DNA from: a bacterium
GTDB lineage: Bacteria; Verrucomicrobiota; Verrucomicrobiia; Limisphaerales; J093
Reading direction: 5' to 3'
Assembly: GCA_021823625.1 (NCBI GenBank)
Contig: JAKANS010000038.1
Location: forward strand, 1-38,566
DNA length: 38,566 bases
Made by a program: the position numbers and the translations under genes
Shown: in pieces, positions 1 through 38,566 of the stretch
How positions within the stretch are numbered: position 1 is the stretch's first letter
Layout of the letters: each line of letters starts with the position of its first letter
Notes under the pieces: model-generated
What the model was told of the DNA's origin: nothing
Seen by the model: only the letters and a program-made list of their open reading frames with translations
The model's database searches: none

Positions 1-174
1 ACGTTTGAGAAAACCGCTCCCCGCCGCCAGGCCGCCGTAAGGCGTCAGCGCTGCGTCCGGGCGCGTCACCGTGCATTTGCCCGGCAGCGTGTCCAAGGAA
101 ATCCCGTCTTGCCCTTCACCCGCCAGGTGAACCGAAACCAGCGATGCAAATGAGCTCGTCGCCCCCAGTTTGGT
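1..174 (-). pseudogene. Possible N-terminal part of a DDE transposase (IS1380-like), running off the left edge
   Basis: On the minus strand an open frame runs from a stop at 175-177 to position 1, giving 58 residues. It ends with the stretch RPDAALTPYGGLAAWSGFLK, which resembles the conserved start of IS1380-type DDE transposases, where a TPYGGL-like motif precedes the first helical region. No ATG or GTG start with a ribosome site lies at the expected place, because a stop sits just upstream. A competing frame starting at ATG 232 (MFDFNPISAIEVG) covers the same DNA and could be the true 5' end joined by a frameshift. The rest lies outside the window. The family assignment rests on motif memory from a short stretch and is weak. 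Confidence 0.35.
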
Positions 175-321
175 TCACTCAATCCCCCTTCGACCCCCAC
201 CTCAATTGCGGAAATTGGGTTGAAATCGAACATGTCCACGGCGAGAAAATCCGCCCCGCCGGGAACTGCGTCGGCGCAAGGCGGTCGTTGCCTTGGCGGA
301 AGGCGCGGGTAACCTCCGCCC

Positions 322-2811
322 ATGACTTCCGCCCACACTGCGAATGCAGGCTGGCCTCGACGCCTCCGGCATTCGCCTGGTCTTTGTTTGCTCCTCGCAC
401 TTCTGGCAGCGACCGGTTTGCACGCCGTCGAAGCCCCGGCCTGGGACACCTTCGCCGACACCTGGGTCGCCACCGACGCGCTGGGCCGCGTGGTGCCTTT
501 GCGCGCCGAGGTCGGCCCGGCGCGCACCGACCGCACGGTGGGCATTTTCTATTTCCTCTGGCACGGCGCGCATATCCAGGGCGGACCGTACGACGTCACA
601 AAGATTCTCGCGCAAGACCCCGACGCGATGTCCAAGCCAGACAGCCCGCTGTGGGGCCCGCTCCACGCGCCGCATCACTGGGGCGAATCGGTCTTCGGCT
701 ATTACCTCACGCAGGACGAAGGCGTGCTCCGCAAACACGCGCAGATGCTCGCCGACGCCGGCGTGGACGTGGTGATCTTCGATGTCACGAACCAGATCAC
801 TTACAAGGCCGATTACATGGCCTTGCTGCGCGTGTGGTCGGAGATGCGCGCCGCGGGCAACCGCACACCACAGGTCGCCTTTCTCACGCCGTTCTGGGAT
901 CCGGCCAAGGTCGTGCGCGAACTCTGGCACGACCTTTACGCGCCGGGGCTCTACCCCGAACTCTGGTTTCGCTGGGCCGGCAAACCGCTGATCCTCGCCG
1001 ATCCGGCGATGATCCTCGACCACGGCGGCAACGATCAGCAAAACACCGCCGTTCAACTTCAGCCCGACCACACGCTGGGCCAAAGCTTCACCACCGCGGA
1101 GCCGCTGGAGAAAATCGGCGGTCGTTTTCCGACTTGGAACACCTCGGGCGTGGCCATAACGCTCACGCTGTTCCGCGACGGCCCGGCCGGCGAGCGCCAG
1201 GCCAGCCAGCGCTTCGCGAACGTGCGCGACAACGAATGGCGGATGCTCTCGTTCAGTCCGCCGCTGGCGCCGGGCACGTACTACCTGGAGCTGTCCGCGC
1301 CGCAAGGCAAGGTCGGCTGGTGGAGCCACACTGGCGACGTGCTGGCGGGCGGCGAGGCTTTTGTCGATGGCAAGCCGGCGGGCGGCGATCGCACCTTGCG
1401 CCTCCTGACGGCCGACGCCGAGACCCAGCGGCTGCGCGATTTCTTCACGTTCCGCAAACCGCAGCCGGATTACTTCCAAGGCCCGACCGGTCCGGATCAG
1501 TGGAGCTGGCTCGAAGTCCATCCCCAACACGTGTTCACGAACTCGGCCGGCCAGAAGGAACAGATGTCCGTCGGCGTCGCGCAGAACGCGGTCGGCCACC
1601 GCCTCGGTTCGATGAGCGAACCGGGCGCGCGCGGACGCAGCTTCCACGAGGGCGCCACCGACACCCGGCCAAACGCCGTCGCCTTCGGCCTGAATGTGGC
1701 CGAGCAGTGGACGCGCGCGTTGGCGGAAGATCCTCGGTTCATCTTTGTCACCGGCTGGAACGAGTGGATCGCCGGGCGGTTCGCCGAGTTCAACGGCGTC
1801 AAGCGGCCGGTCATGTTCGTGGACCAGTTCGACGAGGAACACAGCCGCGACCTCGAGCCGATGCGCGGCGGCCACGGCGACGACTATTTCTACCAACTCG
1901 TCAGTTTCGTCCGGCGCTACAAAGGCGCGCGCGAACTGCCACCGGTCCGGCCTGCGCCGATCCAAGTGGACGGGCACTTCGACGACTGGCGCGCGGTGGA
2001 ACCCGAGTTTCGCGACACCATCGGCGATCCAGTCCATCGCCGGCATCGCGGCTGGGACAAGCACGTCACCTACGAAAACCAGACCGGCCGCAACGACATC
2101 ATCGCGGCGAAACTGAGCTTCGACGCAACGACCGCGTGGTTTTATGTGCGCACCCGCGAGCCGATCACGCCCGCCACCGACACGAACTGGATGGTGCTGC
2201 TCCTCGACGTGGACGGCAACGCGACCAATGGCTGGCTCGGTTACGATTTGCGGGTGAACGCGACGCGGCCGGCCGCGAACCAGGCCTGCATCGAGCGCCG
2301 GATCAACAACGCCTGGCAGGCGGTCGGCACCGCCGAGTTCCGGATGGCGGGCAACGAGCTTGAACTCGCGTTGCCGTGGTCGGCGCTCGGGTTGACGCGA
2401 CCGCCGGCGGTCCTCGATTTCAAATGGGCGGACGACTGCCTGCGCGCGGAGGACTGGACCGACTTCACGCTGAATGGCGATGCGGCGCCGAACGACCGTT
2501 TCAACTACCGGGCGCTGCTCAACCCGCCTCCCCGGTGGGGCCGACCTGTGTGTCGGCCGGAACAACGGGGGCTTCGCAAGCTTCGTCCGCGCTGCTACTC
2601 TCCCGCCATGAAAGTCGTGGGCAGGCGACGGAGGACCGACGACACCGCCGATCTCGCGCCGGCGGAAGCGCTCCGTCGTGCCTGGGCGTTGCAGCAACAG
2701 GCGGACAAGTTGAACCCCTATCCGCGCCCGCGCGGCTTCGTGTTCAAAGCGAAGACCCGCGAAGAATACGAACGCTGGCGTCGTAGCCAGGGCAACCCCA
2801 GACTGTGGTGA
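322..2811 (+). CDS. Secreted GH99/WbsX-like glycoside hydrolase with C-terminal CBM9-like domain; reads through into the next gene
   Basis: The product has a signal peptide (residues 1-36, hydrophobic core LCLLLALLAATGLHA). An alpha/beta-barrel region follows, like the GH71/GH99/WbsX proteins: an FYFLWHG strand near 75, DAGVDVVIFD near 148, and FVTGWNEWIAG near 475-485, where the acidic residues are candidate catalytic groups. Residues about 545-740 (IQVDGHFDDWRAVE ... LALPWSALG) look like a CBM9-type carbohydrate-binding domain. It probably acts outside the cytoplasm on a polysaccharide; the substrate is unknown. Homology ends at about 2520 (NDRFNYRALL), but no stop follows. The frame runs on through a palindrome at 2539-2558 and into a small gene starting at ATG 2608 in the same frame. 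The native stop was probably lost, so the last ~95 residues may be artificial or a real fusion. The ATG at 322 is chosen because the signal peptide follows it. Confidence 0.7.
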   Translation: MTSAHTANAGWPRRLRHSPGLCLLLALLAATGLHAVEAPAWDTFADTWVATDALGRVVPLRAEVGPARTDRTVGIFYFLWHGAHIQGGPYDVTKILAQDPDAMSKPDSPLWGPLHAPHHWGESVFGYYLTQDEGVLRKHAQMLADAGVDVVIFDVTNQITYKADYMALLRVWSEMRAAGNRTPQVAFLTPFWDPAKVVRELWHDLYAPGLYPELWFRWAGKPLILADPAMILDHGGNDQQNTAVQLQPDHTLGQSFTTAEPLEKIGGRFPTWNTSGVAITLTLFRDGPAGERQASQRFANVRDNEWRMLSFSPPLAPGTYYLELSAPQGKVGWWSHTGDVLAGGEAFVDGKPAGGDRTLRLLTADAETQRLRDFFTFRKPQPDYFQGPTGPDQWSWLEVHPQHVFTNSAGQKEQMSVGVAQNAVGHRLGSMSEPGARGRSFHEGATDTRPNAVAFGLNVAEQWTRALAEDPRFIFVTGWNEWIAGRFAEFNGVKRPVMFVDQFDEEHSRDLEPMRGGHGDDYFYQLVSFVRRYKGARELPPVRPAPIQVDGHFDDWRAVEPEFRDTIGDPVHRRHRGWDKHVTYENQTGRNDIIAAKLSFDATTAWFYVRTREPITPATDTNWMVLLLDVDGNATNGWLGYDLRVNATRPAANQACIERRINNAWQAVGTAEFRMAGNELELALPWSALGLTRPPAVLDFKWADDCLRAEDWTDFTLNGDAAPNDRFNYRALLNPPPRWGRPVCRPEQRGLRKLRPRCYSPAMKVVGRRRRTDDTADLAPAEALRRAWALQQQADKLNPYPRPRGFVFKAKTREEYERWRRSQGNPRLW
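2539..2558. repeat. Perfect palindrome (7-bp stem, 6-nt loop) at the 3' end of the GH99-like gene
   Basis: The arms GGCCGAC (2539-2545) and GTCGGCC (2552-2558) are perfectly complementary around CTGTGT. The palindrome sits exactly where the upstream protein stops resembling its family and where its stop codon is missing. It looks like a small dispersed intergenic palindrome (REP-like). No T-tract follows, so it is not a classical terminator. Confidence 0.55.
2608..2811 (+). CDS. Small basic protein, likely partner of the downstream nucleotidyltransferase
   Basis: This 67-residue protein (MKVVGRRRRTDD... ending NPRLW) is rich in Arg and Trp and contains NPYPRPRGFVFKAKT near residues 34-48. 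It overlaps the start of the following nucleotidyltransferase gene (GTG 2805) by 7 bp, so the two are translationally coupled. A tiny charged protein directly ahead of a MNT-type nucleotidyltransferase resembles toxin-antitoxin arrangements, though which would be the toxin is not clear. It lies in the same frame as the upstream GH99-like gene with no stop between them. I choose ATG 2608 because composition changes there and the conserved-looking part begins there. I do not recognise a named Pfam family. Confidence 0.55.
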   Translation: MKVVGRRRRTDDTADLAPAEALRRAWALQQQADKLNPYPRPRGFVFKAKTREEYERWRRSQGNPRLW

Positions 2812-3289
2812 ACGCCTGGCTGGAGCCACTGACGCCGCTGTTGCGGGTCTGCCGTTTACTCAACGAGCACGACGCCCGCTATCTGGTCGTGGGTGGCCAG
2901 GCCTGTATCCTTCATGGGTTGGTCCGCACGACCGAGGACGTGGATTTGCTCATTGAGCCTTCGGAGAACAACTGCCGGCGCGTTATTGCCGCTTTGAGCC
3001 AACTGGCCGATGGCGCAGCCCGCGAGCTGACCCCCGCGAACTGATCGAAAACGTCGTGGTGAAGGTGGCTGACGAAGTCGAGGTGGACGTGAGCACGCAC
3101 GCGTGGAAGGTGACCTTCGACGAGGCCGCTGCTTCGGCGCTTTACCTGGAGATCGATGGCATTGAGATACCTTGCACTGGCCTCGACATGCTCATCGCCA
3201 GCGAGGAAACGTATCGCGAACAGGATGCCGCCGATCGGCTGCGCCTGCTCGAACTGAAGCGTCGCCGCGCCGCACGGGGCGGCGGGTGA
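2805..3289 (+). pseudogene. MNT-type nucleotidyltransferase, split by a -1 frameshift
   Basis: The N-terminal part (2805-3044) has the nucleotidyltransferase fold signature: YLVVGGQACILHGLVRTTED followed by VDLLIEP, i.e. the GG...x and DxD-like DVD metal site. The C-terminal part (from about 3032 in the +2 frame, to the stop at 3287-3289) continues the family with ELIENVVVKVADEVEVDVST and GLDMLIASEETYREQDAADRLRL. The two halves join if one C is added to the C5 run at 3031-3035, giving LTP-RELIEN. As written, frame 1 ends at TGA 3042. The intact protein would be about 160 residues. Such proteins transfer nucleotides to proteins or RNA and are often part of toxin-antitoxin or abortive-infection modules. 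The break may be pseudogenisation or a homopolymer sequencing error. rsmI follows 24 bp downstream. Confidence 0.7.
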
Positions 3290-3313
3290 ATCTCGGCAAC
3301 GAACGCGCCGCTT

Positions 3314-4051
3314 ATGGAACCTCCGCTGCAACCCGGCACGCTGTACCTCGTGGCCACGCCCATCGGCAACCTCGAGGACATCACGCTCCGCGCGTTGCGC
3401 GTCCTGCGCGAGTGCGACGTGGTCGCCGCCGAGGACACGCGCCGCTCCGGCCAGTTGCTCACCCACTTCGGCCTCCGCAAGCCGTTGCTGAGCTATTTCA
3501 AGTTCAACGAGGCCCGCCGCAGCGAGGAAATCATCGAGCGGCTGAAGCGCGGCGAAAAGGTCGCGCTGGTGACCGACGCCGGCAGCCCCGGCATCAGCGA
3601 TCCCGGCGAACGCGTCGTGCGGGCCGCGATCGTTGCCGGCTGCCGGGTCGAGTCCGTGCCGGGGCCGTGCGCGCTGGTGGCGGCGCTCACCGCCAGCGGC
3701 CTGCCGACCGGCGAGTTTCACTTCGTCGGTTTTCTCCCGCACAAGTCCGGCCAGCGCCGCAAGGTCCTCGAAGCGCTGCGGGGCGTGCCCGGCACGCTCG
3801 TCCTCTACGAATCGCCGCATCGCATCGACCGGCTCCTGACCGAACTGGTGGAAGTCATGCCCGGCCGCGACGTGGTGCTGGCGCGCGAATTGACCAAAAA
3901 GTTCGAGGAGTTCCTGCGTGGCAAGCCGGCGGAGTTGCTGGCAACCGCGCGACAACGCTCGCTCAAAGGCGAGTTCGTGGTCGTGATCGGCGCCGCGCCA
4001 GAACCGGCGGCGCGGGCAACCCTTGCCGGCGGATCGCTGACTGAACTGTGA
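3314..4051 (+). CDS. rsmI: 16S rRNA (cytidine1402-2'-O)-methyltransferase RsmI
   Basis: RsmI 2'-O-methylates C1402 in the decoding centre of 16S rRNA using S-adenosylmethionine. The 245-residue protein is at the short end of the usual 230-290. It has the tetrapyrrole-methylase-fold signatures: YLVATPIGNLEDITLRAL at residues 11-28, EDTR at 40-43, VTDAGSPGISDPGE at 86-99 (SAM site), VPGPCA at 115-120, and LYESPHRI at 164-171. The ATG at 3314 gives a typical N-terminus ending just before TLYLVATP. It lies 24 bp after the frameshifted nucleotidyltransferase on the same strand. Every family landmark is present and the frame is intact. Confidence 0.95.
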   Translation: MEPPLQPGTLYLVATPIGNLEDITLRALRVLRECDVVAAEDTRRSGQLLTHFGLRKPLLSYFKFNEARRSEEIIERLKRGEKVALVTDAGSPGISDPGERVVRAAIVAGCRVESVPGPCALVAALTASGLPTGEFHFVGFLPHKSGQRRKVLEALRGVPGTLVLYESPHRIDRLLTELVEVMPGRDVVLARELTKKFEEFLRGKPAELLATARQRSLKGEFVVVIGAAPEPAARATLAGGSLTEL

Positions 4052-4122
4052 GCTCGCGCGATTCGCACGGGCCTGGAAATCGCTGGTATGCGACGGTCGG
4101 AAGATTATCGTCTTCGCCAGCT

Positions 4123-4411
4123 ATGATTTCCCAATCCACATTTGAACGCCTCCAATCCGTCCAGCGCCTGGAAATCACCTTGATCGGGTTGAGCGCGGCG
4201 GCGGGCGTGGCCGCGGTGCTGGCGATGCTTGAGTACGGTCTCTTCGCCGGCCTTTCGTTTTTTACTGGCCGGTGTCCTGGCCTACGCCGTGGCCAAGTTG
4301 CTGAATCTGGCCGGCGAAATTTTGAGCCGCCTGGATCGGCTGAGCAGTTCGGAACGCACCGGCACCACCGGCCACTCGCCAGCGGCAATGCCGCCAACTC
4401 CGAAGTTGTGA
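4123..4411 (+). pseudogene. Small membrane protein, frameshifted in a T6 run
   Basis: From ATG 4123 (MISQSTFERLQSVQRLEITLIG) the frame encodes one hydrophobic segment (LIGLSAAAGVAAVLAMLEYG), then loses sense after a run of six T at 4258-4263. Removing one T joins it to the adjacent frame, which continues with a second hydrophobic segment (LLAGVLAYAVAKLLNLAGEI) and a charged tail ending at TGA 4409-4411. The repaired product would be 95 residues with two membrane helices and a short polar C-terminus. I do not recognise a family. It follows rsmI by 71 bp. Real slippage, pseudogene and sequencing error are all possible; the two clean helices make a real gene likely. Confidence 0.55.
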
Positions 4412-4472
4412 GCGGAGGTCGAGCGTTGAAGATTGCTTGCGCGGCAACGCCAATTGCGCGAAGAGCAAGCGC

Positions 4473-5342
4473 ATGAATTCACGCCTTCCCCTTCGCGCAA
4501 CCACCGTTTGCCTCGCGGCCTGGGCTTGGACCGCTGGCACTCACGCCGCGACTGCGCCGCGCAAAGTCGCCGCCTTCGCCGCCTGCTCCACTCTCTGCCA
4601 GTGCAAACAGCCGACGGAAAAGGCGTTCAAGGTGATCGCGGACCTTGGCTACAAGTGGATCGATCTTTCCTGCCTGAACTGGGCGCCGCACGTGGCAGTG
4701 CCGAAGCTGGTGGCGGACTTCGACGCCGAAGCCCGGCGCGTGGAGGCGGCGCTCCAGGCCAACAGCCTGCGCGTGGCGAACCTCACCTTCGACGCCATCG
4801 AGACCCGGCCGTACGACCAGTACAAGCGCGAGTTCGTGGCGGTGGTGAAGCTGGCGGCACGGCTGCACGCGCGCGTGATCAACCTCATGGCGCCGTCCGC
4901 GAATTGTGATCGCGCCGATCAGGTGACGAAGTTGCACAAACTCCAGGCCATCGCCGCCCAGGCGGGCGTGATCCTCACCGTCGAGACCCATGTCGGCCAG
5001 ATCACCGAACGCCCGGCGGACGCGCTCTGGCTTTGCCAGCAGGTGCCCGGCCTGAAACTCACCTTGGACCCGAGCCACTACTACGCCGGGCCGAACCAGG
5101 GCGCCCCGTTCCCGCAATTGCTGCCTTACGTGGAAGGCACCGGCTTTCGCGCCGGCGCGATGACCTGGGCGAGCATCCAGTTGCCGTGGGGTGAAGGTCC
5201 GATCGATTTCGCCGCGATCGTTCGCGGCCTGGAGGCGCGCGGTTACCAGGGGTTTTACGTGGCGGAATACCTCGAAGGGTTCAACCAACTTGACGCCGTC
5301 CAGCAGTCGCGCCGGTTCCTGGACTGGGCCCGGCGACAGTAG
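4473..5342 (+). CDS. Secreted sugar phosphate isomerase/epimerase-like TIM-barrel protein
   Basis: The 289-residue product from ATG 4473 starts with a signal peptide (LPLRATTVCLAAWAWTAGTHA) and belongs to the xylose-isomerase-like TIM-barrel superfamily (AP-endonuclease family 2). Landmarks are FKVIADLGYKWIDLS near the start of the barrel, VINLMAPS, VILTVETHVGQITERP (the conserved Glu/His metal ligands) and LTLDPSHYYAG, followed by a terminal FYVAEYLEGF. Exported members are common in PVC bacteria and probably act on sugar derivatives from polysaccharide breakdown; the substrate is not visible here. An earlier in-frame ATG at 4437 would put 12 polar residues before the signal peptide, so I prefer 4473. 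Confidence 0.75.
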   Translation: MNSRLPLRATTVCLAAWAWTAGTHAATAPRKVAAFAACSTLCQCKQPTEKAFKVIADLGYKWIDLSCLNWAPHVAVPKLVADFDAEARRVEAALQANSLRVANLTFDAIETRPYDQYKREFVAVVKLAARLHARVINLMAPSANCDRADQVTKLHKLQAIAAQAGVILTVETHVGQITERPADALWLCQQVPGLKLTLDPSHYYAGPNQGAPFPQLLPYVEGTGFRAGAMTWASIQLPWGEGPIDFAAIVRGLEARGYQGFYVAEYLEGFNQLDAVQQSRRFLDWARRQ

Positions 5343-5443
5343 CCACTGCCCGGCGGGTGGTTGGCGTCGGGGGCGGTCTTTGGGATTGCAACCGCGAGGA
5401 TTATGCGGTAAGCGTGTCGCCACGGTTTAAGAAAGGAAGCGTC

Positions 5444-5956
5444 ATGAAAAACACCCTCATCGTATCGGCACTCGCCAGCTTCGCGCTGATCGCGGGCGCG
5501 TTCGCGCAAACCCAATCGCCGGCCGCTGCGCCGCAGGACACGGTCGTTACCGCGCCGGAAAGCACCGCTCCGCCGCCGCCGGCGAAGGCGCCGAAGTCCA
5601 AGGCGCAGAAATCCACGGCGACCAAGGCCAAGGCCAAGGTTAACGCCGGCTATCCGTTCCGCGGCAAGTTAAAGGCGTTCGACAAGGACGCGCTGACCTT
5701 CACGGTCGCAGGCAAGGATAAAGACCGGGTGGTCCACATCACTTCGCAGACCCGGTTCACCAAGGGCGGCAAACCCGCCACGCTCAGCGACGCGATCATT
5801 GACGGGGAAGTCGCCGGCACCGTGCGCAAGGTCAAGGACGGAAAAGAAGAAGCGGTGTCGGTGCGGTTTGGACCGGCGCCGAAGGCAGGCAAGTCAGCGG
5901 AAAAGAGCGTCCCGAAGAAGGCGCCCAGCAAACCGGGCCAGGCCGAGACGCAATAA
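5444..5956 (+). CDS. Small secreted Lys/Ala-rich protein with a DUF5666-like domain
   Basis: This 170-residue protein opens with a clear signal peptide (MKNTLIVSALASFALIAGAFA-Q). A low-complexity stretch rich in Ala, Pro, Lys and Thr covers about 22-65. A compact beta-rich domain follows (FRGKLKAFDKDALTFTVAGK ... HITSQTRFTKGGKPATL ... GEVAGTVRKVKDGKEEAVSVRFG) and resembles the DUF5666/OB-like repeats of exported proteins. A basic tail ends it. ATG 5444 is preceded by a purine-rich ribosome site (GAAAGGA at 5431-5437). The role is unknown, perhaps an envelope or extracellular polycation. It converges on the kinase gene, 70 bp away. Confidence 0.65.
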   Translation: MKNTLIVSALASFALIAGAFAQTQSPAAAPQDTVVTAPESTAPPPPAKAPKSKAQKSTATKAKAKVNAGYPFRGKLKAFDKDALTFTVAGKDKDRVVHITSQTRFTKGGKPATLSDAIIDGEVAGTVRKVKDGKEEAVSVRFGPAPKAGKSAEKSVPKKAPSKPGQAETQ

Positions 5957-6026
5957 CCAACGACTGGCGAGCCTGGGCGAATCAGGCGCGGCCTCAAATT
6001 CCATCACGTGTCCAGGCCGGCGCGAC

Positions 6027-7211
6027 TTATGCCCGGCGGAACCAACTGGCGATTCCGCCGGTGGTCTTCTTGGGCGAGCTGGGTTGGATACGGTTCACGA
6101 ACCGGCCGACCAGGTACTGGCTGCGCGCGGCTTCCAACGCCATGATGAATTCGTCGTAGCTCTGGAACCGCTCGCCCGGATGCTTGGCCATCGCCCGTGC
6201 GATCGCGTCACTGGTGGGGTGGGTGATCTCGTGAACGACGTAGTTGGGAGGCGTGAGTGGCGTGTGGACGTGCGCGCCCACGACTTCCTCCACGCTCGGC
6301 GCCTCGAACGGGACGTGCTGGGTGATGGCGTGGTAAAGCGTGCCGGCCAGGCTGTACATGTCCGAGAGAAAATCCTCGCGCTCGCGACGGACTTTCTCAG
6401 GCGCAATGTAGTACGGCGTGCCCCAGACGGTGCCATCGGCTTCCTGCTCGGCATCGGCCCGCCGGGCCAGTCCGAAGTCCACCAGTTTCGGTTCGCCGTC
6501 GGCGTTGAAAAGGATGTTGCCGGGCTTGATGTCGCGGTGGAGCAGGCCGTGTTTGAGCGCGGTGTTGAGGGCGGAAGCCACCTTGATGCCGACGTCCAGC
6601 ACCTCGAGTTCCGGCACGCGGCCCTTTTCGATGCGGCCATCCAGGCTGCCCCGGTCCGCCAGTTCCATCACCAGGTACATCTGGCCTTCCCACTCATCGA
6701 AGGTGTAAAGGTGGATGATGTTGGTGTGGTTGAGTCGGGCGCAAGCGCGCGCTTCGCGGTAGAAGCCTTCCATCGCGTGCTCGTCGTTCATGAGCTCGCG
6801 CTTGACGAGTTTCACCGCCACTTCGCGCTCCAGTGTCACGTCGAAGGCGCGGTACACGGCGCCCATACCGCCCGAGCCGATGGGGGCACGCAACTCAAAC
6901 TGGCGGAGGCGCATCGGCATCATCACCGGAGCGCCGCACTTCGTGCAGGGAACGAAGCTCAGCGGCGCCGCATCGCCGGGCAGAAAGAGCGTCGTGCCGC
7001 ACGCGGCACAGGGGATCATCCGCAACGCTTTGCGCGAACCGTTTTCGTCCACAGGCACAAAGTGATTATGGGCCGCGCCCGAACCCCTCGCAAGCGTTGA
7101 AACCGGGCTCTGGCGGGGCGCCGGCACGCGCAGCGGCCGCCGCGTAGAGTCCGTTCCAGCCCCTCGGGCCGTTCTTTGCCCAAAACCGCTTTCCAAGTTG
7201 CTTAGACTCAT
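6027..7211 (-). CDS. Hanks-type Ser/Thr protein kinase with N-terminal zinc ribbon
   Basis: The product is a cytoplasmic Ser/Thr kinase of the PknB type. Counting from ATG 7211 (394 residues), a four-cysteine zinc ribbon (C68, C71, C89, C92) precedes the kinase domain. The domain has the glycine loop GSGGMGAVY (112-120), catalytic Lys134, helix-C Glu153, HRDIKPGN (225-232), DFG (245-247) and APE (270-272). No transmembrane segment or extracellular sensor domain is present, so the receptor-type layout is absent. ATG 7211 is favoured by a good Shine-Dalgarno (GAGGTGGAG) just upstream; ATG 7019, directly before the zinc ribbon, is a possible alternative with no visible ribosome site. It is divergent from the ymdB-like gene across about 108 bp. 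Substrates are unknown. Confidence 0.88.
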   Translation of the reverse strand: MSLSNLESGFGQRTARGAGTDSTRRPLRVPAPRQSPVSTLARGSGAAHNHFVPVDENGSRKALRMIPCAACGTTLFLPGDAAPLSFVPCTKCGAPVMMPMRLRQFELRAPIGSGGMGAVYRAFDVTLEREVAVKLVKRELMNDEHAMEGFYREARACARLNHTNIIHLYTFDEWEGQMYLVMELADRGSLDGRIEKGRVPELEVLDVGIKVASALNTALKHGLLHRDIKPGNILFNADGEPKLVDFGLARRADAEQEADGTVWGTPYYIAPEKVRREREDFLSDMYSLAGTLYHAITQHVPFEAPSVEEVVGAHVHTPLTPPNYVVHEITHPTSDAIARAMAKHPGERFQSYDEFIMALEAARSQYLVGRFVNRIQPSSPKKTTGGIASWFRRA

Positions 7212-7319
7212 AATGGCTCCACCTCGAAAGTAAGCAGGTTTTCCGCCAACTCCCGGCCGGGGCCGAAGTTCGCACGGCTCGCCGCTTGCCAAGCTGGGAC
7301 TCGTGCTTAGTGTCGCCCT

Positions 7320-8114
7320 GTGCGCATCTTGTTTATTGGCGACATCGTTGGGGAGCCCGGCCGAAAGGCGGTGAAGCGCCTCGTGCCCCGGCTGCGCTCG
7401 ACGCTCGCCGCCGACGTCGTCATCGCCAATGGCGAGAACAGCGCAGGCGGCGCCGGACTCACGGCCAATACCGCCCGGGAGATCTTCGACGCCGGCGTGG
7501 ATGTGATCACCACGGGCGACCACGTCTGGGACCAGAAAGAGGCCGTGACCTACCTCCCGGTGGAACCGCGTGTTCTGCGCCCGTTGAACTACCCCGCCGG
7601 CGCTCCCGGCCAGGGCGGTTTTCTGCTCCAACGGCCCAGCCTGGCGCCGATCGCCGTGCTCAACGCCCAGGGGCGGACCTTCATGGGTGACCTCGAAAGC
7701 CCGTTCCACGTCGTGCCCGCGGAGGTAAGGCGATGGCGCGAGGTGACGCCGCTGGTGTTCCTCGATTTTCATGCCGAGGCCACCTCCGAGAAGATCGCCC
7801 TGGCCCGGATGCTCGACGGGCAGGTCAGCGCGGTCATCGGCACGCACACGCACGTGCAAACGGCGGACGAACAAATCTTTCCCGGCGGCACGGCCTACCT
7901 GACCGATGCCGGCTTCACCGGCGCGCACGAAAGCGTCCTGGGCCGCGACCTCGAGCCGGTGATCAAGCGGTTCGTGACCAACCTCCCCCAGCGTTTCACC
8001 GTCGCCACCGGGCGGGTGTTCCTGCAAGGCGCGCTCGTCGAGGTGGACCAGTCCACCGGCAAGGCCTTGAGCATCCAGCGGGTCTCGGAAGCGATGCCCA
8101 TCGAAAATCCATGA
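7320..8114 (+). CDS. YmdB-family metallophosphoesterase (2',3'-cyclic-nucleotide phosphodiesterase)
   Basis: The 264-residue protein matches the TIGR00282/YmdB family across its length. It has FIGDIVGEPGRKA (residues 5-17) with the first metal ligand Asp8, IANGENSAGGAGLT (35-48) and TTGDHVWDQKE (64-74). Further on are FLDFHAEATSEK and IGTHTHVQTADE, which carry the remaining His/Asp ligands, then AYLTDAGFTGAHESVLGRD. In Bacillus YmdB hydrolyses cyclic nucleotides and influences biofilm and motility decisions; the role here is inferred only from family. Translation starts at GTG 7320. In many bacteria this gene lies near rny or xseA; here xseA is 1.3 kb downstream, beyond an accessory insertion. 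Confidence 0.92.
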   Translation: MRILFIGDIVGEPGRKAVKRLVPRLRSTLAADVVIANGENSAGGAGLTANTAREIFDAGVDVITTGDHVWDQKEAVTYLPVEPRVLRPLNYPAGAPGQGGFLLQRPSLAPIAVLNAQGRTFMGDLESPFHVVPAEVRRWREVTPLVFLDFHAEATSEKIALARMLDGQVSAVIGTHTHVQTADEQIFPGGTAYLTDAGFTGAHESVLGRDLEPVIKRFVTNLPQRFTVATGRVFLQGALVEVDQSTGKALSIQRVSEAMPIENP

Positions 8115-8266
8115 ACCGCCCGGTCAACCTGTGCGAAGCGGCGGTTGGACCGGGAAGCGTCGGGCACCGCGAGACGCGCCATGCCGACTCATTTTCCGTT
8201 TGCCAGACGGGGCCTTCTCGCCAGACTACCTTCCCAATGCAAGCCCAAGGCCATTCCGCGCTTCCG

Positions 8267-8371
8267 GGGATGAACCGCACCAACTGCGGCCTATCCGCGG
8301 TGGTTGCCAGGGATAAACCGCACACACTGCGGTTAAACCCCGGAAAGTCCGGGATGAACCGCTTGCGGTTC
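8267..8371. repeat. Three spaced copies of GGGATRAACCGC forming a chain of hairpins
   Basis: GGGATRAACCGC occurs at 8267, 8310 and 8351, spaced 43 and 41 bp. Each copy is the left arm of a stem-loop: CCGCA/TGCGG near 8275-8289, AACCGCA (8316-8322)/TGCGGTT (8328-8334), and GAACCGC (8356-8362)/GCGGTTC (8365-8371). A fourth stem, CCCGGA/TCCGGG (8339-8353), lies between the last two. The block sits in the 290-bp non-coding stretch after ymdB and ends 7 bp before the attC-like box at 8379. No protein is encoded in 8115-8405. Confidence 0.6.
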
Positions 8372-8378
8372 AATCACT

Positions 8379-8387
8379 GTTAGACGC
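8379..8387. other. attC-like R' box (GTTAGACGC) at the left edge of a cassette-like unit
   Basis: GTTAGAC fits the integron attC 3' core consensus GTTRRRY exactly. It lies 33 bp before the small lipoprotein gene, where a cassette boundary belongs. Its exact reverse complement, GCGTCTAAC, occurs directly after that gene at 8660-8668. I cannot find the matching left half (RYYYAAC) upstream, so this would be a partial or decayed attC. The palindrome at 8356-8371 lies just inside it. Confidence 0.5.
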
Positions 8388-8420
8388 AAATATCAGCTAA
8401 CTCCTATGTTCATCTACCGT

Positions 8421-8648
8421 ATGAAAAAATACCTCATATCGTCACTAACCGCGTCCGCCATGTGCGCGCTTTTGGTTGGCTGCGCGACACGGAGCACTCC
8501 AGCAAGTGGGCGTTTCCAAGCTTCGGCTTGGGGGTTCTCTGGACCGAATGCCACCGGCCACGGATGCTATATTTTGGACACATGGACTGGCGAGTTGTGG
8601 GCCGCCGGTGGCAACGGTGCCACAAAACTCTCCGGGCCTTTGAAATGA
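8421..8648 (+). CDS. Small lipoprotein carried in an integron-cassette-like unit
   Basis: From ATG 8421 the product is 75 residues: MKKYLISSLTASAMCALLVG-C, a classic lipoprotein signal with lipobox LVGC, followed by a short mature part. The latter contains GRFQASAWGF and YILDTWTGELW, a pattern (GRFQ ... xxLDTxTGxxW) seen in many tiny exported proteins of PVC bacteria. An ATG at 8406 is also in frame but would place five residues before the signal. The first 60 bases are clearly more AT-rich than the flanking chromosome. The gene is bracketed by GTTAGACGC (8379) and GCGTCTAAC (8660), the hallmark layout of a single-gene integron cassette. It would be attached to a membrane; the function is unknown. 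Confidence 0.6.
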   Translation: MKKYLISSLTASAMCALLVGCATRSTPASGRFQASAWGFSGPNATGHGCYILDTWTGELWAAGGNGATKLSGPLK

Positions 8649-8660
8649 TCGGATTCGGCG

Positions 8661-8791
8661 CGTCTAACCATGCGATGCAGCGAACGGCGGCGGGCCGTCG
8701 CAGTTGCAATCGACGCGCTTGGTGGCCGCCGTCGCTGCGCTCGCCTCGCCGACCGTGAATGACCCCGGATCACCTATATTGGTCGTTCGGC
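8661..8791. other. attC-like recombination site (degenerate right box)
   Basis: The site begins with GTCTAAC (8662-8668), a perfect RYYYAAC attC left core, 13 bp after the lipoprotein stop. Inside, GCAGCGAACGGCGGC (8677-8691) pairs with GCCGCCGTCGCTGC (8725-8738), leaving a single unpaired A. That imperfect stem with an extrahelical base is what integron integrases recognise. The expected right core GTTRRRY would be GTTCGGC at 8785-8791, with C in place of a purine. The total of 131 bp is within the known attC range. No integron integrase is in the window, so this would be an integrase-less cassette remnant. Confidence 0.5.
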
Positions 8792-8830
8792 GGGAAGTAA
8801 TGAATCCCTCGCCTTGTCCGATCGCATTTC

Positions 8831-9082
8831 ATGCGGCCTATGAGTGGCTACACATTCACAGCCTATTTCGAGAACGAGGTGCTGCGTAAGCGCCCCTACC
8901 TGAAGAAGGAGTGGTGCATACGCGTCTGCGAGAAACCCCTCCGGGTTGAATCCCAGGAGAACAACCGGTTCCGATTATGGGGCGAAATCGAGGAACTCGA
9001 AGGACGCGTCCTCCACGTCGTAACGCTGCCGGACAAGACCACGATTCACAATGCATTTCCAGATCGGGGATTCAAGCGATGA
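8831..9082 (+). CDS. DUF4258-like protein (possible toxin of a small module)
   Basis: This 83-residue protein has the pattern LRKRPYLKKEWCIRVCEKPLRVE followed by FRLWGEIEELEGRVLHVVTL and TIHNAFPDRGF. It resembles the DUF4258 fold (a RelE/BrnT-like group: N-terminal helix, PxRVE strand, gRxLrVV strand, and a C-terminal xxNAFPDR). Its TGA stop overlaps the ATG of the next gene by 4 bp (ATGA at 9079-9082), so the two are coupled. DUF4258-DUF2283 pairs are common in bacteria and are suspected toxin-antitoxin modules. A second in-frame ATG at 8840 is possible. Base composition is lower in GC than the flanking housekeeping genes. Confidence 0.6.
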   Translation: MRPMSGYTFTAYFENEVLRKRPYLKKEWCIRVCEKPLRVESQENNRFRLWGEIEELEGRVLHVVTLPDKTTIHNAFPDRGFKR

Positions 9083-9297
9083 AAATCAACTACTACAAAG
9101 ACACGGACTCCCTCTATATCGATCTCTCGTCGAAGCCCAGCGCCGACAGCAGAGAGGTCTCGGAGGGTATCGTTTTGGACTATGATGCTGAGGGCAACAT
9201 CACCGGCATCGACATCGATAACGCCAGCCGAAAAATTGACCTGCGCGAAGTGATTCTCAGCAAGATCCCGGCGGAAGTCGAAGCTCTCACTGCCTAA
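9079..9297 (+). CDS. DUF2283 protein (possible antitoxin partner)
   Basis: The 72-residue product starts MKINYYKDTDSLYIDLSSKP, followed by EVSEGIVLDYDAEGNITGID and IDNASRKIDL. This is the full DUF2283 signature (YDxxxDxLYI, VxxGIxxDxDxxGxIxGIEI, AS). The start is fixed by the 4-bp overlap with the upstream DUF4258-like gene. The paired arrangement suggests the DUF2283 protein neutralises or modulates its partner, which is inference. A strong stem-loop at 9320-9358 follows 22 bp downstream and separates the pair from xseA. Confidence 0.8.
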   Translation: MKINYYKDTDSLYIDLSSKPSADSREVSEGIVLDYDAEGNITGIDIDNASRKIDLREVILSKIPAEVEALTA

Positions 9298-9319
9298 AAA
9301 CCGTCCACCAAGACAGGTG

Positions 9320-9358
9320 GAGGATATTTCAAGACCGCGGACGGTCTTGAAAATCCTC
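9320..9358. terminator. Long stem-loop (17 bp, one bulge, CGGA loop) between the DUF2283 gene and xseA
   Basis: The left arm 9320-9337 pairs with the right arm 9342-9358 over 17 base pairs, with one bulged A at 9326 and a 4-nt loop CGGA (9338-9341). A smaller stem CCACC/GGTGG (9306-9320) abuts it. It lies between two plus-strand genes. No T-run follows, so it may be a factor-dependent terminator, an RNA-stability element or a mobile palindrome. Confidence 0.5.
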
Positions 9359-9411
9359 ATCAGCAACGTCAACCGCGTACCTCCCTTGCCCAGCGCAGCC
9401 GCCTGAACCGC

Positions 9412-10836
9412 ATGGCCCGCCAAGCGAAATCTCAATGGGACTTCGGTGAACTGTTCCCGCCCGAACAGACCCGCCGCGTCATGAGCGTCTCGGAGTTGAC
9501 GCTCCAAGTGAAGCGACTGCTCGAAACGCAGCTCGGTTCACTCTGGGTTTCCGGCGAGGTCTCGAACCTGCGCGTGCAGACGTCCGGCCATGCCTATTTC
9601 ACGCTCAAGGACGCCGGCGCGCAGTTGAGTTGCGTGCTTTTTCGCGGCGAGGCACGGGGCGGCCGCGACTTGCTCGAAGACGGCCGTAAGGTGTTGCTCC
9701 AAGGCGAGCTCACGGTCTATGAGCCGCGCGGCCAGTACCAGCTCATGGTCAAGGCGGTGGAACTGCAAGGCGTCGGCGCGCTCCAACTCGCGTTCGAGCG
9801 GCTCAAGCAGAAGCTCCAAGCCGAAGGGCTGTTTGCCGCGGAGCGCAAGCGCCCGTTGCCGCCTTACCCGGAACGGATCGGTGTCGTGACCTCGCCGAGC
9901 GGGGCCGCGTTGCGCGACGTGCTCCACGTGGTGGAGCGACGCCAGCCTTCGCTGGAAATCGTACTCGCGCCTTGTCGCGTCCAAGGCGATGGAGCCGCCG
10001 ACGAAATCGCCGCCGCCATCCGCCGGCTGAACGAGTTCAGCGCCATCGCTCAAGGCTCGCAAACCGAAGCGACCACGCCGCGTGCCTCGCGTCTCGATTT
10101 GATTTTGGTCACGCGCGGCGGTGGCAGTCTCGAAGACCTCTGGGCCTTTAACGAAGAAGCGGTGGCGCGCGCGATTTTCGAGTCCGCCTTGCCGGTGGTG
10201 TCCGCGGTCGGCCACGAAATCGACTTCACCATCGCCGACTTCGTTGCCGACGTGCGGGCCGCCACGCCCAGCGCCGCGGCGGAAATCATCACCCAGGAAG
10301 CCTTCGCCGCGCGGACCTACGTGGCGGAGACGCGCGAGCGACTGCCGGCGCTGGCCCGCGACGGTTGCGCGGCCTGGCGCGAGACCATCCGGGACTGGCT
10401 GGCCCGCCTCGGCCGGTCGCATCCGCGACGGCGCATCAACGAAGCCTGGCAACGACTGGACGATCTGCGGAGCGCGATGGCGCGGGCCGGGCGCACCCGC
10501 CTCCGCGAAGCGCAAGCGCGTTGGGCGACCCTGCGCGCCGCGTGGCGGCATCTGCATCCCGCCGCAAACCTTGCCCGCCAACGACAGGAGCTGGAGCGCG
10601 TGGTGGGTCGTCTGCGCGAACTCGCCGGTCGCGAGTTGGCGGAGCAGGCGCGTTCGTTAGCCGCCTTGAGGGACCGGTTGCGCCTGCTCTCGCCGCAGCA
10701 AACGCTGGCGCGCGGTTACTCGATCACCCGCGACACGGTTACCGGCAGCGTCATCCGATCGCCCCGCGAAACCCGCCCCGGCCAGGTGTTGCGAACACGC
10801 GTCCGCGACGGCGAGATTCAGAGCAAGGTCGAGTGA
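9412..10836 (+). CDS. xseA: Exodeoxyribonuclease VII large subunit
   Basis: XseA is the catalytic subunit of ExoVII, which degrades single-stranded DNA from both ends into short oligonucleotides. The 474-residue protein has the N-terminal OB fold (SVSELTLQVKRLLETQLGSLWVSGEVSN at 25-52, then SGHAYFTLKD at 58-67). The catalytic core follows with RIGVVTSPSGAALRDVLHVV (155-174), LILVTRGGGSLEDLWAFNEE (230-249) and SAVGHEIDFTIADFVADVRA (264-283). The long helical C-terminal region ends with the family's QTLARGYSITRD. ATG 9412 gives 23 residues before MSVSELTLQ; ATG 9481 is the alternative start. No xseB lies next to it in this window. Confidence 0.95.
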   Translation: MARQAKSQWDFGELFPPEQTRRVMSVSELTLQVKRLLETQLGSLWVSGEVSNLRVQTSGHAYFTLKDAGAQLSCVLFRGEARGGRDLLEDGRKVLLQGELTVYEPRGQYQLMVKAVELQGVGALQLAFERLKQKLQAEGLFAAERKRPLPPYPERIGVVTSPSGAALRDVLHVVERRQPSLEIVLAPCRVQGDGAADEIAAAIRRLNEFSAIAQGSQTEATTPRASRLDLILVTRGGGSLEDLWAFNEEAVARAIFESALPVVSAVGHEIDFTIADFVADVRAATPSAAAEIITQEAFAARTYVAETRERLPALARDGCAAWRETIRDWLARLGRSHPRRRINEAWQRLDDLRSAMARAGRTRLREAQARWATLRAAWRHLHPAANLARQRQELERVVGRLRELAGRELAEQARSLAALRDRLRLLSPQQTLARGYSITRDTVTGSVIRSPRETRPGQVLRTRVRDGEIQSKVE

Positions 10837-10962
10837 GGCTGGTGCGCCGGGCCGGCTTTTCCACCTGGAATCTACAAGGGATTCCGCGGCGCGGTTGTAT
10901 TTTCCGCTGTTCCTTTGAAGCCGGTACGCCATGATGCGGGCGTTCACTTGAAGCATTGATTT

Positions 10963-11970
10963 ATGGCAAACAGCAAGACTCCCAAGCCCAAAGAATCTCC
11001 GGCGGGTCGCTGGCTTTCGTACCGGCCCGAGATCAAGGTCCTCGATTGCACGATCCGCGACGGCGGGCTGATGAACAACCACCAGTTCGACGACAGCGTC
11101 GTGAAGGCGGTTTACACCGCGTGTGCCGCGGCGGGCATCGACTACATGGAAATCGGCTACAAGGCCTCGCGCAAAGGGATCAAGGCGGGGGAGTACGGCG
11201 CCTGGAAGTATTGCCTCGAAGACGACATTCGCCGGATCGTGGGCGACAATCCAACTTCGGTGAAGCTCTCGGTCATGGCCGACGCCGAGAAGTGCGATTA
11301 CCGCGAAGACATTCCGCCCAAAAAAGAGAGCATCATCGACATGGTCCGCGTGGCGACCTACATCAGCCAGATTCCGACCGCGCTGGACATGGTCAAAGAC
11401 GCCCACGACAAAGGTTACGAAACCACGCTCAACCTCATGGCCGTTTCGACCGTGCCGGACCGCGAGCTCGCCGAGGGTTTGGAAATGATGGTGCAAGCCG
11501 AGGCGCAGGCCATCTATGTGGTGGACAGCTTCGGTTCACTCTACAGCGAGCAGGTGGATTACCTGGTCAAGAAGTACCTCAGCCACTGCAAGCCCGCGGG
11601 CAAGGAGGTGGGCGTCCACATGCACAACAACCTCCAACTCGCTTTCGCCAACACCATCGAGGGCATCGTCCGCGGGGCGAATTACCTCGACGCCACGATG
11701 GCGGGCCTGGGCCGCGGCGCGGGCAATTGCCTCATGGAATTGCTGCTCGGCTTTCTGCACAACCCGAAGTACGACCTCCGTCCCGTGCTCGACTGCGTGC
11801 AAAACCACATCGAGCCGATGCGCGCGAAGCTGCTCTGGGGTTACGATCTGCCGTACCTGCTCACCGGTTTGCTGAACCAGCACCCGCGCACCGCGATCAA
11901 GTTCAAGGAAGCCGAACTCAAAGGCGAGAAGGGCGACATCCTTCGCTTTTACGACACGGTGACGGAGTAG
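10963..11970 (+). CDS. HMGL-like (DRE-TIM) aldolase family protein
   Basis: The 335-residue protein is a DRE-TIM metallolyase of the HMG-CoA lyase/4-hydroxy-2-oxovalerate aldolase type. The strand-1 signature LDCTIRDGG (27-35) supplies the Asp/Arg/Asp catalytic and metal residues. MEIGYKASR (62-70) forms strand 2, and VGVHMHNN near 220 gives the two metal-binding His and Asn of the HxHN motif. AGLGRGAGN follows near 250. It is shorter than isopropylmalate synthases and lacks their C-terminal regulatory domain, so it is a free-standing aldolase whose substrate cannot be read from sequence. ATG 10963 is chosen because the next upstream in-frame codons are non-conserved. It stands alone between xseA and the DUF5107 gene. 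Confidence 0.8.
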   Translation: MANSKTPKPKESPAGRWLSYRPEIKVLDCTIRDGGLMNNHQFDDSVVKAVYTACAAAGIDYMEIGYKASRKGIKAGEYGAWKYCLEDDIRRIVGDNPTSVKLSVMADAEKCDYREDIPPKKESIIDMVRVATYISQIPTALDMVKDAHDKGYETTLNLMAVSTVPDRELAEGLEMMVQAEAQAIYVVDSFGSLYSEQVDYLVKKYLSHCKPAGKEVGVHMHNNLQLAFANTIEGIVRGANYLDATMAGLGRGAGNCLMELLLGFLHNPKYDLRPVLDCVQNHIEPMRAKLLWGYDLPYLLTGLLNQHPRTAIKFKEAELKGEKGDILRFYDTVTE

Positions 11971-12108
11971 GCCGATCCGCGTCGGAATATCCCAGGCTTG
12001 CGTTTGGAGTAGTCTGTACGCTCGGCGTCTCCCCGTGGCGGGTTTGTGTTTTTCCACTGGTGAGGTAGTCGTGTTCAGGGCATAGTTCCCGCCGAACTCA
12101 GCCTGCAC

Positions 12109-14970
12109 ATGAAAACGCCCGCACTCATCCTGGCGGCACTCGCGCTGGTGCTGCCTTCCACCTTCCCTGTACTCGCGAAAGACGCCGTCCGCGCCTCGCG
12201 GGGCCAGATTACCCTGCCGACCTATCCGTGGGCAGCCGTCAAACACCCGTATTTTCGCGGCACGGACGGAGTAAACATCTACCCCTACCCGATGCTCGAT
12301 TTTCTGAGCCGCGACAAGACCAACCGCACTTACCAGACCGTCATTCTCGAGAACGACTATCTGCGCATTACGTTCCTGCCGGAGCTCGGCGGCAAGATCC
12401 ACGAGGTGCTCGACAAGACCACCGGCCAGCTAATGTTTTATGTGAACCACGTCATCAAACCCGCCCTCATCGGCCAGGCTGGCGCGTGGACCTCCGGCGG
12501 CGTCGAGTGGAACACCGGCCCGCAGGGCCACACCGTCGGTTGCATGCAGCCGGTCGAGGTCGTGATCCTGCCCCGCGAAAAGGACGGCTCGCAGTCCGTG
12601 GCCGTCGGCGAGACCGAACGCATCTACGGCACCAAATGGACGGTTGTGGTCACGCTCCGGCCCGGCCGCTCGTTCATCGAGGAACGCATCCGCATCTACA
12701 ACCCCACCGTGACCATCCGCCCGTACTACTTCTGGAACTGTACCGCCGTGCCGAACACCAAGGGCTTTCGCTTCATCTACCCGATGACACTCGGCATGGA
12801 CCACAGCGGCGAGAAGTTTTTCAACTGGCCGATCGACCACGGCAAAGACCTCACCCGCGGAACGAACTACCAGGATGCTTCCTCCATCTTCGCCTACAAC
12901 TGCGACCAGGATTTCTTCGGCTCGTACAACGACGACCTCGACCGCGGCGTGGTGGCCTATGCGAACCATCATCAACTCCCCGGCAAGAAAGCCTGGACCT
13001 GGGGCTGGGGCAGCTACGGCACAATGCACCAGATGGACCTTACCGACGACGACGGTCCCTACAATGAAGTCCAAACCGGCCCGCTCCTGACCCAAGGCGA
13101 GGTCGGCCGACTCGATCCGTGCGAAGCCGTCGAGTGGCGGGAATGGTGGTATCCCATCCACGGCCTCGGCGGATTCGCTTACGCGAACAAGGATGTGGCG
13201 GTGAACGTGGCGAGGAACGGGGGCAAGTTGCAGTTGCAGATACTTGGCTCGGGCACGTGGGAAAATGCGGTGGCGAAGGCGATCAAGGACGGCCGCGAAC
13301 TCGCGCAGGCCCGGTGCAGTCTGACGCCGCAGAAACCGACTGAACTGGCGTTGGATTTGGGCGGTGAGCCGACGCCGGTGGAAATCGAGATCGGCACTGA
13401 CAAGCAAAACCTGGCCCGCTTTCGCTTCCCGCTTGACCTGCCGGTCCGCAAACCGCCAGAGAAAAAACGGTCGCCGCAGACGGCATCCGAGCTTGCCCAG
13501 GCTGGCTGGGAAGATTTCCTGTTCGCGCGATTCCGCGAAGCCGAAGCCCGGTTTCACAAAGCTCTGGAAAGCGATTCCAAGTGCGTCGAGGCGCACATGG
13601 GGTTGGCCTACCTCAATCTGGATCCGAACCCGGCGGCGGCGGCTGAGGCGGCCCGCGCGGCTTTGGCCGTTGCTCCCGAAAACGGACGGGCCCGCTTCGC
13701 CCTGGCGGTAGCCGAGTACCGCCTCGGCAACGAGCCGGCCGCGTTGGATGCGGCCTGGCAAGCGGCGCTGGATCCCGCGACGGCCATTGCCGGACGCGCG
13801 TTGGCGGCCAAGATATTGATCCGCCGGCAGGATTGGACCGGAGTCATTCACGCGCTTGAGGAGCGTGGCCCGTGGCGGACCGATCCACTCTGTCGGGACC
13901 GGCTGGCCTTTGCCTGCGAACACGCTGGACGCGCGGCCGTCACCGCTCAGCAGGCACGCGAAAGCCTGGCTGACGACCCGCTGGATGTCTTTGCCACGTC
14001 CTTGCTGGAGCGCGCCGGTGGCCAACCGGACAACTCAGAGGCGGACGTTTCACGCCTCCGACCGGAGGCCCGGCGGGAACTCGCGGTCGAGCTGGCCGCC
14101 TTGGCGGCGGGGACGAACGCCCCGAGGATCGAGGCCTGGCCGTATCGCTACGAAGAACTCGCGACTTTGCGTGCTGCGGTTGCCTCCCACCAGGCGGACG
14201 GGCAGGCCGCGCTCGCCTTGGGCCACTTGCTCTTCCAGCTTGGCCGCTACGCCGAAGGGCGCGAAATGTGGAAAAAGGCCGCTGAACTCGGCACCGAACC
14301 GGTCATCGCCTGCCGCGCGCTCGGCATGGCCGCCAAAACCCTCGACGGCGACCTGAACGCCGCGCGCGGTTGGCTTGAGAAGGCGAACCAAACCGACCCG
14401 AAAGACTCCATCGTTGCTCGCGACTTGGCGAATGTCCTTTTCGCCCTTGCCGATAAAGCCGGCACCGACGCCGACAAGCGTGCGTTGACCAGCGAAGCCC
14501 GCGACCGGCTCCAAGGCGCGTTCGAGGAGGGCAAAGGGCGCTCGGACTTTGCCGCTTTGCTGGCCCGTTCGCACAACCGCTTGGGCGACTACGCCGAAAC
14601 GGCCAAGCTGCTCGACTCAGTCCGCATTACCATCTGGGAAGGTGCGCACGAAGCGCACGATTTGTTCGAGGAAGCCCACCTCGCCTTGGGCGACGAGCAG
14701 TTGATGGCCGGTCATCCCGCCGAGGCCTTGGCTGAGTTCAACCGCGCGCTCGAATACCCGAAGAACCTCGCCACCGGCAAACTCGAAACCACCCGCGAAG
14801 CGCACATCCACTACCGGCGCGGCAACGCCCTGGCAGCGTTGGGCCGGAAAGACGAAGCCGCGGCTGCCTGGCGCCTGGCAGCCGACGAAGCCCCGTCCAA
14901 CGATCGCCGAATCGAAACCGCCCGTGAAAAAGCCGCTGCCGCGCTCCAAGCGCTCTCCGCATCCCATTGA
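12109..14970 (+). CDS. Secreted DUF5107 protein with C-terminal TPR repeats
   Basis: This 953-residue protein begins with a signal peptide (MKTPALILAALALVLPSTFPVLA). Residues about 35-380 form the DUF5107 domain: VILENDYLRITFLPELGGKIHEVLDKTTG, then GGVEWNTGPQGHTVG, IRPYYFWNCTAVPN and VEWREWWYPIHGLGGFAYAN. This is a galactose-mutarotase-like beta-sandwich expected to bind or act on sugars. After a linker, tetratricopeptide-like helical repeats run from about 460 to the end (AGWEDFLFARFREAEARFHKAL is the first; the last is HIHYRRGNALAALGRKDEAAAAW). The layout is typical of PVC and Bacteroidetes proteins linked to glycan use. Enzymatic activity is not proven from sequence. It converges on the PaaX-like gene. 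Confidence 0.85.
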   Translation: MKTPALILAALALVLPSTFPVLAKDAVRASRGQITLPTYPWAAVKHPYFRGTDGVNIYPYPMLDFLSRDKTNRTYQTVILENDYLRITFLPELGGKIHEVLDKTTGQLMFYVNHVIKPALIGQAGAWTSGGVEWNTGPQGHTVGCMQPVEVVILPREKDGSQSVAVGETERIYGTKWTVVVTLRPGRSFIEERIRIYNPTVTIRPYYFWNCTAVPNTKGFRFIYPMTLGMDHSGEKFFNWPIDHGKDLTRGTNYQDASSIFAYNCDQDFFGSYNDDLDRGVVAYANHHQLPGKKAWTWGWGSYGTMHQMDLTDDDGPYNEVQTGPLLTQGEVGRLDPCEAVEWREWWYPIHGLGGFAYANKDVAVNVARNGGKLQLQILGSGTWENAVAKAIKDGRELAQARCSLTPQKPTELALDLGGEPTPVEIEIGTDKQNLARFRFPLDLPVRKPPEKKRSPQTASELAQAGWEDFLFARFREAEARFHKALESDSKCVEAHMGLAYLNLDPNPAAAAEAARAALAVAPENGRARFALAVAEYRLGNEPAALDAAWQAALDPATAIAGRALAAKILIRRQDWTGVIHALEERGPWRTDPLCRDRLAFACEHAGRAAVTAQQARESLADDPLDVFATSLLERAGGQPDNSEADVSRLRPEARRELAVELAALAAGTNAPRIEAWPYRYEELATLRAAVASHQADGQAALALGHLLFQLGRYAEGREMWKKAAELGTEPVIACRALGMAAKTLDGDLNAARGWLEKANQTDPKDSIVARDLANVLFALADKAGTDADKRALTSEARDRLQGAFEEGKGRSDFAALLARSHNRLGDYAETAKLLDSVRITIWEGAHEAHDLFEEAHLALGDEQLMAGHPAEALAEFNRALEYPKNLATGKLETTREAHIHYRRGNALAALGRKDEAAAAWRLAADEAPSNDRRIETAREKAAAALQALSASH

Positions 14971-15008
14971 TCGCCACCCCTGATCGTGAAGTGCGCGTGG
15001 ATTGTATT

Positions 15009-15046
15009 GGCACACTATCTGTCGCAATTGTGACAATTATTGTCCA
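15009..15046. promoter_or_regulatory. 38-bp dyad, copy A (candidate operator downstream of the PaaX-like gene)
   Basis: The core GTCGCAATTGTGAC (15021-15034) is a near-perfect palindrome on AATT. It overlaps a perfect palindrome GACAAT-T-ATTGTC (15032-15044). It matches copy B at 15861-15898 at 31 of 38 positions in the same orientation. It lies between the convergent DUF5107 and PaaX-like genes, 25 bp beyond the stop of the latter, where no promoter of a known gene is expected. Confidence 0.55.
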
Positions 15047-15070
15047 AGCCGCGCACGCCTTCGAGTTCGG

Positions 15071-15850
15071 TCAACTCCCACCCCCCACGACATGCCGAGC
15101 AAGCGCTGCGAAAACGGCATTGCGTCGGTCCCAAGCTTTGCGCCCCGCGTAACCCGCCGGTAGCAATTGTTCGGGGAGAAACGGGTCCATCGTCGCTGCC
15201 GCCAGCCACGCCTCGCGCTCGGCCCGCAACCATTGTTTCAGTTTCGCCGATGCGAGATCGGATGCTTCGGCCAGTCCAAGTCCACGGTCTGCGACCTCGA
15301 ACCAAGCGCCGTACCGCTGATTGATGTGCGCAAAATCCCACGCGCCTTCGACCAGACTGGCGTCGGTGCTGGGCGGCACCGGTCGGCTGGTCAGGACGGT
15401 GAACGCCTCCGAGTTCGGCTTCAGCCGACGCACCGGAGACGGTTGCGAGTCGATCGGATCGGGTGAGATCCAAACGCTGTTTTGCAGATACCCCAGTCGC
15501 TGAGCGTGGAGCCAACGGGCGAGTTGTTGGCGCAGGCTGACTTCGCGAGCAGGCAGATCGAAGATCACAATCCGCCATTGACCGTCCCACAGGCGCTTCC
15601 AACGTTCGGCGGGATCAAGTCCGCCCCAGGCCGTTGCGCGGCCCGCCGCAGTCGGACGACGAACAGAACGTCCTTCAACTCGCTCAAGGTACTGGGCGCG
15701 TTCCAGACTCCGGAGGCGAAGCCGGAGTCGGCTCCGATGTTCCCAGGCCTCGAACGGCTGCAGGATGTTGGCGGGGGAAGGCCTCGCAACCAAGTCGAGA
15801 ACCCGCAGAAAAAGCAGCAGCCAATCGTGGCTCTGTCGGGATGCACTCAT
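15071..15850 (-). CDS. PaaX-like transcriptional regulator
   Basis: The 259-residue protein has the three-part PaaX layout: an N-terminal winged-helix region (about 8-75, LRLRLRSLERAQYLERVEG), a central Cas2-like ferredoxin fold with WRIVIFDLP (92-100), LRQQLARWLHAQRLGYLQNSVWISP (106-130), and a C-terminal helical region. PaaX represses phenylacetate catabolism in Escherichia coli by binding phenylacetyl-CoA, but no paa genes are present here, so the ligand is unknown. ATG 15850 is preferred over an in-frame GTG at 15865 that lies inside the operator-like dyad B. The gene is flanked on both sides by copies of that 38-bp dyad, suggesting autoregulation. It follows ridA on the same strand. Confidence 0.8.
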   Translation of the reverse strand: MSASRQSHDWLLLFLRVLDLVARPSPANILQPFEAWEHRSRLRLRLRSLERAQYLERVEGRSVRRPTAAGRATAWGGLDPAERWKRLWDGQWRIVIFDLPAREVSLRQQLARWLHAQRLGYLQNSVWISPDPIDSQPSPVRRLKPNSEAFTVLTSRPVPPSTDASLVEGAWDFAHINQRYGAWFEVADRGLGLAEASDLASAKLKQWLRAEREAWLAAATMDPFLPEQLLPAGYAGRKAWDRRNAVFAALARHVVGGGS

Positions 15851-15860
15851 GTCTGAATTC

Positions 15861-15898
15861 TGCACAATATGTGTCTCAATTGCGACAAATATTGTGCA
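15861..15898. promoter_or_regulatory. 38-bp dyad, copy B (candidate operator at the PaaX-like promoter)
   Basis: The outer arms TGCACAATAT (15861-15870) and ATATTGTGCA (15889-15898) are perfect inverted repeats. Between them lies a second palindrome, GTC-N-CAATTG-N-GAC (15873-15886), centred on the same axis. The element starts 11 bp upstream of the PaaX-like ATG, overlapping where its promoter or 5' leader must be. This is the expected position for an autorepression operator. Confidence 0.65.
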
Positions 15899-15939
15899 AA
15901 GCTTGGCACCTAAAGTGCAACAGCCGGAGCCGGCGAAGC

Positions 15940-16323
15940 TCAGTAGTGCGCGAGGACTTCGATCTCGACGCGTGCGCCGCGGGGCAAGGCGGCGACTTGC
16001 ACGGTGCTCCGCGCCGGGAAATCGCCTGTGAAAAACCGCGCGTACCCTTCGTTCATCGCCGCGAATTCCGACAGGTCCACCATGAACACCGTCGTCTTCA
16101 CCACGTTGGCGAACGTGAGCCTCTCGGCGTCGAGGATCGCTTTGACGTTGAGCAGCACGCGCTCGGTTTGGGCTCGGATGTCGCCCGGCACAAGGTTGCC
16201 GGTGGCCGGATCGAGCGGGATCTGGCCGGCGCAGAAAAGCAGGTCCCCCACGCGCATAGCGTGGTTGTAAGGACCGACCGGCTTCGGCGCATCCGCGGGT
16301 TGGATCACAATTTTCTTAGCCAT
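15940..16323 (-). CDS. ridA: RidA family reactive imine/enamine deaminase
   Basis: RidA hydrolyses reactive 2-aminoacrylate and related imines formed by PLP enzymes. The 127-residue protein is the standard family length and forms trimers in known members. Landmarks: PVGPYNHAMRVGDLLFCAGQIPLDPATG (family N-terminus with GPY and SGQIPxDP-like motif), TERVLLNVKAILDAERLTFANVVKTTVFMVDLSEFAAMNEGY, then PARSTVQVAALPRGARVEIEVLA, which carries the catalytic Arg and the closing Glu. ATG 16323 is chosen over an in-frame upstream start because family homology begins there. It is transcribed divergently from the cytochrome gene (108-bp gap) and is followed by the PaaX-like gene on the same strand. Confidence 0.92.
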   Translation of the reverse strand: MAKKIVIQPADAPKPVGPYNHAMRVGDLLFCAGQIPLDPATGNLVPGDIRAQTERVLLNVKAILDAERLTFANVVKTTVFMVDLSEFAAMNEGYARFFTGDFPARSTVQVAALPRGARVEIEVLAHY

Positions 16324-16431
16324 AACTGCGCCAGTGTTGGGATTGGACCGCGCCCTGTCGATCCTGAGTTGCGCTGAAGGAAGCGCGTGCTGGCGGCGTC
16401 GAGTTTGGGTAACGTTGCCCCGCAGACGCAC

Positions 16432-18234
16432 ATGGACCGAACTGCCCCGTCAACTGCAGCGAACTTAGAAGCCGGCCCGGCACGCGCCGTCGGCCGGCGA
16501 TGGCTGGCGGCGGTAACCCTGGCGGGCTGGATGGCTCAAACTTGCGTGGCGGCAGCCCCGCGACCGCCGGCTTTTCCCGCTTTGGACATCGGAGTCGAAG
16601 GGCTCGATGCCGGCGAAGTGTTGCTGGGCGAACTCAATTGCACTGCCTGCCACGTGGCGGAACCCGCGGTGCTCGCGCGGCTGAAGCGCAAAACCGCTCC
16701 GCTGCTGGGGCGCGCGGCCGCCCGCCTGAACCCAAGTTACGTCCGCGCCTGGCTGCTCGACCCGCTGGGTACCAAGCCGGGCACAACGATGCCCGACGTT
16801 CTGCACCGCTTGCCCGAAGACGAGCGCGTGACCGCCGCCGGGGAATTGGCTCAATTCCTTTGGTCACTCCCAAGCGAGGCCGCGGCGCCCGCGAGCGCTC
16901 TGGCCGGGGAGTTTCAAATTCAGCAGGGTCGCGCGTTGTATCACCAAGCCGGCTGCGTGGCTTGCCACGCGCCTTACGAGCCGGCGGGTGCGATCTTTGC
17001 TCAGACCGGCGGCGGACCAACCGACCCGGACGCCGTCCGCTATGTCCTGAACAAGTTGCAGGAAACCGCGGTGCCGTTGCCCGATCTGGCGGCAAAATAT
17101 CAACCTGGCGCGCTGGCGCGCTTCCTGGCGGACCCGCTCGCCGTGCGACCCGCCGGCCGGATGCCGTCGCTCAAACTCACCGAAGCGGAGGCTCGCGCGA
17201 TCGCGGCTTACCTGCCTAAGGTGACTGGCACAGCGCCTGGCGACGCCGCAGAACCGCCCTTCGTTGCCGACCCGGCAAAGGCGCGTCGCGGTCGCGAGCG
17301 GTTCGCGCAATTGGGCTGTGCGGCCTGCCACGAATTGGGCGGCGACCTGCCGCCGATTCCGTCCCAACTTAAAGCCAGGCCGCTCGCGGCCTTGAAGGCC
17401 GACGCGTCCGCGGGCTGCCTGGCGTCCGAACCTGGTCCCGCCGCGCCGCGGTACTTTCTGGGCGGCAGCCAACGCGACGCCTTACGCGCGACGCTGAAGA
17501 ACGTCGCGGCGCTCGCCCAACCCACGTCGCCCGCCGCGCGAGTGTTGCTCACGATGGCGCGCCATGATTGTTACGCCTGCCACTCCCGCGACGGACTCGG
17601 CGGCCCAAGCCCGAGCCGTTCCGACTATTTCACGAGTTCGAGCGAATCGGACCTTGGCGACGAAGGCCGGATTCCGCCGCACCTGAGCGGGGTCGGCAAC
17701 AAGCTGCGACCTGACTGGCTCGGCCAGGTATTGACCAATCAAGGCGCGGTGCGGCCGTACCTGGCGGTGCGAATGCCGCAGTTCGGCGCGGCGAACGTGG
17801 CTCATTTGGTGGCGGACTTCGGCGCCGCCGATGCCTTGCCGAACTTCGCGAAGGTGGCGCCGCCCGGCGATGCCGCGGCGGGGCGCGAGCTGGTGGGCCT
17901 GCAAGGCTGCGGCTGCATCAACTGCCACACGTTCGGCCCGCATCCTTCGCTCGGCATTTCGGTGATGGACATGACGCAGATCGCGAAACAACTGAACTGG
18001 GATTGGTTCCGGCGTTATGTCGTGGACCCCGGTTCCTTGCGACCCGGCACGCGCATGCCGAGTTTCTGGCCGGAAGGCAAGGCCACGGTCACGGCGATCC
18101 TCGACGGCGACACCGCGCGCCAAGTGGCGGCGATTTGGGCGTACCTCTCGCAAGGCATCGCGGCCGAGCCCCCGCCGGGTTTGCTGGAGAATTTGCAGCA
18201 GGCCAAACCTAGCCAGAAGACTGATTACGAGTGA
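16432..18234 (+). CDS. Secreted multihaem-type cytochrome c protein (five CXXCH motifs)
   Basis: The 600-residue protein has a signal peptide (RRWLAAVTLAGWMAQTCVAA). It carries five CXXCH haem c sites counted from ATG 16432: CTACH (70), CVACH (175), CAACH (296), CYACH (380) and CINCH (495). Met ligands are plausible in RMPSL, RMPQF and RMPSFWP, each in a cytochrome-c-like context. The architecture is a string of class-I cytochrome c modules, like the large cytochromes of Planctomycetes and Verrucomicrobia. It would act outside the cytoplasmic membrane in electron transfer, probably paired with an oxidoreductase not seen here. ATG 16432 is preferred to GTG 16387. Its end overlaps the convergent LacI-type gene by 10 bp. 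Confidence 0.8.
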   Translation: MDRTAPSTAANLEAGPARAVGRRWLAAVTLAGWMAQTCVAAAPRPPAFPALDIGVEGLDAGEVLLGELNCTACHVAEPAVLARLKRKTAPLLGRAAARLNPSYVRAWLLDPLGTKPGTTMPDVLHRLPEDERVTAAGELAQFLWSLPSEAAAPASALAGEFQIQQGRALYHQAGCVACHAPYEPAGAIFAQTGGGPTDPDAVRYVLNKLQETAVPLPDLAAKYQPGALARFLADPLAVRPAGRMPSLKLTEAEARAIAAYLPKVTGTAPGDAAEPPFVADPAKARRGRERFAQLGCAACHELGGDLPPIPSQLKARPLAALKADASAGCLASEPGPAAPRYFLGGSQRDALRATLKNVAALAQPTSPAARVLLTMARHDCYACHSRDGLGGPSPSRSDYFTSSSESDLGDEGRIPPHLSGVGNKLRPDWLGQVLTNQGAVRPYLAVRMPQFGAANVAHLVADFGAADALPNFAKVAPPGDAAAGRELVGLQGCGCINCHTFGPHPSLGISVMDMTQIAKQLNWDWFRRYVVDPGSLRPGTRMPSFWPEGKATVTAILDGDTARQVAAIWAYLSQGIAAEPPPGLLENLQQAKPSQKTDYE

Positions 18235-19280
18235 GCGGCGGACCCGGCTTCGCCGCCGCCGACCGGTGGCAGTGCCGGCGGCGGCGCGGTGCTTTCGCGG
18301 ATCGCCAGTTCGGCTGGCAACCTTCGGCTTTCCCCCTTTTCGCCCCGCAGCAAGGCCTGCATAAGTTCCATGGCCGCCAGACCGAGCCGGTACTTGGGTT
18401 GGCGAACCGTCGTCAGCGGAACGCGGAAATATTCGCTCGTGAGGATGTTTCCAAAGCCGGCAATGGAAATGTCGGCCGGGATGCGAAGGCCCTGGCTGAG
18501 CAGGACGTTCGCCGCGCCGATCGCCACCAGGTCGTTGACGGCCTGGATCGCGGTGGGGCGCACGCCCTCGTCGATCATGCGCAAAGCCGCATGCGCGCCA
18601 TCCTCGATCTCGGTGCCGGCGTTGAACACCAGCCGGTCGTCGGCCACCATACCGGCTTCGCGCAAGGCCCGACGGTAACCTTCCAGCCGCTCGCGCGCGG
18701 CGGGCGAGGTTGGCGACCCGGCCAGGAAAGCGATACGACGGTGACCCAGCGCGAGCAGGTGCCGCGTGACCGCTGCGCTGGCGAGCAGGTCTTCGACCGC
18801 CACGCTCGGAAAGTCCTGGCAGAACGGGGCGGGGTGGCCGACCAGAACCACTTTCGTGCCGCGCTGTCTTAACTCGCGATAGATGGGCGCTTCGGGAGCC
18901 AGACGATAAACCGGCAGCAAGAACAACCCTTCGATGCGCCGGCCGAGCAGGCGGCGGATGCAGGCTTCCTCGATCTCCGGCTGCTGCAGCGTGTGCGCCA
19001 GCAGGAGATCGAAGTCGCCGGCGCGCGCCTGCTCCTCGAGCGCCAGCAACATCCGCGCGTGGATCGGATCGATGACCGTCGGGATCACCACGCCCAGCAA
19101 GCCGGTGTTGCGCGTGCGCAAGCCGCGCGCCGAGATGTCCGGCACGTAGCCCATTTCGGCAGCCAGGGCGCGAATGCGTTCGCGCGTGGCGGCCGAAACT
19201 TCCGAAGTCCCGCGCAGCGCGCGCGAAACGGTCATGACGGTCAGACCGGCACGGGCGGCGATGTCTTTGAGTCGAACCAT
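18225..19280 (-). CDS. LacI/GalR family transcriptional regulator
   Basis: The 351-residue repressor starts MVRLKDIAARAGLTVMTVSRAL (1-22), the LacI helix-turn-helix, followed by the hinge region GYVPDISARGLRTRNTGLLGVVIP (44-67). The periplasmic-binding-protein-like effector domain covers the rest (LEEQARAGDFDLLLAHT, HRRIAFLAGSP, AIQAVNDLVAIGAANVL, ISIAGFGN, LTTVRQPKYRLGLAAMELM). It presumably responds to a sugar and controls carbohydrate genes, but no target can be named from the window. It lies 43 bp downstream of nadK on the same strand and may be co-transcribed. The C-terminal Pro/Gly/Ala-rich tail is outside the family core. Confidence 0.92.
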   Translation of the reverse strand: MVRLKDIAARAGLTVMTVSRALRGTSEVSAATRERIRALAAEMGYVPDISARGLRTRNTGLLGVVIPTVIDPIHARMLLALEEQARAGDFDLLLAHTLQQPEIEEACIRRLLGRRIEGLFLLPVYRLAPEAPIYRELRQRGTKVVLVGHPAPFCQDFPSVAVEDLLASAAVTRHLLALGHRRIAFLAGSPTSPAARERLEGYRRALREAGMVADDRLVFNAGTEIEDGAHAALRMIDEGVRPTAIQAVNDLVAIGAANVLLSQGLRIPADISIAGFGNILTSEYFRVPLTTVRQPKYRLGLAAMELMQALLRGEKGESRRLPAELAIRESTAPPPALPPVGGGEAGSAAHS

Positions 19281-19323
19281 GTGGTGAATCCCTTGCGCGT
19301 GAAGCGTGGCGCCCGATCCGGGC

Positions 19324-20208
19324 TCACACGGTCGAGCCACTCCAGTTCATCTTTTGACGCAGCGTTTGGAAGAACGAATCGCCGGACGCGCGGACCAGGT
19401 GCGCGCAATGCCGGCTGCGGCGGATGGTCAACGCCTCGCCCGCCTCGAGCCGGGCGCGCATCAAGCCATCGGCGGCGAGGAAGGTCTCGACGCGTTGGCT
19501 GAGCAGGCGCACTTCCAGGGTCGCGTCCAGGCGGACGATCACCGACCGGTTCGAGAGCGTGTGTGGGCAAATCGGCGTCAGCGCGAACACCTCGGCTTGC
19601 GGACTGACCACGGCGCCTCCAGCCGCGAGCGAATACGCGGTCGAGCCCGTCGGCGAACTCACGATCAAGCCGTCGCCGCGGTAGCTGGTCAGCACCTCGC
19701 CGTTGACCTTGACCTCGAGTTCGATGAGTCGCGGGACCGAGCCGCGGCTCACGACGAAATCGTTCAAGGCCAGCTCCACCACGGAACCTTGCGCCAGCGA
19801 GCCATCGGCTTCGATCAACGAACGCGACTCCACGCTGCACTTCCCGGCCCAGACTTGAGCGAGGGTGGCTTCGAGGCCGCGGGCGGAACTGGCGGTGAGA
19901 AAGCCCAGCGTGCCCAGGTTCACGCCCAGGATCGGCGTGTTGCTGCCCGCGCTGTCGCGGGCCACGCGGAGCATCGTGCCGTCGCCGCCGAGCACCAGCA
20001 GCAAATCCACCCGGCTCGCGAGTTCCGCGTCCGTGGCGCACGTCGCCAGTTTGAGCCGGGCACAAGCGGCGGTGGCCGCGTCCGCGAGGACTTCGCAACC
20101 GCGCCCGGCCAACAAAGCCAGCGCGCGGCGGGCGAGTGCGCGGGCGGCGGGTTTGTCCGGGTTGGCCACCAGGCCCACGCGGCGGATCGGATCAGTCAAC
20201 TTTTTCAA
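19324..20208 (-). CDS. nadK: NAD kinase
   Basis: NadK phosphorylates NAD to NADP, the only route to NADP in the cell. The 294-residue protein has the GGDGTML phosphate-binding motif (74-80), NLGTLGFLT (97-105), the catalytic-region ALNDFVVSRG (147-156) and GDGLIVSSPTGSTAYSLAAGG (178-198). All known signature residues are present and the length is normal. Its ATG at 20208 overlaps the 3' end of tlyA by 17 bp, so the two genes form a coupled operon. This order is common in bacteria. Confidence 0.95.
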   Translation of the reverse strand: MKKLTDPIRRVGLVANPDKPAARALARRALALLAGRGCEVLADAATAACARLKLATCATDAELASRVDLLLVLGGDGTMLRVARDSAGSNTPILGVNLGTLGFLTASSARGLEATLAQVWAGKCSVESRSLIEADGSLAQGSVVELALNDFVVSRGSVPRLIELEVKVNGEVLTSYRGDGLIVSSPTGSTAYSLAAGGAVVSPQAEVFALTPICPHTLSNRSVIVRLDATLEVRLLSQRVETFLAADGLMRARLEAGEALTIRRSRHCAHLVRASGDSFFQTLRQKMNWSGSTV

Positions 20209-20944
20209 GCAGCGCCAGGAATTCCTTGTTGCCCGCGGGTCCCAGCAAGGGCGATTCGGTCACCCCCAGCCAGCGCAACCCCGGCAACGCAGCCACGAAG
20301 GCCTCCAGTTCGGTGAGCACCCGGCGGTGCACGGCAGGGTCGGTAATGACGCCGGCTCCGCGGTCGGCCTCGGCTTTACCGGCCTCGAACTGGGGTTTGA
20401 TCAGCGCGACGACCTTACCGGAAACGGCGAGCAAGGCAATCACCGCCGGCAGCACTTGCCGCAGCGAGATGAAAGAACAATCCACGGTGACCAGGTCCGC
20501 GGGCGTGAACGGAGCCGGAAAATGGGCCGGCGTCAGGTGGCGGGCGTTGGTGCGCTCCATCACCACCACCCGCGGATCCTGGCGGAGCTTCCACGCGAGC
20601 TGGCCCTGGCCGACATCGACGGCATAGACGCGTGCCGCGCCGTGTTGGAGCAGGCAATCGGTGAACCCGCCGGTGGACGCGCCCAAGTCCACCGCCACGC
20701 GCCCAGTCACATCGAGACCGAAGTGCGACAGCGCGTGTTCAAGCTTGTGACCGCCGCGGCTGACATATTTCTCCACGGCCGCCAGTCGCAAATCGTCGGC
20801 GGGCTTGACGGGGTCGCTGGGTTTGCGGGCGACCTGGTCGTTGACCAGCACCTGACCGGCGAGCACCGCCCGGCGGGCCTTTTCGCGACTGCCGCACAGG
20901 CCACGGGTGACCAATTCCTGATCGAGGCGGGACGTAGTTTTCAC
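20192..20944 (-). CDS. tlyA: TlyA family rRNA 2'-O-methyltransferase
   Basis: TlyA methylates ribosomal RNA cytidines (in mycobacteria C1409 of 16S and C1920 of 23S rRNA). The 250-residue protein starts with an S4 RNA-binding domain (RLDQELVTRGLCGSREKARR AVLAGQVLVNDQ, residues 6-37). The hinge VSRGGHKLEHAL (61-72) and a Rossmann methyltransferase follow, with the SAM motif DLGASTGGFTDCLLQ (86-100), DCSFISLRQVLP and LIKPQFEAG. The start is GTG 20944 (VKTTSRLDQE); an open upstream extension has no family similarity. It leads an operon into nadK. Confidence 0.93.
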   Translation of the reverse strand: MKTTSRLDQELVTRGLCGSREKARRAVLAGQVLVNDQVARKPSDPVKPADDLRLAAVEKYVSRGGHKLEHALSHFGLDVTGRVAVDLGASTGGFTDCLLQHGAARVYAVDVGQGQLAWKLRQDPRVVVMERTNARHLTPAHFPAPFTPADLVTVDCSFISLRQVLPAVIALLAVSGKVVALIKPQFEAGKAEADRGAGVITDPAVHRRVLTELEAFVAALPGLRWLGVTESPLLGPAGNKEFLALLEKVD

Positions 20945-21111
20945 CGGGTGGCGTCGGTCGTTCCCAAGAAGTGTGGGCCCCGCGCCCGCGTGGGGCGAGT
21001 CCGATTTGCCGGCCGCAGGCGTTGCGAAACGGTGGCGCGGAAACGGAGCCTCCGTCAAGGTGCCAACCCGGCATCTCGAGGCCAAGCTGGGCGCCTGGCG
21101 CGGTCAGGCCT

Positions 21112-21897
21112 TCACCTGGCCGAGCGAGGAGGGCGAAGAACGGCGTGGCCGGGGTTGGGCCCATTGCCGCCGCGCGGTTCGCGCCAGGCGTGAGGCGTCG
21201 GGCCACCGCCGCGGAAGCCGAAGCTCAGCGTGGGTGGGTAGGAATAGGCCAGCGCAAAGGAGGGCCGAAGCGCGAAGGGATGGTAATCCCAGTACGCGTA
21301 AGGCGAGGAGAACGCGGCCATCCGCTGGTCGATCGAGGCCAGCGTCCGCGGGTAGGCATAATGGTACCACCAGAAATCGTAGCCTTCAGGGTCGAAGCCA
21401 GCGTAGCCAGTGTTTGCCGGCGCCGGCGCCGGGTTTGCGGCTGGCGCGACCGCGCGGGCTTGGCGGAGCTGATCCCGGATTTGGGCGCCGCGCTGGATGA
21501 TGGCCGTGGCGATTTCGTCGCTGACGCCGTGCTTTTTCAAGGCGAGCAGGTCCGCGGGCGTGGGATCGAAGGGGATTAGCGAACTCTCGACGTAGGTCTT
21601 GATGACATTGGTCGAGACGCCGCCGTCCATCATCTGGAGGATCGCATCGATGCTCGGGGAATGCCTGTCCAACGAAGCGCGCGTCAGTTCAACTACCGGC
21701 GCAACCTCGTTCGCAGAGGTTGCGGCCAGCGTAACCTGGCTGCCGTTCGCAGGTGAGGCTTGGATCGGTGCGGCGGGAGTGTTCGCCTCCTGGGCCAGGC
21801 CGGTCGCAACCACGACGCCCGCAATGGCCGAAACCGCCACAATCAACCGCACTCCTCGCAGTCCCCGCGCCTTCTCGTTTTGGTGAAGCCTTTTCAT
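21112..21897 (-). CDS. Secreted hypothetical protein with aromatic/Gly/Pro-rich C-terminus
   Basis: The 261-residue product begins with basic residues and a hydrophobic signal (LIVAVSAIAGVVVATGLAQ). The middle has two short helical segments: DAILQMMDGGVSTNVIKTYVE and PADLLALKKHGVSDEIATAIIQRG. This pattern (LKKxGVSDxIxxxxI) recurs in exported PVC proteins and resembles SHOCT-like short domains. After a Pro/Ala linker, the tail is rich in Tyr, Phe, Trp, Pro and Gly (GYDFWWYHYAYP...). I recognise no enzyme motif. A structural or cell-envelope role is possible but unproven. Confidence 0.6.
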   Translation of the reverse strand: MKRLHQNEKARGLRGVRLIVAVSAIAGVVVATGLAQEANTPAAPIQASPANGSQVTLAATSANEVAPVVELTRASLDRHSPSIDAILQMMDGGVSTNVIKTYVESSLIPFDPTPADLLALKKHGVSDEIATAIIQRGAQIRDQLRQARAVAPAANPAPAPANTGYAGFDPEGYDFWWYHYAYPRTLASIDQRMAAFSSPYAYWDYHPFALRPSFALAYSYPPTLSFGFRGGGPTPHAWREPRGGNGPNPGHAVLRPPRSAR

Positions 21898-22038
21898 GAA
21901 CCGGCCAGCGCTGTGATGCTTTTGATTTGGCCTACTATCGACCTTGCGCGGGCCTTTGCAAGTGTCGGCTCAGCGGCGACTTGGTAGCGGCCGGAGCTCG
22001 CCGTTGGCTCGATCGCGTTTCTCAAACTCGTTACCCCC

Positions 22039-22082
22039 AAAAAACCAACAGGCGTGGCCAGCGGAGTTCGCGGGCCACGCCT
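22039..22082 (-). terminator. Intrinsic terminator of the deoxyhypusine-synthase-like gene
   Basis: Read on the minus strand, a 10-bp perfect stem (AGGCGTGGCC/GGCCACGCCT, plus-strand positions 22050-22059 and 22073-22082) is followed closely by a T6 run (complement of A6 at 22039-22044). It starts 24 bp after the stop of the minus-strand gene ending at 22107. Stem strength and T-tract make this the clearest intrinsic terminator in the window. Confidence 0.75.
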
Positions 22083-22106
22083 GAGGCGAGAAGAGGCGCG
22101 CGCCGC

Positions 22107-23327
22107 TCAGCCGAACACCGGCTCGCTGCCATCGATCATCTTCACCGGGTTGTGTTCGAAGTATTCCTTCGTCAGCGCCCGCATCATCTTGTCGCGCTGG
22201 TCGAAGAGGCGTTTGAGCTTGCGCGGCTTGTGCTTGGCCAGCGCGTAGTGGGTGAGGATCGGCATGGCGATCGTGGTGTCGGTGTAGCAAACCACCGCGT
22301 CGGGCAGCTTGGTCGGGTCCACCTTGCCCCAGCTCACCGCCTCGCTCGGCGTCGCGCCGGAAAGACCCCCGGTGTCGGGCCGGGCGTCCGTGACTTGCAG
22401 GAAGAAGTCCTGGCCGAATTCCTTGATCCGGAGCACCTCCTGGATTTGCGGTTCGGTCTGGAGCATGAAATTCTTCGGGCTGCCGCCGCCCCAAAGCACC
22501 ACGCCGCTCCGGCCGCCAGCGCGCTTGGCCGCGAGCACATAGGCCGTGGTTTCGTTCACGTCGATGCTGGGGTTGACGCGCAGTTTGTTGCCGCGCAACT
22601 CGACCCCCGCCACGTTCATGCCGATGGTCGAATCGCCCGGCGAGCTGGTGTAGCACGGTACCCCGGCACGATAGGCTGCAGCCATGACGGACACGTCCTT
22701 GAGTTTGTTCTTGCGCTCCCACTCGGCGGCGTACTTGCCGATCAGATAATGCAGCTCGGCGGAGCCCATTTCCTTTTGAAACTCCGGCTGGATGAGGATC
22801 GAGCGCAGGATCTCGTCGGTCGCCATCAAGCCGTCCGAGTACGGGATCAACACGTCGTAGATGCGGACGAGGTCGTTCTCGCGCAGGTCGCAGTCGTCGA
22901 ACTTGAAGCTGCCGACGTGGACCGGGTAGTTCAGCGCGAAGTGCAGGTCATGGTAAAGGTTCGCGCCGGTGGAGACGATCCAGTCCACGAACCCGGCCTT
23001 GATCAGCGGGATGATGCACGAGCAGCCCAGCCCGGCCGGCGTGAGCGCGCCCGAAATGCTCATGCCGATGGTCACGTCCGGCGCGAGCATCCGGTCCGCG
23101 AAAAGCTGGCAACCCTCCTTGAGCCGCGCCGAGTTGTAGGCGAGGAAAGTTTCATCGACGAGTTTCTCGACGCTTTCCTTGCCGGTCAGGTTTTTCGGCT
23201 GGATGCGCTTGCCCGACATGTACTGCTTCTTGTGCGGGCATTGCTTTTCGACCAGCCAGTCCGGCGTCTCGGTGAGGTCTTTGCGGTAACGGGCGGTTGC
23301 GGTCCGCGTATGTGATCGGGTTCCCAT
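22107..23327 (-). CDS. Deoxyhypusine synthase-like family protein
   Basis: The 406-residue protein belongs to the deoxyhypusine synthase-like family, NAD-dependent enzymes that move an aminobutyl group from spermidine. In eukaryotes and archaea the acceptor is a lysine of (e/a)IF5A. Bacteria lack that target, and related enzymes make homospermidine or other products. Landmarks: MSGKRIQPKNLTGKESV (37-53), SISGALTPAGLG (90-101), VDWIVSTGANLYHD (114-127), TSSPGDSTIGMN (227-238) and VVLWGGGSPKNFML (276-289). Lys285 in GGGSPK aligns with the catalytic lysine of the family. ATG 23327 is kept, with ATG 23219 (MSGKRIQ) as an alternative. A strong terminator follows. Confidence 0.88.
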   Translation of the reverse strand: MGTRSHTRTATARYRKDLTETPDWLVEKQCPHKKQYMSGKRIQPKNLTGKESVEKLVDETFLAYNSARLKEGCQLFADRMLAPDVTIGMSISGALTPAGLGCSCIIPLIKAGFVDWIVSTGANLYHDLHFALNYPVHVGSFKFDDCDLRENDLVRIYDVLIPYSDGLMATDEILRSILIQPEFQKEMGSAELHYLIGKYAAEWERKNKLKDVSVMAAAYRAGVPCYTSSPGDSTIGMNVAGVELRGNKLRVNPSIDVNETTAYVLAAKRAGGRSGVVLWGGGSPKNFMLQTEPQIQEVLRIKEFGQDFFLQVTDARPDTGGLSGATPSEAVSWGKVDPTKLPDAVVCYTDTTIAMPILTHYALAKHKPRKLKRLFDQRDKMMRALTKEYFEHNPVKMIDGSEPVFG

Positions 23328-23447
23328 AATCGACTAGTTTCGTTGCCGGTGGAAAATACGGACGCAGGCGCGGATGCCAATCACAAATGCGGACTTCGCT
23401 CTGCCAACGGAGGGCTCGCGCGCGGGCAATTCGGACCCACGCGCCAC

Positions 23448-24560
23448 TCACCAGGGCTTCACGGCGTTCATTTCCCGGACGATGGCCCGGCGCACCGCCA
23501 GCGCATCGATGCTGCCCAGCTCGCGATACAGGATCTTCCCCGCCGGCGAAATGAGCACGGTGAACGGCACCGGCCCCGGCCAGTCGGGGTCGAAGGCGTT
23601 CATCAACTTTTCCCGGTCAGTCGCGGCGAAGATCAGGTTCCGATTCGAGGCTTGTTGTTTCTTCAGGAACACCAGGACGGCGGCCTCTTCGTCGGGGCGA
23701 TTCACGGAGACCGTCACCAACTCGAAGTCGCGGTGGCGGTACATGCGGTTGATCGTGACGAATTCGGAGAACTCCGCGACGCACGGCGCGCACCAGGTGG
23801 CCCAGAAGTTGACGAGGCGGAACTTGCCGGAATCGTTTTTGCGCAAAGCCGCCAGCGCGGCTGCATCCGCCTTTTCCAGAGCCACCGGCTCCGCGGCGAG
23901 CTTCTCCATGTACGCCTTCACCGAGTCGGCTTTGCCGGCCCACTTGACCGAGCAGCCGACGACCTTGGTCTTCGTCACTGGCGGTTCTTTCCCGGCCAGC
24001 ACCGCGTCGAGCGCGTCGCGGAGGTAATGGACCTGGACATGCTGGACACGCTCCGAATCGTCGATGGCGCCCACGTAACGCAGCTTGCGGCCGGCGTCGA
24101 ACAGAAAAACGTGCGGCGTGGCCACCGGCCCGTACGCCCGGGAGACCGTCTCCGTGTCGCCGTCGTACAGGTACGGAAAGTTGAAGCCGCGGTCGTGGGC
24201 GCGCAGCTTCATTTCCGCGAACGTGTCGCTGAGGTCGGTCCAGCCGAGTTCATCGAGCCGGACGGACTGCGGGTCGTTCGGCATGATCGCAACCACGGCC
24301 ACGCCTTTTGGTTGGTAATCGGCGACGAGCTTTTTGAGGCGGTCCTCGTAATACTGGGCGGTCGGGCAGTGGTTGCAGGTAAACACCACCACCAGCGCCT
24401 TCGCGGACGCGAAATCCTGGAGGGTGTGCTCCCGCCCGTCCACACCCGGCAGCTTGAAGTCCGGCGCGATTGCGCCGAGGGGCAAGGTGGGCGGCTGGTC
24501 GGCGGCGAAAGCACAAGTCGCGGCCAGCACAGCGAACAGAGAGAGCAGCGTTTGGATCAT
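23448..24560 (-). CDS. Secreted protein with two thioredoxin-fold domains
   Basis: After a signal peptide (MIQTLLSLFAVLAATCAFAA), residues about 28-190 form a redoxin/AhpC-TSA-type domain with TCNHCPTAQYYEDRL (C62 and C65), PNDPQSVRLDELGWTDL and VATPHVFLFDAGRKLRYVGAIDD. Residues about 200-370 form a second TlpA/ResA-like domain with NFWATWCAPCVAEFSEF (C257 and C260) and a cis-proline loop in GPVPFTVLISPAG. A lone Cys203 lies in the linker. Two CXXC centres in one exported protein suggest an electron relay for disulphide or cytochrome maturation, or for peroxide reduction. The domain reading is solid; the pathway is inference. No neighbour clarifies it. Confidence 0.85.
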   Translation of the reverse strand: MIQTLLSLFAVLAATCAFAADQPPTLPLGAIAPDFKLPGVDGREHTLQDFASAKALVVVFTCNHCPTAQYYEDRLKKLVADYQPKGVAVVAIMPNDPQSVRLDELGWTDLSDTFAEMKLRAHDRGFNFPYLYDGDTETVSRAYGPVATPHVFLFDAGRKLRYVGAIDDSERVQHVQVHYLRDALDAVLAGKEPPVTKTKVVGCSVKWAGKADSVKAYMEKLAAEPVALEKADAAALAALRKNDSGKFRLVNFWATWCAPCVAEFSEFVTINRMYRHRDFELVTVSVNRPDEEAAVLVFLKKQQASNRNLIFAATDREKLMNAFDPDWPGPVPFTVLISPAGKILYRELGSIDALAVRRAIVREMNAVKPW

Positions 24561-24644
24561 GGGCGGTACTGTACTCCCGGCACGAGAGCTGGTACAAGTC
24601 CATCCCCGCCGACAGCCGAGCGCCAGAATCGCCCTGCAGTCCGG

Positions 24645-25394
24645 CTACCGCAGTCCGCTGAAGATGCGGTTGGCCTCTTCCAGCGATTCCTTGGACCCGA
24701 TGTCGAACCAGAGTCCCGGCACGCGCCAGGTGTACACGGCCGTGCGCGGGTAGAGCCACTGGACCAGGCGGCCGGGCTGATCGGGATTATTCTTCTCGGC
24801 GATGTACTGGTGGATCAGGGGCAGGACGTGCCGCGGGTAGTAGTACAGTGCGATGCCGGTGAGCGTGCTGTGCGGCTTCGCCGGTTTCTCCTCGAAATGG
24901 GTGATCCGGCCGGACGCGGCGGTGTCGATCGCGTTGTATTTCTTGATCAGCTCCAGGTTGCCGACGTCATAAACCCCGAGCACCGGCGCATTCTTCGCGC
25001 GACAGTACCGGCCGAAGTCGCCGAGCGGCTGGCTGAAGAGGTTGTCGCCCGCCACAATCATCAGGTCGTCGTCCACCTGCTCGCGCGTAAGGACGAAGTG
25101 AATGTCGCCGATCGCGCCGAGTTTGTTGGTGTCGTCGGTCGAGCCGTCGTTCACGATCGTAAAGTCGAGCGCGCGCTTGTCGTTGCGGTAATGCTCGGCC
25201 CAGCGTTGAAAGTGACCCACGAACTTCGCGTTCGTGACCACATAGACGCGGTCGAGACCGTCGATGGCCGCCAGGTTGTCGAGGACGTGTTCAACCATCG
25301 GCTTGCCGGCCACGGGCAGCAGCGGCTTGGGCTGGTCTTTGGTGAGCGGGTACAGGCGCGTGGCGTAACCGGCAGCGAGGATCAACAACTTCAT
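24645..25394 (-). CDS. Sugar nucleotidyltransferase (RmlA/GalU-like)
   Basis: The 249-residue protein matches sugar-1-phosphate nucleotidyltransferases. It has the activating loop LAAGYATRLYPLTKDQPKPLLPVAGKPM split over 6-33 (consensus GxxTRLxPLT then KPLLPV), the metal-site VAGDNLF (114-120), HFEEKP near 170, and the closing WFDIGS motif. It probably makes an NDP-sugar (dTDP-, UDP- or CDP-sugar) for surface polysaccharides; the sugar cannot be fixed. ATG 25394 is chosen because family similarity begins there. It lies 43 bp downstream of PTS enzyme I on the same strand. It is a little short compared with RmlA (~290). Confidence 0.85.
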   Translation of the reverse strand: MKLLILAAGYATRLYPLTKDQPKPLLPVAGKPMVEHVLDNLAAIDGLDRVYVVTNAKFVGHFQRWAEHYRNDKRALDFTIVNDGSTDDTNKLGAIGDIHFVLTREQVDDDLMIVAGDNLFSQPLGDFGRYCRAKNAPVLGVYDVGNLELIKKYNAIDTAASGRITHFEEKPAKPHSTLTGIALYYYPRHVLPLIHQYIAEKNNPDQPGRLVQWLYPRTAVYTWRVPGLWFDIGSKESLEEANRIFSGLR

Positions 25395-25437
25395 GGTCGA
25401 GGCATCGAGCGTTTCGAGTTCCGACAGGGCCGCGGGA

Positions 25438-27228
25438 TCACTCCGTGAACAAACTCGGAGCGATGGATTCGGCCAAGGCGCGGCACCGGTCCAGAATCGC
25501 ACGGCCGTCTTCGCAGCCAAGCGCGAAATCCGCCAGTTCGCTCGCCTCGCTGCGTTTGAGCCGGCGGATCATGAACTTCACCCCCGGCACGCGGCCCGGC
25601 GCGGTGCTGAGTTCGTCGGCCCCCAGACCGATCAGGAGCGGTGCCAGCACCGGTTCGCCGGCCATCTCGCCGCACACGCCCACCCAGATGCCACGCGCGC
25701 GCGCCGCATCCACGGTGTGCTTGATCAGGCGCACCACCGCCGGGTGGGTCGGCTCGTACAGTTGCGCGATTTTGGGGTTCAGGCGGTCCACCGCGAGCGA
25801 GTACTGAATCAAGTCGTTCGTGCCAATGCTGAAGAAGTCCACGCGCCGGGCCAGCGAATCCGCGATCATCACGGCCGACGGAATCTCGATCATCACGCCG
25901 ACTTCGAGCGATTCGTTGAAGGGCTGGCCCTCGGCGCGCAGCTCCTGTTTGCACTCCTCCAGCAGGGCGGTGGCCTGGTTCAACTCGTCGAGTCCCGAGA
26001 TCATCGGGTACATGAGCTTGACGTTGCCAAAGGCGCTGGCGCGCAGGATGGCGCGCAACTGCGTCTTGAACATCACCTTTTCCTGGAGGCAAATCCGGAT
26101 CGCGCGCCAGCCCAAAAACGGATTCCGTTCGGTCAGGCCTTCCGGCGACGCAGGCATCTTGTCGCCGCCGAGATCGAGCGTGCGGATGATCACCGGGGCC
26201 GGCCGCAACGCCGCGGCGACTTCGCGATAGGCGGCAAACTGCGTTTCTTCGCCGGGCGGCGTCGGCCGGTTCAGGAACAAGTACTCGGTGCGGAACAAAC
26301 CCACGCCTTCGGCGCCGTGCGTCTGCACATCCGCGATTTCCTGCGGACCTTCGATGTTCGCCGAGAGCGTGATATGGGCGCCGTCCAGGGTGGTCGCGGG
26401 CTCGTCTTTCATTTCGCGGAGCCGGCCCTGGATCGCGAGCTGGCGACGCTCGATCTGCCCAAACTCGAAGAGCGTTTGGTCCGTCGGCTCGACGATCAGC
26501 CGCCCGCCAAAGCCGTCCAGCAACGAATACTGTCCGGTCCGCAGATGTTTCAGCGCCTCCGCGACCCCCGTCACCGCCGGGATCTGCAGCGAGCGGGCGA
26601 GGATGGCGGTGTGCGAAGTCTCGCTGCCCTGCTCCGTGGCGAAGCCGAGGACGAACCGCCGGTCCAGCGTGGCCGTTTGCGACGGCGTCAGGTCGTAGGC
26701 CACCACGATGCAGGGTTCGCGCAGGCGGCTGAGGTCGGACGGCAGTTCCTGGCCCAGCAAGTTGTGCAGGACGCGGTCCGCCACGTCGCGCAAATCGACC
26801 GCGCGCTCGCTCAGGTACGGGTCATCCACCGCGCTCAACGTGGTGAGATACCGCTGGCAGAACTCGTGGAACGCGAATTCGATGCCGACCTTCTCGCGCT
26901 TCATCTGGTTCAGCACCTCGTCGTGCAGGAACGGGTCGTCCAGCACGAGCAATTGCGCGTCGAAAATCTGCGGATCGCCGCCGATGCCGTTGGTGACCCG
27001 CTCCTGAACCGCCAGCAATTGTTGCCGGGTCAGGATCAAGGCTTCCTCCAGGCGCTGAATCTCCGCGGCAAAATCCGCCTCGCTGATCGCGCGGCGGTCG
27101 ATCTGCAGCGTGCGCGGGCTGGCCAGCACGAACAGGCGGCCCCGACACACCCCGCGCGAGACGGGAATGCCGTGGAGCACCAACTTGCCTGGCTTGCCAG
27201 CTTCTGGCTTGCTGCCGCCTTCTAACAT
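25438..27228 (-). CDS. ptsI: Phosphoenolpyruvate-protein phosphotransferase (PTS enzyme I)
   Basis: Enzyme I takes phosphate from phosphoenolpyruvate onto a histidine and passes it to HPr. The 596-residue protein (from ATG 27228) has the N-terminal HPr-binding and phosphohistidine domain, then GSETSHTAILARS (201-213) with the active His206, where many homologues have GGRTSH. The PEP-binding barrel follows: VGLFRTEYLFLNR, IIRTLDLGGDKM, MIEIPSAVMIAD, DFFSIGTNDLIQYSLAVDR and GVCGEMAGEP with the active-site cysteine. Length is normal. No HPr or EII gene is in the window. It is divergent from the C45 fusion gene and is followed by a sugar nucleotidyltransferase 43 bp downstream. Confidence 0.93.
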   Translation of the reverse strand: MLEGGSKPEAGKPGKLVLHGIPVSRGVCRGRLFVLASPRTLQIDRRAISEADFAAEIQRLEEALILTRQQLLAVQERVTNGIGGDPQIFDAQLLVLDDPFLHDEVLNQMKREKVGIEFAFHEFCQRYLTTLSAVDDPYLSERAVDLRDVADRVLHNLLGQELPSDLSRLREPCIVVAYDLTPSQTATLDRRFVLGFATEQGSETSHTAILARSLQIPAVTGVAEALKHLRTGQYSLLDGFGGRLIVEPTDQTLFEFGQIERRQLAIQGRLREMKDEPATTLDGAHITLSANIEGPQEIADVQTHGAEGVGLFRTEYLFLNRPTPPGEETQFAAYREVAAALRPAPVIIRTLDLGGDKMPASPEGLTERNPFLGWRAIRICLQEKVMFKTQLRAILRASAFGNVKLMYPMISGLDELNQATALLEECKQELRAEGQPFNESLEVGVMIEIPSAVMIADSLARRVDFFSIGTNDLIQYSLAVDRLNPKIAQLYEPTHPAVVRLIKHTVDAARARGIWVGVCGEMAGEPVLAPLLIGLGADELSTAPGRVPGVKFMIRRLKRSEASELADFALGCEDGRAILDRCRALAESIAPSLFTE

Positions 27229-27336
27229 ACCGCCTAAATAACGCTCCCCAGCCGGCCTGAAAACCAAATTCGAGGCCCGCCAAACACCCCCGCCATTGGA
27301 CTAGCCTTTGCCGCGGCGGCACGCTACCGTGCGCCA

Positions 27337-29274
27337 ATGACAGCGAAATCGTCTCCCCTTCGCTTCGGGTTGGGTCTGGTCACCGCGCTCACGCTTGCCG
27401 TGCTGGTCCGTGCCCAGGACACGGCCACCAGGACACCGCAGGAAATCCTCGGTGCCGCCGTCGGCAAACTGGCCGCACTCGTCGAGCCCGCCGCCGGCGC
27501 CCCGGCGCGCACCCTGTCCACGACGATCAAGATCGTCTCCGCCGAAGGTCTGGGCCAGGGCCTGGCCGGTCACACCGCCGATTTGGCATTCCAAGCGCCG
27601 GACCGGCTGAAGGTATCGACCGAGATCGAAGGCCGCACCCTTGAACTCGGCCGCAATGGCCAGCAGCTCTGGCTTTACGCGCCAGCCAGGCAGTTCGGCG
27701 TGATCGGCTCGCCGGACGTGCCGCGATTCCTGACCGAGCCGGACAAGAAGGACGGCACCCAGCTCGCGCCCTTCAAGCTGCCTTTGCCCAAGGAACAACT
27801 GCTGCTCCTGCCGCTGCTGTTCCAGCTCGAATCGCTCCCGCCGGAGACGGTCAACGGCGTGCCCTGCCACGTCGTGCGCGGAACTCCGCAGCCCCAGGCC
27901 ATCACGGCGCTGAAGATTCCCGAAGGCCAGATCGAGGTCTGGGTCCGCGACACCGATTCGCTGCCCGCCCGCCTCGGTTTGGCCGACACCCAGGGCCACC
28001 GGCTGGTGATCGAGTTTCAGAACCTTGACTTGACGGACGCGCGGCCCGCGGACGCGTGGCAGCTCAAGCCCGGCACCGGCGCCAAGGTCGAGACCGTGGC
28101 CCTTGGGCATATCACGCGTTTCATTCCCGCCGCGCTGTCCTTGCTGAACCAGCACGTCCCCACGCTGGGCCCCGCGACCGGCGAGCGGAAGCTGCTGGCC
28201 GTCGAAGGCGCGGGCCGGCTCGAAGACCACGACGGCACCAAAGTGCTGTTCCTCAAAGGCAGCCCCGAGGAGATGGGCCGCCAGCACGGCGTCTTGCTGC
28301 GGCGGCAGGTCCACGAACTCGTGGACAAGATCCTGTACGGCGTCGGCGTCGGCAGTTCGTTCGAGAAAGGCCGGTGGTTCTTTGGCGAAATCGAGGAGGC
28401 GCAGCGCCGGATCGAACCGTTCATCGACCCGCGTTACCTGCGCGAAATGGACGCCATTGCGCTGGCGGCCAATCTCGACCAAGAGGAACTCCGGCTGGCG
28501 AACTTCTTCCCGGAGCTGTTTCACTGCAGCGGCTTCGCCCTCATGGGCCGCGCCACCGTGGACGGCCGGCTTTACCACGGCCGGGTGCTCGATTACCTGC
28601 GCGGGGTGGGCCTCGAGCCGAACGCGGTGGTGATCGTCCACCAACCCGATTATGGCCACGCGTGGGTAAACATCAGTTACGGCGGGTTCGTGGGCTCCGT
28701 CACCGCCATGAACGAAAAACGCATCTCGATCGGCGAAATGGGCGGCCGCGGCGAAGGGCATTGGGACGGCAAACCGATGGCCGAACTGTTGCGTGAAGTC
28801 ATGGAAAAGGCGTCCACGCTCGACGAGGCGGTCGCCATCATGCGCCACGGACCGCGCACCTGCGAGTACTACTACGTCATTGCCGACGGCAACACGAAGC
28901 AGGCCGCGGGCATCGCGGCCACGCCCGACACGTTCGAGGTGATCCATCCCGGTCAAGCGCACCCGCGGTTGCCGCACGCCATCCCCGACGCCGTGTTGAT
29001 GAGTGCCGGCGACCGCTATGAGAAGCTCGCCGAGCGCGTCCGGGCCCAGTACGGCAAGATCGACGCGGAGGCAGCGCGCCGGCTCATGGAGCGCCCGGTG
29101 GCGATGAACTCGAACATCCACTGCGCACTGTTCGCGCCGGAAACGCTCGATTTCTGGGTGGCGAACGCGGATTCGCAAAACGTCGCCAGCCACTGCCGCT
29201 TCACCCACTACAACCTCGCCGATCTGCTGAAGAACCCGCCGCCCGCCTCGGTGGCCACCGCCGCGAGCCGTTGA
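27337..29274 (+). CDS. Secreted fusion: LolA-like N-domain plus C45-family Ntn-hydrolase
   Basis: The 645-residue protein has a signal peptide (RFGLGLVTALTLAVLVRA). Residues about 35-250 resemble LolA/DUF2092-type lipoprotein-carrier beta-sheets (STTIKIVSAEGL, ADLAFQAPDRLKVSTEIEG, GVPCHVVRGT, IEVWVRDTDSLPARLGL). Residues about 285-640 form a C45-type domain (acyl-CoA:6-aminopenicillanate acyltransferase/phospholipase B-like Ntn fold). This includes GSPEEMGRQHGVLLRRQV (308-325) and Cys397 in FHCSGFALMGRATVDGRLYHGRVLDY, the likely autoproteolytic nucleophile, then CEYYYVIADG and NSNIHCALFAPETLDFWVAN. It may cleave or transfer acyl groups in the periplasm. The combination of the two domains is unusual. 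A TTG start of the next gene overlaps its stop. Confidence 0.75.
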   Translation: MTAKSSPLRFGLGLVTALTLAVLVRAQDTATRTPQEILGAAVGKLAALVEPAAGAPARTLSTTIKIVSAEGLGQGLAGHTADLAFQAPDRLKVSTEIEGRTLELGRNGQQLWLYAPARQFGVIGSPDVPRFLTEPDKKDGTQLAPFKLPLPKEQLLLLPLLFQLESLPPETVNGVPCHVVRGTPQPQAITALKIPEGQIEVWVRDTDSLPARLGLADTQGHRLVIEFQNLDLTDARPADAWQLKPGTGAKVETVALGHITRFIPAALSLLNQHVPTLGPATGERKLLAVEGAGRLEDHDGTKVLFLKGSPEEMGRQHGVLLRRQVHELVDKILYGVGVGSSFEKGRWFFGEIEEAQRRIEPFIDPRYLREMDAIALAANLDQEELRLANFFPELFHCSGFALMGRATVDGRLYHGRVLDYLRGVGLEPNAVVIVHQPDYGHAWVNISYGGFVGSVTAMNEKRISIGEMGGRGEGHWDGKPMAELLREVMEKASTLDEAVAIMRHGPRTCEYYYVIADGNTKQAAGIAATPDTFEVIHPGQAHPRLPHAIPDAVLMSAGDRYEKLAERVRAQYGKIDAEAARRLMERPVAMNSNIHCALFAPETLDFWVANADSQNVASHCRFTHYNLADLLKNPPPASVATAASR

Positions 29275-29681
29275 CGGCGCGTGTGAACCGTGCCTTGTCT
29301 CGTGTGAAGGCCCGCTGGCCGGAGTTGTTGCGCGTGGCGGGGGAGGAAGTCCGCGGCACCTTGCGCCGCCTGCCCCGCGCGCTGCGCCCGCACGCGGAGG
29401 CGCTGCCGGTGACGTACGAGCCGCGCCCGAACGAGGCGATCCTCGCCGACGGATTCGAGCCGGACTTGCTCGGGTTGTTCATCGGAAAGGCCTATGGCGA
29501 GGAGGAAAGCGGGTTTATCGATGTGCCGCCGCAGATCCTGCTCTTCCTCGAAAACCTTTGGGACTTCGCCAACGGCGACGAGGCGATCTACCGCGAGGAA
29601 GTCCGCACCACCTACCTGCACGAGCTGGGCCATTACCTCGGCCTGGATGAATTCGACCTCGAGGAACGCGGTCTGGATTGA
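29271..29681 (+). CDS. Zincin-like metallopeptidase family protein (MMP_TTHA0227-like)
   Basis: The product is 136 residues from TTG 29271, or 132 from GTG 29283. It carries YLHELGHYLGLDEFDL (115-130), the HExxHxxGxD zinc motif of the TTHA0227-type minigluzincins, preceded by IYREEVRTT. DVPPQILLFLENL (84-96) is also typical of the family. No signal peptide is present, so it is probably cytoplasmic. Protease activity has not been established for most members. Its start overlaps the stop of the C45 fusion gene (TTGA), suggesting translational coupling. Confidence 0.82.
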   Translation: MTARVNRALSRVKARWPELLRVAGEEVRGTLRRLPRALRPHAEALPVTYEPRPNEAILADGFEPDLLGLFIGKAYGEEESGFIDVPPQILLFLENLWDFANGDEAIYREEVRTTYLHELGHYLGLDEFDLEERGLD

Positions 29682-29823
29682 ACCTGATTCAACGCTCGGC
29701 GAAAGGTTTTCGCGAATTCGCGCTTGCCAAAGCGCGCGGGCGGCGGCGCCATCCCGAGGTCATCCCGGCACTTTTCTGCGTTGCCGGGGCGCATGGTTGA
29801 TCGTTCAACGAAAGCGAACCGCT

Positions 29824-30585
29824 GTGAAAACGAAGAACGCCTGTCTGCTCGTCACCGGCCTGGCACTTGGCCTCGCCGCCGGCGCGGCCCGGGCCGCCGA
29901 CAACGTTGCCCCGCCGGGCTTCACCTCGCTCTTCAACGGCCGGGATCTCACCGGGTGGCAGGCGCCCGTGGGCGACCACGGTCACTGGAAGGTTGTTGGT
30001 GGCGCGATCGACTATGACGCCGAAAGCGAAGCGCCGGGCGACAAATCGCTTTGGAGCGAGAACGAGTACGGCGATTTCGTCCTGCTGGTGGACTGGCGCA
30101 TCAAGGCCACGCCGTACGTCAATCCGAACATGTGTTACGTCCTCCCCGACGGCACCAACGCCCGCGACATCCGCGGCCGGGAGTTGCACCTGCCGCTGCC
30201 GGACTCTGACTCGGGCGTCTTCATCCGCGGCGATGGGCGTTTTCAGGTGAACATCTGGTGCTGGCCCATTGGCTCGGGCGAAATGTACGGCCTGCGAACC
30301 GATCCCAAATCTTCGCCCGAACTCCGTGCTGCCGTTACTCCCCGCCACCAGGCGGACAAGCCCGTGGGGGAATGGAACCGTTACGAAATCACCGTCAAAG
30401 GCCAGACCGTCAAAGTGGTCTTGAATAGCCAGACCGTGATCCCCGGCGCGACGATTCCGGATCTGCCGGCCAAAGGCCGCCTCGCCTTCCAACACCACGG
30501 TGGCAAAGACCGGAACGGCCAGTGGAACGGCCCGCCCAGCCTGCTCCAGTTCAAGAACGTGTTCATCAAAGAACTCGCGCCGTAG
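29824..30585 (+). CDS. Secreted DUF1080 (3-keto-disaccharide hydrolase-like) protein
   Basis: The 253-residue protein from GTG 29824 has a signal peptide (LLVTGLALGLAAGAARA) and then the DUF1080 fold, a concanavalin-like beta-sandwich. Landmarks are GFTSLFNGRDLTGWQAPVG, the characteristic opening, then YGDFVLLVDWRIK, DSDSGVFIRGDG, GEWNRYEITVKGQTVKVVLN and the ending RLAFQHHGGK...LQFKNVFIKEL. Members cleave 3-keto-glycosides or bind glycans and are massively expanded in PVC bacteria. The open frame extends upstream to 29494, but only the part from GTG carries the signal peptide. Confidence 0.88.
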   Translation: MKTKNACLLVTGLALGLAAGAARAADNVAPPGFTSLFNGRDLTGWQAPVGDHGHWKVVGGAIDYDAESEAPGDKSLWSENEYGDFVLLVDWRIKATPYVNPNMCYVLPDGTNARDIRGRELHLPLPDSDSGVFIRGDGRFQVNIWCWPIGSGEMYGLRTDPKSSPELRAAVTPRHQADKPVGEWNRYEITVKGQTVKVVLNSQTVIPGATIPDLPAKGRLAFQHHGGKDRNGQWNGPPSLLQFKNVFIKELAP

Positions 30586-30664
30586 CCCGCTGCCCTTCGT
30601 CCCGCCAAGCTTGGCTCCAGTTCTGCCATCTTTGGTGTCGAACTCGGCGTTGATCTGGCCTTAG

Positions 30665-30683
30665 CCACCCTGGGTCTGGGTGG
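30665..30683. repeat. Short palindrome in the gap before the NtrC-type regulator
   Basis: CCACCC (30665-30670) pairs perfectly with GGGTGG (30678-30683) around a 7-nt loop. It lies in the 232-bp non-coding gap 30586-30817. No T-run follows on either strand. I saw no other gene in this gap. Confidence 0.4.
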
Positions 30684-30817
30684 TTGAAACGCCGGGTTCC
30701 GCGTCGCTTGGCAACCATCGGCGCACAGCCAACGCGGATCCAACGGCTTCGAGATCGAATATTGACCGGCGATTTACAGTTCATCTGCGAAGCACTCGAC
30801 GGTAAGGTGGGGCCGGT

Positions 30818-32194
30818 ATGGAGTCGAAGCCGACCTTGTTGATCGTAGATGACGAAAAACCGACCCGCGACGGATTACGCGCCGCACTCGAAGATCGTTT
30901 TGACGTTTACGTGGCCGAAGACGCCGCCACGAGCATGGCGCTGCTCGAAAAGGAGCGTTTCGATGTGGTGCTTACGGATTTCCGCCTGCCGAAGGAGGAC
31001 GGCATGGCCCTCATCGCCCGCATCAAGTCCCTGACCAAGCCGCCGATCTGCATCCTTATGACCGCCTACGGCTCGGAGGAATTGGCGGTGGAGGCGATGA
31101 AGCGCGGCGCGGACGACTACATCGCCAAGGGCCGGCTGCAGATCGACGAACTGGAGATGCGCATCGCGCGCTCGCTGCACACGCAAGCGCTCGAGGTCGA
31201 GAACGTGAACCTGCGGCAACAGCTCGACGAACGCTTCGGGCTGGAGCACATCGTCGGCCGCTCCCAGGCGATGGTCGAGGTCTTTGAGGTGGTGAAGCAG
31301 GTGGCGCCCACTCCGGCCACGGTGTTGATCCAAGGCGAGAGCGGCACCGGCAAGGAACTCATTGCCAAGGCATTGCACCAACTCAGTCCACGGGCACGCC
31401 AGCCCTTGGTGACCGTGCATTGCGCCGCGCTGCCGGCCGCGCTGTTGGAGAGCGAGTTGTTCGGGCACGAAAAAGGCGCGTTCACGGGCGCGCACGAGCG
31501 ACGGATCGGCCGTTTCGAGCAGGCCGATGGCGGGTCGTTGTTCCTGGATGAGATCGGCGAAATCGACGCCAGCACGCAGGTCAAGTTGTTGCGCGTGCTG
31601 GGCGAGCGGTCATTCGAGCGGGTGGGGTCGAACAAGACGATTTCCGTGGACGTGCGCCTGATCGCGGCGACCAACAAGAACCTGATGGAACTGGTGAAGG
31701 CGGGGGGGTTCCGCGAGGATCTGTTCTTTCGCCTGCGCGTGGTGGAGCTGTGGCTGCCGCCGTTGCGCGAGCGCCCCGGCGATGTGCCCTTGCTGGCCCT
31801 GCATTTTCTGAAAGAAGTCGCCGCCGAATACGGCCGGAGCGTGACCGACTTCACGCTCGATGCTATGCAAGCCTTGGTGAACTACTCGTGGCCGGCGAAC
31901 GTGCGCGAGTTGCGCAACGCGGTCGAGGGCGCGGTAGCGCTCTGCAAGGGCGACAAGATCACGCTGCGCGACCTGCCGCCGAACGTGCGCGGCCAGGGCG
32001 GCGGGCTGGCGTCGCCGGCGGCGCGGAGCGTGGTCGAGTCAGGCCAGTTGACACTCCAGGAGGCGGAGAAACAACTCATCATTCGCGCCTTGCACGAAAC
32101 CGGGGGCAACCGCACTCTTGCCGCGAAGCAAATCGGCATCAGCCGGCGCACCCTGCATCGCAAGCTGCACGAGTACCACCTGGAAGGTTTCTGA
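30818..32194 (+). CDS. Sigma-54-dependent response regulator (NtrC family)
   Basis: The 458-residue protein has three domains. The receiver (1-120) has acidic D11/D12, phospho-acceptor D54 in VVLTDFRLPKEDG, T82 and K104. The AAA+ domain (140-375) has Walker A GESGTGKE (173-180), the GAFTGA sigma-54-contact loop (220-225), Walker B LFLDEI (241-246) and the arginine-rich RERPGDVPLL. A C-terminal Fis-type helix-turn-helix follows (about 415-455, ETGGNRTLAAKQIGISRRTLHRKL). It activates sigma-54 promoters after phosphorylation. No histidine kinase is adjacent, so the signal is unknown. It lies 63 bp upstream of the glycosyltransferase on the same strand. Confidence 0.95.
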   Translation: MESKPTLLIVDDEKPTRDGLRAALEDRFDVYVAEDAATSMALLEKERFDVVLTDFRLPKEDGMALIARIKSLTKPPICILMTAYGSEELAVEAMKRGADDYIAKGRLQIDELEMRIARSLHTQALEVENVNLRQQLDERFGLEHIVGRSQAMVEVFEVVKQVAPTPATVLIQGESGTGKELIAKALHQLSPRARQPLVTVHCAALPAALLESELFGHEKGAFTGAHERRIGRFEQADGGSLFLDEIGEIDASTQVKLLRVLGERSFERVGSNKTISVDVRLIAATNKNLMELVKAGGFREDLFFRLRVVELWLPPLRERPGDVPLLALHFLKEVAAEYGRSVTDFTLDAMQALVNYSWPANVRELRNAVEGAVALCKGDKITLRDLPPNVRGQGGGLASPAARSVVESGQLTLQEAEKQLIIRALHETGGNRTLAAKQIGISRRTLHRKLHEYHLEGF

Positions 32195-32257
32195 CCCTCC
32201 GGCGGACGCAGCGGCAGAACCGGGTGCGGCGGCTTGGTTTGAGGCCGTTCGGATAGC

Positions 32258-34057
32258 ATGCGCATACCTCCCATTCAGGAAGTCATTCATTGGCTGGAAG
32301 TCGGCCAGGGCGCCCGCGTCCTGCGCAACTTGGTCGGCCTGTTGTTCCTTCTCAGCCTGACCTTTTGGTACGATTTCTACCAATTCAGGAATTTCTCGGC
32401 CCCGGAGGCGATGGAAGCCGCCCAGCTCGCCCGCAACCTGGCGCGCGGGGAAGGTTTTACCACCCAGGTGGTCCGGCCGCTGGCCATCCAGTTGGTGGAA
32501 GACACCGGGGGTGTTGACGCCCGTCTGGCCAAAAGGCCACCGCCCGACCTGTTCAACCCGCCCGCGTATCCGCTGCTCCTGGCCGGCTGGATGAAGTTGA
32601 TGCCATTCGACTACGAAATCGGCGACCGTTTCTGGCAGTACCAGCCCGAGCTGCTGATCGCGGTCCTCAATCAACTCCTGTTCTTCTTCACCGCCTGGCT
32701 GATGTACCGGCTCGCCAAACGCCTGATCAGCGGTGAAATGGGGGTGTTGCTGGCCGGGTTGCTGCTGACCTCGGAACTGCTCTGGCGCTTCAGCACTTCG
32801 GGTCTGTCCACGATGTTGCTGCTCGCGATCGTGGCGGGGCTGTTATGGGTGTTGGTCCTGCTTGAAGAGGCGGCGCGGACGGACACGCGGGGACGGGGGT
32901 GGTTTCTGCGCTGGGGCGCGCTGGCGGGCCTGCTGTTGGGACTGGCCGGCCTTACGCGCTACGCCACCCTCGTGTTGATCGTGCCCCTGACGCTGTTCTA
33001 CGCGCTGTTTCTGGGCCGCCGCGCCACGGTCGTCCTGGCGATGACGGGGTTGACCTGTGCCGTCGTAATCACGCCGTGGCTGGTCCGCAATTACCAGGTC
33101 AGCGGCACGTTGTTCGGCATCCCCGGCGACACGGTTTACGAGAACACCCTGCGCTTTCCGGGCAACCGCCTCGAGCGTTCCGCCAAGCCGGACTTGACGG
33201 TCGTTCAGAACCTGGACTTCATCCGCAAAGCCGGCGAGGGTCTCCGCCTGGTGGCTTCCGACGACCTCCTGCGGTTGGGCGGAAGCTGGGTCGGTGCGTT
33301 CTGCCTGGTCGGGCTGGTGGGCCAGTATCGCAACCCGGCCCTGAACCGCCTCCGCGTTTTCTTGTTGCTGTGTCTGGTCACCCTCGGCGTCACGCAAAGT
33401 TTGGCCCGGACGCACTTGAGCACCGATTCCCCGCACCTCAACACCGAGAATTTGCTGATCTTGCTGACGCCAGGGGTGTTCCTGGTAGGTGTGACGTTTT
33501 ACTCCTGGTTGCTGGGCCGGCTCGAGTTGCCGTTCCACGAGTTCCGCCACGTCGTCAGCACCGTGGTGGCGGTCGGGGCCGCCGCGCCGCTGTTGACCGG
33601 TTTTCTGCCCCCGCAGACCGTCCCCATCGTCTATCCGCCGTATTACCCGCCTCACATACAGGAAGCGTCGCAGTTCCTCAAGCCCGGCGAACTTCTCATG
33701 ACCGACATGCCTTGGGCCACCGCCTGGTACGGTGACCGGCGGTCCGTCTGGATCCCGCTCGACTACGGCAAATCGTTCTTCGCGATCAACGACTACCAGC
33801 AAGCGGTTTCCGCTTTGCTGCTCAGTCCGCTGAGCACGGACGCCGAGTTCTGCCGCCAAATCCTTCAAAGCCGCGACTACGAATGGTCACGCCTGGCGGT
33901 GGAAGTGTTGGTGCGCAACAACGTGCCCACCGGCTTCCCGTTGACGAAGGCCTGGAAGCGCGGCGGGCCGGATTACCTCTTCCTGTGCGACCGCGAGCGC
34001 TGGAATGAACCGCCCGCGGACGGCAACGGTTCGTCGGGACCACCGGCCGACGAGTGA
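32258..34057 (+). CDS. Integral membrane glycosyltransferase (GT39/ArnT-like)
   Basis: The 599-residue protein has about ten hydrophobic segments, e.g. LVGLLFLLSLTFWYDFY, LIAVLNQLLFFFTAWLMY, MGVLLAGLLLTSELLW, TMLLLAIVAGLLWVLVLL and WGALAGLLLGLAGLTRYATL. It has features of GT-C enzymes: an acidic loop after the first helix (FSAPEAMEAAQLARNLARGEGF), NPPAYPLLLAGWM, and the helix-end motif LTRYATLVLIVPL. The C-terminal soluble part contains YPPYYPPHIQEASQFLKPGELLMTDMPWATAWYGDR, as in dolichyl-phosphate-mannose-type transferases. It would use a lipid-linked sugar donor at the membrane. Donor and acceptor are unknown. The family call is moderate. Confidence 0.7.
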   Translation: MRIPPIQEVIHWLEVGQGARVLRNLVGLLFLLSLTFWYDFYQFRNFSAPEAMEAAQLARNLARGEGFTTQVVRPLAIQLVEDTGGVDARLAKRPPPDLFNPPAYPLLLAGWMKLMPFDYEIGDRFWQYQPELLIAVLNQLLFFFTAWLMYRLAKRLISGEMGVLLAGLLLTSELLWRFSTSGLSTMLLLAIVAGLLWVLVLLEEAARTDTRGRGWFLRWGALAGLLLGLAGLTRYATLVLIVPLTLFYALFLGRRATVVLAMTGLTCAVVITPWLVRNYQVSGTLFGIPGDTVYENTLRFPGNRLERSAKPDLTVVQNLDFIRKAGEGLRLVASDDLLRLGGSWVGAFCLVGLVGQYRNPALNRLRVFLLLCLVTLGVTQSLARTHLSTDSPHLNTENLLILLTPGVFLVGVTFYSWLLGRLELPFHEFRHVVSTVVAVGAAAPLLTGFLPPQTVPIVYPPYYPPHIQEASQFLKPGELLMTDMPWATAWYGDRRSVWIPLDYGKSFFAINDYQQAVSALLLSPLSTDAEFCRQILQSRDYEWSRLAVEVLVRNNVPTGFPLTKAWKRGGPDYLFLCDRERWNEPPADGNGSSGPPADE

Positions 34058-34142
34058 TCCGCGAGCGATCCGCTTGCCAGCCGCGGCGGGGTCGGTCTTA
34101 CTTGGCGGGCTGGCCCAGGTCGGGCCCGCCGCCTTGTCGCCG

Positions 34143-35933
<1,791 letters not shown>

Positions 35934-36164
35934 CCGGCTTCGGGCCCTGCGCTGATGGAGAGGCTCGTTCGCCGAAAAGCGGCAGGCGAACCTTGGCGTG
36001 GAAAAGGGATCAAGGCCCCGCCGATGCCTTTGGTTGCTGGCCCGGTCGCGGCCGCGCTGCGAGCGGTTGGGCGGGGAGTTCTCCTGCCAACGGCTCGACA
36101 AGAGATGAACGTTCAATCCGCGCTTCCACAAGACGTTGTTGTCGTTGCAAAATGATCGCGCGCC

Positions 36165-37863
36165 ATGCAGCACGACATCATCGACAACCGGGAACGGAAG
36201 CTGGCGGGTTCGGTCAAGCCGTTGCTGTCGGAATCGGAGCGCGCCAAGTTCGCCGTCGGCTATTTCTTCATTTCGGGTTTCAAGCTCATCGCCCCAGAGC
36301 TGGAGAATCTGGCGGAATTGCGCCTGCTGGTGGGCAGCGTTTCAGACCACGAAACGGTCGAACAACTGGCCGAGACGCACACCGCCGCCCAACTGCTCGA
36401 CCGGGTCCGCAAACGGGAGTTCGCCAACCGCGCCGAGCGCGCCCAGGCGGTAGCCAAGGTCGGTGAGATCGTGCGCGGGCGCATCGTATGCTTGAGCCAG
36501 ACGGACGAGGACGAGCGGCTGATCGCGCTGTTGCTGCAACTCATCGAGGAAGGCCGGTTCAAGGTCCGCGTTTATACGAAATCGCGCCTCCACGCCAAGG
36601 CCTACATCTTTGACTATCCCCCCGGCCGGTATGACCGCGGCAGGGCCATCGTAGGTTCGTCAAACCTGTCGCTGACGGGTTTGACCGACAACACGGAGTT
36701 GAACGTGGAGGTGCGCGGCAACGGCAACCACGAGCAGCTCACCCAATGGTTCAACGCCCTTTGGGACGAAGCCGAGGACTTCGACGCGCTGCTGATGCGC
36801 GAGTTGCAGGCAAGCTGGGCGCTGAATCTGCCGACTCCGTTTGAGTTGTACGCCAAGATCCTGTGGCATCTGGTCTGCGACCGTCTGGAGCGCCCGCTCC
36901 AACAGATGCCGAGCGATTTCCCGCCGCTGGCCGATTTCCAATGGGCGGCCGTGCAAAGCGCTCTGCGCATTCTGCGGCGACACAACGGCGTAATCCTCGG
37001 CGACGTGGTGGGCTTCGGCAAGACGCTGATGGGCACTGCGCTGCTGAAGTGGTTCCACGCGCGCGAACGCTGGCGGGCGCTGATCGTGGCCCCCAAGCCG
37101 TTGAAGAAGATGTGGCTCAAGTTCAACAACGACTTCGGCCTGCGGGCGCAGGTGCTCAGCCTGGGGGGAACTCCGCAAGCCCGGTTTCGATTGGGCCCGC
37201 CTGGAGGACTTCGAGCCGGACATCGTGCTCCTGGACGAATCGCACCATTTCCGCCACCACGATACCGAGCAATACGACCGGCTCCGGCAGTTCCTCCATG
37301 CGCGCGGCCTGCCCGTGATCGGCCTGACCGCCACCCCGCGGAACCGGCTGGCGCGCGACGTGTACAACCAGATTCACCTGTTCCATCCCGATGAGGCCAT
37401 TGACCTGGGCCTGTCTCCGCCGCGGCTCCGCGACTATTTCAGCAAGATCGAGAAGCACGAGCGCGAACTGCCCCCGCTGCTCCAGCACTTCATGGTGCGC
37501 CGCACGCGCCGGCACATTCGCGAGCACTGGCCGGACGCGAAGATCAACGACCGCCCCATCAACTTGCCGACGCGCCGCCTGGAGACCATCAGCTACAACA
37601 TCAACCGCGCCTACAACGGCTTCTACGACCAACTCCGCCGCTTGATCGAGCCGCCCAACCCTCAAGACGGCAAGACCGGGGGCCTGTGTTACGCCCGCTA
37701 CCTGCTCATCGAGTATGTGGATGCCTCAGTGCGCGGGAAGCCGCCTTACAGCGACCTCGCCTTTGCCTGCAAGCTGGAGGAATTGCTGGCGGAGCAGCAG
37801 CGCGCGCGCGCGGCGCAGGTCGAAGCCACGCCCACCATCGTCTGCACCGAAGCCTTGATTTGA
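36165..37863 (+). pseudogene. PLD-superfamily II helicase (SNF2-like), frameshifted and truncated
   Basis: The first frame (to about 37165) encodes an N-terminal PLD/HKD-like domain, SRLHAKAYIFD (140-150, H143/K145) and AIVGSSNLSLTGL (161-173). An ATP-binding helicase start follows: ADFQWAAVQSALRIL and ILGDVVGFGKTLMGTALL (motif I, DVVGFGKT at 280-287). Deleting one G from the G6 run at 37163-37168 continues the protein into the next frame: LGELRKPGFDWARLEDFEPD, VLLDESHHFR (motif II) and GLTATPRN (motif III). The protein then stops soon after KPPYSDL, before motifs IV-VI, with an unrelated tail (LEELLAEQQRARAAQ). Helicase function is therefore lost. Full-length relatives are about 1000 residues and occur in antiphage loci. 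Confident on family, less so on the cause. Confidence 0.7.
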
Positions 37864-37867
37864 TACG

Positions 37868-38419
37868 ATGGCCTCCCAGTTCACAGCCAATCCCAAGATC
37901 ACCGCGCGGGTTTACGAGCGCCTGAAGTCGGGCATCAAAGACCGTGACGACCTGCTCCGGTTGTTCGTGAAGGATCTCGGCTACGAGCGCGTCGAACAAC
38001 CGATTCCGGCTACGAAGGATGTCTTCGGCGCTGGCGCGGTGCTGGAACTGGCACAACAATGCCGTCCCCTCCGCCTTGCTTGCCAGGCTCGCTTTGAAGT
38101 TCTGTACACCGAACTGGCCGGCGACCGCCTCGACTACGCCCGCCAGCGTTCGCTTGCCACCAAGCTGCTGGAGACGTTCCCGGACGCGCTTTTCGTTTTC
38201 GTCCGCGCCAGCACGCTCGGTGATGCGGGCGGCGCCGAGATCCATCTCCTCAACGTGAAGGCCACCGACGGAAAGATCTTCCGCCGCTTCAAGCTCGGCC
38301 CGGGCGAACGCTATCGCACGACCGCCGAACGGCTCTCCTTGATCGAGGCCGCTGATCCCGCGCTCGGCCCCGTGAACTTTCTTCGAAAACGCAGACCGCG
38401 AAAGCGGAGTGCTGGTTAA
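37868..38419 (+). pseudogene. N-terminal fragment of an Eco57I-like restriction-modification protein, truncated by an IS
   Basis: The 183-residue frame resembles the N-terminal segment of Eco57I-type (class I methyltransferase-containing) restriction enzymes. It has LLRLFVKDLGYE, then FEVLYTELAGDRLDYARQRSLATKLLETFPDALFVFV, the FRRFKLGPGERYRTTAERLSLIE block, and PALGPV where homology stops. The methyltransferase domain (NPPY-type motif) is absent. After about 38373 the DNA changes to a possible IS end (TGAAC...), and the last residues (FLRKRRPRKRSAG) are IS sequence. It lies 4 bp after the broken helicase, so the two formed one operon. The homology call is from pattern memory and is moderate. 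Confidence 0.55.
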
Positions 38420-38485
38420 GGGTTAACGGAACTGGTTTTCAAATTCCAGAGGTGATTGATGGCCCAAGGCGCTGTGGAAGCGGGG
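38373..38485 (-). mobile_element. IS3-family transposase remnant (C-terminal end plus likely IS terminus)
   Basis: On the minus strand, codons 38423-38482 read RFHSALGHQSPLEFENQFR followed by TAA, which is the conserved end of IS3-family transposases (HSALGxxSPxxFE). The IS end probably lies at 38373, where the plus strand reads TGAAC, a typical IS3-family terminal start. A small CCGC-GAAA-GCGG hairpin (38396-38407) lies inside it. Upstream of the motif, from about 38485, the reading frame no longer resembles a transposase, so the element is truncated or interrupted. Confidence 0.6.
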
Positions 38486-38538
38486 CGTGAGACAAAAATC
38501 AGGCAAGAAGGATTGAGGTTCAGTTTTTTCGTGACAGG

Positions 38539-38558
38539 ATATCTAGCATGATAGATAT
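38539..38558. repeat. AT-rich 7-bp palindrome near the right window edge
   Basis: ATATCTA (38539-38545) and TAGATAT (38552-38558) are perfect inverted repeats around GCATGA. The surrounding 80 bp are clearly more AT-rich than the chromosome and follow the IS3 remnant. They may belong to another inserted element that continues beyond the window. Confidence 0.4.
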
Positions 38559-38566
38559 TCACGGCG

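Follow-up and report, generated by a model that had tools for sequence, protein, structure and literature searches.

What gene pair stood at the end of this contig before it broke, how did it break, and what would its intact form do? The window, meaning the whole stretch of DNA analysed here, is the entire contig C61 (38,566 bases) of a draft genome of 6.1 Mb in 326 contigs, and position 38566 is the contig end in the assembly. Fragments of a helicase gene and of a DNA methyltransferase (MTase) gene lie at this end, followed by pieces of two repeated elements (Table 1). A sequence-only reading had described the locus as a collapsed antiphage-type island with a layered record of inactivation.

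Upstream of the helicase lies a carB-type gene (34005–35933) with the domains CPSase_L_D1, CPSase_L_D2 and MGS. Homology between the window and six relatives from the same genus or family ends at the stop codon of this gene, and neither a helicase nor an MTase is found downstream of carB in any of the six. These six carB loci also served as a small negative control for the pair and gave no match. As expected for an acquired island, the slot downstream of carB varies between relatives, and the description of the locus as an island is fair. The carB-type gene itself encodes 642 aa with just one CPSase_L unit and the MGS domain. Similar copies are present in relatives (82–88% identity) and a longer, divergent carB occurs in some genomes; a split carB seems normal for the family of the window genome.

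Table 1 Features at the right-hand end of the window
Feature	Position	Strand	Remarks
Helicase, first part: PLD nuclease domain and SNF2 lobe 1	36165–37169	+	335 residues; 60–61% identity to intact relatives
HKD motif HAKAYIFD	36591–36614	+	Intact
Second PLD motif GSSN	36654–36665	+	Intact
Walker A GFGKT	37011–37025	+	Intact
Six-G run, frame switch point of the helicase	37163–37168	+	
Helicase, remainder of lobe 1, other frame	37177–37761	+	56–59% identity to relatives
DESHH	37234–37248	+	Second helicase frame
LTATPR	37324–37341	+	Second helicase frame
Junction of in-frame internal deletion	37756–37765	+	About 532 residues (about 1.6 kb) lost
Native helicase C-terminus (KLEELLAEQ...IVCTEALI, then stop)	37762–37863	+	
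N-terminal 168 residues of Type IIG/PglX-like (Eco57I-family) N6-adenine MTase	37868–38371	+	66–68% identity to the G055 copy (1172 aa)
Terminal piece of putative IS3-family element, transposase C-terminus (HSALGHQSPLEFENQFR, then stop)	38372–38482	-	Truncates the MTase gene
End of second repeated element (GGGCGTGAGACAAAA...), inside the IS3 remnant	38483–38566		Shared with C263:1–84 and C197:19577–19660

The open reading frame at 36165 starts with a PLD domain (PLDc_2, 1.6e-11), which is followed by the front half of a motor of SNF2 type. The helicase family is a PLD–SNF2 fusion of about 1100 aa, of which the window has the PLD domain and lobe 1, broken and without Helicase_C. The frame changes at the six-G run, in line with the frameshift placed there by the sequence-only reading. 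Past this run the original frame continues as nonsense to 37394, and the in-frame product finishes with 74 frame-shifted residues, while helicase homology resumes in another frame and extends over 37177–37863. An intact relative compared with the window genome is matched over its residues 8–354 and 345–548, in two different frames. The motifs HxKx4D, GSSN, Walker A, DESHH and LTATPR are kept, and Walker A as well as H143 and K145 of the HKD motif are invariant across bacterial and archaeal homologues. The late helicase motifs LIFTQY, VATDVLSEG and QRFGRIDR are missing from the window copy, which agrees with the earlier remark that the helicase ends before them. The two helicase parts have GC3 values of 0.85 and 0.88, and their retained codon-position composition points to a recent decay.

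The same reading had also given the helicase an alien tail, which is ruled out by alignment to the intact C-termini of the family. The window helicase ends in "...ATPTIVCTEALI", matching the family C-terminus "...EPAIICTEALI", and the second helicase fragment as a whole closes with KLEELLAEQQRARAAQVEATPTIVCTEALI, for which the counterpart in G055 is KLDVLAERHGEISKLALEPAIICTEALI, each followed by a stop. Over the last 27 bases of the helicase, DNA identity to G055 is 81%. The tail is the family's own, so that the damage here consists of a deletion inside the gene that kept the frame. This deletion took the whole Helicase_C lobe, which is the second RecA lobe harboring motifs IV–VI, and a search of the window genome with an intact relative gave no trace of the rest of the helicase anywhere.

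The MTase fragment is adjacent to the helicase on the same strand and begins four bases past the helicase stop, where an Eco57I-like protein reduced to its N-terminus had indeed been noted. It keeps about 168 of roughly 1,170 residues, and the MTase and target-recognition domains are gone. Homology to relatives covers residues 1–168 only and ceases at about 38371; besides the G055 copy, identity is 61–62% to G058 and 34–38% to G152. A first contig scan with the fragment as query returned no match, and a search by sequence found no solved relative of the N-terminal domain. An alignment of five N-domains contains no conserved acidic/E-x-K signature of a PD-(D/E)XK nuclease, which makes the PLD domain of the helicase protein the most likely nuclease of the intact system.

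Elsewhere in the window genome, contig C297 carries a second wrecked Eco57I-type MTase (L066, 29–3335), which starts mid-gene after an IS630-type transposase gene and so comprises the middle and the end of the MTase, contains two in-frame TAG codons and shows 79% identity to the G152 type. This gene was considered as the continuation of the window MTase and rejected, since it reaches just 50–59% identity to the G055 type, whereas the window fragment reaches 66%. Judged by these identities, it is a second copy, wrecked independently of the window copy.

The MTase reading frame gives way at about 38372 to a minus-strand peptide that is assigned to the IS3 family by motif resemblance, as in the sequence-only reading, where an IS3 end truncates the restriction-modification gene. 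A Pfam search with the 21-residue IS3-type peptide of the window gave no hit, and a paralogous peptide at the end of contig C264 hits rve_2. In addition, 111 bases from about 38372 recur at C55 and C255 with 88–89% identity. The adjoining 84 bases end or nearly end contigs C263 and C197; because they recur with different flanks, they mark the end of a second element, which had previously been missed. In C197 this repeat leads into an open reading frame starting MTDIHGVNSSHSAQLFQQIAQIKRMERGKLTVMRQ, which has no Pfam hit. At least four inactivating events are thus recorded, namely the frameshift, the internal deletion, the IS3 element and the element within the IS3 remnant, and their order is settled for the last two alone, IS3 preceding the element inside it. 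The layers of the proposed record of inactivation hold, and replacement of the helicase C-lobe by foreign sequence does not, as the alignments place an internal deletion there.

With a frameshift, no second RecA lobe and an MTase that has lost its parts for catalysis and recognition, the window copy is, by its sequence, dead. A homopolymer shift by itself is weak evidence of inactivation, but neither the internal deletion nor the truncation of the partner depends on it. It is quite improbable that assembly or sequencing produced part of the damage, through a base-call or assembly error in the G6 run or a collapsed join at the deletion, and that the true locus is more complete. The shift does sit in a homopolymer, and the contig does end in repeats within a genome of many contigs. 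However, the deletion junction is in-frame and within unique coding sequence, the missing lobe is nowhere else in the assembly, and the IS3 boundary and the second element both recur on other contigs of the genome; moreover, relatives often have broken copies (G087, G192, G182 and Nostoc S4). A programmed or slippage frameshift, from which a two-part helicase would be expressed, has a next to negligible probability even with a homopolymeric run exactly at the switch point: no intact homologue needs a shift there, all having open frames, and the product would lack lobe 2 anyway.

The N-terminal remainder, composed of the PLD domain and half of the motor, could also have been kept as a smaller working nuclease, in which case the locus would be reduced and not dead. 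In its favour, the start codon leads in frame through undamaged HxKx4D, GSSN and Walker A motifs, the larger deletion preserves the reading frame, and the codon-position composition is still gene-like. We nevertheless regard this as highly improbable, because the in-frame protein carries the frame-shifted residues at its end, the partner gene is truncated too, and such a reduced form is seen as a conserved unit in no relative.

Several relatives carry damaged copies of their own. In G087 (C321; L049, 1195–2542), helicase residues 1–291 run straight into an MTase fragment, forming a collapsed pair, and G192 retains fragments of both genes. In G182, from the same genus as the window genome, the genes after the PLD-helicase are an ORF6N gene, a transposase gene of IS630 type and an MTase gene divided between two open reading frames (L080, 1264–9770). 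The helicase of Nostoc S4 (L130, 8953–10537) has an internal loss, with profile positions 190–807 missing and no MTase nearby, a parallel collapse. The broken copies in G087, G192, G182 and C297 of the window genome indicate that decay of the pair is common and that the window locus is an ordinary example. The window copy itself thus matters little, being one of several wrecked copies in the order.

Intact counterparts were sought with the helicase in 196 genomes of the order (Limisphaerales). Helicases 60% identical to that of the window are present in G152, G187 and G055, and a second clade at about 45% identity comprises G025, G054, G167, G178 and G052. Intact relatives include helicases of 1097–1124 aa with the domains PLDc_2, SNF2-rel and Helicase_C, the open frames of intact homologues range over 1097–1168 aa, and full-length partner MTases contain Eco57I, N6_Mtase and TaqI_C. 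The helicase precedes the MTase in G152 and G058, and the MTase precedes the helicase in G025, G052, G054, G167 and G178. The pair in G025 is complete, with an MTase of 1520 aa followed about 4 bp on by a helicase of 1124 aa. In the wider family (about 35% identity), the MTase is downstream on the same strand in 11 of 12 loci, and the one remaining locus is cut off by the end of its contig. Plasmids carry the pair as well, among them pPRO1 of Pelobacter propionicus (genes 1 bp apart), pSYSX of Synechocystis and those of Thermococcus profundus and Halorussus aquaticus.

Among named GTDB loci, an MTase lies beside the helicase on the same strand, in one order or the other, in 35 of the 39 loci with enough flank. 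Counting all 80 loci, it is adjacent in 57 and on the opposite strand in none, and the gap is at most 100 bp in 27 loci. Three of the four well-flanked loci without an MTase have broken helicases. The pair is a conserved two-gene module and not a chance neighbourhood, and it is distributed over many bacteria and some archaea. The sequence-only reading would have failed had the two genes never been found together elsewhere; they are complete and adjacent in G025, pPRO1 and pSYSX and in many GTDB genomes, and these intact pairs support its suggestion of a two-gene restriction or helicase-nuclease system.

In two loci, G058 (L045, 2666–3305) and pSYSX (L085, 10478–11111), a toxin–antitoxin pair composed of a MazE/AbrB-type antitoxin and a PIN/VapC-type toxin sits between helicase and MTase; by blastp, the two toxin–antitoxin pairs are no close homologues of each other. 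Synechocystis slr6095 (motif GGAN7TTGG) was considered as a homologue with a known recognition site and dropped, since it is published as part of the slr6095–97 Type I operon.

The adjacency could be explained in another way, by a stand-alone Type IIG enzyme lying beside an unrelated PLD-helicase, the two being joined by the clustering of defence genes. PADLOC labels the partner as Type IIG, the gene order varies between clades, and other defence genes (AbiE, McrBC and a toxin–antitoxin pair) are found near the pair in some genomes. The consistent strand and the short gaps, however, argue against independent genes, as do the broken helicases in most of the exceptions. In Latescibacteria (L158), the two neighbouring open reading frames scanned give no defence hit save one HNH gene. 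Independence of the two genes is therefore unlikely.

We consider it highly likely that the window locus decayed recently from a two-gene system of the ATP-dependent restriction-modification type. Gene 1 of the intact system encodes a PLD (HKD) nuclease fused to an SNF2-family motor, and gene 2 a Type IIG/PglX-like N6-adenine MTase that has a target-recognition region of its own. In the most likely mode of action, the MTase would recognise a motif in self DNA and mark it by N6-adenine methylation. On unmarked foreign DNA, the MTase/target-recognition subunit would load or license the SNF2 motor, which would translocate on ATP and bring PLD domains together for the cut. The sequences directly establish which domains are present, that the catalytic motifs are retained, that the adjacency is conserved, and every lesion of the window copy. 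The mechanism is proposed by analogy with SauUSI and CglI/NgoAVII, and the same holds for the DNA specificity, translocation, cleavage and antiviral protection ascribed to the intact pair. The system is probably antiviral, an antiphage function that we infer. The PADLOC call of "Type IIG REase-MTase" counts against the model, as it would make the partner self-sufficient in cleavage, although the aligned N-domains show no conserved PD-(D/E)XK signature.

The compact two-gene module is mildly interesting in its own right. At present it is annotated as two unrelated hits, a "helicase-related protein" and a "DNA methyltransferase". In the literature searched we found no restriction or antiphage experiment on the family of PLD-SNF2 helicase and MTase, and no named two-gene version of the pair; this coverage was partial, and we therefore do not claim the two-gene form as undescribed.

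Of the published systems, the Type-2 BREX-related (BR) system comes closest; it is composed of an HKD-Swi2/Snf2 helicase, an N6-MTase, a DUF499 ATPase and DUF3780 (PMC12839542). It resembles the pair in having an HKD nuclease fused before an Snf2 helicase and an adjacent N6-adenine MTase, a combination that the intact relatives possess. However, in 18 genomes with the pair or its remnants, DUF499 (PF04465) and DUF3780 (PF12635) never occur on the contig of the pair. DUF3780 is confined to G054 and G171, where it lies on contigs other than that of the pair, the window genome has no DUF499, and both domains are missing entirely from several genomes that have a clean pair. Membership in the Type-2 BREX-related systems was rejected, as neither domain lies beside the pair. 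DrmA and DrmB of DISARM class 1 are absent among the ten neighbouring open reading frames scanned in L070, L071, L072, L074, L111 and L158.

Among the PADLOC models, the candidate C3a139 ("HKD+Snf2") fits the intact helicases best (239–260 bits over residues 3–825 of about 1100), compared with 96 bits for the window fragment. It is a candidate model of a single protein, for which the library output gives neither a partner nor a mechanism. The truncated window fragment scores 41.5 bits against NCBIfam phospholipD_antiphage (NF042964), for which the curated cut-off is 1100 bits. Full-length partners are matched over most of their length by Type IIG/PglX models (PDLC03628, PDLC03604 and PDLC02529; up to 1310 bits), and PglX gives 366 bits for the G025 partner. 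Type IIG enzymes differ in that an N-terminal PD-(D/E)XK nuclease is fused to the MTase, whereas the partner here, as far as its aligned sequences tell, lacks a conserved signature of this kind and has a near-constant helicase neighbour.

Other systems also join a PLD nuclease to an ATP-driven motor. In PbeABCD, PbeA too links a PLD domain to a helicase, with weak similarity to the window (37 bits), but this is a four-gene cluster acting with DNA phosphorothioation (PMC6459918). CglI and NgoAVII are ATP-dependent restriction-modification systems with a PLD nuclease, an SF2 ATPase and an MTase (PMC4267653); they differ in that the nuclease and the ATPase reside in different subunits, of which the former bears a B3 recognition domain. 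SauUSI, a Type IV enzyme with PLD, SF2 ATPase and target-recognition domain (TRD) in one chain, has its PLD nuclease likewise fused before an SF2 motor, and cleaves upon convergence after ATP-driven translocation (PMC7913695). Its TRD is thus built in, and its target is methylated DNA, whereas the pair appears to place recognition and methylation in a separate MTase.

It is possible, and we put it forward tentatively, that the intact pair, which is spread over many bacterial phyla and archaea, represents a minimal and unnamed class of restriction system driven by ATP. In such a class, recognition and N6-methylation would fall to a PglX/Type IIG-like protein that has no nuclease of its own, a separate PLD-SNF2 motor would cut, and DUF499, PglZ, BrxC and DrmAB would have no part. 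If the pair is a minimal restriction-modification system, the PADLOC orphan C3a139 would be explained by gaining a partner, and a small testable link would connect BREX-related systems with single-chain ATP-dependent restriction enzymes. The class, if it exists, would be a relative of the BREX-related Type-2 systems with two genes, and would correspond to Type ISP and SauUSI enzymes in split form.
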